DNA of 64,000 nucleotides, taken from assembly GCA_037951105.1 (NCBI GenBank), contig JBAMJV010001865.1:124001-188000 (forward strand). Direction: 5' to 3'. Source of the stretch: Echinarachnius parma. Its lineage: Eukaryota > Echinodermata > Echinoidea > Clypeasteroida > Echinarachniidae. Below are positions 1 to 64,000 of this stretch, piece by piece (within the stretch, counting starts at the first letter, position 1; every line of letters begins with the position of its first letter). The translations under genes and the position numbers were made by a program. The notes under the pieces are model-generated. The model was not told where the DNA came from. It saw only the letters and a program-made list of their open reading frames with translations, and did no database searches.

Positions 1-237
1 TAAGGTTAATGTGGTCCTTTTGAACTTATTAAATATTAGTACTGTAGATACAACTCCAAAACCAACATTTCAGGAGAGAGAAATTAACAATTTGTATGCA
101 TTACATACGTACAAAACTGTACATCGAAAGGAAATTTTTAGACTACTAGTACTAACTAGTCCCAGAATATCTTGATGTCTACTCTAGACTAGTCCAGACT
201 TGGTAATGACACTGAAAAATTGAAACATCTAAATGAA

Positions 238-430
238 TTAAAAGGGATCAAGAAACCTTGTTGACATACATGTGCAACATCTGGCAAATGGATGATAAAA
301 TGTGTATTTCTGTGATCTAATATGTCTACTGATTGGTGTATGAAAATTCCACATGTGGTAACTGGTCAATGTAATTTTCATTTTTAAACATGAACATACA
401 ATCAAATTGCAAGACTGCGTTTGCAGACTA
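238..430. repeat. Diverged 5' fragment of TTAA family B
   Basis: TTAAAAGGGATC..AACCTTGTTGACAT..ATGTGCAA, then TGATCTAATATGTCTAC and GTATGAAAATTCCAC, follow the word order of the better preserved copies at 10040 and 28595. It is too diverged to define borders. Confidence 0.5.
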
Positions 431-516
431 TGTACATATCGGAGGGGTACAAATGGAGGCTCCCAGGGGCTTGGTGGCACCATGTAATTTATTTCTGATT
501 CAACTTGTTTTAACGG

Positions 517-835
517 GAGACCCTCCCAAGCCAAGATTGAATTACCCAAGAAAACTTCACAGAGATGAGGTTCCTAAATCATTCATTATAATGTTTTCAC
601 TTCTCAAGACTTGGTTGTACTAGAGACCCTCTCCCAAACGAGGAGAATGCATTTCCCATGACAACTTCACAGAGACGACGTTTCTAAATCTTCCATTATA
701 AATATATTCAAGACTTGGTTTTTACTAGAGACCCTCCCCCAAAGCAGGAGAATGATTTCCCAAGATAACTTCACAGAGATGAGGTTTCTAAATCATGTAA
801 ATGTACATGTATTAATAATGTTTTCAAGACTACAA
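517..835. repeat. Tandem repeat, three copies of about 105 bp
   Basis: Units begin with GAGACCCTC at 517, 623 and 728 and share CTTCACAGAGA.GA.GTT.CTAAATC and CAAGACTTGGTT..ACTA. Copies differ by point changes and small indels. Confidence 0.85.
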
Positions 836-906
836 CCCTGCCATTAAATGCTAACTAGTGAATTTCTCAATCTAATGCACCATGACAGAAACATTACTGA
901 AGTATA

Positions 907-1440
907 CAGGGTGGCCCCCAAAAAACGGAACGGGGCACTTCCCAAAATATAGTAACAACATGATTATGTCCATCGGATAGGGTGTCTTTTCAAATGAAAA
1001 ACGATACCAAGAACCGTCAATTTGGCAGTGTAGTTTGTGTATTAGGGCGCTGTGAATGACACCATGTCAATTTTTGCTAAGGCAGTGCTTGATAAATCGC
1101 ACTTACTGCCCGTCATATCATCGAACAACGCGAAATACCCGCGCCATTGTTAGGTGTGCATTCAGCTATGTGCCGAGAGAATGGGGATACATATTCGATG
1201 CTATTACGGGCAGGAAGTGCGATTTATCAGGCAGTGACTGGGTAAAAAATGACAAAAATGGGAACCTGACATGGTCTCACTTACGACGTCCTACAACAAA
1301 AACTACTCGTCCAAAATTACTGTTCTTGGTATTTTTTTTCATTGGAAAGGAGTCAAAGTCCTGACACTATCTGATGGACATAATCATTTTGTTACTATAT
1401 TTTGGGAGGTGCCCCGTAACGTTTTTTTTTGGCCACCCTG
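907..1440. mobile_element. Mariner-type foldback MITE, copy 1 (534 bp)
   Basis: Starts CAGGGTGGCCCCCAAAAAAC and ends with the inverse ..GTTTTTTTTTGGCCACCCTG, flanked by TATA on both sides. The arms remain complementary almost to the middle (for example CCAAAATATAGTAACAA against TTGTTACTATATTTTGG). It is non-autonomous; the apparent open frame inside it is not a recognisable protein. A second copy lies at 37012-37543. Tc1/mariner affiliation is inferred from the TA target and the CAGGGTG terminus. Confidence 0.85.
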
Positions 1441-2405
1441 TATAGGTGTCCATTTTTAAAAGGGAAACAAGTTTTCTGATCAAATTTTCTACAAATTTTG
1501 TTATCTTGTTGAACCTTTGTTAACGAATTGCAAGTTCATTGTCAATGAGGTTTAACGGTTTCAAAGGAAAAGTACTTATAAATGATTATAAATGCACAAA
1601 AGTGTCCTTATTACATTCACTGGATAAGAACATTCCACCAAAATATTTTATGATAGCACTGTAGGAACAAAAATGAACAAGTGTAGAGTGCATTATATTG
1701 TAGTTTATACACATGTTTTTGCATTCCATGTGGGCAATTTGTAAAAGCAAGGCATTCATTCATATACATTGTATTTAGTCATTCATTCATTCATTCATTC
1801 TTTCTCGATGTTAAGAAATTCCGTAGGCGAATATTCATGTGACAGAATACAGTGTAGATCAATCAAGTTGTTTATAAATATCAACATGTTTGTTCATGAC
1901 TGGACTGTGTATTATACTTCAGCTGTAACACTATATTTTGTATTTTTGTATGACAATTTTTTTCTTATTAAATATAGGCCTGTAAAAAGAAATGTTAAAG
2001 ACTTAATTTACATGCACATTGCTAATCACTCGCTGGGGTCTATGAATGATGAAGACTGTGTGTTAAACTGGCTCAACCAAAATATACAGTCTTGAAAAAG
2101 GTTAATTTACCCTTTAAAAATTAAAAATTTGCAAGTGAAAGTCCTTCAAAATGATGATTGGTTGGTTGCTAAGTATGTATAAAGGCACAGGTACAAAGTA
2201 ACTGCACAGGTACTTGTGCAGCATAATGAATAGAGTGGCTGTTCGTATGTTACCTTGCTATTTTTGAACACTTTCCTAAATTAGGCAAATTTTTGGTGAG
2301 AGCTCTCCACGATTTCAATTTGACCAGAAATTCTGAATAAATTACTTTTGCTTGTTTCAATCACCTGACACAGGTAAACAAGTACTGCATCTATCGCACC
2401 GCTCT
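1441..2405. other. Unannotated AT-rich DNA with a short ATTC microsatellite
   Basis: About six ATTC units sit at 1778-1801. The rest is unique-looking AT-rich sequence with no coding signal that I can recognise. Confidence 0.5.
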
Positions 2406-2409
2406 TAAA

Positions 2410-3420
2410 TAAGATACAGCATATCCTATTACAGGTCAGCTGAATACGTATAATAATCACTGTATTGCAAAATCCTTTTCAAGATTCCATTCTCACAACA
2501 AAACAACTGACATTGTAGTTTTCTATTTTTTACAGTGAACAATATGTTGAGAGTAATGGTACATGGAATTGAGCTCACGATATGCATACAAATATCATTC
2601 AAAAAGTATAAAAAAATCACACACAAAAAAACCTCAACATAAATCAGGTAGTTATCTTACATGTACATGTAGTGTTCACTTTGAAACAATGTTCAAATTT
2701 CATGTTTGATGCAGGAATTCTTCTTATAAATAAATGTTGCCATTGGAAAGTGTAAATTTATTCATCTATTCTACCCCTGCCTTCAGTCACCTTAGATGCA
2801 GGTATGGATGGCTCCCCTTTCGGTAAAGATTCTCATATATCACATTACTACATGTAGGTCAGCTGCATATCGGTATGGTTGATCTAGGGAATACTAAGTA
2901 GCGAATGCAATGTCCTTTTCATGAGTCAGTTCTCACGACCGAACGATTGACATTGTATTTTTTGAAGTAACTCCACACAGTGAAAACGAAAGTTTAGAAA
3001 GGGTTTTGGTACATGTACTGTACATGTAGTTTAGCCTACAATATGCATACAAAGTTACCACACAGATATCACAAAGCATAAATTAGGTTCACTTAAAAAC
3101 AATTTTGGAATGCCATGTTTGATTCAGGAATGCTTATAAATGAATAAACCATTGGAAACATCAATGTATTTATCTTTTTACCCCCTGCATTGGAAGGATC
3201 CTCTTGCGTTAAAGATTCTCATAATATCCCGTTACCAGGTCAGCTGCATATCATATATCAGTATGGCTCGTCTAGGGAATAGAATCGTTTAATAATTCTG
3301 TATGCAACGTCCTTTTAAAGAGCCTTTCACACGGCAAGACCAAGTTCATGTATTCATTTGAGGTTCACTTCAAATTTGTTTTCAAATTTTATGTTTGATG
3401 TGCAGGAACCCGATAATGCC
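2410..3420. repeat. Tandem repeat of about 400 bp, 2.5 copies
   Basis: Three segments share the ordered words CAGGTCAGCTG, GCAA..TCCTTTT, TCTCAC.AC, ATATGCATACAAA, TTCACTT..AA.A, CATGTTTGAT.CAGGAAT and CCATTGGAAA. Starts are near 2430, 2845 and 3235. The third copy lacks its middle. Copies are old and heavily diverged. Confidence 0.75.
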
Positions 3421-3579
3421 CTCTAATTGAGCAAAAATGTTTGTGAATCAGACAGAGTATCGTGACGGATTAAGAACATTTATGTAATGGGGAAAGAGAT
3501 CATTTTCTTACTCAATTTATATGCTTGGATTAAGGCTAGCTCCTATATATATAAACACAAAACAACAACAACAACATAC

Positions 3580-3899
3580 CAACCAAAAAAATACACGGGG
3601 GCAAAGGGCGATTCGCCCCCGATACCTTTAAAATCGCCCCCGTGAGCCACGGCACGGGGGCAAAAAAAATTTTTTTTTTTGCATGATCGGAAAGCGCCAG
3701 AAACGTACCAAACATGGCATAATCAGATAGATCACATCATGATAATCATTTATTAGACCCTTGAGCCGTGAAAACGATGTAAAAAAAAAGAGCCCCCGTG
3801 AGCCCCAAAATAGCCCTCGTGAATAATTTCACGAGGGCGTTTTTTTCCCTCAAAATTTTCAAAATCGCCCTCGTGAAAAAAAAAGTATTTTTTTGGTTG
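3580..3899. mobile_element. hAT-like MITE with perfect 8-bp target duplication
   Basis: CAACATAC occurs at 3572-3579 and 3900-3907. Between them lies a 320-bp element with a perfect 15-bp TIR, CAACCAAAAAAATAC and its reverse complement. The interior is made of CGCCC(C/T)CGTGA words in both orientations, shared with the 'ACGGGGGC' family found elsewhere in the window. The hAT class is inferred from the 8-bp duplication. Confidence 0.85.
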
Positions 3900-3907
3900 C
3901 AACATAC

Positions 3908-5080
3908 ATATCAGTGAAAAAAAAAATGGGCTCAGGGCAAATTACAGGTCTGTCATCCAATAACAAAATTACATGCATGATTAGAATCAAGTAATTTTTA
4001 CCGTGTGAAAGGGTTCCATACACTGTTTGAAATAGCCTTGCCCTTCTTGTGACTGCTCCAACATAAAAGTGATATTAAAAAAGAGCGGACAGACAGCCTG
4101 ACACCATTCCATTTCCATTTCATCTCGGGATATGAATTCCTGAATTCCTATTCCGGTCAAATGCCTAGCTATCAAATTTGAGCGGAGTGGGCATGGTGTG
4201 ATAATCAATACCTGACCGGTGACCAGGTAGATATTCTTTAGGCTCACTCACCTTTCCCGGACGACGCTTCCAGTCGCTCATACAAATGAAATTGCTTCCC
4301 GCCTTTTTTTGTTTAATGCAGTCCACTGCATCTTCATTCATGTTCTACATTACAATATTGTAAATTTTATGTGTAGTGTACTGACAGGCATGTGAGACTT
4401 CCGCATTTCCGCAGAATTCTGATTTTTTTTGTTAATAATAAAAAAAATAAAATTATTTTGTATTTGTTTTACTTTAATATTTAATGTATAGAGACAACGT
4501 TTAAACGTAAATCTGACCAAATCAGTTCTGTACATGTACACATTGTGCTGTAAAGGCTCCAAAATTTTTCTTGCCAATGGCCCGGTTGAACCAATATCCT
4601 TTCAACTTTTGGTGGCCCTTTAACAAAACTTTATTGTACAAAATTTAGATTAAGATTTTCTAACTGAATATTACAGAATGTCAAGCCTCATTCATTCATA
4701 ATCACGTTTTTGCAGTGAATGCAATGTAATTTTGGGGCTTTGGGCCACCTACAAAAAGAAATGATCTTTCCTGTTTGGACTGGGCCACAACAACAAACAA
4801 AAAATAATTGTGTGGAGCCTGTAATTGATCTATGTATACATTGTAAACATGTCATGGAAAGAAACTGGTCTATAGTCTTCAGGTGAATGACTTTGAATTT
4901 CCTTCAATCAATATCAGAAGCAGCTACAGTAATAATATCCTGTAATTGACCTTGGAACTGGAAGGCTTGGATGCTGATTGGGAAATTCATACCATTGTGC
5001 GTTGGTTGCTTATCTAACGAAAGGGTTCACTATGTACAAATGTATGTGGTTGTCATAAAAAAAAGGTACATTTTATGTAT
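3908..5080. other. Mixed fragments, no gene
   Basis: Contains CAGTGAAAAAAAAAATGGGCTC at 3915 (end of the ACGGGGGC family) and GGCCC-rich remnants (about 4541-4800) resembling the CAGGGCTC family. The remainder is AT-rich with no recognisable feature. Confidence 0.4.
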
Positions 5081-5081
5081 G

Positions 5082-5881
5082 CAGGACTTGACATTAGCAC
5101 TTGCCCGCTTGCTTGGGTATTAAAGTAAAAATTGGTGTCGGGTAAGTACAATTTCATTAATGGCCTACATGTGCATGTAGTTTATTTGCCAGATCAGGCT
5201 ATTAAATTATTGGTCAACAATGAGAGAATAATGTAATTCCTTACGTATGTAAATCCCATCTAGAAGTAAGCATCTAGAAATAAATGTTCCCTTCCAGCAA
5301 GTAAACTTGAAAAGTTATGATTTGACTTGCCCAACTTACTTGGTTGTACAGTGTGTCCCTAGTTTGTAAAGTAGTGTGTAATGTGTGGAATTCTGTGCAG
5401 AAATGACAGCTTAATGAGCCGCCAATATATAATAAAAGGTTGTGTAAACACTAAACTAAACAGACCCCTGGAATATCTTGCCTTCCTGTAAATAGCGCCC
5501 TACTTCCCTACATCATCAATCCTTATTTTCATGACCTTACACTTGTAAGCCTCCACTAACTTTTTTCTACCTACCCATTTAGCCAAGTAAAATTCTGATT
5601 TTTTCTTGGTTTATATTCTTCTTTCCTGAACAGAAATTTTACTTGCCCACAAAAACAATGTAGATCAACGGTGCTAAGTATGTAGCTTGATCTGCATGGC
5701 AAAGTTCTCGCGTGTTCCAAGATGAGATTTACATTTTTTAGGAAAATAGGAAATACATTTTTCCTGGAGTTGAACAGAAATGTTAGTTGCAAATTTGACC
5801 ATCTATGCATTTTTACTTGCCTGACAACAATTTCTACTTGCCACAGGTAATCGGCCTAGTACTACATTACGTCAAGCCCTG
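5082..5881. mobile_element. CAGGGCTC-family element, long diverged copy
   Basis: CAGGACTTGACATTAGCACT at the left and ACTACATTACGTCAAGCCCTG at the right form an imperfect TIR related to the 39363 and 61387 elements. The interior has repeated ACTTGCC(C/A) words. No clear target duplication. Confidence 0.6.
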
Positions 5882-5884
5882 CCT

Positions 5885-6301
5885 TATAGAGTGGTGAAGA
5901 CAAGTGTGATGTCATAAATGATGTCATAAACATTTTTTTTAGAATTTTCAAATTTGGACTTCATTTTCAGAAAGAGCATAACAAATAATGTCCAAATACC
6001 GAAAATCAAAGGAATAGGTTGCGTATTGGCTGAGATATGCCCATCCGAATGATTTTTTTTTGTCAATGGGCAATCTGTGTTATAGTGCACTGGTTCCTAA
6101 ATTTAGGAACCAGTGCACTATAACACTGATTGCCTATTGAAGTAAAATTCATTCGGATGGGCATATCTCAGCCAATACGTAACCTATTCCTTTAAATTTC
6201 GGTATTTAGACATTATTTGTAATGCTCTTTCTGAAAATGAAGTCCAAATTTGAAAATTCTAAAAAAGTGTTTTTATGACGTCATGGCTTCTGTACTCTAT
6301 A
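5885..6301. mobile_element. Foldback element with arms of about 200 bp
   Basis: TATAGAGT at 5885 is inverted as ACTCTATA at 6294-6301. The arms stay complementary through ATGACGTCAT-like, GAATTTTCAAATTTGGACTT and ATTCGGATGGGCATATCTC blocks to a central palindrome around 6098 (GTTCCTAAATTTAGGAAC). TA at both ends suggests a TA target. It directly abuts the 5082-5881 element. Confidence 0.85.
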
Positions 6302-6729
6302 CATGTAGTATACATGTACATTTGTAACCCTCCAAAATGTCCAACCTTTCTTGCATTCACAGAAAATTCTTGTTTACATCAAACTTTTTATAATGTTGAC
6401 ATTTGTTTCATACCTTCCCTTGACTCCTTGACCTCCTGTCCCATAAAATTCTGATAAAGTTTGTGAAAATAAATCTATATTTCTTCAGCCACATTGTACT
6501 AAGTACACGTTGAAACTGGTTTGATTGATTTACTGTGACACGAAAGTGAATAGCTGGGACCATTAGGGTCACTGAACTATCAGAAGGATTGAATTTGAAT
6601 TATTTGATCAGTTGTGTGATACGATCAAACTTGGAAAACTTCAAGGTGGGTTAGAATCAAAATGACTTCAAAGTTAAAAATGACTAGAAATTGATAAAAA
6701 TTAATTTGTGTAATCTAACAAATTTTAAA

Positions 6730-6955
6730 ATTTTTTTTAACCCCTCTATTTTCGTTGTTGATTTGAGTCAAAACTATGATTTCGGCAAACAATTGATTAA
6801 TTTGTGATACTTGGTTATCTTGAGGGAAAATATCTCCTTCTCATTAAATTTTTTATTTTTTATTTGAGACAAAACTATCATTTGGGTAGAACAATTTATT
6901 AATTTGTGAGAGTTGATTATCTGAGGGAGGGAAAAACCCCTCTCTCCTTTTAATT
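6730..6955. repeat. Tandem duplication, two copies of about 115 bp
   Basis: ATTTGAG.CAAAACTAT.ATTT followed by ACAATT.ATTAATTTGTGA and GGTTATCT.GAGGGA occurs at about 6760 and 6865. Confidence 0.65.
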
Positions 6956-7785
6956 AATTTGTCATGGAGAATTAGACACAAACTGCATCTATATTACCTA
7001 CCAGTGGCAGACTACAAATTATTTAAGCTAAAATGCTGTAAACATGGAGCCTACATGTAGGATGCCGCACTTGTGAGTGACGACGTTTTTAATTAAATTT
7101 CAGCACCGATGCGGCAAAGATCAACTAAAACCCTTCCATCCTTCCTTATTTGTATCTTATTCTAGCTACTCCCCATAATATTGGAAAGTCTTAAAACTGG
7201 CTGGGATGTCCACAATCTCTAAGCACAGAATGACAAGATTATTGATTTTGTTGTTTGTTGTGAGACAACATCCTCTTATCATCATCTGAGACTCTGGATG
7301 CACCGCTGCGACAATGGTTGTAATTAGATTCTGCAATCAAGCAAGCAAAGATACATGATACATCCCTTCCCCTTTGTCTGTATCCTACATGTAGATTCCT
7401 ATTGTATCTTCATCCCCTGTTGGAAATGAACAGAATCTCTAAAAATAGTCTTTAAAAGAAGTTTAACCCATTCAAGACTGAATTCAAATTTCAAAATGAC
7501 AAAATACTTTGGAGTTTTGGACTTGTACAGATGATGTCTGTTATGCCAATGATCTTGAATGGGTTCAATGAATTGCCTAAATAAAGTAATGTTTATCTAA
7601 CATGTATGACCACTATGTGACCTTTTGATACACTTGATTTCTAGCTACATTTGTATACATCCAGTGATGCAAACGTTAACACATATCTCAACTTCACCAT
7701 TTTCAAAAACACAAATGTACGCTTAGTCTTGCTTGATATGCACATAACTTAGAATGTCCATAAAGCTAAGGACATATTTACACAA
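6956..7785. other. Unannotated AT-rich DNA
   Basis: No coding, RNA or mobile-element structure recognised. Weak internal similarity to the duplicated unit downstream (TTCTGCAATCAAGCAAGCAAAG, then CCCTTCC). Confidence 0.35.
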
Positions 7786-7789
7786 ACAT

Positions 7790-8360
7790 ACAGAACATTC
7801 TTTGACCGTTCTGTGACCCTATAATACACCAAATGTGATAATGGATAATTAAGTTCTGAAATGATGCAAAATTCACCCCCCTTCCATTTTTCCAAATCGT
7901 ATTATAAATGCACCCTTGATCATGCATGCTTGTATTGGATCAGAAATATTCTACAATTCATGATATATGGTTACACCTAACTGATAATCCATGTAAAATG
8001 GAGGTGAAAAATTGGTTTAATTCAATAATGATGAAAATTATATTCCTTTTCATATTTGTCTAAATATAAAAAACAAAAGAAATCATAATTGATGCAACCA
8101 ACTTTGCTTGAAAGGCATTATGCTACCAGGACAGTCCATGTTTACAAGCAAACCATGCATACATGTGCAACGTTTGTAAATAGCTAATTGAACATGCTCT
8201 GACCGTTCTATGACCCTTTAATAAGCCATTGTAAGTAGTAATAATAATGGTGAATTAAATTCTGCAATGATGCAAATAAAAAAAAAATGAAAAAATGAAA
8301 AAAGCCCTTGCGGGCTTCCCCCTCCCATTTTTCCAGAAATCCTATTAAATGCATCCGTAA
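7790..8360. repeat. Duplicated segment, unit about 400 bp
   Basis: GACCGTTCT.TGACCCT.TAATA..CCA, TCTG(A/C)AATGATGCAAA and CCCATTTTTCCA.A occur in the same order at 7800-7925 and 8198-8360. The second copy has an extra A-rich stretch. Confidence 0.65.
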
Positions 8361-8399
8361 CCCCGTTCGAATCGTAGCAATAATGTCTGGGTAGTAGCA

Positions 8400-9510
8400 A
8401 GCGTGGAATATGATTAAATCTTGCGTACTCGTAAACGGAGTGAATTAGTCATGTTGATAATCCAATTTGCACTGCACCAACAAAAAACGACAAAAATGGG
8501 GGCTTTTCCGAGGTTAATGAAGGGAATTGGCCTTTGGTCCGCAAAAAGGGAACGCAGAAAAGGGGGAAAAGGGGGAACGAGGGAATGAGGGCAGATAACA
8601 TTGCGATTTTAACTGCAACCAGGGTAGGGGGTAGATTATGAAAATTGTGTTCACTGCGTGAGAGAAAGGGGGCAGGCAGATTATAAAATTGCGTTTAATT
8701 AAAGGTACATGTTGTAGAGTACATGTAGTTGTGACTTGTGACACGAGCTAATTTACCATTTTGGAGCTAATTTACGATTTTACATGGTACAGTGTATTCA
8801 TTGTGTATGCATGCTGGAATGAATGGAGCAAATATAGATGGCTTCATGCACTCATACTATTGTACTCGTATAACTACGGTACTATGGTTGTGTAGGCACA
8901 GATTGCATTGTACGTATAATGTAAGTGTATACGTTAGGCCTGCCCGTAGTTTACAGTTTACTTGGAGGCAGCCATACCAGAGAATGCATCCCTTGTAATA
9001 TTTACTTTGTACTAGCTCTGTGTTTGAAATTGTCATTAATTTTAAAGATCCCAGTTCAGTCCTATTTTGCAGGCAAGCATGTGCATACATACATTTTAAA
9101 AACGCCTTGCACATACATGTACACAAACCGAAATGGATGATGAACAAGATGTTTAGCTGTTAAAAGTGTATACGTGCACAAATTAGACTGCAAAAACAAA
9201 TAACTGTGCATAATGCGATTATTAATTATTTCATCTTTGATTTGTACACCTAGAAACCAAACAAACACTTGAAAAGTCAAAGATAATGGTTGTTTTGAGT
9301 CATTGAGTGTCAAGTACTCTTGATAAATGATGGTATGCTAAATATAATATGCTCGTTCGATACATATAGATATTAAGAAATCTCTGTTTTGAATATTTAT
9401 AATGTATTGAACATTACAGACAACAGAAAATTGCTTCATAATTAATTTTTTTGTTGAATTATGATTTTTGAAGTTCATTCTATTCAGATACCCTGTAAAG
9501 AATATAAAGA
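8400..9510. other. Unannotated region
   Basis: Includes a purine-rich stretch (8530-8610). Several overlapping open frames exist on both strands around 8790-9300 but none resembles a known protein and all are explained by low stop density. No gene supported. Confidence 0.4.
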
Positions 9511-9511
9511 T

Positions 9512-9627
9512 TTTGAGGATTTGGACAATGTTACTTAGTCCCTTTAATGCAAAATGCACAAACTACAAAATGTATGTCATGTAGCCTACATGTAGTTCAA
9601 AATGGTGAACCGCTGTGTAGCATCCCC
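9512..9627. repeat. Fragments of two TTAA families
   Basis: TTTTGAGGATTTGGACAATG then TTACTTAGTCCCTTTAA (to 9548) is a 3' end of family B. The following AGTTCAAAATGG.GA.CCGCT.TGTAGCATCCCC matches the inverse of the short element at 14596-14753. Confidence 0.55.
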
Positions 9628-10039
9628 CCTTGCATGACAATCTACAAGACTTCTTCGCTTCTTTGCCTGACTACACAGTGTAGCCTGTACAAATACCCAT
9701 TGAACAAACAGTTTGTTTTAAAGTGTGCAAGAGATTACATTAGGGAGACACAAATATATAGGTCGTGTTTTGTAGGTTGTTGTACACATGTACATTGACT
9801 GTAACTGAGTAAATATACTCAAATGTTAATGTATTCATTGAGCAGTGCTAGAAATTATGAACTTTTTTTCCTTGGTGGCCCAAATAAAATGGAATTGGTT
9901 GGTAGCTTGGATCATACAATTAGCTTGCTTGTAAAATTTCAAGCCCTAGATGAAAAAACTGTCAATTGTAACTTTCTAGGTTTGGTTATTTTGTGAGAAT
10001 TTGTCAGGATTTGTTGGTTGAATTATATAATTTGCTTAA

Positions 10040-10424
10040 AGGGATCTAGTAACTTTGTTGACATGTGCAAAAAGTGATTAATGGTTGATGCAATGTATAT
10101 TGTTGTTATCTCATATGTCCACAGGGTATTGTGTGAAAATTTCAAGTCAAATGGACATTGCATGGCCAAGTAATGAGCGAAAATGCAAAGTGATATTCGG
10201 GTGATATTTACTAACTCACTGCACTCACTTTGTACACGATAAGAAAAACTCTCCCGGAGTTTTTCTTATCTGAATACTTTGATCGTACATATCTTTGTAA
10301 CGAAAGGGAAATTTGAAAAACCGAAACCTGTCCCATGATATTATTGTTAATACGAATACAACAAGGTATGAGGGAACCGCTAGAATTAACATTTTATTTT
10401 GAGGATTTGGACAATGAAGTCCCT
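10040..10424 (+). mobile_element. TTAA-class MITE, family B copy 1
   Basis: A 385-bp element flanked by TTAA (10036-10039, 10425-10428). Begins AGGGATCTAGTAACTTTGTT and ends ACAATGAAGTCCCT. The centre carries a hairpin, AAGAAAAACTC..GAGTTTTTCTT (10240-10270), shared with the 59872 copy. It sits in GGCCC-rich sequence resembling the CAGGGCTC family (9843-10625). No coding capacity. Confidence 0.85.
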
Positions 10425-10629
10425 TTAAGGCCTAAGATAACAAAAATAGTGTAAATGTAACAATTTACTTTCCAGGTTTGATTTTCAATAAGCTAGAGCT
10501 ATTTAATTGTGTGTGTGTACATTACTGAAAAGGAATTCGTTTTGGGAGAATTTGTTCGTAATTGTGAAGAATTTGTTGGAATTTTGTGAGAATTTTGTGA
10601 GAATGGGCCAAGAAGCCCTGAAGTGAGTA

Positions 10630-12780
10630 CTGTACATACACAATTCTCATTCCGCCTCTCTGTCAATATTGAGAAATCGTGCAAACGCTGCCGAGGGTCG
10701 AGCCCATTTCCAGCTCCCATTTTAAAACTTACAATCACATGTGACTATAGTATAGTACTTGGCTCGGAGCTTGTACCTAAATTGCCGAGGGGGGCGGGGA
10801 AAGAGGACTTCAGGTAAAAAATCAAAGAAGAGAAAAGACTGAAGAAAATTAAACAAAACAGGTACAGACATAATATAAAGTAGGTGAAAAGAGAAGAATA
10901 AGAAGGTGAAAGGGGGTTGAAACGGGACCTTTCAATGTTGAATGAGAAAGGGAAAAAATGTGAAAGAAAAAGACCGAAACAGAGCTTTCAGTACTATGCA
11001 AAGCGGCCCTATTTATTACGTGTTAGCCATGCGGAGTGCAGTGCAGAGAAAAGCAGAGCTCTAGAGCGGTCTACGGTAAACTGAGCTTTCTTTCCATTCA
11101 TTGTGTAAGGGCTTGCTCTTTTGTCATAGCACTTCTTGAGCTGCACTCTCCCCCCCCCCAAAAAAAAAGGGAAAAAAAAAGAAAGAAAGAAAGGGAAAAA
11201 ACGGTTTCACTCCTTTTCACACCGCCGCATTCCACAGAGGGATTAAATCTTTCTATTTGCGGCACCCCAGTACCCTTGCCAGTACCCCCTCTCCCCCCTC
11301 TTGAGCACTGGTTACCTGCCCTCCTGCCCCCACTGGTAACCCTCGTCTTGCCCCCCTACTTCAGCATTCCATAGGGTCTAATTATTTATACCTGTGACAC
11401 GTTGCTTAAATTTCAGTGGTGGGTAGCCTCCGTAATGTAATGTTATAGACCATATAGTGCATGTGTACGCTTAAATCCCTTTTTTTTAGCCTTTTGATAC
11501 ATGTGTATAATCATGTTTAAAAACTGTATTTGATTTAAAAAGGAAACCCCCTTTTCACTATAATAGACATAATTGTATTCAATCTGTCCAGATTGGTGGT
11601 TAATTATATGTGGCTATATACTGTATGCATGTATTTTCCGTTACTATTGATTTGAAAAATGTAAACAAGTACATATAAGGGGAAATATTAAGTTAATACA
11701 TTTTAAATTGCCTTGTTATAAAGGAGGGGCTGTAAATTCAAATTATTTTATCCAGTTTTGTGCGAAGCAGCACATTTTGTTGAAGCATTGTTATCTTTGT
11801 ATTAATTAAGCAGTTTTGCATCTATTTACAACTTTTAATTGGCAAAAGAAAATAGATCTCAGATCTGCAGTGAACTGGAACAGATTTTGAGTGCCCGTTA
11901 AGTCCAGGAAATCATCTTAAGGCATTTAATCCAGGAAAATATTTAGGATGGCATTTACGCCAGCCTTGATTTCATGACAATGGGTCCTAAACGTGTTTAG
12001 CGACTTGCCTCATTTGGGAATAAGTATTAACATTATGGTGTGCATTTAGAATAAGAACGTAGTGACAATTAATTGAGTATTAACTGTAAGTTGTGCACTT
12101 ATGGTGAAATTTTTAGTCTATTCAGTCTTTTTAATAGCTGAAAGGTTTGAAGGTATTAACGCCAGACTTGGGTTTTTGACTATCTGAAGATAGTTGGGAT
12201 GTTGTGCACCTAAAGTACTACTAGCTAAATTGAATCTAGCACAAATGGCCAAAATGTTTTAATCAGATTTTTAGATTTTAAACCTTTTCTTCAACTTTAA
12301 TGACTTGAACCTTTCAGCACACCAATAGTTATAAGTAATCACTCAGTTTGATCATTCAGTTTGATTTTATGGAGACAGTGTTCACGTGCGCCCCAACTCA
12401 ATAATTTGACGTAAATAATAAGGCTACAAATTTGACAAATATCAAGAAATACAACAAATATTCGGCCCATCCTTCATCACTGCACCTTGTGCCTGTGTAG
12501 TTGGATTTAAGAAGAAAAAAAACTTTATCATCATGATCATTCATTGTCCAAAGTCAAAGAGTTTGGTTTTCGAAGGACGTCCATTTCTCTGAACATTGAG
12601 GGGAGGTGGGATTTCAAACTTTTTAAAATAACACAACGCTCCATGGGTGGTAAAAACAACCTCGCTCATTCAGAAACTTCACACCTCTTGCCTTGCTCGA
12701 TTGCTCCGCAAAGTCAGCATACAATGGCTGACTGGAATTGGAAGATTCATGAACTGGGAGCACAACAATATAATATTTAC
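10630..12780. other. Unannotated region with purine-rich and C-rich tracts
   Basis: 10830-10980 is purine-rich; 11147-11200 is a C run followed by A/G-rich sequence; 11280-11350 is C-rich. 11400-12780 is AT-rich with no recognised feature. No supported gene. Confidence 0.4.
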
Positions 12781-12791
12781 TTATTCTTATT

Positions 12792-14077
12792 TAAGGCTGA
12801 GTCATGTCGGTAATTGTCGAAACCGGGTCCCGATAAACTTTTACCGGTCGGGAACCGGTATCCCGATAAATTTTTACCCTCGAAACTCGACCGGTAAAAT
12901 CACGCAATCGTGCACGCATCGGCAAAAATGCACTGTATGGGGCTTATATTGCTCTTTTTATATGCAAATAACATTATAAATACCGAGGCTTTTATGGATT
13001 TACATATCAATCTTTACGGGAAAAATACAGACTATCCAGAATTAACTCAGTTTCGAATGAAAAGTACTTTTTTTCGAAGTAAATTGGACCTAGAAATCGA
13101 TCGTTTGTTCACCATTGCCCATCGCAACACGGTTCACAGAAACTTAGCCCGCTAGTCGGGCGGGGGAAACATCACATGTACGATCGCTTGTGACAGTGAG
13201 CCACTGCATGCCCTTAAAAAGTGGCTATAAATTAGCCTTTTCGCAATCAACACCATTTTGATATTCTACTTACATGATTTCGAATGGCGTTTGACAGCCG
13301 AACAGAAAAAAAAGAGCCCCGAAACAATGAAAACAACTACTCAAAACATCGATAAAAAACGACTACATCACTCCAATTCGCTCGTATACCCTGTGTGCAA
13401 GTTACGGGGTCTCTTTTCTTGCGCAAGATCCATCCGCCGGGGACTTCCCCAATTCCTGGCGGATGGATCTTGCCGATAGAGGGCGGACTGGAACATAGTC
13501 CCGTAACTTGCACACAGGGTATACGAGCGAATGGGAGCGATGTAGTCGTTTTTTATCGATGTTTTGAGTAGTTGTTTTCATTGTTTTGGGGCTCATTTTT
13601 GTTTCTGTTCGGCTGTCAAACGCCATGAAATCATGTAAGTAGAATATCAAAACATTTTTAAATGGTGCAAATGACCAAAAAACGTATTTTGAGCCACTTT
13701 TTGAATGCACTGGCTCATCAGCTGGATCATACAAAGATCCATCAGACAACTCCCCTGGAGTATCGGACTAACATTGTGTGCACATCCGCCGACAATATCG
13801 TTCAAATGACTAGCAATTTTGCGCTTCCTGTTCAATTTCTGACTGTCAAATGAAGTAATGAACCAAGAATTTCTCGAAAATAACCACTCTTTAAAGTAAA
13901 TGATATCAATTGCCCCGTTTTTATTTGAATTCCGCTACATTATTGTGATAATCTTAATTTCTTTTTTAACATTTTATTTTTTTAATTTTTTTTTCGGGGC
14001 ACTGTTTCCCGATATACCGAACCGGGTCCCGATTGAAACGGTCGGTAACCGGTGTGATCGACCGAACCGACTCAGCC
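12792..14077. mobile_element. 1.29-kb Mutator-like non-autonomous element
   Basis: TTATTCTTATT occurs exactly at 12781-12791 and 14078-14088, an 11-bp target duplication. The element starts TAAGGCTGAGTC and ends GACTCAGCC, with subterminal ACCGGGTCCCGAT words near both ends (12823 and 14023). The middle is a large foldback (13207-13703). No transposase is visible. A 9-11 bp duplication is typical of Mutator-like elements; the class is inferred from that alone. Confidence 0.75.
13207..13703. repeat. Internal foldback with arms of about 240 bp
   Basis: The left arm (CTTAAAAAGTGGCT, TATTCTACTTACATGATTTC, GTTTGACAGCCGAACAG, CTCGTATACCCTGTGTGCAA) is repeated in inverse on the right. The arms meet at AAGATCCATCCGCC..GGCGGATGGATCTT around 13450. 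The arms are still highly similar, implying a young element or recent homogenisation. Confidence 0.85.
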
Positions 14078-14234
14078 TTATTCTTATTGGTAGTACTGTA
14101 CATGAATGAAGCATAGTCAGGGTCAAACACGTATGGCGAGGCACCTACATGTCTACTCATGTACATAATCTGTTCATGTTTGTAGGTCATGTAGTACTAC
14201 ATCATGTTGGTGTTCATTTATGACATGACAATTG

Positions 14235-14339
14235 CTTCCGCAACATTTGCTCTGCAACATTTGCTCTGCAACGTTTGCTCTGAAAAAATTGTTCCTGCAA
14301 CAATCTCTCAAACATTTATCCCCACAATATTGTGGGGAT
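14235..14339. repeat. 16-bp tandem repeat and a perfect 22-bp palindrome
   Basis: CAACATTTGCTCTG repeats three times from 14240, followed by a palindrome at 14318-14339 (ATCCCCACAAT and its inverse). No gene context. Confidence 0.75.
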
Positions 14340-14504
14340 CATATATACGTTTTTGAGAAATGTTGCAGTCTTTAAATTTTTTTTTGTTTACATCTGGAGC
14401 AAATGTACATAGTTAGTCATTACTGTTTTAGTGTTTAGCAATGAGTTACTAGTAAGCAAGTTAGAGTTAGAATTACAGTCAATTAAACCTAGGGTTAGGT
14501 TTGG

Positions 14505-14840
14505 GTCTTAGTTGCCACCTGTCTATTGCAGCCAACCTGCCTATAGATAGTGGCCACCAAGAGTGATCCCCTGCAGAGGAAAATAGTGTACTTAAAGGGC
14601 ATCAAGCGTGGGGATGCTACATAGCGGGTCGCCATTTTGAACTGGGTTAGTTTGCGCGCACCGCATGACACTGAGCTAACGTGCATTACGCACCGTGCGC
14701 AACGCGTATGCAAGATGGCGCCGCGCATCTCATTTGACGAATCTGAACTACCTTTAATATGGAACCTACAGGTCACCTATCTACAGTAGCCACTTTTCAG
14801 ATGCCTCTTATGTGGTCTCTATACACAGGTTTGACTGTAC
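14505..14840 (+). repeat. Interspersed repeat family H, copy 1, split by a TTAA element
   Basis: Word order CCACCTGTCTAT.GCAGCCAACCTG, GATCCCCTGCAGAG.AAA, ATGGAACCT, GGTCACCT.TCTACAGT.GCCACTTTT and ACACAGGTTTGACTGTA is shared with 15580-15745 and 27190-27378. Interrupted at 14596-14753. Confidence 0.75.
14596..14753. mobile_element. 158-bp TTAA-class element inside family H
   Basis: Flanked by TTAA (14592-14595, 14754-14757). Starts AGGGCATCAAGC, ends AACTACCT. The other H copies read straight through the site (..GT.ATGGAACCT), giving an empty-site comparison. The interior is CpG-rich (GCGCGCACCGCATGAC), unlike its surroundings. Confidence 0.75.
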
Positions 14841-14914
14841 TTGTAGAATTAGGTTTTTAGGCTTACTGTATAAATGTCTTTATTTGTTTATTTTTGCTCA
14901 AGGAGAGAGGGGAA

Positions 14915-14941
14915 GGGGGGGGGGGGGGGGGGGGGGGGGGG
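14915..14941. repeat. Poly-G tract (27 G)
   Basis: An uninterrupted G run preceded by AGGAGAGAGGGGAA. No associated gene. Confidence 0.95.
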
Positions 14942-15579
14942 TGCCTAGAATCTCAAAAGGTAATGATTTTGCCCCATGCCTTCCAATGTCTACACCCTCA
15001 ATGGACATATATTTTCCCATTCTTTGTTTGGTGTTGAGTGATATAGTGTGAATTTTCAATTTCATAGTATGCTGAGAATTCTCACTATTCTGATGGTGTA
15101 TTTGTATTAAAATTATATTTGTATTTTTGAGAACCAAAGGGCACAGATAAGGTGAACCTTTTCATATTATCGTCAGAATATGTCACTTTGTCATAATGTC
15201 AATTTCATATGCCAGTTCCCAGTGTCTATATTTGTACTGGCAGGCAGCAAAGGTATACAGATCGGTTGAACTTTGTGATATTTTTGTCGGGCTGCGTCAA
15301 ATCGTCACCCTTGAACGGGCTGGGTGGAACCAAGTCTGAAAGCCACTGATGCAAACGTGATGGATATTGATATTGATCCACGCATTCATGCAAGATTTAT
15401 TTTTCTAGTCAGAATCAGGGTTTTGATTATGTTTCCAGAAGTGTACGAGATGCGTGGATCTTGTATAATTTCATTGGCTTTAGACTTGAAAATGATTTTT
15501 ATTAGGATTATTTATCAGTATGGTATGTCTTAGTATGAAAGAATCGGGTATCAAAAGGATGTGTCAGAAATATTATGAA

Positions 15580-15745
15580 TTAAAAGACAGCAGTACATCA
15601 ATAGTTAATCCTGTCTTAGCAGCCATGGAAAATGATCCCCTGCAAAGAAAAACTGTTATGGAACCTTTCTATAGAGGTCACCTGTTTTCACAGTGGCCAC
15701 TTTTCTTGTTTCCCTTTGGTGGTCAATATACACAGGTTTACTAAT
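15580..15745 (+). repeat. Interspersed repeat family H, copy 2
   Basis: GTCTTAGCAGCCATGG, AATGATCCCCTGCA.AGAAAAACTGT.ATGGAACCT, GGTCACCTG..TTCACAGTGGCCACTTTT and TGGTCAATATACACAGGTTTA match family H. Confidence 0.75.
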
Positions 15746-15879
15746 TGTAGTGCTTTACCAGGTTCAGTACTTTGCCTACATGTATATATCTATGGTTGCA
15801 AATCACTAAATAAAAAAAAAGAAATAGACAATAGTATGATAGATTGCTCTCAGATTGTTTGAATACCAGGGACAAAATT

Positions 15880-15883
15880 AAAA

Positions 15884-15914
<31 letters not shown>

Positions 15915-16079
15915 TTGTTGGGGGGGGGGGGGGAGGGGGGGGGGGGGCTACTCTTCAAGCTTGCCTGCATGAAAATAACTCAAACATTTGTTTTGCCATG
16001 AATTTTATACAAATGTATGGGGCCTCTATTCTGATTTTCGGAGCTCTTTTTGGCCCGTGTATTTTTTTCACTGTATACA
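15880..16079 (+). mobile_element. ACGGGGGC-family element with ATTT and poly-G head
   Basis: (ATTT)n, a T run and a nearly pure G run (15921-15948) are followed by GGCTACTCTTCAAGCTTGCC, CAAATGTATGGGGCCTCTAT and the terminus CCCGTGTATTTTTTTCACTG. Same layout as 21353-21598. Confidence 0.75.
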
Positions 16080-17200
16080 GGTTGATAAGGAGTATTATGC
16101 AATTGACACAATCACATACCAGCTTATTTTACAGTCAAATGGCTCATATTGCGGATCAGATTTCAAATAAAAATTATTCCCAGATTGCTATAACGAGAAT
16201 ATGATACATAATAAATGTCATGAGTGTCATCAAATAAATCCTCATCAAACCAAAAATAAATGGCAAGTTATGTGCTACCTATTTGTTTTTAGAGCATCAA
16301 AAGGGCATTAAAAAAGGTCACTGCAGAATCTGACAAATACGTACATGTAGTACCTCAAGAGTAAATATTTCCATTGAAATAGATCTATTTCTATACATGT
16401 ATTTCGGTGGCACGGTCGTCAAATATTAGCATTTAAAAAAAAAGAAATTGAGTGAAAATTGGGTGATCCTCTGAGTAAAGACAAAATTTCCATCAAGAGA
16501 TTCTGCAACTTGCACATGCATCAAACTTTCAATATGCACAGTATACAGTAACAATCAGTGAAAAAATACAAGGCATTCAATGTGATGTAGGCCCCGAAAT
16601 GCCCAAAAGAGCCCTCAAACATAACGGTTCGCAAGAGCTCCAGAACATAATTTCTATAGACTCTATAGAGTTAATTGCAGAACTATTACATGTATTAGAT
16701 TTAGGTAGATTCTAGAGAGGGCACTTGTTCCCTATTAATTCATCACAAAAACTATGATAAAAACATAAGGGAAAATGATTGACAAATTATTAAGTAAAAC
16801 ATAAAGGGTGGCCCAACAAATTTGCATGCCACTTATAAAGTCCCCAATCAGTCTGACCACACTACAGACTGAATTTGTGTAATATATTCACGATTACTTT
16901 GCATTGTTCAGAACAGAACTGTTTTGATTGCAATTTGCCAATTGCTACAATAAAGTGTGTAGAAATAGTGGGTACAGTTGCACTGTGAAATTGCTCCAGG
17001 GTGGTTCTGAAAATAAACAATGGTGACCTCCGTTGACCTCTGCTGCCAGTGGAAGTTTATTGACCCCTGCGAGCCTTCACTATTTCAGTGTAGCCTATAC
17101 TATAGCCTATAGAACAACGATTGACCCTGTTGTGTAGTGTGTGCGGAAATTCAATAGTATACGTAGGATGAAGCATGAAGTTAATTAAACCAAGGAAAAG
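16080..17200. other. Unannotated AT-rich DNA with small repeat scraps
   Basis: 16586-16640 (GGCCCCGAAATGCCCAAAAGAG) resembles the ACGGGGGC family. 16806-16860 (GGTGGCCCAACAAATTTGCATGCC..CCCCAATCAGTCTGACC) resembles the family at 21182. Nothing else recognised. Confidence 0.45.
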
Positions 17201-17206
17201 TATTAA

Positions 17207-17763
17207 AGGACAATGAAATCCAGACAAATTGTTGTATACACTATAAGACACTAAATATAATGAATAGTCTCTGAAAATTTGAGCACAATCGGTTAAGAAA
17301 TAAGAAAACTACGGCTTTTTGAAAAGAGCCATGTATTTCTTCGAGTGACTCAAATTGGCAACGCACTCTGGCAAAGTTGTGGACAACTCCCCATACATTT
17401 TGTACACAAAATTTCAGTTTTGTTAAATTTTCTCAAAATGTATGTTTACCCTTCGTTTGAGTTCAACATGTGTTTTGTAGAATGCTTTTATACATAACAT
17501 ATCATGAGTTGGGGGAATGGGAAAATGTGACTATGAAGAAAAATGTAAAAATGGGAACATTTGTGTACAAAACATATGGGGAGTTGTCCACACACTTATC
17601 AGAGTGCGTTGCCAATTTGAGTTCCCCATAGGAATAAATGGACATCTTCAAAGAGCCGTAGTTTTCTTGTTTCTTACCCGATTATGCTCTAACTTTCAGA
17701 GATTATTCTTCTTAATCTCTTCAAGACTATGAAAGCAACAATTTGCTTGGGTTTCATTGCCCT
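17207..17763. mobile_element. TTAA-class foldback element (557 bp)
   Basis: Flanked by TTAA (17203-17206, 17764-17767). Ends are AGGACAATGAAATCCAGACA and the inverse of AGGGCAATGAAACCCAAGCA. The arms extend inward through AACTACGGCTTTTTGA, CAAATTGGCAACGCACTCTG and GTTGTGGACAACTCCCCATA, paired with inverse copies near 17580-17680. Confidence 0.85.
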
Positions 17764-17924
17764 TTAAAGCCAAAATGACAGTTTTGGGAAAATTACAGAA
17801 AATAACTTTATTGGCCCAAATAATTGAAGTATTGTTGAAATAGTATAACAAAGGACTTGCGTGGAAAAATATGAACCTTAGTATCGTTAAATTTAGAAAT
17901 ATCAGTTGAAATGTTTATTCATGC

Positions 17925-18250
17925 CGCTGACATTGGGCCTAATTGGGCCATTGGGTTGGTGAAAAAAGCGTATTTTTTCATTTTTTTGTGGGTGGTGTTT
18001 TTCCCAGTATTGTCATTTGGCTTTATTCAATGCTCAGAATTGCATAGGCAGGGCAGGCTCAGGGCTACTGAAATTAGCTCCAGGCCACCTTATTTCATTG
18101 ATGCTTAATTCTACTGGCCCGAATGGGCATTCAAATATACAGAAATGTAATTTGTTTTTCTTTGTTTGGGCCACCAGATTCAGGCTTCGGGCCACTAGAA
18201 TCAGAAATTTCTTGTTTTTACTTGCCCGACTGGGCCACAACATGTTACAA
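17925..18250. repeat. GGGCC-word remnant of the CAGGGCTC family
   Basis: GGGCCTAATTGGGCCATTGGG, TTTGTTTGGGCCACCAGATT, CTTCGGGCCACTAGAATCAG and CTTGCCCGACTGGGCCACAA resemble the interior of 39363-39706. Borders not visible. Confidence 0.45.
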
Positions 18251-18554
18251 GAAAACTAAGCTAATATCTAGTATTGTTTTAGGCTTATTAAATATAATAT
18301 GTAGTTTCATCAATTACGGAGGTTAAATTCCCGGATTAGGGATTTGATCTTAGGGCAGGAAAGAGGGATTTATCGCGTCACTTGCGTTTCACTGGAATAA
18401 GATGAATCTGACTATTGAACTTAGGAAAATCAAGATCCACCCTAGATCTCCCACATATCCCCATAATCTCCCTTGTAGATTTGCAGATTTATGGGTGGTT
18501 TACCGAGTTTACCGAGTGTCATATTTTCATATTTGTTAACTATACATAGCTGTG

Positions 18555-18680
18555 CTTGTTTTTATTATTATTATTATTGATTAGTTTATAATTCATAGTT
18601 ATTGATATATGCTCAGTATGATGCGCCTCGGGATAGATCTATGGCACAATATAAATGCCGGTCTATTATTATTATTATTA
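18555..18680 (+). repeat. Retroelement-like 3' tail with ATT repeats
   Basis: GATGCGCCTCGGGATAGATC, then ATGGCACAATATAAATGCCG, then (ATT)n. Many invertebrate LINE or SINE tails have this 'gcgc..tatataaatg..(ATT)n' form. The body of the element is absent. Confidence 0.5.
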
Positions 18681-18689
18681 TCATTATCC

Positions 18690-19517
18690 ATGTTCAACCG
18701 AGTTCACTTAAACCGTGCTTGAAAAGTAAGCTGTTTAAACAAATATTAATTCAAACATATAGGGAAACTGACCAGAAATATATCATATGAATGATAAAGA
18801 GCAAAGAGCAAGAAGCAAAGAGAAAAGAGCACTGAGCACTGCAGAACAATCAAGGAGGTATTTTTTGTACAAGTTCTACAACTACAAAATTGATTTCTTC
18901 CTCGAGTCTGACAAGGGTGTACACATACATATGTGTCTTCACCATAGGCAGGCTGCCATAGAGGCCACCTCTCTGCCTATACTACACTACTGTATGTCCA
19001 GTGTATGTTTGTGAGCATGAGTCACTTTGCTCACTTGGCCAAGGTAAACTCTTGGCGAGAACATTTATTTTCGTTTGCTGAGGAGATTCCTGCTGCGATC
19101 CCAGTTGTCCCACTTGCTTGGGTCCCTTTCTTTGTACAGCCAATCCCTCCCTCTCTCCCTATTCCCCAGTTTTTATTTGATCGCTTATTTTGCTAGTCTC
19201 TGTTCTTTGAACCCCATCCTCAATGTTTAGACAATTAATCCCCATTATATATTATGTTATAAGTTTGTATATTTACATATCGTCAGTTCTTCTCATTCCT
19301 TCTTTTTGCTAGACTTTGTCTGCAAAATTTATAATATCCTCATGTATTGTTTTATTCTCATTTTCTTGTTTCATTATATACAACTCGCATTATTTTTTCA
19401 TAATAATCTTAAAATCTTTAATAATTTTAAGGATTTAGATCCTTAATAGGATTTAGATTTATGATTTGGCATTTCGGGGGCTAAATCGTCCTGAGACCCT
19501 GAGTATTTTTTTCACTG
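18690..19517. other. Unannotated region
   Basis: Contains an A/G-rich stretch (18795-18840, repeated AGAGCAAAGAGC-like words). 19466-19520 looks like another ACGGGGGC-family end (GGGGGCTAAATCG..AGTATTTTTTTCACTG). Confidence 0.4.
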
Positions 19518-20311
19518 ATTCTTACCTAGTTTAAAACAAATATACAACATGTCCCAAAATTAATTACAACGGGACTTTCTGCAACGATAACTTTAAAATA
19601 GTAGATCAATCAGAATGATATTTCAGGGTATGAAACTATAAATTATTACCTACATCTTGCAGAAAACCCTATTCGATTTGCTTCAGTGGTCATGGAGAAT
19701 GAGGATCTTTTGTCAATCATGTCATGTGTCCATTTTCGTTCATAACGCGTGAACACAATGGACAACACTGTCTCCTAACATTACAAAACCTGGAGGGAAG
19801 GGACATCTGACATGATTGACAAAAGATCCTCATTCTCCATGACCACTGAAGCAAATCGAATAGGGTTTTCTGCAAGATGTAGGTAATAAGTTATAGTTTC
19901 ATACCCTGAAATATCATTCTGATTGATCTACTATCTTTAAAGTTATCGTTGCAGAAAGTCCGGTTGTAATTAATTTTGGGACATGTTGTATAGGGTAATT
20001 TGCAGTTTCATTGAGGGACTGAGTAAAGTCTGAGAAATCACATTGATTGGGTGTGGAGGTGTAGACTACTTGAGAAACGATGTGAGGATACGGGGACACA
20101 ATAAAGACATCCCCTAATTTGAAATAAGACATACTGTAAGTTCACATACAGGTGTAAATTCTTTGCTAGTTTTGAAACAAATAGGGTGATTTGCAGTTTC
20201 ATTGATTATGGGATGAGCAAGGAGAAATCACATTGATTGGGTGTGGAGTTGTAGACTACTTGAGAAACGATGTGTGAGGATACGGGACACAATAAAGACA
20301 TCCCCTAATTT
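19518..20311. repeat. Tandem duplication (two copies), first copy interrupted
   Basis: ATAGGGT.ATTTGCAGTTTCA, GAGAAATCACATTGATTGGG, TGTAGACTACTTGAGAAACG and ACACAATAAAGACATCCCCT occur at 19991-20121 and again at 20175-20311. The left edge CTAGTTT..AAACAAATA is split from the rest only in copy 1. Confidence 0.9.
19543..19990. mobile_element. 448-bp foldback element with TA target duplication
   Basis: It runs from TACAACATGTCCCAAAATTA to the inverse TAATTTTGGGACATGTTGTA. Arms of about 185 bp flank a unique centre of about 75 bp. The second tandem copy of the host segment reads AAACAAATAGGGTGA, the uninterrupted site, proving a TA duplication and exact borders. Confidence 0.92.
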
Positions 20312-20633
20312 GTTATCGCAATTGAAATTGAGACGTGTGGGAAAAATGCCTGATCAATTGTGAAGTTCACATTTGGCGGAATGGATTTGAGGGGTCTACG
20401 CTTTTAGCCTATTCGATTCAGAGTGGATTCAATGTGTATTTTAGACTTCTGTAACTGAAGATTTTTTTATGAGGAAAGACCGCTGTGGCACTACCCTCTT
20501 TGTATTTATGCAATATAAATATAATATATATTTCTCCTTATGAAATATACTGTACATGTAAAGCGATAGATGTAATAAATGTATTTAGGAAACATAAATG
20601 TATGTACAATATTTATTTAGGGGTTCACCATAT

Positions 20634-20887
20634 GTGACCGGCTATATAGTAAAACCCTGCGCTTGTCGGTAAAAATCAAAATGTAGATTTTCATACCATT
20701 AGAAAGGCCTCATCATAAGCTTTCATCTGATGCTTTGTTCTAACAAATTGGTCAATAATTGGCGAAGATATGATTGTTTCAATTTTACAATCATAAGTCT
20801 TTTACACACATTATGTGAACTTAAAATGCCCATTTCTTCAAAAACGTGAATTACCGACAAGTGCAAGGTTTTGCTATAGCCGGTCAC
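20634..20887. mobile_element. 254-bp TIR element (GTGACCGGCTATA family), second copy
   Basis: It runs from GTGACCGGCTATATAG to CTATAGCCGGTCAC. Its interior matches 31471-31724 read on the opposite strand (for example CTTGTCGGTAAAAATCAAAA and the AGAAAGGCCT block). The flanking 4 bp are ATAT and TTAT, so the target duplication has decayed here. Confidence 0.8.
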
Positions 20888-21181
20888 TTATTCTGTAAAA
20901 CATCACCACAATGGATTTTTAGTGGGATGAAGAAACAAAATGGATTTTGTAACAAATGAAATTTAATCCATACTGATGATATCAGATACATGTACCTCAG
21001 TTTCTTTTTTCATAGCTCCTTTGAATGATACAGAAACAGATTTCTATTAATCAAAACAATAATCTCATTTATAAGTGAAATGCAGTTTTCAAGAGGAGAA
21101 TAAAAATAGATACTAATAATTCTTCTGATCACAGTGTGTGAAATATCACAGGTCAAAAAAAGATGTTGACATCGCAGTTGG

Positions 21182-21620
21182 CAGTGGTATAGCTACGTGG
21201 GCGGGGGGGGGGGGGGGGGGGCATTGGGGGCACGTACCCCTACTAATGTTACAAAAAAGGGGGAAAATCCTTAAAAATAAAGAAATACATAAAGTCTGCC
21301 ACCCAATATAATTTGCGTGCCCCCCAATCAGTCCAACAATGCCAGGATTTGTTATTGTTTATTTTTTATTTATTTATTTATTATTTCATTTATTTAAATT
21401 TTTTTTTTTACATTTTTAAATTTATTTATTTATTATTATTAAATATTTTTTTTTTGGGGGGGGGGGGGGGGGCTACTTTTCAAGCTTACCTACATGTACA
21501 TAAAAATAGCACTATGCAATTTGCTAAATGCATTTAACTCTATTCAAATGTATGGGGGCTCGATTTGCCTTGAGCCCCGTGTATTTTTTGCACTGGACAA
21601 CGTTATGCCACCGCCCACCG
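21182..21620. mobile_element. hAT-like element with 8-bp target duplication, nested
   Basis: GCAGTTGG occurs at 21174-21181 and 21621-21628. The element starts CAGTGGTATAGCTACGTGGG with a poly-G run and ends AACGTTATGCCACCGCCCACCG. An ACGGGGGC-family element occupies its middle (about 21330-21598). Related fragments are at 47347 and 56186. Confidence 0.8.
21330..21598 (+). mobile_element. ACGGGGGC-family element nested in the hAT-like element
   Basis: ATTT-rich head, G run (21457-21472), GGCTACTTTTCAAGCTTACC, CAAATGTATGGGGGCTCGAT and terminal CCCCGTGTATTTTTTGCACTG match 15880-16079. The left border is approximate. Confidence 0.7.
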
Positions 21621-21629
21621 GCAGTTGGG

Positions 21630-22185
21630 AATTCATGCATGCCCAATAACACTCAAAATATGGCTCTTAGATCTTATTTTGTGACTCTTGACATTTAGCA
21701 AAGCACTAGATGTATTTTTGGTGATAATTTTCTCTGATCTTTATTGCCTTAAAATTGTGTTGGAACATTTTGATTATAATCAAGTTAATCCTTGCAATAT
21801 GTTGTTTTACAGATAGATCAATGGATTTTTTGTATTATTTATTCTTAAATTAAAAATGTACAATATTCTGCAGTTTTGATTCGAAAAAAAAAGGTCTCAT
21901 TCAGCGATATTATTATTGTTTTATTATCAAAGAAAACGTTTCATGTGGCTTGGACCTGATCCAATATGACACCTGGCACGTTAACGTCAATTCTAATCTA
22001 GTGCCCCAAATTTTTGATCCAGGGCGTTATTGGCTTCCCAACTTCTCTTTCATTCTCACCGCACTGCACACACGGCCTCCTTTCACCTGTAAAAATAATA
22101 GGATGCGTTCCATTACGGCGATTCACACAATTTGCCACTTCCGAAATGAGTAAGTGAATTTGGGAGGCGCCGGCTGCGAGCAGGG
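21630..22185. other. Unannotated AT-rich DNA
   Basis: No recognised coding or mobile features. Confidence 0.35.
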
Positions 22186-22574
22186 TCGGAGGATGGGCGA
22201 TTGGATGCTGTGAGAGGTGAGAGAGGTGATGGGAGGATGAGGGATGGGGGTGGATTACCCGGGGAGATTTCAGTCAGACCAGGGGAGAGCGATTCACCCA
22301 CCCATGCTGGGTTGATGTCAGTTACCATGTCTGGGGGGATTCTGTCCTGTCTCTATATTGTATGTCCTGTGTGTCTAACTGTATATTTTACTTTTTGTAT
22401 GCTTGGGGAATCCAGCATGGCTAGCCCTTGATTTTAGTAGAGGGGTGACTTTACTGAAGAGTTTTTAGTAAGTGAAATCTTTGAGAAAGAGACGGAATTG
22501 TCATCAAAACGCCTCCCCCTCTCTATCACTATTCAGTGCTGGATGTCACAGTAGTGTCAAGAACGATAGATAAT

Positions 22575-22898
22575 TGGATGGATGGATGGATGGATGGATG
22601 GATGGATGGATGGATGGATGGATGGATGGATGGATGGATGGATGGATGGATGGATGGATGGATGGATGGATGGATGGATGGATGGATGGATGGATGGATG
22701 GATGGATGGATGGATGGATGGATGGATGGATGGATGGATGGATGGATGGATGGATGGATGGATGGATGGATGGATGGATGGATGGATGGATGGATGGATG
22801 GATGGATGGATGGATGGATGGATGGATGGATGGATGGATGGATGGATGGATGGATGGATGGATGGATGGATGGATGGATGGATGGATGGATGGATGGA
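22575..22898. repeat. Perfect (TGGA)81 tetranucleotide microsatellite
   Basis: 324 bp without a single interruption, exactly 81 units. It creates meaningless repetitive frames (WMDG on +, SIHP on -). Lack of interruptions implies recent expansion or ongoing slippage. Confidence 0.98.
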
Positions 22899-22904
22899 GG
22901 TTAA

Positions 22905-23006
22905 AGGGGACAACCAGGCAACTTGTGAAATTGTTGATGGAATGGAATAATAAAAAATGTTACCTTTCATTTATAAGAATATTATGTTTGGGTGGTGGGG
23001 TACCCT
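22905..23006. mobile_element. Internally deleted TTAA-class element, family C
   Basis: TTAA at 22901-22904 and 23007-23010. AGGGGACAACCAGGCAA at one end, TTTGGGTGGTGGGGTACCCT at the other. Only the ends and GATGGAATGGAATA..ATGTTACCTTTCA of the 420-bp parent (52188-52605) remain. Its left TTAA lies 2 bp after the (TGGA)81 array. Confidence 0.85.
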
Positions 23007-23544
23007 TTAAAAGATCCGGTGTTGGATAAAATGCAGTTGGAGGATGAGCAATGGATGCTGTGAGAGGTGAGTGAGGTGATATGTGGATAGGGATGTGGAT
23101 GGATTACCTGCCATGTCATCCATCACCCATGCTGTGCTGATGTCGCAGGAAATGCTGTCCTCCCCTTTTCCTACTGGTATCATGTGTGATGTTTTATTGC
23201 AGAACATGATAGGAGGATGAGCAAAAGTTGCTGTGAAAGTGATGCATTACTTGCCCCTTGGTCTACACCCATTTTATCTACTACTACTAGTAACATCAGC
23301 ATTCAGTGCATCCAATGCGAGATATCAATTTTTGTCCCCCTGTACATAACAACAAATAAATACAATAGAGACTCATATAATTTTGCTTGTTTGAAACAAG
23401 AAACGGGTGCCCTCCCAAAACCCCCAAATAGTTCCAGATGTCTATAATTAATTTAAAAGCATTTCAGAAGTATTGTAAGCGTTATAAAATACTACTGAAT
23501 TATACAACTCGATGCTCAGAGAAAGAAACACAGGAACAAATGTT

Positions 23545-23694
23545 GGGGGCTACTTTTCAAGCTTGCCTGCTTGAATATAACACTCTAAAATTTGTTTAGC
23601 ATTGAACTCTGCTACTTTATGTGGGCTCTTTTAAGATTTTCTTGGGCTCTTTGGGGCATTTTGGGGGCATTTTGCCTTCAGCCTCCGTGTAACA
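23545..23694 (+). repeat. ACGGGGGC-family fragment
   Basis: GGGGGCTACTTTTCAAGCTT through GGGGCATTTTGCCTTCAGCC and TCCGTGT matches 15880-16079. The terminus is cut by the element starting at 23695. Confidence 0.7.
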
Positions 23695-24030
23695 CAGGGA
23701 TGCCAGAGTTCCGGCTATAGCCGGAATTCCGGCTTTTCCGTTTTTTATAAAAAAAATCCGGCCCCCCCCCCCCCCCAAAAAAAAAAAAAAAAAACGATTT
23801 AAATTTTTTTTTTTTTTTAATATATTTTTTTAGGGGATATTATCCCCAAAATAGGTTCAGATTGCACCAGAGAGCATCTGGAACCTCAGAGCTTCCAGGG
23901 CCCTAAAGCGGTCCCTGGACCCTGGCTAAAGGGACTTCGTGCTTCGCGCTCGTGATGTGCGCTTCACGCGCATTATTTCGAGTCTCCACACATTTTCAGG
24001 CCCTGGAGCCATTTGCCACTGGCATCCCTG
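23695..24030. mobile_element. TIR element CAGGGATGCCAG, 336 bp
   Basis: CAGGGATGCCAGAGTT is paired with CCACTGGCATCCCTG. GTAACA flanks both ends (23689-23694, 24031-24036). Contains the palindromic CCGGCTATAGCCGG and C and A runs. The TIR is hAT-like but only 6 bp of duplication are exact. Confidence 0.75.
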
Positions 24031-24334
24031 GTAACAGAGCTAGAGAGCTCTATAGCTATACTATGAAGTGTAGATATCACAGGAGTATTTGCCTTATGTC
24101 TGTCTGTGATATCAATATCTGTTTATTGACTTTATTGCAGAAGATGCGATGAAAGGTGAATAAGTTAAGATGGGGACAGATCTATAAAAGTATGTCGGTT
24201 ACCTGGGGAGAAATTCCGCCAGACGGGAAGAGTTTCATCTCCCATGCTGGGTTGATGTCAGTTTCCATGTCGCAGGGAATTCTGCCCTACCTCTATCTTG
24301 TGACCCACGTCTACCAGGGCAGTCATACACATAC

Positions 24335-25255
24335 TGCTCGGTGACTCCAGTAGAGAAGAGTCTAGATCACCTGCTGAGTTTTTCACTCAGGCAGGGTACG
24401 CAAATGTTGTGGATGTCAATTTTTGTGACACATGATTTTGATCCTACTTTATTTCTTTATTATGTCTGATATATCCTAGACTCGAGGGATATAAACAACG
24501 TTGTGAAAACATAGTATAACTTGTATTGCCTCTACCATGATTACACTGACTGACTGACTGACACAGACCATCTTTAACTATGTTTTAATTCCTACATACT
24601 TGTCACAGGAGTTTCAGTCCTATGTCTATCCTACATGTCCTACCTATGTCTGGTGATGTGGTGGTACCATGGATTATGTTAGTAATTCATGATCATACAA
24701 TCCACAATCCACAATAGATGCACTTTGTATGACCTAATATGGGCGGCACATAATTTTCATGGTCAATTAAGTTGGATATAGATATGCATGTAATAATCAT
24801 GATTCATGTAATGAAACCATATCAAAGATCGGCGGTGGTAAGCCATATTGCTTATTAGTACTCGGACAATACACATGGCAGTTGGTTGGCCTTGGTTATT
24901 TCATTGTCAGTTCATATTACATTTGACATTAAACTTTTTCAAAAGTAACTTTATATATATTAGCAGTTGTAATTCTAGTACACTACACATGTAGCTAAAC
25001 TTGATTGGTAAATAGATGTGATCGAAATCAAATAAAGAGCATCAATTGAATGATTAAATAATGTAGTTCTTGGCAAATGATGCTTGCAACTATACTATGC
25101 GGTACACAACTGTATATTACAATGTCATTATTATCGACCTTGATTTACAAATTTGTTCAACAATTTGATCTGAAATTGATTTTGAATTTATGTAACCTAC
25201 AATGATACCTATTTCATGTAGGCCTTTGTAACTAGAAAAAATAGGTAAACCTTTT
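24335..25255. other. Unannotated AT-rich DNA
   Basis: One short CTGA run (24547-24563). No coding or transposon signal. Confidence 0.4.
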
Positions 25256-25257
25256 TT

Positions 25258-25800
25258 TAGGGTGCTTGGCCAAATTAATATACTTTTAACTGAAGAGATT
25301 ATTTGAAGATATATTTGGGTAACATGCATGTACATATAATGTATGCCCAGAGAGCAAACCTACATACATTGCATACTACTGCGCACTTCATTTATAACCT
25401 TATTTCTGTGAGTGCTTTGAGTGAGGAACAGTCAGCAAATTATTATTATATATATTTTTTCTTGGGGGGGGGGGGGGGGGGGGCCTTGGCCATGAATATA
25501 CCTTTGACCGATTGGCCACATGTATGCTCCACCAAACCTACATGTATATATTGCCTGGCTGTACACTTCATTTATAACCTTATTTCCGTGAGGAAGAGGG
25601 AGCGAATTTCAGGGGGGCTTGGCCATGAATACCTTTGACCGATAAAATGATTTGTAGATATGTTTAGGCCACATACATATATATCGTATGGTCCACCAAA
25701 CCTGCCTGACTGTTCACTTCATTTAAATAACCTTATTTCCGTGAGTGCTTCGAGTAAAGAATCTTGATTCTTGAGTGAGTGAATTTCAGAGGTGCATTGG
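25258..25800. repeat. Tandem repeat, three copies of 150-180 bp
   Basis: CACTTCATTTATAACCTTATTTC.GTGAG begins at 25384, 25564 and 25715, each preceded by CCA..AAACCT and followed by CTTGGCCATGAATA..CTTTGACCGA. A poly-G run (25465-25483) has grown in the first copy. Confidence 0.8.
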
Positions 25801-25949
25801 CTGGAAATTGGAGCAAGAGAGAGAGCGAACATTTTTTTTTTTTTTTGCGGATGCCCTGATGGGCAAAACATGTTTGCCTTATCCTGACGGTAATGAAGAC
25901 ATACACGCATCAAACCGGGATGTCTTAAAGTATTGATTAATCTAGTTAC

Positions 25950-27115
25950 GTGCATGGAATTTCAGGATGTAGGAATTGCAAGGGAGGGATGAGGAATATA
26001 AATGATGGGAAGAGAGAGAGAGAGGGGGAGAGGAAGAGAAGGAGAAATTGATGGGGAAAATGTGGAAGTCGATGGAGAGAACGTGCATTTAAAAGTTGGG
26101 GTAAGCCTAGGGGAGGAGATGCATAAAGTTGGAAAGAAGATCTTTTAACTGAAATGATAACCATGATGTATGGAATTTCAGGATGTACACTGAACTATGA
26201 ACTATGAAGGGAAAGAGAAAGAGATGGAATGTATGAAAGGCAGAGAGAGAGAGAACATGCCTTGAGAGTTGGGGTGAGGGGAGATTACATATTATAGTCG
26301 AAGAGAAGATCTTGTAACAGAAATTATAACGTGATGTTTGGAATTTCAGGATACGTACATGAAGAATAATAGACAGAGAAGATGGGGAGAGAGAGAAAGA
26401 GGAGGAGAAAGAGATGGAGCAAAGATGGGGAGAAGAATTGGAGAGTAATACCACTTTCAAGCTGCACTACTTTTCATCGGATGCGTCCGGACGCATCCGA
26501 TGAAATGGGCACTATGAATGTTACAGAGGAGAAATAGCCGATAGAATAGCCGATGAAAAGAAGAGAAATAGGCGATTAAATTCTCCTACTCAACAGCAGG
26601 AGAAATTCTCTTTCTATCGGTGTCACTCCGATGAAACGGGCACTATGAATTGGTTCGGGGGGAAAAACGGGAGAAAATACCGAGGTCTCAAGTTGGGGAT
26701 TTGGGAGATGAAACTTGAAGCACACATTCAACATATATTGTGGAAGAAGGAGATGCCTGAAGATGGATATGGGAAGAGACAGTAAAACAGGGGAAATGAT
26801 GAGAGTCACACAGAGATCTATCACATTTTAAGAACTTTAGGGTTTGCGGGAGATACATGCTGGAAATTGAGGATGAACACTAATATGGAAAGAGGGTAAA
26901 AGAGATAAGGACAGAATGAGAGTTGGTGAGGGATATCATGAATTTAGAATGGGTGAACATTCGGGAAGAACATAACATAGTGTACATGCAGGATGAGAGA
27001 CAGAATATATAGTAGGAAGGAAAAAAAAAGGAAATTATAGAACATGCCTGGAGAGCAAGGGTTAGGTGATGATGAAAGTTGGAAAGACGATCTTTAACGG
27101 GAATGCTAACCCGAT
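25950..27115. repeat. Purine-rich tandem repeat array, about 170-215 bp unit
   Basis: GGAATTTCAGGAT starts units at 25956, 26172 and 26340. GA-rich stretches, GAGAGAACATGCCT.GAGAGT, AGTTGG...GAAGATCTT.TAAC and AATGATAACC recur through 27110. The antisense Ser/Pro/Leu-rich frames are a by-product. Confidence 0.75.
26472..26505. repeat. Perfect 34-bp palindrome
   Basis: TTTCATCGGATGCGTCC followed immediately by its reverse complement. GATGAAA.GGGCACTATGAAT after it recurs at about 26630. Confidence 0.9.
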
Positions 27116-27189
27116 AACACCTGATAAAAACCGAAGAGGAAGCAGGTTAATAAGCCATACCCTAGGATGTTGAATTCTTTTTTTTTATA

Positions 27190-27378
27190 GAAACAGTCAA
27201 ACTTGTCAAACTGGTCTATAGCAGCTAACCTGTCTACATTGGCCATTGGAAATAAATCAATCCCATGCAGAGAAAAAAACAGTGTAATGGAACCTGTCTA
27301 TAAAGGTCATGTGTCTACAGTGGCTATTTCTTGTTGACATGGTATGGGGTGGTCACTATACACAGGTTCGACTGTGTA
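27190..27378 (+). repeat. Interspersed repeat family H, copy 3
   Basis: TCTATAGCAGCTAACCTGTC, CCCATGCAGAG..AAA, TAATGGAACCTGTCTA, AAAGGTCATGTGTCTACAGT and ACACAGGTTCGACTGTGTA; the most complete uninterrupted copy. Confidence 0.8.
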
Positions 27379-27383
27379 TTGAA

Positions 27384-27658
27384 AGAGATGCCATTTCTAC
27401 AACCATTCACAGTGAATATCTCTTCTTCCTTGAAAAGATTTTTTTGGGTGAAAAGTACAAATATTATGTGACATAACAACTATGATTTTTAACCCTAAAG
27501 AGAGATGCAAGTATTGAAATACTTTATCGGAAAGAGTCTATAAAAGATGCTATTTCTACAAGCAATTCAACAGTGAATATTGCTCCTTTTTTAAAAATAG
27601 ATTTTTGGGTGAATAGTACAAATATGACATGAATCACAACTCCGCTTTTTAACCAGGT
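27384..27658. repeat. Tandem duplication, two copies of about 160 bp
   Basis: GATGC.ATTTCTACAA, CA.TTCA.CAGTGAATAT, TTTTTGGGTGAA.AGTACAAATAT and TTTTTAACC occur in order in both halves. Confidence 0.75.
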
Positions 27659-27659
27659 C

Positions 27660-28550
27660 TGTACTTTTGTGGTTTTCTAAGTATTTCTGTGATGAGTTTT
27701 GTCTAGATATACATGTACATGTATATATTATGTTATTATATTGTCAAAGTCATTCAATATTTCGATTAGATGATGTGCTCCCTCCCCCATGAACCGGGGT
27801 TCAACTTCCATCACGATCAATTTCTTATCAAAATAACATCATCCCACCCCGTTCCGGCAAAAAAAGTATTGAACTTGTGGAACCCATGCCGAGAGAGCAA
27901 AATATTTGTATAAATCCTCATGAATCAGAAATGGGAGTTCACCCCGCGGTCAAAAATTGATTCAGATGAAGAAATTGGAATGAATTCTATCGGAGCTCTG
28001 ACCCAAATGTTTCTCTAGATCTGTGGTTTCTGGTTAGTCATGCCACTTGTTCTTGGCATACTCACTTACATGGACGGAGGACGGAAGAAAACAACTACTT
28101 GATTGCCCCTTCTTCAAATTTATTTCATTTGTTGCTTTTTTAGCCGCGGACAGACATCGAACGAGCAACTACAAGTTCTCGTATCCTTGTCATTATCCCG
28201 TATATATATATGTCGTTTCCACCCCCGCTTCCGTAAATGGGACAATAACTCGGTCCAAATGAACGTTGACAGAATGGCAGAATGGCATCAATTTCTCATC
28301 GAGTTTGGGTGATTTCCTGGCTGTCCTTTCTATAGATACTTCTCATCTTGTATGGCTATCACTTTCCTTCTCTTTTTATCTTGATAATTTTCCATTGATT
28401 GATTTTTTATGGAATAATGGCAAATGCAGTAGTGATGAACCGCATGCTATGAAATTGGTAATGGCAGTGGGACATGGTTACATTAAAAGATGAAAAAGGG
28501 AGAAATTGTAAAAGTTTTAGTTTCTTTAAATGAAGAAATTAAAATTGGGA
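27660..28550. other. Unannotated region
   Basis: Holds several overlapping open frames of about 70 codons on + (28047-28493), none resembling a known domain and without matching splice or start context. No gene supported. Confidence 0.4.
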
Positions 28551-28594
28551 CTTAAGCTTGGCCTGTCAACTTAAGTTAGAGGAGAATATATTAA

Positions 28595-28973
28595 AGGGAT
28601 CTAGTAACTTTGTTGACATGTGCAAAAAGTGATGAATGGTTGATACAATGTATATTGTTGTTATCTGATATGTCCACAGGGTATTGTGTGAAATTTTCAA
28701 GTCAAATGGACGTTATATGGCCGAGTAATGAGCAAAAATGCAAAGTGATGTTCACTAACTCATTGCACTGACTTTGTACACGGTTTCGACGATCCAGTGG
28801 ATAGTTTAACATCTGAATACTTCAATTGAAAATATTTTTTGAACAAAAGGGAAATTTGAAAAACCAAAACCTGTCCCATGCTTTTTTTTGTTAATACAAA
28901 CACAATAAGGTATGAGGGAACCACTAGAATTCCAATTGTATTTTGAGGATGTTGACAATGTTACTAAGCCCCT
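28595..28973 (+). mobile_element. TTAA-class MITE, family B copy 2, with 42-bp flanking repeats
   Basis: A 379-bp element between TTAA tetranucleotides, AGGGATCTAGTAACTTTGTT to AATGTTACTAAGCCCCT. The 42-bp segments 28552-28593 and 28974-29015 are identical except one base, and both begin TTAAGCTTGGCC and end ATATATTA. The centre has the alternative hairpin GATCCAGTGGAT. Confidence 0.88.
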
Positions 28974-29514
28974 TTAAGCTTGGCCTGTCAACTTGAGTTA
29001 GAGGAGAATATATTAATGAAAAAGCGCAGAGAAAATGGGATTCCTCCGAGAATCCTATTTTCTTTCCTCTTGTTCATTTTCATGATACATTTCTGGTCAT
29101 TTTCTCTATTATTTATGTTTCAATTAAGGAGAAGATATTGTAAACATTGATTCATACACTTTTGTTTTTGATGTTGAGTAATGGAAAATGAAATGGCAAT
29201 GCTCTTTCTGATTGTTATACTTATATCATTTAATAGAAGCTATAGTCAATGAAAATATAAAGCAAGACAGTAAGGTGTGGTAAAAGAAATGGTAACTGAT
29301 ATTAATCCCTTGTCTAGTCTCTACAAGATGTTGCAATCCCCATCTATCTAGAGTAAATAATAGGCCTCTGAGACGTTCCTGTTGGCAATGGGTCAAGATT
29401 GAGGAAAGACACAATTTTGTCTGTTTACATTTATTTTCTCATATATATGTGTAATGGATGAATTTTTATGGTACTGATATTAAACATTTCTTTGTATTTG
29501 TTTGTATTTTACAG

Positions 29515-29566
29515 GAAAAAGTGTGTCTTCCAAGAAATCTCCCCTGAATTTCCAAGATGAAGTGGG
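29515..29566 (+). CDS. Caskin-like gene, internal exon A (linker into first ankyrin repeat)
   Basis: A 52-nt exon lies between a TTTTACAG acceptor and a GTAAGT donor. Only one of the three frames is open. It starts with two bases of a split codon and reads [17 protein letters not shown], with the last Gly codon split after GG. Joined to the exon at 31274 it gives [25 protein letters not shown], closely matching the [26 protein letters not shown] stretch near the N-terminus of vertebrate CASKIN1. Caskins are synaptic and cytoplasmic scaffolds (ankyrin repeats, SH3, tandem SAM) that bind the MAGUK protein CASK. The preceding exon, which should end in phase 1 and carry the start codon, was not found in the upstream 29.5 kb. 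The splice pattern is seen directly; the caskin name is inferred from remembered family sequence. Another ankyrin scaffold is possible but less likely. Confidence 0.72.
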
Positions 29567-29600
29567 GTAAGTGTTCTTTCAATATCTGGTTCATCATCAA

Positions 29601-30031
29601 AGGGTACCACCACCCAAAAATAATATTCTTATTATAGAAAGGTACCATCTTTAGTATTCCATTCCTTCAACAAGTTCACACAAATATGTTTTCAGAAAAC
29701 AAAAACAAATTGGAAAACGCATCACCATTTTTCAACCATGCGTTCATGCGGTCTGAATTGCGTAGACTATATGCGTGCAGAGCCAGATCGCACTGTGCAG
29801 AGCGAATGAATCATCCGGGAATCTATTGACGTACGCGTGAAAGCATTGGCGCACTCGCAAATGCTTGGCCCGTATGGAACCAGGAAATAGCAGTGGTTCC
29901 GTAAGTGGTGGAAATTAATTGCTTTGTTTATGAATTACACAACCCTTTGCAAAATGTTGGGTATCTATTTGATATCACAAAACGGTACCAAAACATATAA
30001 TAATGTGTTGTCCTTTGCCTGGTGGTCCCCT
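29601..30031 (+). mobile_element. TTAA-class MITE, family C copy 1, at a TCAA site
   Basis: AGGGTACCACCACCCAAAAA to GCCTGGTGGTCCCCT, 431 bp, flanked by TCAA on both sides (29597-29600, 30032-30035) instead of TTAA. Located 34 bp inside the intron after exon A. Interior matches 45223 and the inverse of 52188. Confidence 0.85.
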
Positions 30032-30324
30032 TCAATTAATTATTTATTTGAAAGGAATGTTGTGAATTTCGTGTATATTACTATTTACTATTTATATATT
30101 ACTATTAATTTATTGTACACAATCCAAATTTCAATATACTCAGTGGTCCTAACCCAAAGACAATCGGTTAAACCGATTGTTGCCCATGGAACGAATGACA
30201 TAGTTAAAATATTCTGGGCTAGAGCCGTTAGCGTTAGGATTCAATCAAGAGAAAGTGTGAAGCGGTAGAAAATGGCATAATTATTTTGTCTCATTTGTCA
30301 CAGATGAGTGCTAATTATCAAGCA

Positions 30325-30818
30325 GCGTGTTCACACACAACAAATTTTCATCCCTTAATCATGACTAAAGAATCATGACTAACAAAACGTCGTATAAAGA
30401 ATCATGATTAACGAAACTAACGAACGTTCACACACACAAAAACAAGATCCCAAAACAGCTGGCATTCAGCTGCACGAAACATCGTATAAGTGCGCAGTTT
30501 GCTACTGCGCAATGTGCTGTCTTTTTTCTGTCTGCTGTTTGCGCGCGGTCACGTTAAGCCACGCCCCGTTATACGAGTGTCGTATAGCGAATCATGATTA
30601 GCGAGTCGCCGGGCGTTCACACACAAAACGAGCGTGATTCTTTAGTCAGCTCTCGTACGAAACGATGCTCAAACCCCGTGTCGTTAATCATGATTCTTTA
30701 TACGACATTTCGTTAAGTGAGCGTTCAGACACACAATTTCCGACAATTTCCTGGTCAGGAGCCGACTAAAGAATCAGCTCCTGATTAGCTATACGATGAA
30801 ATTTTTGTGTGTGAACAC
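30325..30818 (+). mobile_element. 0.5-kb TIR element, family D copy 1
   Basis: GCGTGTTCACACACAACAAA and the inverse GAAATTTTTGTGTGTGAACACG. The interior repeats the 10-bp palindrome AATCATGATT (or AATCATGACT) five times and TCGTATA several times in both orientations. Other copies are at 58954 and 60852. No coding capacity. Confidence 0.85.
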
Positions 30819-30866
30819 GGGGTAGGTTCTGTAATCTATGATAGCAAGATAAAGATCAAAGAGCCC

Positions 30867-30889
30867 ACCCCCCCCCCCCCCCCCCCCCA
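30867..30889. repeat. Poly-C tract
   Basis: More than 20 C in a row, within the intron before exon B. Confidence 0.95.
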
Positions 30890-31119
30890 AATAAAAATAT
30901 TTAAGTCTTTATCTACATTTAATAAGAAGGCTTTTGATAATCGCCGCTTCACTATTATTATCCTGGTCATCAAATACATTACTGCACTCAATCCAGCGCA
31001 CAAAGTGCAAATTTTCCACTCCCTGCAGAGCATTCCGGCCAGGCATCTTGTAGGTGTACACAGTGCTAAGGGACTACGTTCCATAGTGCACACAATGTAT
31101 GCAGGCTGGCATTTATCCT

Positions 31120-31215
31120 GTGAACGGGGATTTAGCGTAAAGCGCCTAGAGATGATATTATATCATGATACGAGGCACGATATAAATCAAACCTATAATT
31201 ATTATTATTATTATG
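31120..31215 (+). repeat. Retroelement-like 3' tail with ATT repeats
   Basis: AAAGCGCCTAGAGATGATAT, CACGATATAAATCAAACCTA and (ATT)n, the same plan as 18555-18680. The extent upstream is unclear. Confidence 0.5.
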
Positions 31216-31273
31216 ATATGGATGACTTATGAGCCTGCCACTAATGGTCATCATAAAAATTTCTCGTTTACAG

Positions 31274-31377
31274 CTTCTCGGCTCTTCACCACGCTGCGCT
31301 AAATGGCAACTGCGGCATTATCGGCACTCTGCTCGATAATCACCATTACATCAGCGTGGATCTCAAAGATGATAAAG
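31274..31377 (+). CDS. Caskin-like gene, internal exon B (first ankyrin repeat)
   Basis: A 104-nt exon lies between a GTTTACAG acceptor and a GTAAGA donor. Its first base completes the split Gly of exon A. The frame then reads [34 protein letters not shown], with one base of the next codon at the end. This is one full ankyrin repeat: the helix 1 signature (xALHHAAxNGN) and helix 2 (IIGTLL) are both recognisable, and the DLKDDKG turn corresponds to DIKDNKG in vertebrate caskins, where the next repeat starts MRPLHYAAWQG. No match to that following repeat was found by reading to the end of the window, so the next intron is probably over 30 kb. The last ~45 nt of the exon and its donor are repeated downstream in decayed form (31785-32150). 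The ankyrin call is firm; the caskin subfamily call rests on the joined exon A+B sequence. Confidence 0.82.
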
Positions 31378-32150
31378 GTAAGAACAACAACAACAATTTA
31401 ATATGCATTAAAAATATATATTTTGCTTATACTCTAGGGTGTACTGCGTCGGACTGTAACTTAATCAATTGTGACCGGCTATAGCAAAACCCTGCACTTG
31501 TTGTTAGTTCCTGTTTTGAAAATATAGGCATTTTAAGTTCACCTAATGTGTGTAAAAGACTTATGTTGGTAAAATTGAAACAAACATATCTTGGCCAAAA
31601 ATTGTCAGATTTTTTTAGAAGAAGACATCAAACGAAAGCTTGAGATAAGGCCTTTCTTACGGTATGAAAATCTGCATTTTGATTTTTGCCGACAAGAGCA
31701 GGGTTTTGCTATATAGCCAGTCACAATTGTCCATAGCTTAGGCTAAACTGTATTTGAATTTGCTTAATGTAAAGTGTGCCATTATTACATTAGCTAGGAT
31801 CTCAAAGATGATGAAGGTACATGTAGAGTGAAATTTAGTGTCTTGTATTGTTTTCTTCAATGTTTTTGTTTGTTTATATTCTAAGGTGAACAGCGTTGGA
31901 CCATGACCTAATCAATTGTCTGTAGCTAAACTGTATTTCACATTGCTTAATGTCAAATGTGCGATAATTACCATTATATCATCGTGGATCTCAAAACCTA
32001 TAAAAGTAAGGAGAAAAATTGCGTATTTCGCGTATACTCAAAAGTGAACTGCGTCGTCGGACGGTGACCAAATCAATTGTCTGCAGCTAATCTATGACTC
32101 GCGGAGCTTAATTGTCATTATCAGCTCTCATCATGGATTTCTGAGGTGAT
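31335..32150 (+). repeat. Tandem amplification of exon B tail plus intron (about 3.5 units of 150-190 bp)
   Basis: The words GGATCTCAAA and ATCAATTGTC..AGCTAA recur in order. GGATCTCAAA begins at 31358 (real exon), 31797 and 31986, with a weak fourth copy near 32135. Spacing is 439, 189 and 149 bp; removing the 254-bp insertion and its 4-bp duplication reduces the first to 181. Each unit starts inside exon B (after GCTC) and runs through the donor into the intron. Unit 2 has an in-frame TAG where the exon has GTG. Unit 3 keeps an open DNYHYIIVDLKTYK remnant followed by GTAAG. The copies lack an acceptor and helix 1, so they are exon debris rather than additional repeats. Confidence 0.8.
31471..31724. 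mobile_element. 254-bp TIR element (GTGACCGGCTATA family), intronic copy
   Basis: Ends are GTGACCGGCTATAGCAAAAC and the inverted counterpart GTTTTGCTATATAGCCAGTCAC, flanked on both sides by AATT. The tandem units at about 31911 and 32071 retain the uninterrupted site ATCAATTGTC, so both borders and the 4-bp AATT duplication are directly visible. It is the same family as 20634-20887 and in the opposite orientation; both copies are exactly 254 bp. No coding capacity. The superfamily is not assigned. Confidence 0.85.
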
Positions 32151-32198
32151 AATTTGGTGAAGTGAGAGCACAGGAGAGTGGGCCAATAGGGGGAAATA

Positions 32199-32570
32199 GG
32201 GTGTTTTCGCTCAGCGATGTATGGGGCTTTCAGCGACGCAGGAATGATCTATTGGTACGTCCGCCGCGCTAAAACAACTCTCGTTTACAAGCAGTTTCGC
32301 TAATTTGGTGAACGCGGACGTAGACTCAAATCGTTTCAGCTGGCAGCGCACTATACGTGCGAGCGATTGTGATGAATGTTTACCTCGCTACAAGCGCGCT
32401 GATTGGTTGTTGCCTGATCGGGCGGTCGCATAATGACGGCTGTAATTCTGACCAAATCCCTTCGGTGATTTCAACCCAAGAACGGTCTGCCCGCTGTTAC
32501 TATAGGAAGCTCTCGATTTTGCACTTGAACCGCATGATTCTCCGTCCGCGTTGAGGTTGCGAAAACAGCC
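32199..32570. mobile_element. 372-bp TIR element, TA target
   Basis: TAGGGTGTTTTCGC (32197-32210) is mirrored by GCGAAAACAGCCTA (32559-32572), 13 of 14 bases, with TA at each outer edge. The interior is CpG-rich (CGTCCGCCGCGC, CGCGGACG), unlike the surrounding intron. Confidence 0.7.
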
Positions 32571-32803
32571 TAATATCTTGAGCGTGACCATCAAGAAGTG
32601 ATGATTTCAGGTGTGCCAGACAACATTTCTAGTGGCAATTGGCACCTGGGCCGCTGCTTAAGTCGAGCCCTGTTGAGCACTTTTCCATGTTTTTGTTCTT
32701 AGCATGGTCAGGCCACTAAAATAATTTTCTCTCTGTACATTAAGTCAATAGCCTGAAACAATATGTTACTCTCCCTAAAATGACACTCTGGATCTCGTAC
32801 TAA

Positions 32804-33181
32804 AGAGACTTAGTAACATTGTCCAAATCCTCAAAATCCAATTGGAATTCTAGCAGTTCCCTCATACCTTGTTGTATTCGTATTAACAATCAAATCATGG
32901 GATAGGTTTTGGTTTTTCAAATTTCCCTTTCGTTAAAAAGATATGTACTATTGAAGTGTTCAGATGTTGAATAATCCACTGGATCATCAAAACCGTGTAC
33001 AAAGTGAGTGCAATGAGTTAGTGAATGTCACTTTGCTTTTTTGCTCATTACTCGGCCATATAACGTCCATTTAACTTGAAATTTCCACACAACACCCAGT
33101 GGACATATGAGATAACAACAATATACATTGTATCAACCACTCATCACTTTTTGCACATGTCGACAAAGTTACTAGATCCCT
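32804..33181 (-). mobile_element. TTAA-class MITE, family B copy 3
   Basis: Inverse orientation. GAGACTTAGTAACATTGTCC to GTTACTAGATCCCT, then TTAA (33182-33185). The left TTAA has mutated to CTAA. Central hairpin AATCCACTGGATCAT, as in copy 2. Followed directly by a GGGC-word fragment (33186-33300). Confidence 0.8.
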
Positions 33182-33299
33182 TTAAAATTGTCTTTGTTTT
33201 TCTTTGTTTGTGGGCAACCAGGAACAGGTTTTGGGCCATTATCATTCAAGAAATCCTGATTTTACTTGTCCAACTGGGCAACGGTCAAATAAAAAAAGA

Positions 33300-33800
33300 T
33301 ATTCTGAGAGTCAGTTGGGGGCCATAGCTTTCGAGCCTAGCAGAACCTTTGTCAAAGGAAAAGTTATTATGTCAGTTAGGATTGAAGCACATTGAGGCAT
33401 CAAAAAAGGTGTCTTGCTTTTGGGATTTTAGTGTGAGCCTATATTTAGAATAATAGCATGAACTGCAAGCAACACGTCCACTTGACAAGAATGCACTTCA
33501 AAATCAGCGGATTCTAAATTTAAATTTCTTCATTCGTTCGTTCGTGGCAGCATAAATTGCACTTGCAGAAGCTTTCCCAAAGAGAAAGATGCTCTTCAGA
33601 AAAGAATCATAAAGCACCCGCTTTTGGTCCACACTAAACCAAGAGTTGGAGAATTCTGTCACTTGTGTGGTGTTCGAATTTGGGCATTTATACCCGGTAA
33701 CATGGTTTACAAACTTTACATATCAGCAAATGTTTTACTAGGTAACTTGTCACTTGGGTGTCCTCCAATTTTGTCTAGTAGTAAAGTCATAATCCAGAGT
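33300..33800. other. Unannotated region
   Basis: No coding or transposon signal; a short CGTT run near 33536. Confidence 0.35.
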
Positions 33801-33915
33801 TTTAGGTTTAGGGTTAGGGTTAGGGGTTGGGATTAGAATTGGCAGTGGGATTGGAGTAAGGGTTAGGGTTTGGGATTATAGTTGGCTTTATGTTTTTGGT
33901 TTAGGGTTTGGGGTT
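33801..33915. repeat. Degenerate telomere-like TTAGGG stretch
   Basis: TTTAGGGTTAGGGTTAGGGG and later AAGGGTTAGGGTTTGGG and GGTTTAGGGTTTGGGG are spread over about 110 bp with interruptions. Probably an old interstitial telomeric insertion or chance GGGTTA slippage. Confidence 0.6.
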
Positions 33916-33919
33916 TTGA

Positions 33920-34473
33920 ATTGGGGAAATGGAAGTTTAAGGCATCATGTAGTTGATCAAATGAGGCATATAGAGGAAAGGGTGTAGGCAAAACACTGTT
34001 TTACCGCAAACTTTAGCTCAGACGTGTGCTGTGTGGATGCAGGGGCTAGAGATACTCATCAAGAACGGGATTGTGTTCTAGGCGGACTGATTTACCTTCA
34101 ATCGAGGGTGCTTCAGAATAAATTGAGTAGAGTGCTGTGAGTGGCAAGAAATTGAGAAAGCCGGGATTGGAAATTATTCATTGATGGACTGATGGCAGTT
34201 TTGACCATCCAACTTGCAAGGATTTCTTGATCGACATATACCATCCCCAGAGATAAATTTACAATTGATTATTGACTAGTGAAGAAAAAAAAACAGAGGT
34301 GGTGGGTGCTCTAGTGACTTAATCCTTAAAATGCTTTCAAAAGCCCCCTAAATTCCACCTTAATTACTCCCCTAGATACTCATAGGGTTCAATGTAATGA
34401 TTTCAGAATGCTGTTTTAATGCGGACATGAAAAAAGCCCCCTGAAAAACAAAAACAAAAACAAACAAAAACAC

Positions 34474-34509
<36 letters not shown>

Positions 34510-34800
34510 TCAAACAAACAAACAAATGTTTATTTGAGGCTTGCGAGCTAACTATCTTTGGAATCTGAAACCAAGGGTGTTTTTGACATAAACTTCCTAT
34601 TTTGCATTATGTGCCCATGGTTATTATGTCTCGGGGGATCATTTCTTAACAATGTACTCTTTCATTGGAACATTAAACAGTTGAATAATTGAACATGCAT
34701 GTACCAGAAAGAACATTGTCTGAATACATGTATATATAGTTCAAATTGTGTGTTACAAATGTACTAAGTTCAAATTGTGTGTTACAAATGTACTAAACAA
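33920..34800. other. Unannotated DNA with an ACAG microsatellite and a 28-bp direct repeat
   Basis: (ACAG)n at about 34475-34505. TTCAAATTGTGTGTTACAAA.. occurs twice in tandem at 34739-34795. No gene. Confidence 0.6.
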
Positions 34801-36435
34801 ATACACAAGATTATTGCAAAATGAGCAGAACAAATGTGACTTGTTTTATACCATTTTTTAATAAAAAAAAGAAATACAATCAAAAATGGCAAAAAGGGCA
34901 ACGTCTGCACGTACTCACTTTGAACTATGTGTAACCGGTAGCTAAATGTGTAACATAAATACACAAGATTTATGCTTTGAACAACATTTATTGAGAGGGC
35001 AACACTAAAAGGCTCTATTTGTTTTGCAGCAATCATAAACAAAAACCCATGCTTGCGCAGGCGAGAATATAATATAATAGAGTTCCGCACTTTTGGCCCA
35101 AAGCCACTGCGGAAGTAGGATCAACAAACCGTTGCATTTTCCATTGAGCGATCCACAATACCTCGAGTGGATGGTGGTAATTCAGGGGCTGGAAGTGGGG
35201 AAGAAATATGGCCCAAAAGTGGTTTTTAGGGGATATATCTATTTCAATCAATCAATTTGGCAAGATTGGAGCTTTGCTACAGCACTTTAATATTTTGATA
35301 TGAATTTGTCATGTTTTGATTTTGCCAGTCGTAGGTTTTTGGGGTTCTCCCTGGACAATATAGTATATGTATTTGTGTAAATGTGTAAAGTATCTAGCTG
35401 GTTATTGTTGTATTACTAATGGCAATTTCTGAGCCTAATTTTGGTTGTGAATTACATTTCCTACTAGATTATTATCTGAATCTGATAACATTTGCTCCGA
35501 TGAACAGTTATTCTATTTCCATTGTATGAGGTTTGTTTTGTTCTACGATGGATGTATCATGATTGATTGGTGGTCGGTCAAGGTTGATTTAACCCGGCAT
35601 CAACATAACATGTTCGTGAACAAAAAATCAGCTGCAAATATTGTCAGTAAACAAGTGCAGGCATCACTAAATTACCCTTAAAATCCAATCACATACACCT
35701 TACATGCTATATACTGTAGCAAATACTAAACATTTTCTAGCTCTCCATTGGGAGAAATCTGTCCATTTTATTGTCAATTCGAGGCTGACTAATGTTGAAA
35801 GACCAGTCATGGTCAGTTGTCAAAATTGATTCATGTACTGCAGTGTTTGTATATATTGGGCTTTGACATGTTAACAAGAATGTTATATAACCATGGGTCA
35901 ACGGTCAACCCCTACAAATAGACATCAAATCATACTTGTCTACTATCAAATACATAACTCTGTAAAAATTGTGGAATTTGACTGGTTACTGTTAAAAAGA
36001 TGTTCATATGATCAGTTGGCTTTGAATGTCCATTAGATAAAAGCTATTTCATACACAGCTGCACATAGGGACATACACATGCAATGTGTCATTTGCTTAT
36101 TTCAAATACCCAGTTACACTTTTTTAATTGTATGCATTGTTTTGTTAAGACCGTTGGCTCTGATCATATGATCTCTAGCCCTCGAAATACAATATCACCG
36201 ACAATCACCGACTGACTGACTGTCAAACGACTGGACATGGTCAGTAGTCAGAATTGATTGCATCGTTGCATAGTTTTTAGCATGCTACGAGATGTGTATA
36301 TTGGGCTTTGACGCAAACTAATGAAGTAGAGGCGTGTGCAAGGAAAGAAGCAGCAGAAATTGCGAGGAACGAAGTAACGGTGAGCGGCGAGCGTGAGTGC
36401 GGTCGGATGTTTTTGTGCAAGGACAGTGTGTATGA
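34800..36435. other. Unannotated region
   Basis: Mostly AT-rich. 35080-35225 has a weak inverted repeat (CACTTTTGGCCCAAAG / ATGGCCCAAAAGTGG). A short CTGA run at 36208. No supported gene. Confidence 0.4.
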
Positions 36436-36439
36436 GAGG

Positions 36440-36960
36440 TAGATGGATTTAAGCGTGATAGAGAGAACCAGAGCAAGAATGGAAAGGGAGGGGGAGAGAG
36501 CATCAGAGAAGGGAAGAGGGAGGAGGAGGAGGAGGACAGAGAGGGGGGGGGGGGGGGGGGGAGAAAGGAGGGGAAGGAGAAGATGGAGAGATAAATATTC
36601 TGATAGAAATGTAGAGGGAGAGGGATTGATAGTGAACGAGAGAAAAATAAAATAAGCCAGTAGAAGGGAGGAAGGAAGGAAGGAGTGAGAAAGGCAAAAG
36701 TCCAAGTGTTTTCAATCGATAACATACAGAGGGAGTGACAAGGAAAGGAGAAGGGAGGGGGAGAGGAGGTAGGAAGGAGATGAAAGAATATTTTGATAGG
36801 GCAATAGACAGGGAGGGACAGAGAGTGAATGAGAAAGAAATCAAGAGAGGAAGGAAGAAGGAGGGAGGGAGGGAAAGAGGCATGCAGAAGTCCAAGTGTT
36901 TTCAATCAATACCATTGCGTTTGCTCTGCCTTGGTAATAAAGGAAGCCAAGGATGATGTG
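36440..36960. repeat. Purine-rich low-complexity array
   Basis: GA/GGA-rich sequence with a G run (36543-36561). A unit of about 190 bp repeats GAAAGGCAAAAGTCCAAGTG then TTTTCAATC.AT (36697 and 36880). The opposite strand gives long Ser/Pro/Leu frames that are not protein-like. Confidence 0.75.
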
Positions 36961-37011
36961 GGTTTTGCAAGGTTTATGGTCACTCGGTCTTCACCCATTT
37001 GGTCTACTATA

Positions 37012-37543
37012 CAGGGTGGCCCCAAAAAACGGAACGGGGCACTTACCAAAATATAGTAACAAATTGATTACATCCATCGAATAGGGTGTCTTTTCCAATG
37101 AAAAACGATACCAAGAACAGTCATTTTGGTCGTGTAGTTTTTGTTTTAGGCACCCGTGAGTGACACCATGTCAGATTTTTGCCAATTTTTACCAAATCAG
37201 TGCTTGATAAATTGCACTTCCTGCCCGTCAAAGCATCGAACAACTATGCCCATTCTCTCGGCACACAGCTGAATGCACACTAACAATGGCGCGCATATTG
37301 CTCGTTCTTCAATGGTATGGCAGGCAGTAAGTGTGATTTATCTAGCACTGACTTGGTAAAAATTGACAAAATTGGGAACCTGACATGGCGTCACTCACAG
37401 CGCTCATAAACAAAAACTACACGACCAAAATGACTGTTCTTAGTATCGTTTTTCATTGGAAAAGACACCCTATCCGATGGACATGATCATTTTGTTACTA
37501 TATTTTGGGAAGTGCCCCGTTCCGTTTTTTTTTGGCCACCCTG
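37012..37543. mobile_element. Mariner-type foldback MITE, copy 2 (532 bp)
   Basis: CAGGGTGGCCCCAAAAAAC to GTTTTTTTTGGCCACCCTG-like inverse, flanked by TATA at both ends. Long complementary arms, same family as 907-1440. Confidence 0.88.
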
Positions 37544-37789
37544 TATAGATGAAGCCTGAATCTTCCATTTTCCCAAAGTCTGCAAACTTGAACCCCCAGC
37601 ACTAAACCCTAATCCAAACCTATTTAATCTAGTCCGAATCTCGAATCCTAATCCTAAGCCAGTACATTTTTATTTTCCTAGTAGACGAGGTGACAGTAAA
37701 CCAAACGGGTGTTGACCAAACGGCAAGTTACCCGTTTTGGAATTGCCTGGATGTGGTATGTAGGACATGCATTGCACAGCCAACAAATG

Positions 37790-38750
37790 TCACTTCTGAC
37801 ATATATTTGAATGCTTAGATTTTATAGCCTGAATTTCATTGGCACCATTTTGAATACTAGTATGTAAGTAAATGGCACAAGTGCATCAAGTGCATTCAAA
37901 TGTATGGATGATAGTGAATATGTAGGATAAGTACATCAAAGTCAAACCCCACAACTATCACCATCAACACATATATTTGAATGCTTGGATTTCACAGCCT
38001 GAATTTCATTGGCAACATCTCAAATAAATAAATGGAAAAGTGCATTATAAAGTGCACTTCAACTACACGAATGTTAATGATGATACAAATGGATTATAGA
38101 CTTGTACAGTGGAGCACTCATGAATGTCACATCAAGGTCACACCAAGGTCACATCAATGGCATACCTTGAATGCTTAGCCTTAGTTAGATTAAAACCCCT
38201 GAATTTCATGGGCACTGTACATTATTTATAACTTTAATATGCATTCACAAGGACATCATGATTAACAATGGTGTTGACATGATAACAGCCAAAAGTGGTA
38301 GGATGTGTACATGTCAAATAGCACCTAGTGCCAATGGCACATTTCATATGAGTAATACTGTATGGGAAACACACATTCGATATGACTTACTGAATTGAAC
38401 CAGGGTCCATGATTGAACTATGATGGTTATGGTATATTAAGCTAATTAATACCAATTAAACTGTCTATTTAGTAAAACATAGTTAGCATAGTATTACAAG
38501 TAACAGAAACTTCAATTCATAAGGTCCGTATGATACATTTTTAATAAATGTAATATATGTCAAACAACACCTAGTGCCAGTGGTACATAATTTGGATATT
38601 ATAAACTGCTCGCATGTGTTACTCCAGAGTAAACACACACAACACATGGTCGATATTAAAGACCTAACTGTACTGAACTCGTTGGTATGTCAAGCGCTAA
38701 TGAACACCTATTAGACTGTCTATAAGTCACACATGATCAGCGCAGGGAAC
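37790..38750. repeat. Two adjoining tandem repeat sets
   Basis: Set 1: TGAATGCTT.GATTT.A.AGCCTGAATTTCATTGGCA at 37808, 37978 and 38168 (about 170-190 bp). Set 2: CACCTAGTGCCA.TGG.ACAT at 38327 and 38567 with CGATAT..ACT..CTGAA and TTA.ACTGTCTAT downstream in both (240 bp). Confidence 0.75.
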
Positions 38751-38759
38751 CATTGACGG

Positions 38760-39355
38760 CCTTATTTACATTGCTTCAATTGATGTATATATTGCAATGC
38801 CGCATACATACATACATTTCTTTTGTATTGATGAGTTTATAGTGTGATTCTCACGTTTTGTTAGCATATTTACATTATATTTTGTTGTATTTTTAAATAT
38901 GGAATATGACCTTCAGCATTTTGGTAGCTTCATTCATGATGAAACTCAATTCCTCTAAATTTTCTCAATCTGTGAAATTTGTACAGCAAATTTGTGTAAA
39001 ATTTGCATTCAAGTAGGTGTTTATATACTCCCATTATCTGCTGAACTACATAATATTTGTACATAGTTTTGAATATCATGGAATTCTGAGGAAAAAGTAT
39101 TTTCGCCCATCAAATCACAATTAATGCAAATTTTAGAACCATCCAGGTGGTTGCTTACAAGCTGAACGATGAGAAGTCTTCATTTGAAACAAATTATATA
39201 AATTAACAAGAAATTCAGATGATAGGGAATGAGTATTAAACAGATATGAAGAAATGTGAATTCATTATGAAAATTAGGATTTTCAAATTCAGATAGCTGC
39301 AGATACACAAATCAAAGTACATAAAGTATCAATGCACTTACAGTATATAGTCTGT
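38760..39355. other. Unannotated AT-rich DNA
   Basis: No recognised feature. Confidence 0.35.
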
Positions 39356-39362
39356 CCTAAGG

Positions 39363-39706
39363 CAGGGCTCCACACTCAACTCTTTTGTCAGTGGCCCGGT
39401 CGGGCCAGTGAAATAATTTATTCCCCTATTCTGGTTGCCCAAAAGAAAAATTACTGGCCCCCCAAATTTTGTTTCATGAATAAACTTTTTAGTTCAAAAT
39501 ATCACTCTTTCCAGCTGTTCAAATCTTTGATTATAGATGAAGCATGACATGGAAGAAAACAAGATTTTCTCATTTTGTCAATCATCAGGTTGAAAATCTG
39601 CTTGCCCGATCGGGCCACCAAAATATGACTTTTATACATTTTTGCTGGCCCGAAGTGTAATTTCACTGGCCCCGGGCCAGCGGGCCAGTGCGAGTGTCGA
39701 GCCCTG
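39363..39706. mobile_element. CAGGGCTC-family element, copy 1 (344 bp)
   Basis: CAGGGCTCCACACT is paired with GAGTGTCGAGCCCTG. CCTAAGG flanks both ends (39356-39362, 39707-39713). The interior is dense in GGCCCGG/CCGGGCC and CTGGCCC words in both orientations. hAT-like by the 7-8 bp duplication. Confidence 0.85.
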
Positions 39707-39852
39707 CCTAAGGCTTAGTGTAGTTCAGACTCAGAATCGTGGCTTATCCTTCTAATCCAATCCCTTTAGCTGCGCATTAGTATGCGGTGATGGTCTCTAT
39801 TTGCGAATCCAATTTGCGATGATGCCCGGTGACCGTGATGAGCGGGTAGACG

Positions 39853-40640
39853 CAGCCGAACATGAACATTGTGCAATGGATTGAGCGGAATATCTTGCAA
39901 GTTGTGAATTTAAACGACGGTTCTTATTCATTAGCATAGTTCACTGTTCTGTAAGTAGTGTTTTTCATTTGTTTTTTAAAATAAATTTAGTTGGTGCATT
40001 GCTAATATAATTGATCATTGGGCAATGGATTGAATGGAATATCTTACAAGTCGCAACTTTGGTTAACGGTTCTTATTCATAATCACAGTGCACTGTTCTG
40101 TAAGTAGTGTTTTGAATTTCGTCTAGCCAGTGCATTGCTAATATAAATTGATCAGTAGCTGAACATGAACATTGGGCAATGGATTGAGCGGAATATCTCG
40201 CAAGTTGGGACTTAAAATAACGGTTCTTACATGTACTCATAATCGCAGTGCACTGTTCTGTAAGTAGTGTTTTGATTTTTTAATAGTCGGTGCATTGCTA
40301 ATATGAATTGATCAGTAGCCGAACATGAACATTGGGCAATGGATTGAGCGGAATATCTTGAAAGTTGGGACTTTAAATAATGGTTCTTATTCTTTAGCAT
40401 AGTTCACTGTTCTGTAAGTAGTGTTTTTTATTTGTTTTTAAAAATAAATTTAGTCGGTGCATTGCTAATGTAAATTGATCAGTAGCCGAACATGAACATT
40501 GGGCAATGGATTGAGTGGAATATCTTGCAAGTTGCGACTTTGAATAATGGTTCTTATTCATAATCACAGTGCACTGTTTTGTAAGTAGTGTGTTGTTTTT
40601 GTAATGGTCAGTCCATTGCTAATATAAATTGATCAGGTGG
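39853..40640. repeat. Tandem repeat, five copies of 150-167 bp
   Basis: The anchor GCAATGGATTGA.(C/T)GGAATATCTTGCAA-like sequence falls at 39872, 40022, 40176, 40336 and 40503. Each unit also holds CGGTTCTTATTCAT.A.CA.AGT.CACTGTTCTGTAAGTAGTGT and GGTGCATTGCTAATATAA. Unit length changes mainly with a T/A-rich linker. Confidence 0.9.
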
Positions 40641-40699
40641 GAGCATATTTAGAAAACATCTATAGGCCTACATGTATTTGCCTATCCTTGTAATGGAGT

Positions 40700-41755
40700 A
40701 TAATCCAGTGAAAAAAAATACACTGGGACTGGGGGCTAATTTGCCCCTGAAATGCTACGATTAAGCAATGTTAAAAATGATACCGTAAGAATTCATGTCT
40801 CAGAGCGCTACAGACATAAAGGTCACAATGTAAATCCAGGTATTAAGATGGAACTTTGTGATAATGTCACCTCTAATAGGTGTATATGCCCATAATGGGC
40901 ATATATCAAAGTCTGAATGGGCTTATTAAGAATCATAAAATGTAGTAAAAAGTGACAGTTAACGATAAGCCACCCTGGCTGTAGAATGCTAAGTGCCTTT
41001 TGTTCTCCTGTTAAAAAGAACTTTAGCAGAGGATGTCATGAGGAAAGCTTTTAAACCAACTGGTATGAGACAATTATGATTTTGAAAGCCTGAAAGTTCA
41101 TCTACATATTGGTATGTCATATGAAGTAATAATATTTTTAAATTATGATTTTGTATGTACTACATATTTGTCAATACCCCCAGCACTAGCAGTTAATCAG
41201 ACTTTATAGTCATCAGTGGGTACGTTAATTATAAATCATCTTTATTTATTCAAATAAATCTGAATGTAACATAGAGGTGATTCATGTATTTGAACATGTT
41301 ATCCAGGTGCCCCATGAGCACATTAACTACGGAAAGAGTCTTTTTTTTTATGAAGGGACATTAAGGATGTGAAAATTTGTAAATCATATTGTCATGTATT
41401 TATCAAGTGGCATTTTCTTTGAGGAGCTTAAATAACTTGTTCCCTACTTGATATTGCAATCCCCATAAAGTTAACCCATTGCCCATATGCCAGCCTGGTG
41501 GGCCTTGAATTAACTCTATTGGAATCGCAAAATGTAGTAGGGAACATGTTAATTACAGGGCCGACAAGGTTCCCATTGGCAATGGGTTAATCACAGCTCG
41601 TCCTTTTCATGAATGTGCACGTATTAGTGTTTGATAACTTCTTGGCCTTAGATATTATACGTGACATAGTTTCCTGATAGGGTTCAACTTTGCTCATTAT
41701 CATGAGAATATAATTGTGTAATAACCGTAGATCGCTTTTTAATGTTTAAGATTCA
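40700..41755. other. Unannotated region
   Basis: Starts with an ACGGGGGC-family end (CAGTGAAAAAAAATACACTGGG at about 40707). The rest is AT-rich, no gene. Confidence 0.45.
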
Positions 41756-41761
41756 ATGAAT

Positions 41762-41912
41762 AGAGAGAGGGCTAGCAATAGCAGAGAATGGGCTAGCAAT
41801 AGCAGAGAATGGGCTAGCAATAGCAGAGAATGGGCTAGCAATAGCAGAGAATTGGCTAGCAATAGCAGAGAATGGGCTAGCAATACAGAGAATGGGCTAG
41901 CAATAGCAGAGA
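41762..41912. repeat. 21-bp minisatellite, seven units
   Basis: GGGCTAGCAATAGCAGAGAAT repeats from 41769, with one 20-bp unit. Because 21 is a multiple of 3 the minus strand reads a leucine-rich heptad (LLLLAHS) with no other sign of coding. Confidence 0.95.
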
Positions 41913-41919
41913 AATAGAC

Positions 41920-43235
41920 TGAATGTCCATGAATGTGTACACATGCATACATTCTACTTTTGGAAACCGTATTGTAATTCCCTAAACAATACAATAAGCT
42001 ACAATTTCAAGAAGTATATTGCAAATAAATGTGCGGATAGATGATATTATCGGAAGCCTTCTATACATAACATGCTCAATCAGCGTACAAATTAACCAAG
42101 ATTATGTTATAGATAAGTCCATCTTTATTTCATTCCTTGCCCCAAGGCCTCGCGCCGCTTAATCATAAGTAAGGAATGTCTTGGGCTTGCATGCTGGGTT
42201 TGTAATATTAGTGGGAAATCTCGCAGTCTAAAGAGAGACCTATTGACGTGAAGTGAGGGTCGTTCTCGGTGTCAAAACGGCGCGGCCCCATTTAAACACA
42301 TTCAAGCAGAACATAGCGAATAAGTAAACCAAGCAGTCCGTCAATAATAAGTCTCAACAATCACAATGGACTGGGTATAGATTTACCCGTCCTTCAGGTT
42401 GATTTAACCCTTTAGCGACAATAGACGCAAAAGCGTGTGATAATTGAACGGTTTTACTAAATGGGTCGAGATACAGGGGGTTAGATTTTTCCACTCTATT
42501 ACAGCCCATCATCAATAGCGAATGGACACTAATGTCTGTTATATAGTAATAGAAGGGTTTAGCTCTCCATTATCTGGTATTCTGCTTTATTAGCCACATT
42601 ATGTGTCTCTGCTGCAATTACTTATTGTCAATTTATCTATCTAGCTTGCTCTGCAAGGCGTACCAATGTGTATTGAGTGAGGCCTTTTTTTAATGGTGAT
42701 TTCATTTCAGCTACTGCTACTATTATGTGTTTGTCATGAATATCTTATTTAACTATTGGAGTACCAAGCAGTGAAAAGACTATTAAGTGACATAACCTCA
42801 CAGTAAAGAGAGAGGTTTAACTTGAAAATCAACAATTGGAATTGGCTGTCTTAAAAGACACACCCCACCAATCATATAAAGAACACATTTAAGCCCTTTA
42901 GAACATTGCTTTCTTTTTAGTAAATATGTATGTTTGAATATAACTTTATGGGCCATTCTTAAATTTTCGAGATGGCACACAACATACTAGAAAAACAAAC
43001 ACAGCACAAAGAACTGATATTACAGCAATGAAATCCTTGAAATTATTGCTTTGAGTATCTTTGAATATAGCTTTACGGTTCATTCCCATTTATGTTGGGA
43101 TTTCTCTAATGGACTTTATAGTGTTAGCATACAATCCTTCATCACATAACCGGAGGGTTTGTTTAATGCATATTAAGTAGCCTCGTAGATACATTTTACA
43201 GCGAAAGAGGAGACTTCCGTAATACTGTAATCGCC
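41920..43235. other. Unannotated, repeat-poor DNA
   Basis: No TIR, tandem or simple repeat was recognised here, unusual for this window. No coding signal. Confidence 0.4.
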
Positions 43236-43239
43236 CTTT

Positions 43240-43450
43240 TATGCAAATCTCAAATTTAGCGCAATATAAACACCGAGATAGATAGTCCGCTGAGCCTGTT
43301 AGTTTACATACCCCCCGGGCTGCTTCTATTATATGAGTGTCTTTAATGGCGCTATAACTGCGTTAATTAAGGTAATGGATGGCCAAATTAAGTAGCTCAC
43401 TTAATTTATGCCATTACATGTAGCCATTATTTGACTTTATGAATTCTTTA
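43240..43450. promoter_or_regulatory. Candidate cis-regulatory segment (homeodomain-type sites)
   Basis: Within repeat-poor intronic DNA, 43352-43450 has GTTAATTAAGG, GGTAATGG, AAATTAAG, CACTTAATTTATG and CCATTACATG close together. AATTAAGT and ACTTAATT form an inverted pair with a 5-bp spacer, resembling NK-2 type half-sites. This is motif density only; no conservation data. Confidence 0.25.
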
Positions 43451-43859
43451 AACAGTGTACTTAAAAGGGTAGGATCGCTTTGTTTGAGATTGCAGTTTCT
43501 TTTGTTTTCTCTTTTTGTTTGTTTGCTCCTATAATCAAATTAAAATATTGTAATTTTACAGGGGAAGAAGCACATTTTCCCCCCAGAATATTTAGCATCT
43601 AATTTATTTCAAAGATTCCATTACGAGAAAGTGGGCTAGTGAATTCATCCCAAAGTGCATGCGCATGGATCTCAAACTAATTTACCTTAAGTTTGCAATT
43701 GTGGCATCACACATAACACCTTGATTTAAAATCAAATATATTAAAAGCTCATAATCAGTAACAAATGTTACTGTTCTTGTTTCCTATATTTGGTCACACA
43801 GGTTTGACTTTACATGTACTAGTACATGTATAAATTGTTTAAAAAAAATTAAATTACTT

Positions 43860-44345
43860 CACCTATAATTACACAATTTCTGGCCAATATGAATTTCTAA
43901 GACTAATCATTTTATTATAGCTATTCATGAGTATACCCAGACCTGGTATATATACTTACAAAATTCAACTTCTTTAGCTACAATTATACATTTTTGGGGC
44001 AATATAAATTTCTAAGAGTAATCAATTTAGCTATATTAATGAGTATACCCAGACACACCCTATCATATACAGTATACATATATATGATTTGGCATTTTCA
44101 GCTACCATAGCACAGAGCATGTGAGCCACAATTTTTGGCCACTATCAATTTCTAAGACTATTAATTTTAGCTATATTCATGAGTATTTGGCTATTTTCAG
44201 CCACCATAGCACGGCGAGTGGTAGCCACTATTTTTTAGCCACTATCAATTTCTAAGACTATTAATTTTAGCTATATACATGAGTAATCCCAGACCTGTAT
44301 ATATACATGTATCATTTGGCTATTTTCAGCCACCATAGCATGAAG
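43860..44345. repeat. Tandem repeat, four copies of 100-140 bp
   Basis: AATTTCTAAGA.TA begins at 43892, 44007, 44147 and 44247, followed by TTTTAGCTAT.T.CATGAGTA, and in the later copies TTGGCTATTTTCAGCCACCATAGCA. Confidence 0.85.
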
Positions 44346-44349
44346 CGGA

Positions 44350-45125
44350 GCGTGGTGACACGGCGGTAACACACCTGCAGGCCATCTCTCGTCTGATAAT
44401 CCTTGACTGACAGGTGATATATGGCGAGAACAGTTTTATTGTTCGTGATCTCGTTAGTCTCGGTTAGTCTCGGTAGGCCCCTTCGTGCCATATTTCATAG
44501 GAAGCATTCAATCTCAAAAGGTTATAATAGGTTTTATTCTAATTTTAAAGGGAATTAGTGCAATTCGACCAAAATCATTTTGAACGTTTGTGGTTATCTG
44601 TGTCTTGCTTGTATTCTTCTCTTAACCAGTTCCCTTTGAGATTACGAAACCCCCATAGACTTAGTACATATAGCGCACCAGATTCCCATAGGCAAGGGGT
44701 TCATGATAAGACCATGAAATTGAAAATTATTTGTTGAAATTCCTGCTTTGTCATGGAGATATTTTGTATTGTATCTGAACATATCTGAAAACATAAGCAA
44801 ATAAGATAATTAAAAAAAAAAAAAAAAAAAAAAAATTACTTTTTAACTTCTTCATGACATTTGTTTCACATTAAACTTGTGCACATAGCAGCGTTTTATG
44901 CACCGTATATCAGTAGGGCAAGTGTCGAAGCTTCCATACGCCCTTTAATCTGCAGTCGTTGATATGAAATTTATTCAGGAGCTGTCAGATCTATAGAAAT
45001 AAATATTCCTGATTCCTGAGTTATTAGAAAGAATCCATTCTCGAGTGGCTTGAATAGAAATCACCATTAATCTTGGGAGGAGGTGGTGGAAGATCTAGTT
45101 ATTCTCAAAAGGTAATGAAACATAA
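44350..45125. other. Unannotated DNA with a poly-A run
   Basis: A run of about 25 A ends at 44836. 44345-44480 is more GC-rich but no exon reading is convincing. Confidence 0.4.
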
Positions 45126-45222
45126 ATTATCCGACAAATTAGTCATTCTCTAAAGATTGTGTGTAAACACCAGGACAGAGTGACAGGTGAATAGATATAG
45201 GTGAGAGACTGTTCCCCATTAA

Positions 45223-45642
45223 AGGGTACCACCACCCACAAATAATATTCTTATAAATAAAAGGTAACATTTTTAGTAGTCCATTCCACCAAAAAGTTCA
45301 GAACAATATATGTTTCCAGAACAAATTATATCATCGGAAAAAAAGCATCACCATACGACTGCATGTGTTCACGGGTCTGCAAACGAAGACAACCTTTTGT
45401 TTTGTCTAGGACGAACGAATTGCCTGTGATCCTATTGTCTCTAAACGTACGCGTGAATAGAATTGGCGCACTCGCAAATTTGTGGTGCATATATGGAACC
45501 ATTAGGCCATAATGGGTTCCATAAGTGGTGGTAATTAATTGCGTTGTTTATGAATTACACAACCTGTTGCAAAATGTTGGGCATCTATTTGATATCACAA
45601 AACATACGATTAAATGTGTTGTTCTTTGCCTTGCGGTCCTCT
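45223..45642 (+). mobile_element. TTAA-class MITE, family C copy 2
   Basis: AGGGTACCACCACCCACAAA to TTGCGGTCCTCT, 420 bp, between TTAA at 45219-45222 and 45643-45646. The right TTAA also begins the adjoining family B fragment. Confidence 0.85.
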
Positions 45643-45646
45643 TTAA

Positions 45647-45770
45647 AGGGATCTTGTAACATTTTAATAATCCTCAAAACTTCCTTGGAGCTCTAGCGGT
45701 TCCCAAATACCTCATTGCATTCGTATTACGATTACCAATAGAAGCATGGAACAGGTTTCAATTTCTCCTA
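45647..45770 (-). mobile_element. TTAA family B fragment abutting family C
   Basis: AGGGATCTTGTAACATTTTA, AATCCTCAAAACTTCCTTGG, AGCGGTTCCCAAATACCTC and ATGGAACAGGTTTCAATTT follow the 3' half of family B read on the opposite strand; the other half is missing. Confidence 0.75.
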
Positions 45771-45956
45771 GAGCTGTTGTATATATATGTGTTATATATG
45801 TACATAAATTACGGTATCTGTCAAATTAGTCATTCTCTTTTGTGTACACACTACGACTGAGTGACAGGAGAATGGGTATAGGTGAGAGACCGTTCACCTG
45901 TGATACCATCAGAAGCTGATAATAGATATATAGCGATAATAATTGGTGGAAACATT

Positions 45957-46761
45957 CTGGGCCCATATTCATAATAGGGGCCATCTAAAAAGTGTGTACA
46001 GGGGGGAGGGGGGGGGGGGGGGGGGGTGGGGGGTCAGTTTCGGACAATAATTTGCGTACATACTTTGTAGGTGGCCCCATATTTCGCTAGCTTAGGCCAT
46101 AAAAAATAAATTGTTGGATTGGCGTAACCCGCCCGTCCCTAAAAATACCGCCGACCCTAGATGTTTTTGCCGATTGCGATCAATATCGTTGTGTATATCG
46201 AAGCGAAAAAATTGCTATTGCCTGAGTATCGCGCTGCATTTGCGATCGATATATTTGCTGCACTAAAAACCCGGAAGTGTTGCGATATCGCTTTTTCCCC
46301 GCGAGGCGATGAAGGCGCGAATATATACTGTATACAGTACATGCAATGTACCGTACGTATACGCGGTACCGAATACCCCGCGGTACCTATGCAGCGCATG
46401 CATGTACAATGTTTATGCCGCCGGCCAGGGCCAGCATGCATATCTGCATATAAAAAAAAGTAAAAAAAAAAAAAAAAAAAATCCCGACCGACCTACCCTA
46501 ATTTTTGGTTGCCCGTTACGCCAATCAAACAAATTTTTTTTTTTGGCCTTAGTTGCATGCTATAGCTATTTTTGGATGGTGTGGTAAGAGTTTACACTTC
46601 TTAGTTGCTAACTAGGGTTAATTTAGTGGGCAGCTAATTAAGGCTTACCTAGCTTACATTTGATGGGGACTAGGAAAACTGTTTCTTGCTCACTAAACCA
46701 TATCATTTGAAATACACTGAGTGCGGAACTAAGCTAGCAGGGTTTTATGATTATGGGCCCA
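45957..46761. mobile_element. Composite of three nested TIR elements
   Basis: Outer: CTGGGCCCATATTCATAATA with TTATGATTATGGGCCCAG. Second (about 45978-46078): GGGGCCATCTAAAAAGTGTG with TACTTTGTAGGTGGCCCC around a G run. Third (about 46093-46550): TAGGCCATAAAAAATAAATT..GGATTGGCGTAAC with GTTACGCCAATC..TTTTGGCC, enclosing CpG-rich palindromic DNA (GTATACTGTATAC-like, CGCGGTACC words). Exact target duplications not resolved. Confidence 0.7.
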
Positions 46762-46764
46762 GGT

Positions 46765-47340
46765 AATTGGCATGTAAGGTGACTCACAAATCCAAATTTA
46801 AAATCAATTTTTACACTCAGGGGGGTATCATATTACTCATCTATAAAATGTACAATACAAACACAAAATATATGAATATATAAACACATTGTACTCTGGT
46901 AATTGAAGAATGACACATATTATTAACCCTAATTTCATTAATTTTTCATGTTTAGAGGACATTTCTCAGGATCAGGCAGATAATTCTTTAGTTTGCAATG
47001 GATGCAAACGGATGCATCCACACAATATACTTCTGGTACAGACATTATCCAAAGCATACAGCACAAGTGCTGTATTATAGTAATTGGTACACTGAGTGAC
47101 ACATTGCTAATTAGCTTTAGCTGCATTAATTGTTTAATCAAATTAGAGTGTATTACTCATGATCTGGACAGGTTTATTCCGCTTCAGACAAAACAGGTTT
47201 ATATAATAGCAACTTTTGCCAGTTGCAATGACAATTCCGAGTCATTTACACATGTATGCTTGAGAGCATTGTTCATTAAATGGCCAAAAGCAAATAATAA
47301 AACAAATACAATATTTAGTCCTGTTATTAGGTTAAACATA
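46765..47340. other. Unannotated AT-rich DNA
   Basis: Overlapping open frames at about 46940-47355 on both strands show no recognisable protein. Confidence 0.4.
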
Positions 47341-47344
47341 AATG

Positions 47345-47545
47345 CAATGGCATAGCTATGGTAGGGGGGGGGGGGGGGAGCTTATGCCCCCAATAATTTG
47401 TACCCAAACAATACAAACATAGGGCACACATCAACAATAATACAACAAAAACAGCAAAGAAAATTTATAAGGGGAAAATCCTGTACAAAAAGAGTGCGCC
47501 CCAAATCAGTTGCGTGCCCCAAAATTAGTCCCAATCAGCGTAACC
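47345..47545. repeat. Fragment of the CAGTGGTATAGC hAT-like family
   Basis: CAATGGCATAGCTATGGTAG, G run, GGGGAAAATCCT, GCGCCCCAAATCAGTTGCGTG and CCAATCAG parallel 21182-21340. Confidence 0.65.
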
Positions 47546-47549
47546 TAAG

Positions 47550-48205
47550 AAATTTGACCTCACAGTTTTGTTCATGATCAAAAGCGAATAGTGACATTCT
47601 GAAATCTATCATATATCTGTACAACAGGTCATTGAATTATGTTTTCATTGCTCACTTCGATTTACTAATTTTGAATTATTCGACAATGATACCGGATCTG
47701 CAATTAAAGATATCTATATATAAAAAACACAATACAGAACATATATAGGGATAAAATATATACAAAGCCCAGTACATTGCCCCAGTCATTGGTTCATTGA
47801 CATTGTTCAATTAGGCATGACATATCAATGGCAATGGCAAATTGATTCTATTGAGGTTTTTGATTAAATCTGTGATTGTTATTATTTGTTCACATGATTA
47901 CTTTGAACCTTACAGTCATATTTACATGTATGTTAGGGGGCTTTTAATTTCAGGGGCAGCTAATGAGCGATGATTTACCGTCCAAAATGAATATGGCAAA
48001 AGGGGGTCCATGAACTTTGCTAAATTCAAATAAAAATCACAGTTTGGAGCTTTCACATATCCCTTGTACCTTGTTGTTCGGCTTGTGGTAACAGACAAAT
48101 GAAATAGGTTTGGATTAAATGTCTTGAGATAGTGATGATTGAATGAAAGGGAATTCATGAACGATTTTCTATCGTAGTGAAAATCGTGGGCAGAAGGTGA
48201 TACAA
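47550..48205. other. Unannotated AT-rich DNA
   Basis: No recognised feature. Confidence 0.35.
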
Positions 48206-48214
48206 TCTTGCATA

Positions 48215-48325
48215 AAATAATAATAATAATAATGGTTATTAATAATAATAATAATGGTTATTAATAATAATAATAATGGTTATTAATAATAACAACGGTT
48301 AATAATAATAACAGTTATTAAAAAA
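48215..48325. repeat. Compound ATT/GGTTATT minisatellite
   Basis: (AAT)5 followed by GGTTATT repeats as a higher-order unit of about 28 bp, three full copies then degenerate ones. Confidence 0.9.
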
Positions 48326-48329
48326 AATA

Positions 48330-48898
48330 ATTGTTCAATTTTGTCACAGGGTAAAAAGTATTCCTTTTCTAAGAAACTATCGCACATCATTCAGACAAAT
48401 TTTACAGTGATATTGGTTAGATTAAAGGCTCAAATATCACTTTTTGAAAAATTGTTTGATTATATTTAAACATTTGAGAACTGACCCACTGATATTTACG
48501 GCTTTGGTCTATGTGTTAAAACACAATCAGAGCAACTGCAATGTGTATTAAGATAATCTTCAACTGCACTTGAAACAGTTGAAAAATATGATCCTTCGCT
48601 TCTATGCTTTTATAATCTCATTTATATGTATTTTGCAGGTAGCTGTGTCTTGTAAAAAACCTCATAGATCTGATTAGTAAATATTGGCTTTTAGCCATTT
48701 GCCAAAGACAAGAGCAAGCTAGCATCTCAGGATCAAATTCCCTGCAAAAATGCATGCGCAAAGATGAAATATGAACTTGAATAAGTTTTTTAGTTGCTTC
48801 TTTACACTGCCATATTTACAGGCAGCTGAAGGTTTTTGAAGTGTGGCGAGAGAGCTTGCGGTTCTTGCCGTCGAAGCAGGTAACTTGTGGCTAGGTCT
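48330..48898. other. Unannotated AT-rich DNA
   Basis: No recognised feature. Confidence 0.35.
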
Positions 48899-48906
48899 AC
48901 ACCCAT

Positions 48907-49092
48907 CAGTGAAGAAAAATACATCTGGGGACTCGGGGCGAATTTGCCCCTGAAACGCCAAAAAAAAGAGCCCCCCAAAAGCATGAAAGAGCCCCAAAAT
49001 TTGTGCATAGAGTTCAATGCAAAACTAATTTTTGAGTGCTAGCTTGAAAAATAGGCCCCTGATATTTAAAATGTTTTTGTTTTCTCCCCCTG
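48907..49092 (-). mobile_element. ACGGGGGC-family element with near-perfect 8-bp target duplication
   Basis: CAGTGAAGAAAAATACATCT to TTTTCTCCCCCTG, 186 bp, flanked by ACACCCAT (48899-48906) and GCACCCAT (49093-49100). The interior is the inverse of 15880-16079 (GCTAGCTTGAAAAATAGGCC, AGAGTTCAATGCAAAAC). Confidence 0.8.
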
Positions 49093-49158
49093 GCACCCAT
49101 TTTGTGTACCCCCATTTTGTCTACTAGCAAAACTAGAATGTAGAAGGTTAGGATAAAG

Positions 49159-49620
49159 CAGGGCTCGATGCTAGCTATTATAGCCCACTCGCCCGGGGCA
49201 AGTAAAAGTTGATATCGGGCAAGTAAAATTTCATCAATGATGTAGCCTGGTTGCCAGAATGGGCACCTAAATTATTGGTCATCTTTGCAAGAAAAATGTA
49301 ATTCCTTATGTTTAAATCCTGAATCTAGAAGTAAGCGGGCTAGTAAAGTTTCTGTTTGGGCAGGTAAAATGAGAACATTTAGGATATAAGTTGCTCGAGG
49401 GGCTAGTTAACAAAAAAAGTAAGTGTAGAGGCTTAGATAATACTATTTGTACTCATAAAATAAAGGCATCATGGGGTTTCACAACATGCAAAAACTTAGA
49501 AGCTTCAGGGTCTTTGCCCCCTGCACCCCCACCATGGGTGTTATCCCCTGCACCCCCACTAGGGGCCCTACGCTACGTCGGGTCCCAGGACCCCCTTCCA
49601 ATGTGCGTTCAGTTTTCTGA
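49159..49620. repeat. CAGGGCTC-family related segment and C-rich tail
   Basis: GCAGGGCTCGATGCTAGC, CTCGCCCGGGGCAAGTAAAA and AGTAAGCGGGCTAGTAAAGT resemble 5082-5881. 49505-49605 is C-rich with two GCACCCCCAC units. No right border. Confidence 0.5.
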
Positions 49621-49624
49621 CTTT

Positions 49625-50098
49625 CAAATGTTGGCATCATGTACATATAGCTGACCAAATGAAACGTGGACCAATTTATGAGTGCAGACCGAGCTGACGA
49701 ACATAAACCATGCCGAATTTGTCATCTTTGCGGCAAACACTTCAGCGGCGGCGCGGCGGCATGGGTTGACATTTCTCATCCTCTTTGTTTCAGAACTATC
49801 TTGTCCTAATAGCGTCAAGGGGGGAAAAAGAAATCCATTTATATGCTTTACTCTTCGTTCGTTTGCGAATACCATTGCTGAAAAAGTCATGAGTGTTTTG
49901 TTTGCACAAATGGCAGGGAGAGATGGCGAGAGATTGGGGATATGATAACCGTTTTTACATGTTTGATTTACTTTTCATCCATTTTCACCTTTTCAAGATT
50001 GAAATTTACGTTGTACTGTATATATACCTTGTGGCTTTGGCATTGATGGATTAAATTCAAAGATATTCATTATGACTACCAAGGTTTAAGTGAAAATG
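49625..50098. other. Unannotated region
   Basis: Open frames on both strands at about 49624-49945 with a short GC-rich patch (GCGGCGGCGCGGCGGC); no recognised domain or splice context. Confidence 0.4.
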
Positions 50099-50099
50099 A

Positions 50100-50445
50100 T
50101 AGCTGTGATGATGATTATGATAATAGTGGTAATTACATTTGTATGTTGTCAATGATGGTGATAATGATGAAGGTGATGATATTGATGATTGATATTGATG
50201 ATGATTAATATGATATGATAGTGATAGTGATGATGATGATGAGGATGATGATGATGATGATAATTATTATGATAATGATGGTGATGAGGATACTGATTAT
50301 GATAATGGTGACAATAATGGGGACATACAATTTTCACATAATTTTCACACATCACTCAATGGACGTATCAGATTACAGAAATTATACAAATGTTATCAAC
50401 CATTTGCCAGTTTTTGCTCATATCAACAAGGTTACTAGATCCATT
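50100..50445. repeat. GAT-rich low-complexity DNA and diverged TTAA family B end
   Basis: 50100-50330 is mostly GAT/GGTGAT/GATAAT. 50335-50445 (TTTTCACACATCACTCAATGG, ATCAACAAGGTTACTAGATC) matches the end of family B. Confidence 0.65.
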
Positions 50446-50449
50446 TCAC

Positions 50450-51165
50450 CTACATCTACCTATGGTTTATGAACAGGCATGTTATTGAATATACACACTC
50501 AGCTGAGAGCTACATATAATTCAAGAAATTAGTGATTAAATTCACTAATCAAAATCAATAAGTACATATGAACCAGGTAATTTGGGCTATTCAAATCAAT
50601 AAAGAAATGTAGTTACATGGACGGTAGATGTAATTAATCCCATTAAAATGTTCAAGTGCATATGTACACATGTTTGTGTTGTACCAAGTGCATTTGATTG
50701 ACATTCCGACTTTCTTCATATCTAATCATGATTTCCATTGCAAATGATTCAAGTCGTACAATATTTGTAATGTATATTTTACAAATATACATGCATGCAA
50801 TTGCAGAACTGTATACATTCCATCTTAAAATCCAAATCTTCAATGCACAGTAGATAAGTGTATTCAGCTGATAGATATTATGCAATCTTTGCCCAAATAG
50901 ACGAAAACAAACAGAGAAAACAAATCTGCTTGTATTTAAGAACTAAAAAGGATTTAAATTGTACCACGTCTTGCTAATGTATGTACATGTACACAGTTCT
51001 AAGCAAATTCCTGCCTTTAAAAAAGTTCATAAACGTTGCCAGTCCATAATTAAAACTTGTGATGTTTGAGGTGATAAATTGTACAAATATTTATGATTTT
51101 TAGATTGGGTACTTTTTCAATCTGATGGATATCACAAAATATTTCACATAATACCCTGTGGTAAT
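50450..51165. other. Unannotated AT-rich DNA
   Basis: No recognised feature. Confidence 0.35.
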
Positions 51166-51169
51166 TTTA

Positions 51170-51250
51170 AGGGCTACCGACTGATTTCAGGGGGCTATTT
51201 AGAAAATTAGGGGGCAAAATCGCCCTCAGCCCCCGTATATTTCCTACCAT
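51170..51250. repeat. ACGGGGGC-family fragment
   Basis: GGGGGCTATTTAGAAAATTA, GGGGGCAAAATCGCCCTCAG and CCCCCGTATATTTCCTACC. Confidence 0.6.
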
Positions 51251-51254
51251 GCAT

Positions 51255-52180
51255 ATTTTGCTATTGCTGATCGCTGCCTTTAAGGAAAGTTCAAGAACGT
51301 TGCCATTCCGCCAGTCCACAATTAGACGCATTTAGCGTGATGATGGGGCGTTTTCACCTCGGGGTGAGCGAGGCAACTTGGATGATAGGAGTACCATCTG
51401 GCATTAGATGCCAGTCATATATATAGACGCCCCCCCTGGTATAAGGACGTGATGACACGCTGGATTACTGCGCTTTTTTCACGAACATCTAAGGTCATGA
51501 AGACACATTGGTGGGATTATAGTTTGTATTACAGTCATGTAAGGTCGCGACAATGCAATGGATCACATAGTGCATACCGTAGTACATGAATGATTTTGAT
51601 AGTAGTATAACATGCATTTGCTGTAGACCCCAGCCCTATTATTTACAGGACCTGTCCTGCATGGGTTAAGGTCTCTTGAATCTCTTCCTCATTAAATACA
51701 ACCTAAAATGTTAACTTTTTATTTTTAGAAGATGGTGACATGTTTAGTTAAATATGGAAAGAAGTAAATTTTAATCAACATCTAAATTAATGAAAATATA
51801 TGTTGGATGCAAATAAAAATGCTCACTTTTTACCTGTAAAATAAAGGCAAAAGTTAAGGCACGTTGAAATGAGCGTTCCACAAGGATCTAAGGTTATGAT
51901 GATACAGTAGTCAACAGTGTGTTTCATGAAATTTGAGGTTCTGATCTGATGATGCGATGGATTAGAGCTGTGTTTCACCAAGGTCCCTGTCATTAAAAGC
52001 GTATCAAAATGCACCAGCTTCACCCCAAATGAGGGCAAAAGATTGAGTGATGTGTAGAGGAATTTTGTAAAGGTTAATTAGAAGTTGACCCCGATAGTAC
52101 ATGATGATGGGATTTGTTCTCCCCCTTTTCAAGCTTTTTAGTTTAGTCAAAGGTACATAGTTTTCAATTCTATATTAGGT
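51255..52180. other. Unannotated region with local duplication
   Basis: AACGTTGCCA.TCC.CCAGTCCA.AATTA at 51296 echoes 51033 (AACGTTGCCAGTCCATAATTA). No gene. Confidence 0.4.
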
Positions 52181-52187
52181 GCCTTAA

Positions 52188-52605
52188 AGGGGACCACCAG
52201 GCAAAGAACAACACATAATTATTTGTTTTGGTACCGTTTTGTGATATCAAATAGATACCCAACATTTTGCAAAGGGTTGTGTAATTCATAATCAAAGCAA
52301 TTAATTTCCACCACTTACGGAACCACTACTATTTCCTGGTTCCGTATGGGCCAAACATTTGCGAGTGCGCCAATGCTATTCACGCGTACGTTCGGAGACA
52401 ATAGAATCCTGGGCGATTCGTTCGCTCTGCACAAAGAAGTCTCGTACATGCAGACCCATGAATGCATCCTTCAGAATGGTGATGCGTTTTCCAATTATAC
52501 ATATTTTTTTCTGGACACATATTTTTGAGAACTTGATGATGGAATGGAATACTAAAGATGTTACCTTTCATTTATAAGAATATTATTTTTGGGTGGTGGT
52601 ACCCT
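52188..52605 (-). mobile_element. TTAA-class MITE, family C copy 3
   Basis: AGGGGACCACCAGGCAAAGA to TTGGGTGGTGGTACCCT, 418 bp, between TTAA at 52184-52187 and 52606-52609. Inverse of 29601-30031. The interior contains TTCACGCGTACGTTCGGAG and GGTTCCGTATGGGCCAAACA. Confidence 0.9.
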
Positions 52606-52789
52606 TTAAGTTAACTGAAGTTGGAGAAATATTCATCTTAAATAAATTCATAATATCTATAAACATGCCTATATATGATTATGATTTTACTTTCGACATT
52701 TATTCGTCACAAATAATGTGATGGGGTAACAAAATCTGTAACCATTTGGAGAAGTTTTTATTCTTTAACATATATCTCCCGAGACATAA

Positions 52790-55700
52790 GGGCAATTCCG
52801 TATGAGAGAAGGCAAAAACACCACATCTCAAAGTTGAGCAATCTTCCCTAAATCAAACTGTTATCGATAGAGGAAAACTTGAATTTTAGGAAACTGAAAA
52901 CCATTTGTGTATAGCTCTATTGGTTTTGCAAATATTTCTGCTTGAATTGAACAGAAATTTATGACCTTTTATTCATAAATCAGCTTCATTTCATGAAAAT
53001 GAAGTAAATCTTTTAATTCAATGATTGTTTATGCTCTTTTTCTCATATTTTCCATACAATGTAGCAACAATCACTAATTGTAAAGCATGGGCAGTAACTT
53101 CATTGCATTTTTTTTTGGAGAAATTTTTGAAATCTATGCATATTTGATCGTAATTCCGTTACGATAAAACGTAATAAGTTTTCCTCAATATCTTATTACT
53201 TGTTCTTTAGTCATGTCATTGTGAATTCTCTTCCTTCACCACAGTCCTAAGAACTTCCAACATAATTTTCTGAAATAATGTCACTACTTTTTCCAAAATT
53301 GGCGTAACGGTATTAGTAATTCCGTTACGTAACGGAATTACACGCACATGGTTTGTAAGGTATTGAATGATATTGCTGAAAAAAAAAAAAAATTCTTGTT
53401 CTCAATGTAGAAATACCCTTTAAATAGCATGAACTGTAGCCATGTAGACAATACGTCATTATACAAGTACTGTACAATGTTACTTTATGTGACTCATTGT
53501 ACCCACATGCTTCATATTGCATCAATGGTGATTTAACTAAATTGATACACGATAGATAATTTCTCTAATGTCTCCATGAACATAATAGAGATGATAATGT
53601 TCTATCATTAAATAAGTTTCCAGCAAGAACCACTTGACTGAAATTATGAAGATGCAGCAGATTCATGTTTGTACTTTAGAAAGGGAAAAACAAAAACAAT
53701 ACAATTTTTTGTTAAATATCCAGTGATTAGTATGACACTGGTGCTACATTTGTTTTCTCACATTAATTTACATTCATGTATTTTAAGATATAAATCATAC
53801 CTTCAACTTTCAAGGAGATTTAATATTACTAATTTTGTAATTGTACGTAGATTTGAATATCATTGATCAGTTAAAGGCTCATAACTTATCATTAATTATG
53901 TAAATTTGTATTAAACTGAAGCATATAAAATTAAACATAAATACACAATAGGCTTCAAGATATTCAAAACTAAACATAATACAGGCTAAGATACACATGT
54001 TTTATTCATTATCATAAAGTCAGAAAACATTGAGTGTTCAGTGTGCTTCTGTATGCAGATCAAAGAAGAATGATGTACAAAGTATTTGCATTTTCAAATG
54101 GGAATTCCTAAAGGTGTCTTTTTGGCAATTCCATATTTATATTTTATATGCCAACTTTTTGTTTGAGGATCATACACGTTCATATCCGATATACATCTAT
54201 ACACGTATTTCATGGAATGGATGAAAACGCATTCCAAATTGATTTAAGAGTAAATTAAGATCAATTTAGGATGAATTTTTTAAAGAATAATTTTAGAATA
54301 TAACAAGAGTTTATATAACAAATCTCGATTTTCTTGTAATTCTGTTACGCACACACATAACTTCAGGATTTGTTCTGGTCCTTTAAATGTAAGAGCTTGT
54401 GATGAACAATGCATACACATTCTTTACTAATGACTATAAGCAGAAAAGCAGAAAAATGTAACCAAGAAATTGCATTTTCATGGGTGGATTTCACAGGCGT
54501 AATTCTGTTACAGTGACATTCGTTTGTCTTAAGGTAATTTCAGAGGTTAAAATAGATCATTTCTGGAAAAAAAGATGTACCAAAATCAAGTTTGTAACTT
54601 AAATGATAAGTTTTGTATTACCAATGAAGAATTTTTTGTGGTAGCTTTTGCAGAAAATCATTACATACTTAGTGTTGAATGAAAGACCCCTTTCCGTTAT
54701 GATTGTATTTTGGTCTCTGGACGCTACAGTGTTACAGATTTGTAACAATCTTGGGTTCTGTTGTACAGTATTGGTCAAAATAAACTAACCCCCCTAACGT
54801 TTGTGTGCAGTAATCCCTATCTGATACTGTACCTCTAGTACCCCTGCCAGTTATTAAAGTTTTAAAAACTGTGAAAGTGAAAGGAATTTTAAATATGATT
54901 AAGAAAACAGAGCTAAAAATCACTTATTTGTCATTCTGTAACAGTGGAATTACCCATTCACAATGCATTTCCATTCACACAGATTTCCAATATTCAGGAA
55001 GTTTACGAGGCTTTTATAGCATTGAAAGATGAATGATTTGACCTGTTTGTGATTTGTAATTGTTTAAATGTTGCTTGATATTGATTATGTGCAGTTATTT
55101 AGCATTTCACATAATGTAGTACATTTTTTTTTCACAATTTAACCATTTTTCTTGAAGTAAAGGAAAAATTCTAAAATGTTGCTTTTTTTTCCTTCAAATA
55201 TGGTTATTATTGTCAAATTATTGATTTTTGAAAAGTATTGAAGCTAAAATGTGAATTCTTTGTTGTTCATGTACCGATTTGTCGAAAAATTGATTTCACT
55301 GCTTAAGTTGTGTAATTCCGTTACACACATTAGTGGACATAGTTCCTAGGATTTTTCTTTTATTAAATTGATGCAATCCTTTTTAATTTCTTGCCTACTA
55401 ATATGAAGCTGAAAATAAACCGAAATAAAGCTGGATTTTAGCAATATTTTTTTCAAATTTCACTCTTATTTGTATTTTGGCCATATTTTCATTTATTTTA
55501 CACATAACAAGTTCAAAAATTGCTTTACAGATATGTCAAATTATGGTTTATATTCAAGTGCTAGATAGCCTTGATGTTTGCATTAGCATGTAAGAAAAGT
55601 TGAGTGCAAAATAATTGAGTTTTCCTTGTAACTTTCAGAGATGTAATTCCGTTACAAATTTGTGTAATTCCGTTACAGTGGTCTTTTTTCAAAAAAGTGA

Positions 55701-56070
55701 ATTTGTGAACTTGTCATTGTGTTGTTTATGAACGTACTTGTTCCAAAATGAAGTTGACATTATCAAGATACATAAAAAAAATACACAAAAAATACATAAA
55801 ATCAGTTTCAAAGTGTCTTATATTTCAGAGAAACTCAACGCAAACTTGTAGCAAAAAAAAAACTCCATTCTCCGGTAATTCCGTTACGGTCACACATATT
55901 GGTCTAGTGTGCAACAACACATGGAAGATATAAAACCATTTCCCTGTCATGTTGTAGCCTGGTTACCCGTGCAACTTATATAAGTATCAAAATCTACTTA
56001 AGTCATGAGAATATTGCGCAGGGAATGAAATAATAAGCAAAAAACGTCTCTGAATGTAATTCCGTTATGG
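52790..56070. repeat. Cluster of GTAATTCCGTTAC motifs in AT-rich DNA
   Basis: Exact 13-mers at 53150, 53316, 55312, 55643, 55664 and 55875, and inverse at 53329. One-base variants at 54336, 54499 (TTCTG) and 56056 (TTAT). Looser ones at 54936 (GTAACAGTGGAATTAC), 52792 and 53304. The 53316 and 53329 copies are back to back, making a perfect 26-bp palindrome. I saw none elsewhere in the window. No gene or TIR explains them. Confidence 0.75.
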
Positions 56071-56185
56071 TGGAATTGCCCATAAGCACCCCAAATATCA
56101 TGCTCGGTCATCAGCAGATAGAGGCAGTGGTAAATCACCGGGAGCACATGCCCTCGCTGTAAATAATATCGAAACAATAACAAAC

Positions 56186-56274
56186 ATGAGGGGGAAATCC
56201 TTTACGAAATAAAGCTGATATACATAAAGTGGATGCCCTCAAATAATATGGGTGCCCTCCCAGTCTGACACGCT
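56186..56274. repeat. Fragment of the CAGTGGTATAGC hAT-like family
   Basis: GAGGGGGAAATCCTTTACGA, ATACATAAAGTGGATGCCCT and GGTGCCCTCCCAGTCTGACA follow the 21240-21340 word order. Confidence 0.6.
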
Positions 56275-56514
56275 CAGGGAAAAAAAATACACGGGGGCGG
56301 CGGGCGAATTCGCCCCCGATTTTGGATTTTGGGGGATTTTTTATTGGATCGTGATCGAATGCCGATCAGATGATCACTTACAGCATTAGAGCTTAATAGA
56401 AGCCCCTGAAATTCGAATAAGAGCCCCGGAAATTTGTAGCCCCGGAGATGATAAAAGTAGCCCCCGAAAGTTGGAAAAGTAGCCCCCGAAATAGAAATAT
56501 TAATTTTTTCCCTG
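56275..56514. mobile_element. hAT-like MITE, ACGGGGGC family, exact 8-bp target duplication
   Basis: CAGGGAAAAAAAATACACGG to AATTTTTTCCCTG, 240 bp, flanked by GACACGCT at 56267-56274 and 56515-56522. The interior has repeated AGCCCC(C)G(A)AA words. Confidence 0.9.
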
Positions 56515-56539
56515 GACACGCTACACCAAGGGACTGAAG

Positions 56540-57035
56540 CAATGCACATGACTTTCTTAGGTTCAACTGATGAATTAGGATACAACCGAAATTCGCAAAG
56601 AAACAATGTATTTCCTCCCCCCAAAAGAATGCAAGATGTTATGAAGTATATATCTTCTTCAATTTAATATCACCATGGAAACCAGCAAAAAAGCAAAAAC
56701 GTTTTCTTCACTCACATCATGCCTGCACTCTTGGTCTCTGACCCCATTCCGTGCACGATTCATTCAGAAGCTCACAGATGGGAAAGGCATCATTCTAATT
56801 TGTAAATGATTGCAATTTATAGCCAGTTATCCTCATTACAATTGTTGCATGCTAATCGCTCTCCCAGTGCTTTAAAGGTACAGATGTACTATTAGCTTCA
56901 AATGTTTCATTAAAACAAAACAACATTACTCAGAAATCACTTTTAGTTTATTTAGATGGGGTTAATAAGGACATTCTGACTTCATTGATAACAAATTTGA
57001 CGTAGAACAGTTTGGTGTCTTTCATTAGTAGCAAA
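56540..57035. other. Unannotated region
   Basis: No recognised feature. Confidence 0.35.
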
Positions 57036-57039
57036 ACAC

Positions 57040-57835
57040 CTTTAACAGCTCTATAAGCAATATCTCCATCTCATTCACACATTAGTGCGGTGTGAATGAA
57101 GCACTGTCTGGGGGGTGTTTCACAAAGATCCTAAGTTGAACTTAACTCTAAGTTGGACTTATCTATTATGGAAAGCCATGTGTAGCCTTAGAATAAAATA
57201 TATTCAAAACTAATAATACAAGTATTTTAGACTGTCATAAATTTTACATCAAAAACATGGAATTTCCTTGATAATAGAAAATATTAATGATTTAAATCAA
57301 TATTTTATGCCTTTGAAAAAGGACATTGAAAACAATTTTCAAAGAAACTAATGGCTCTCCATACTTTTTATGTCCAACTTAGAGATACGTTCAACTTAGG
57401 ATCTTTGTGAAACACCCCCCTGGGCTTCTATTTGGTTCGAAAAAGGGGAAGAAAACTAGTCAATCCTTTTCCATTTTCAGGAAAATTAGTGATTTCTGAC
57501 CACATTATTGTCTTCATATAGTGTCTTTAATTGGGAGGCAAAACACTAACTGCACCTTTAACAGCTCTATATCTCCCTCTCATTCACACCGCACTAAGGT
57601 GTGAATGAAGCATCGCTCCCAGGGCTTCTAGTAGGTTTGGATAAAAACAATCCTTTTTCCATATTCAGTGCAAGCAGTGTTTAGTATCGGCTAAATGTGG
57701 GGTTATTAATTGGTTGCAAAACACTAACAGCACCTTTAACAGCTCTATATCTTCCTCTCATTCACACCGCACTAAGGTGTGAATGTATAGCATCGCTCCC
57801 AGGGCTTCTAGAAGGTGCGAAAAAGGGGATGATAA
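57040..57835. repeat. Tandem repeat, three copies, unit about 190 bp without insert
   Basis: ACCTTTAACAGCTCTATA, CTC.CTCATTCACAC, GTGTGAATG.AGCA and GGGCTTCTA occur near 57040, 57550 and 57735. The first copy is split by 57110-57420. Confidence 0.85.
57110..57420. mobile_element. 311-bp TIR element GGGGGGTGTTTCACAAAG
   Basis: GGGGGGTGTTTCACAAAGAT, CCTAAGTTGAAC at the left is inverted at the right. Inserted between GCACTGTCT and GGGCTTCTA of the tandem unit, where the other two copies read GCATCGCTCCCAGGGCTTCTA. Confidence 0.88.
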
Positions 57836-57924
57836 CGATGGCTTCTGTTGACACTTGCTTTCATCAACCGTCTCAAACCGTTATTGCCTCTGTCATGTCT
57901 AGACGATATAACTGTATAAAGTGT

Positions 57925-58090
57925 AAATTGAATACTATGTGTGAAAAATAAAAATATATAAATAACCATGGAAATGGAATACTATGTATTCATGTAAATT
58001 GAATATGATGTGTGAAAATAACCATGCAAATTGAATACTTTTTGTGTATTCATGTAAATTGGATATTATGTGTGAAAATGATAATAACCT
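57925..58090. repeat. Short tandem repeat, unit about 60 bp
   Basis: TGTAAATTG.ATA.TATGTGTGAAAA and ATAACCATG.AAAT recur three times. Confidence 0.7.
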
Positions 58091-58361
58091 TCAGGTTAGT
58101 TTGAAATTTTCTAAGAAATATTAAGATTTTTCAGTTTTATGTGGTATCATATATGTTATCAGAAATGAAGGTCATTTTTGTAAGGAGATACCTTTTATAG
58201 TTCTTCTTTTGTCGATTGAAATTCGAAGAGAAGGAATTCCTTGTTGAGCAAATATGTGACACATTCAATTTACGAGGACATCGTATTACATTGAACATTT
58301 AGAAATTTCGCAATCAAAATAAACATACAATTGTAATATATCGCATATTTGCTTGAATTGA

Positions 58362-58665
58362 AAATTATATTCAGCTAGAAATTTGAACTTTTAAACTTTT
58401 GTTGGCAAGAATAGCAACAAGAAATGTGTTCGCTTTTAAACAGTAACCCAAAAGAAAGCTGATATGGGCAAAGCCAAACAAATATGGAAAAAGAAGGAAG
58501 ACACATTGCAATAAAGGTTATATTAAAGTAGAAACTTGAACTTGAAATTGAGTTAGTTGGACAAGGATAGCACAAATAAATGTGTAAGCTTTTAACAATA
58601 ACCCAAAAAAGTTGATACAGGCCAACAAATTAGGAGGAAAAAAGAGTAAGACATTTTGGAATCAA
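58362..58665. repeat. Tandem duplication, two copies of about 160 bp
   Basis: AA.TTGAACTT..AA, GCAA.AATAGCA, AAATGTGT..GCTTTTAA, CA.TAACCCAAAA and GATA..GGC...CCAA recur in order. Confidence 0.7.
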
Positions 58666-58953
58666 GGCAGGCTTGACTCTGCATGATTCATGTTTAATCA
58701 TGTTTAATCAACGCAGCGTGCATCATCTGCAATACCCCAACTCCCTAATCTGCGAAAGGATAACATCTAAATGAGACAAATTTGTTTCCGCTTTATTGCA
58801 TTAATCCCCCCAAATCCAGACACCGAGTGGAATCAAGCCAAGGTTAATTCCACACGCCTCATCAGTCTTCAATTTACAACAATACATGTGTCATCCAATG
58901 AACATGGCCTTTGGGTTAATGTTTGCTTCCAAGGTTTGCATCCATTTGGACTA
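58666..58953. other. Non-repetitive segment
   Basis: Relatively balanced composition with a tandem TCATGTTTAATCATGTTTAA at 58688. No reading frame with splice context recognised; could be conserved noncoding DNA. Confidence 0.3.
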
Positions 58954-59398
58954 TCAGCGTGTTCACACACACAAAATGTTCATCCCGAAATCATGACTAA
59001 CGAAACGTCGTATAAAGAATCATGATTAACGAAACTAACGAACGTTCACACACACAAAAACAAGATCCCATAACAGCTGGCATTCAGCTGCACGAAACAT
59101 CGTATAAGTGCGCAGTTTGCTACTGCGCAGTGTGCTGTCTTTTTTCTGTCTGCTGTCCACCGAAGTGGTGTAGATCGGTGCTGCTGTCACGTTGAGCCAC
59201 GCCCCGTTATACAAGTGTCGTAGAGCAAATCATGATTAGCGAATCGACCGGGCGTTCACACACAAAACAAGCGTGATTCTTTAGTCAGCTCTCGTACGAA
59301 ACGATGCTCAAACCCCCGTTTCGTTAATCATGATTCTTTATACGACATTTCGTTAAGTGAGCATTCAGACACACATTTCCGACAATTTCACGGGGTAT
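58954..59398 (+). mobile_element. TIR element, family D copy 2 (3' deleted)
   Basis: TCAGCGTGTTCACACACACA through TTTCCGACAATTTCACGGGG. It lacks the final ~85 bp including the right TIR. CATTTGGACTA occurs directly before it (58943-58953) and again at 59403-59413. Carries an extra CCACCGAAGTGGTGTAGATC stretch. Confidence 0.8.
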
Positions 59399-59784
59399 GT
59401 CTCATTTGGACTACTACACAAAGCTTAAAACTTCAATATCCCCAACTACAAACTTCACAACCCCCATTCCTAAGTATGCTAAGGGGCCTTTCATTTTACA
59501 AGCTCCACTTTCTTGATTGGCATTACTATCACGAATGAGTGACAAGTGACGCACAAAATGCTTGTTAAATCTCATATAGTTGACATCTTTGCAATACAAA
59601 ATATTGTGTCAGTGATTTTCTGAGGGATCGTTTTGAAAAGGCTGTATTAAGTTTTTATTTTGTGCTTTTTTTAAATGTCAGTATGTCAGCGAGGATTTTC
59701 ATAAAAGTTTAAAGTACCACAAATGTCACTTAAAACAGTCTTTTATTTCAATACAGCTTATGATCGTTGATTCCATAGATTTAG

Positions 59785-60700
59785 AGGATTTGTTTAAATG
59801 TTAGTATGTCACATCATCTCTTGCAATTTGATCACTTTATTGAGGATGCAAAAGGCTGACTATGCCTTTAAAGGGACTTAGTAACATTGTCCAAATCCTC
59901 AAAATAAATTTTTATTCTAGCGGTTCCCTTATACCTTGTTGTATTCGTATTAACAATAAAATCATGGGACAGGTTTCGGTTTTTCAAATTTCCCTTTCGT
60001 TACAAAGATATGTATGATTGAAGTATTCAGATAAGAAAAACTCCGGGCGAGTTTTTCTTCCGTGTACAAAGTGAGTGCAGTGAGTTACTGAATATCACTT
60101 TGCATTTTCGCTCATTACTTGGCCATACAATGTCCATTTGACTTGAAATTTTCACACAATACCCTGTGGACATATGAGATAACAACAATATACATTGCAC
60201 CAACCATTCATCACTTTTTGCACATGTCAACAAAGTTACTAGATCCCTTTAATTGGTTGAGTCTAGAGCACAGTTTACTTGAATGTCATAGAAGGGCCAA
60301 CACCTGCGCCTATGAATACTCCCTACATGAGTGGGCTGACACTTAGTTAAATAGAAATGACCTGAAATGTGATCTTATAGAATATCATCTCTTGCAATTT
60401 GTTCACTTTTTTAAGGATACGAAAGGCTGACTATGCCTTTAATTGGATGAGTCTGATGGGGTGTACTTGAATGTCGTAGAAGGGCCAGCACCTGTGCCTA
60501 TGAATACTCCCTACATGAGATGGCTGATTCTGAATTATATATAGAAATACCGAAATATGATCTTATAATAATTTCACTTTGTTGAGGTTGCAAAAGGCTG
60601 ACTATGCCTTTAATTGGATGAGTCTGATGCGGTGTACTTGAATGTCTTAGAGGGGCCAACACCTGCGCCTATGAATACTCCCTACACGAGATGGCTGGAG
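59785..60700. repeat. Tandem repeat, three copies of about 190 bp
   Basis: AAAGGCTGACTATGCCTTTAA, TTGGATGAGTCT, GTACTTGAATGTC.TAGA.GGGCCA, CACCTG.GCCTATGAATACTC and CCTACA.GAG recur. The first copy is split exactly at CCTTTAA/TTGG by 59872-60248. Confidence 0.9.
59872..60248 (-). mobile_element. TTAA-class MITE, family B copy 4
   Basis: AGGGACTTAGTAACATTGTC to GTTACTAGATCCCT, 377 bp, TTAA at 59868-59871 and 60249-60252. Two uninterrupted tandem copies read GCCTTTAATTGG at the same place, proving TTAA duplication. Central AAGAAAAACTC..GAGTTTTTCTT hairpin as in copy 1. Confidence 0.95.
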
Positions 60701-60851
60701 CTCAAGTTCAGGTCTTCAGAGTATCAGATGGCAGCTATCAGTTATCATTCACTGGAGTGGGAGAAGATGTCCAGGCTCAAATTTTATACATATCAAATAT
60801 AGACCCAACAAGAACATGCTGCATCAAGTACTAGATATATGCCCATCTATC

Positions 60852-61338
60852 AGCATGTTCACACACAAAAAATTTTCACCCCGAAATCATGACTAAAGAA
60901 TCATGGCTAACGCGAAACGTTGTATAAAGAATCATGATTAATGAAACTAACGAACGTTCACACACACAAAAACAAGATCCCAAAACAGCTGGCATTCAGC
61001 TGCACGAAACATTGTATAAGTGCGCAGTTTGCTACTGCGCAGTGTGCTGTCTTTTTTCTGTCTAAGCCATGCCCAGTTATACGAGTGTCGTATAGCGAAT
61101 CATGATTAGCGAATCGACCGGGCGTTCACACACAAAACGAGCGTGATTCTTTAGTCAGCTCTCATACGAAACGATGCTCAAACCCCCGTTTCGTTAATCA
61201 TGATTCTTTATACGACGTTTCATTAGTGAGCGTTCCGACACACAATTTCCGACAATTTCCGTCGTATAGCTAGCCGAGAGCTGACTAAAGAATCAGCTCC
61301 TGACTAGCTATACGATGAAATTTTTGTGTGTGAATACG
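60852..61338 (+). mobile_element. TIR element, family D copy 3
   Basis: CAGCATGTTCACACACAAAA to GAAATTTTTGTGTGTGAATACG. Full-length relative to 30325-30818 except the loss of GCGCGCGGTCACGTT-type sequence. Contains AATCATGATT four times. Confidence 0.85.
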
Positions 61339-61386
61339 GGGACAGTCACACATTTTAAAGATTGTTGCACACACCCATACATTTAT

Positions 61387-61706
61387 CAGGGCTCGACACT
61401 CGCACTGGCCCGCTGTCCCGGGGCCAGTGAAATTGCACTTTGGGCCAGCAAAATGTATACAAGTCATATTTTGTTGGCCTGATCGGGCAAGCAGATTTTC
61501 AACCTGACATTGACAAAATTAGAAAAATCTTGTTTTCTTCCATGTTTTTATCTATAATCACAGGTTTGTTCAGGAAAGAGTTATATTTTGAATAGTAACA
61601 AGTTTTTGGGCCAGTAAATTTTTCTTTTGGCCCACCAGAAAAGGGGAAGAAATGATTTCACTGGCCCGACCGGGCCACTGATAAAAAAGGTAAGTGTGGA
61701 GCCCTG
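61387..61706. mobile_element. CAGGGCTC-family element, copy 2 (320 bp)
   Basis: CAGGGCTCGACACT and AGTGTGGAGCCCTG, flanked by CATTTAT on both sides (61380-61386, 61707-61713). Opposite orientation to 39363-39706. Confidence 0.88.
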
Positions 61707-61823
61707 CATTTATGGAATTTACACAAATGTGGGCAAACATACATACATGTAGACACACATTCCAGATATACACACAAATAACCGGACACAAACAGATACG
61801 CAGACTCACACCAATACATCTAA

Positions 61824-62707
61824 CACCCCTTTTTAATTGGAGAACGTGTTTTCTACCTCGCTTTTACCCGAGTGAGATTTCGATAAAAACAGTAGGAGGT
61901 CAGGTCGTAAAACACGCAGCGAGAGGTTGTGCAGGTTTTTAATCAAAAGTTTTTCTCCGAGTCACCCGGGTAGGTTACTATAGCAACCGCACCTCTCTCA
62001 TCGTGCGACCGGCTGCTAATCGGCGCGCGCTGGTATACGTTAGCGCGGGAAATTTTGACGGTCAATTCATATCGGGTATACAACAGGCAATCGGATCGGG
62101 AGCGCACGGTAGAGTAGAATTCAGGAACAAATAATTCTAGTTAAATCTCGCTGATACACGTGTTGGGATATTGCATGAGCTGAAGATAATTTTATGATCA
62201 GCGATGAATAATGCGCACACGTAGATCTATGTACCCTGGAGTGAGCTGTTGTACTTATCAAATTTTAGATTTGTTAAACTTCCAATTGTTATATTCATAG
62301 TATTATAACTTGTATTATTTGGGCAAATTTAAGTCTAAAATTAGGAGTATGTGGAATAGTGTTTGTGTGTGAACTTACAGCAGTTTAAATTGGCAACCTT
62401 GTTTACAAGAGTACCACATGTTCCCGATCCAAAACGCGATCGCTGCAATGTTTACATTTTTTACGGCCATGACGTCATCTACCCGGGTAACGTTCTGCGC
62501 GCTTTTTAATACAATGTTTATCAGCTTAACATCCTGACAACATCCTGACGTTACCTCGCTATTACCCTAGCCCGACTAGGTTGAATCCTACCGCGCTGTT
62601 GTCAGGACGTTACCGCGATTGGACCTTTTTAATACAAACGCGGTAGAATGTCTTCCTGACAACGTCCGGACGTTACCGCGACTATTTTCCTCAATTAAAA
62701 AGGGGTT
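61824..62707. mobile_element. 884-bp Harbinger-like non-autonomous element
   Basis: CACCCCTTTTTAATTG and CAATTAAAAAGGGGTT form a 16-bp imperfect TIR flanked by TAA (61821-61823, 62708-62710). CG-rich compared with its surroundings, with repeated GTTACCGCG, CCTGACAAC and TTTTTAATACAA words in the right third. The PIF/Harbinger class is inferred from the 3-bp TAA target. Confidence 0.7.
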
Positions 62708-62894
62708 TAATATACACTCTCATAATAATAATTATGGAATTTATTCAACAAACAAAATGTCGTATTATCTGCTACAAGCTGTATGGCAGTGCCATGTGTG
62801 TAAATACACAGAGTCATCAACAACATTTTCACCATAATGATGCTGTTTACTCTAAAATACAGACACACTCTGTAATCAATAAAAGTGTACAAAA

Positions 62895-62960
62895 ATAATA
62901 ATAATAATAATAATAATAAATTACATTTATATAGTGCTTAATACAATGTTTCTAATCATA
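62895..62960 (-). repeat. Retroelement-like 3' tail, inverse, with ATT repeats
   Basis: (AAT)8 then AAATTACATTTATATAGTGC, the inverse of the gcactatataaatg-(ATT)n tail. Confidence 0.55.
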
Positions 62961-64000
62961 ATTCCTAATTGATACTTCGGCAGTACACATTCTATTATCA
63001 GCCATCCCTAGACAGATTTAAATAGAAAGTCATTTGGTACTAATCGTGCGGATTGGATAACGTATGAATAATTTATTGTCTGCACCGATACGTTAGTGCC
63101 GGGATGAAAGTGTTACCGAACTTCAATCAGCAACAACTCCCGTATGGCAGACATCCACCGGTGATAATCGTTTATGAATATTTGATGAAAACCTTGGGGA
63201 AGCTTCCTGTGGTAGTGCTATGAACTGTATACACTCTGTACTTTGTTTATAAAAAAAAAAAAATTATAACAATTCTAAGTTATTTTATGTCCCATCATTA
63301 CAAACACATTGCTATGTGTTTTATTGATTATTGTGTGTCTCAAATTGTTTATGCGAGATAAATTTACACCTAAAGTGTAAACAATGTGTGTATTGTATTT
63401 TGATTGTTTTATTTTATTGTATTATGTATCATTCATACACAGGGCCCATTGGAAAACAGTGCCAGATCACTGAAGGGGCTAACCTGTTAAAAAAAGACAT
63501 GATAAATAAATAGATAATTAGATAAATAAACATTACACTAAAAAAAAATACCACTTGTACTTCTAAGATGCAATTTTACTCATCTGCTCATTCAGAAAAT
63601 AAACCTGATGAAAATTCTGCTAGTCCTGATCGAAAGCTGAGGCTCTTTAATTATACTATTTTTGGTGTTTTTGTATTTTTAAATTTTCATCTTATAGTAG
63701 ATAAGCAGTTTTCAGCACTCTTTTTTTTCTTCATTATCTTCATTTATGATGAAATTTGGACGGAAATCTCTTTTTCACGTGTTGAGGAAACTTGGGTAGT
63801 GTCAGCTGGTTTCCTGTTGTCAATTTTTCGCGAAGGTCAAAAACAAATATTGAGCGAGAAATTGTAGGCCAAACTCAGCGTAATAATTTATTTGCAAAGT
63901 TTACTCGATCAAACAATAAAACAGTTTATTCGCTCTGTGCAAACTAATTCCAGGGTAATCAAACTCATGACTAAACTCAAATATTATTCACTGAATTTTG
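62961..64000. other. Unannotated AT-rich DNA
   Basis: Poly-A at 63249-63263. An open frame of 99 codons on + (63568-63867) ends in the window but has no recognisable domain. No supported gene. Confidence 0.4.

Follow-up and report, generated by a model that had tools for sequence, protein, structure and literature searches.

DNA transposons with subterminal repeats bound by their transposase are an already known kind of mobile element. Tc1 elements follow a family rule of TA duplication, hAT elements duplicate 8 bp, and Sola1 and Sola2, which have a Sola DDD transposase, duplicate 4 bp. A range of 5–8 bp is also reported for hAT duplications, and duplications of AT, ANT, CWG or TNA are given for ISL2EU, Pangu and Nuwa (PHIS) (PMC4482050). 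Sleeping Beauty integrates at TA (PMC7827188), and the spacing of its repeats matters (PMC8151067). P elements are described as making an 8-bp duplication, with two ends that differ in the spacing of transposase sites (PMC7776569). KolobokP elements are described with 3–5-bp duplications and long terminal direct repeats of about 450 or 660 bp (PMC9587614). In Galileo, a Drosophila member of the P-element superfamily, THAP is reported to bind about 70, 561–577 and 701–718 bp from the end; the binding core of one subfamily was not found in others, with some binding to the ends of one other species (PMC3688188).

The locus considered here lies in a 64,000-nucleotide stretch of echinoderm DNA, the window. 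The motif GTAATTCCGTTAC occurs in it as seven exact copies, starting at 53150, 53316, 53329 (the single inverse copy), 55312, 55643, 55664 and 55875, and as four further copies with one or two mismatches, at 53304 (inverse), 54336, 54499 and 56056. A scan of the window agrees with the counts of an earlier note (seven exact copies, one of them inverse, and several near-copies), and the perfect 26-bp palindrome that it described is present at 53316–53341. All 11 matches with at most two mismatches in the 64-kb window fall in 53150–56068; 100 shuffles gave a mean of 1.55 matches and a largest count of 4. Chance as the source of the cluster is ruled out by these shuffles together with the genome-wide control using the reversed pattern. 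A viral source was discarded, the paired motif having 0 matches in viral contigs. Neither an Rfam family at gathering score nor a tRNA was found in the window.

The cluster occupies one complete copy of a dispersed, non-autonomous DNA transposon of subfamily A, 3,292 bp long (52790–56081, plus strand), so that the span of 52790–56070 first given to it is approximately that of the element. The copy is defined by inverted repeats and a 4-bp duplication, and matches elsewhere stop at these ends. The left terminal inverted repeat is an exact 10 bp, GGGCAATTCC (52790–52799, plus strand). The right repeat (56072–56081, minus strand) is its reverse complement and reads GGAATTGCCC on the plus strand. 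The target-site duplication ATAA is read directly outside the left repeat (52786–52789) and the right one (56082–56085). An alternative 6-bp duplication, CATAAG, with a 9-bp repeat fits the window copy and was dropped, since other copies give 4 bp. The longest stop-to-stop frame of the window copy is 79 aa, and the copy is therefore classed as non-autonomous.

The sites are laid out differently at the two ends. Left site 1 (53150–53162, plus strand) is exact and begins at element base 361; the corresponding base is 360–361 in all four subfamilies. Left site 2 (53316–53328, plus strand; exact, element base 527) is abutted by the exact inverse motif (53329–53341, minus strand), with which it forms the palindrome, and has beside it a near-copy with two mismatches (53304–53316, minus strand). 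Two interior plus-strand near-copies both read GTAATTCTGTTAC. In the majority sequence built from 28 copies, the one at 54336–54348 likewise has one mismatch and that at 54499–54511 is exact; the mismatch of the latter in the window copy is for this reason probably CpG decay. Towards the right, all on the plus strand, stand an exact motif 757 bp from the end (55312–55324; 742–754 bp in one A and one B element), an exact doublet (55643–55655, the outer member, distal to the end, and 55664–55676), an exact site 194 bp from the end (55875–55887) and a terminal site 13 bp from the end with one mismatch, GTAATTCCGTTAT (56056–56068). An old internal duplication of the right end is also present: 54436–54957 aligns with 55582–56083 at 57.5% identity, with a score of 40, the highest among 200 shuffles being 31. 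A fossil internal copy of the right end (54814–54957, plus strand), 65.5% identical to the element's last 143 bp, has lost the motif (three mismatches).

Other features of the window were recorded alongside. A 61-bp stretch (54767–54827) splits the matches of most scored copies; by eye it has AGTAT…ATACT inverted ends with GTAC on both sides, and looks like a tiny insertion in the window copy. Also by eye, a further inverted-repeat element spans 57110–57421, with arms GGGGGGTGTTTCACAAAGATCCTAAGTTGAA at about 57110–57140 and their complement at about 57391–57421. TGGA is repeated in 81 perfect copies at 22575–22898, where the open frames on both strands are not genes, and a 160-bp tandem unit is present in five copies with 77% matches at 39854–40636.

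Dispersal of the element is extensive. The host assembly (1,200,326,526 bases in 14,790 contigs) contains the exact 13-mer 3397 times forward and 3403 times in reverse; the pattern read backwards occurs 10 and 9 times. This genome-wide count, 6,800 against 19, had been proposed beforehand as a check, with membership of a common transposon named as the outcome that would tell against the first reading, and to such a transposon the motif belongs. A DNA search with 52785–56086 gave 1,102 first-look candidates, 40 of which were scored. With the window itself excluded, pieces in these 40 are 93–99% identical to the window element, and the outer limits of the matches mostly lie only a few bases from the inverted repeats. 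Sequence between the motifs, at first described as looking unique, is so only inside the window, the whole stretch being repeated elsewhere. Copies are dispersed over many contigs, and the window copy carries no transposase gene.

Forty-eight loci, L009–L056, were fetched, the window copy among them. An exact 10-bp repeat pair at an element-like distance was found in 43 of the 48 (absent from L021, L033, L036, L047 and L051), and 41 of these 43 pairs, all except L018 and L023, have a perfect 4-bp target duplication; L039, L041, L048 and L052 each allowed two pairings, of which one with a duplication was taken. L049 and L052 have common flanks and are probably a single insertion on two contigs. 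The duplicated sequences vary (ATAT 8, TTAT 5, AGAT 4, others 1–2), with TTAA in 0 of 41, and the target is AT-rich and weakly palindromic, roughly R-Y-(ATAT)-R-Y. Genome-wide, right ends TTCCGTTAYNNYGGAATTGCCC number 2,184, C left ends 784, A/B left ends 838, D ends 1,648 and ends after ATAT 1,414, each against 0 for the reversed pattern; the bare 10-mer end occurs 11,910 times against 565. Were the entire 10-mer excess to consist of real ends, the genome would hold about 5,700 elements. In an alignment of 28 A copies, the 24 that came from the DNA search lie 0.5–1.3% off the majority sequence, a figure that covers the youngest wave only, as the search prefers close copies. The window copy lies 1.1% off, and four copies from the motif list 3.7–5.8%.

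Four subfamilies, A–D, have common ends and a common duplication length. Under the Repbase rule, by which members of a superfamily have the same duplication length and alike positions 1–11, one mismatch being allowed (PMC4455052), they belong to one superfamily. Subfamily A is about 3.2 kb and B 3.9–4.5 kb long, both with GTAATTCCGTTAC. Subfamily C, of 0.78 and 2.5 kb among four loci, has the motif GTCCTTCCGTTAC and carries GTCCTTCCGTTACC. Subfamily D, of 2.0 kb, was found nested within an A copy with a TGTA duplication; its motif is GTCACGGCGTTAC and its inverted repeat is 18 bp long, GGGCAATTCCAAGCAAAC. Letters common to the three motifs (A/B, C and D) are GT-N5-CGTTAC. The gapped palindrome GTAA…TTAC, noted earlier as the form of the motif, holds for A and B and is absent from C and D, so that conservation does not reside in the dyad. 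The ends of A and B are 58–62% identical, and those of C and D about 60%. A aligns with C over 42 bp only and B with C over 85 bp in two pieces; A against D and B against D give no alignment at E 0.001. Between A/B and C/D the alignment amounts to the last 42–44 bp and one non-collinear 42-bp block. Subfamily C has an old right-end duplication of its own (1485–1896 against 2088–2499, 59.8% identity), in which three site cores are exact although their flanks are 59.8% identical.

Site positions were compared in one element per subfamily (A, L012; B, L046; C, L054; D, from L057). On the left, sites start at 361, 527 and 540 (inverse) in A, at 360 and 515/531/548 (all inverse) in B, at 360 and 524 in C, and at 360, 526 and 546 (inverse, one mismatch) in D. 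Distances from the right end are 13 (one mismatch), 194, 390, 411 and 742 bp in A; 13, 191, 391, 411 and 754 bp in B; 13, 193, 390 and 404 bp in C; and 13 (two mismatches), 193 (one mismatch), 390 and 404 bp in D. Positions common to A–D are therefore 360–361 and about 526 bp on the left and 13, 191–194, 390–391 and 404–411 bp on the right, a set that is complete in all four subfamilies once mismatches are allowed (D at 193 and 13 bp). Sites outside the common positions are found at 1711 in A and at 1493, 1691 and 1872 in C, the latter three belonging to the older second copy of the C right end. With agreement counted for exact sites (plus the terminal site of A) within 7 bp, it is 6 of 9 for A–B, A–C and B–C and 4 of 4 for A–D, B–D and C–D. 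Random placement gives a mean of 0.23–0.50, and 0 of 20,000 trials were as high. The ends of A and B, and those of C and D, still align, and for this reason the informative contrast is A/B against C/D.

Constraint on the sites is also seen between copies of A. In the 28 aligned copies, which have a common ancestry so that substitution cells are not independent, non-CpG substitutions number 9 of 2,938 in ten motif sites against 1,136 of 84,356 elsewhere, and CpG substitutions 13 of 700 against 90 of 1,482. The 13-bp flanks of the sites have 68 substitutions in 5,453 cells. The low level of the motif sites was reached by 0 of 5,000 random placements. For the 24 copies found without the motif the contrast is moderate (8 of 2,518 against 612 of 72,469 non-CpG substitutions, P=0.011), with 7 of 105 motif columns varying against 412 of 3,026 others. 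It is strongest in the four copies found through the motif, a sample biased towards intact motifs (1 of 420 against 524 of 11,887 substitutions).

Since the distances to the element ends are fixed, the motif is regarded as a putative transposase grip site, and the cluster is probably an array of sites at which transposase binds a non-autonomous cut-and-paste transposon that has moved recently. The best reading is of a long-range, asymmetric array that would be recognized with differing specificity in different subfamilies. A mechanism can be proposed as follows. (i) Transposase from an autonomous relative would bind motif sites deep inside the element, laid out differently at its two ends. (ii) Transposase gathered on the array would bring the two ends together by looping, the first left site lying 360 bp in. 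(iii) Cleavage would take place at the common GGGCAATTCC ends. (iv) The unlike left and right layouts may tell the two ends apart. (v) Copies with intact sites at the right distance would keep moving, whereby sites persist while filler drifts. (vi) In each subfamily the motif would track what the mobilizing transposase recognizes. The fossil right end of A, which lacks the motif, and the extra sites at 1711 in A and 1493–1872 in C count against the array reading. The earlier suggestion of a binding-site array under selection is supported, with the array belonging to a mobile element instead of a regulatory cluster of the host at this locus.

The identity of the superfamily is a matter for tentative proposals. 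The elements may possibly represent a superfamily not described before, or a Kolobok lineage no longer bound to TTAA, in which the ends are paired through a position-locked asymmetric array and transposase specificity has changed between subfamilies (the GT-N5-CGTTAC code) with end sequence and geometry fixed. No autonomous partner with the same ends was found among those repeat pairs above 5 kb whose sequence was inspected; these pairs are nests or foreign inserts. Three were rejected as autonomous elements: on contigs C15 (L039) and C266 (L057) a C and a D element, respectively, sit within an A copy, and on C228 (L062) a D element contains about 5 kb of foreign DNA. The unrelated DNA inside the last spans L062:711–5705. 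A repeat pair 5.46 kb long lies at C21:25419–30881, and long or unpaired ends occur on C21, C32 and C61 (stretch C61:114291–118410). Matches to PF20700 (32 in the host genome) and PF21787 (68) are absent from these three contigs. PF20700 genes form tandem arrays at C174:301860–331354 (seven copies) and C9873:22115–32907 (three copies), spaced about 4.5–4.8 kb. Four DUF7869 loci fetched from 66 matches (2.2–3.5 kb each, so that ends further out would escape) contain neither TTCCGTTAC nor GGCAATTCC. DUF7869 (PF25273) genes run over two exons in several near-identical copies (C2652:7026–8294, C1438, C628, C14010), and look like another transposable element family.

The end letters GGGCAA resemble the human THAP1 site, and a THAP protein was for this reason expected and searched for. 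In the host genome 150 of 257 candidates were scored and matched. Three matches lie on C1–C75, the contigs for which exact 10-mer ends were listed, two of them on C32, at 1.25 and 1.7 kb inward from an element end. The chance of two such placements is estimated at about 0.001, given one end per about 106 kb, with both sharing one contig. For one C32 frame the sole possible bracketing pair spans 15.4 kb, and the end near the other is unpaired; as a source of transposase these frames are only a lead. Elsewhere, clusters of THAP frames lie in the same order on C942:85395–105514 and C2380:26097–48130, perhaps two haplotypes of one locus. The C32 frames speak for the suggestion that a THAP transposase of Kolobok-like type, having lost its TTAA specificity, moves the elements, as do the GG…CC termini, which match the Kolobok rule RR…YY, Kolobok transposases being described as usually having a THAP domain (PMC9587614, PMC6004289). 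This suggestion is nonetheless rather unlikely: none of the 41 duplications is TTAA, both THAP frames are on one contig with neither closely bracketed by two ends, and PF20700 and PF21787 matches are absent from that contig.

Two accounts dispense with a transposase at the motif. The sites could bind a host protein, whether activator, repressor or silencing factor, and be carried as promoter, insulator or silencing tag instead of for transposition. They are internal, several of them far from the ends, as such an account would have it, and the present data name no binding protein; it is made improbable by sites locked to the ends in four subfamilies, one only 13 bp from the right end, and by a motif that differs between subfamilies, which a single host factor does not favour. 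Simple inheritance of positions and motifs from a common ancestor, with no present binding function, is likewise improbable. Some common descent of positions is certain, given the alignable ends within A/B and within C/D, where positions may indeed be inherited to the detriment of the array reading. Against this account, A/B and C/D barely align, yet left site 1 stands at 360–361 in all four, and motif columns are less variable than their flanks between copies. The very old tandem repeat around a conserved core, put forward earlier, is right in part, since A and C do contain old right-end duplications. As a local repeat in place of a transposon it may be dismissed, for the copies are dispersed with fixed ends and target duplications, and the 150-bp surroundings of the motifs, aligned as had been advised, have no common unit, the strong matches being overlaps of neighbouring windows.

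A motif cluster that stood out in raw eukaryotic sequence is here explained as the signature of a transposon. Literature on superfamilies, subterminal repeats, Sola, Academ and echinoderm transposons does not describe the family among the matches listed; works retrieved with the motif strings, judged by title and listing, are unrelated, as are those listed for the end sequence, judged by title. As far as these searches reach, two features are new: the fixed long-range geometry across subfamilies with a changed motif, and the combination of the GGGCAATTCC end with a 4-bp non-TTAA duplication. If the binding reading is true, the four subfamilies amount to a natural experiment: the DNA code of a transposase shifts while the layout of the protein–DNA complex is kept. 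Thousands of dispersed 13-mers are also possible protein-binding sites genome-wide, open to host co-option.

The family can be compared with several known systems. The GG…CC termini conform to the Kolobok pattern, and the 4-bp duplication length is common to both; Kolobok duplicates TTAA, and the non-TTAA duplications here rule out Kolobok proper. Kolobok and KolobokP have abundant non-autonomous relatives, as is the case here. The described multimers of KolobokP resemble the host PF20700 arrays, which are known here from profile matches alone (PMC9587614). Long terminal direct repeats of the KolobokP type are absent between the two ends in self-comparisons of one element each of A–D. ISL2EU, Pangu and Nuwa, with duplications of 2–3 bp, are excluded by the 4 bp of many sequences found here, and Tc1/mariner and Sleeping Beauty by the same length, which departs from the TA rule. 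The Sleeping Beauty/Tc1 IR-DR arrangement has paired outer and inner transposase sites 165–166 bp apart in Sleeping Beauty, near the 164–171 bp of the left pair here; unlike the present elements, it has no site at 360 bp. The duplication length of Sola1 and Sola2 fits, the comparison being of length alone. Ac/Ds, Tol2 and other hAT elements have short terminal repeats and subterminal repeated motifs (PMC8151067, PMC12910297), as here; their duplication is longer than 4 bp. Membership of the P element/Galileo superfamily is ruled out by the duplication, about 8 bp there and 4 bp in 41 of 43 pairs here. Galileo inverted repeats reach 1.2 kb, in contrast to 10 bp (18 bp in D) and two unlike ends, and its P-type transposase is known, whereas the present elements are known from non-autonomous copies alone. 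Galileo is nevertheless the closest tested parallel, with binding sites both deep inside and near the end, and with internally repeated ends (PMC3688188).
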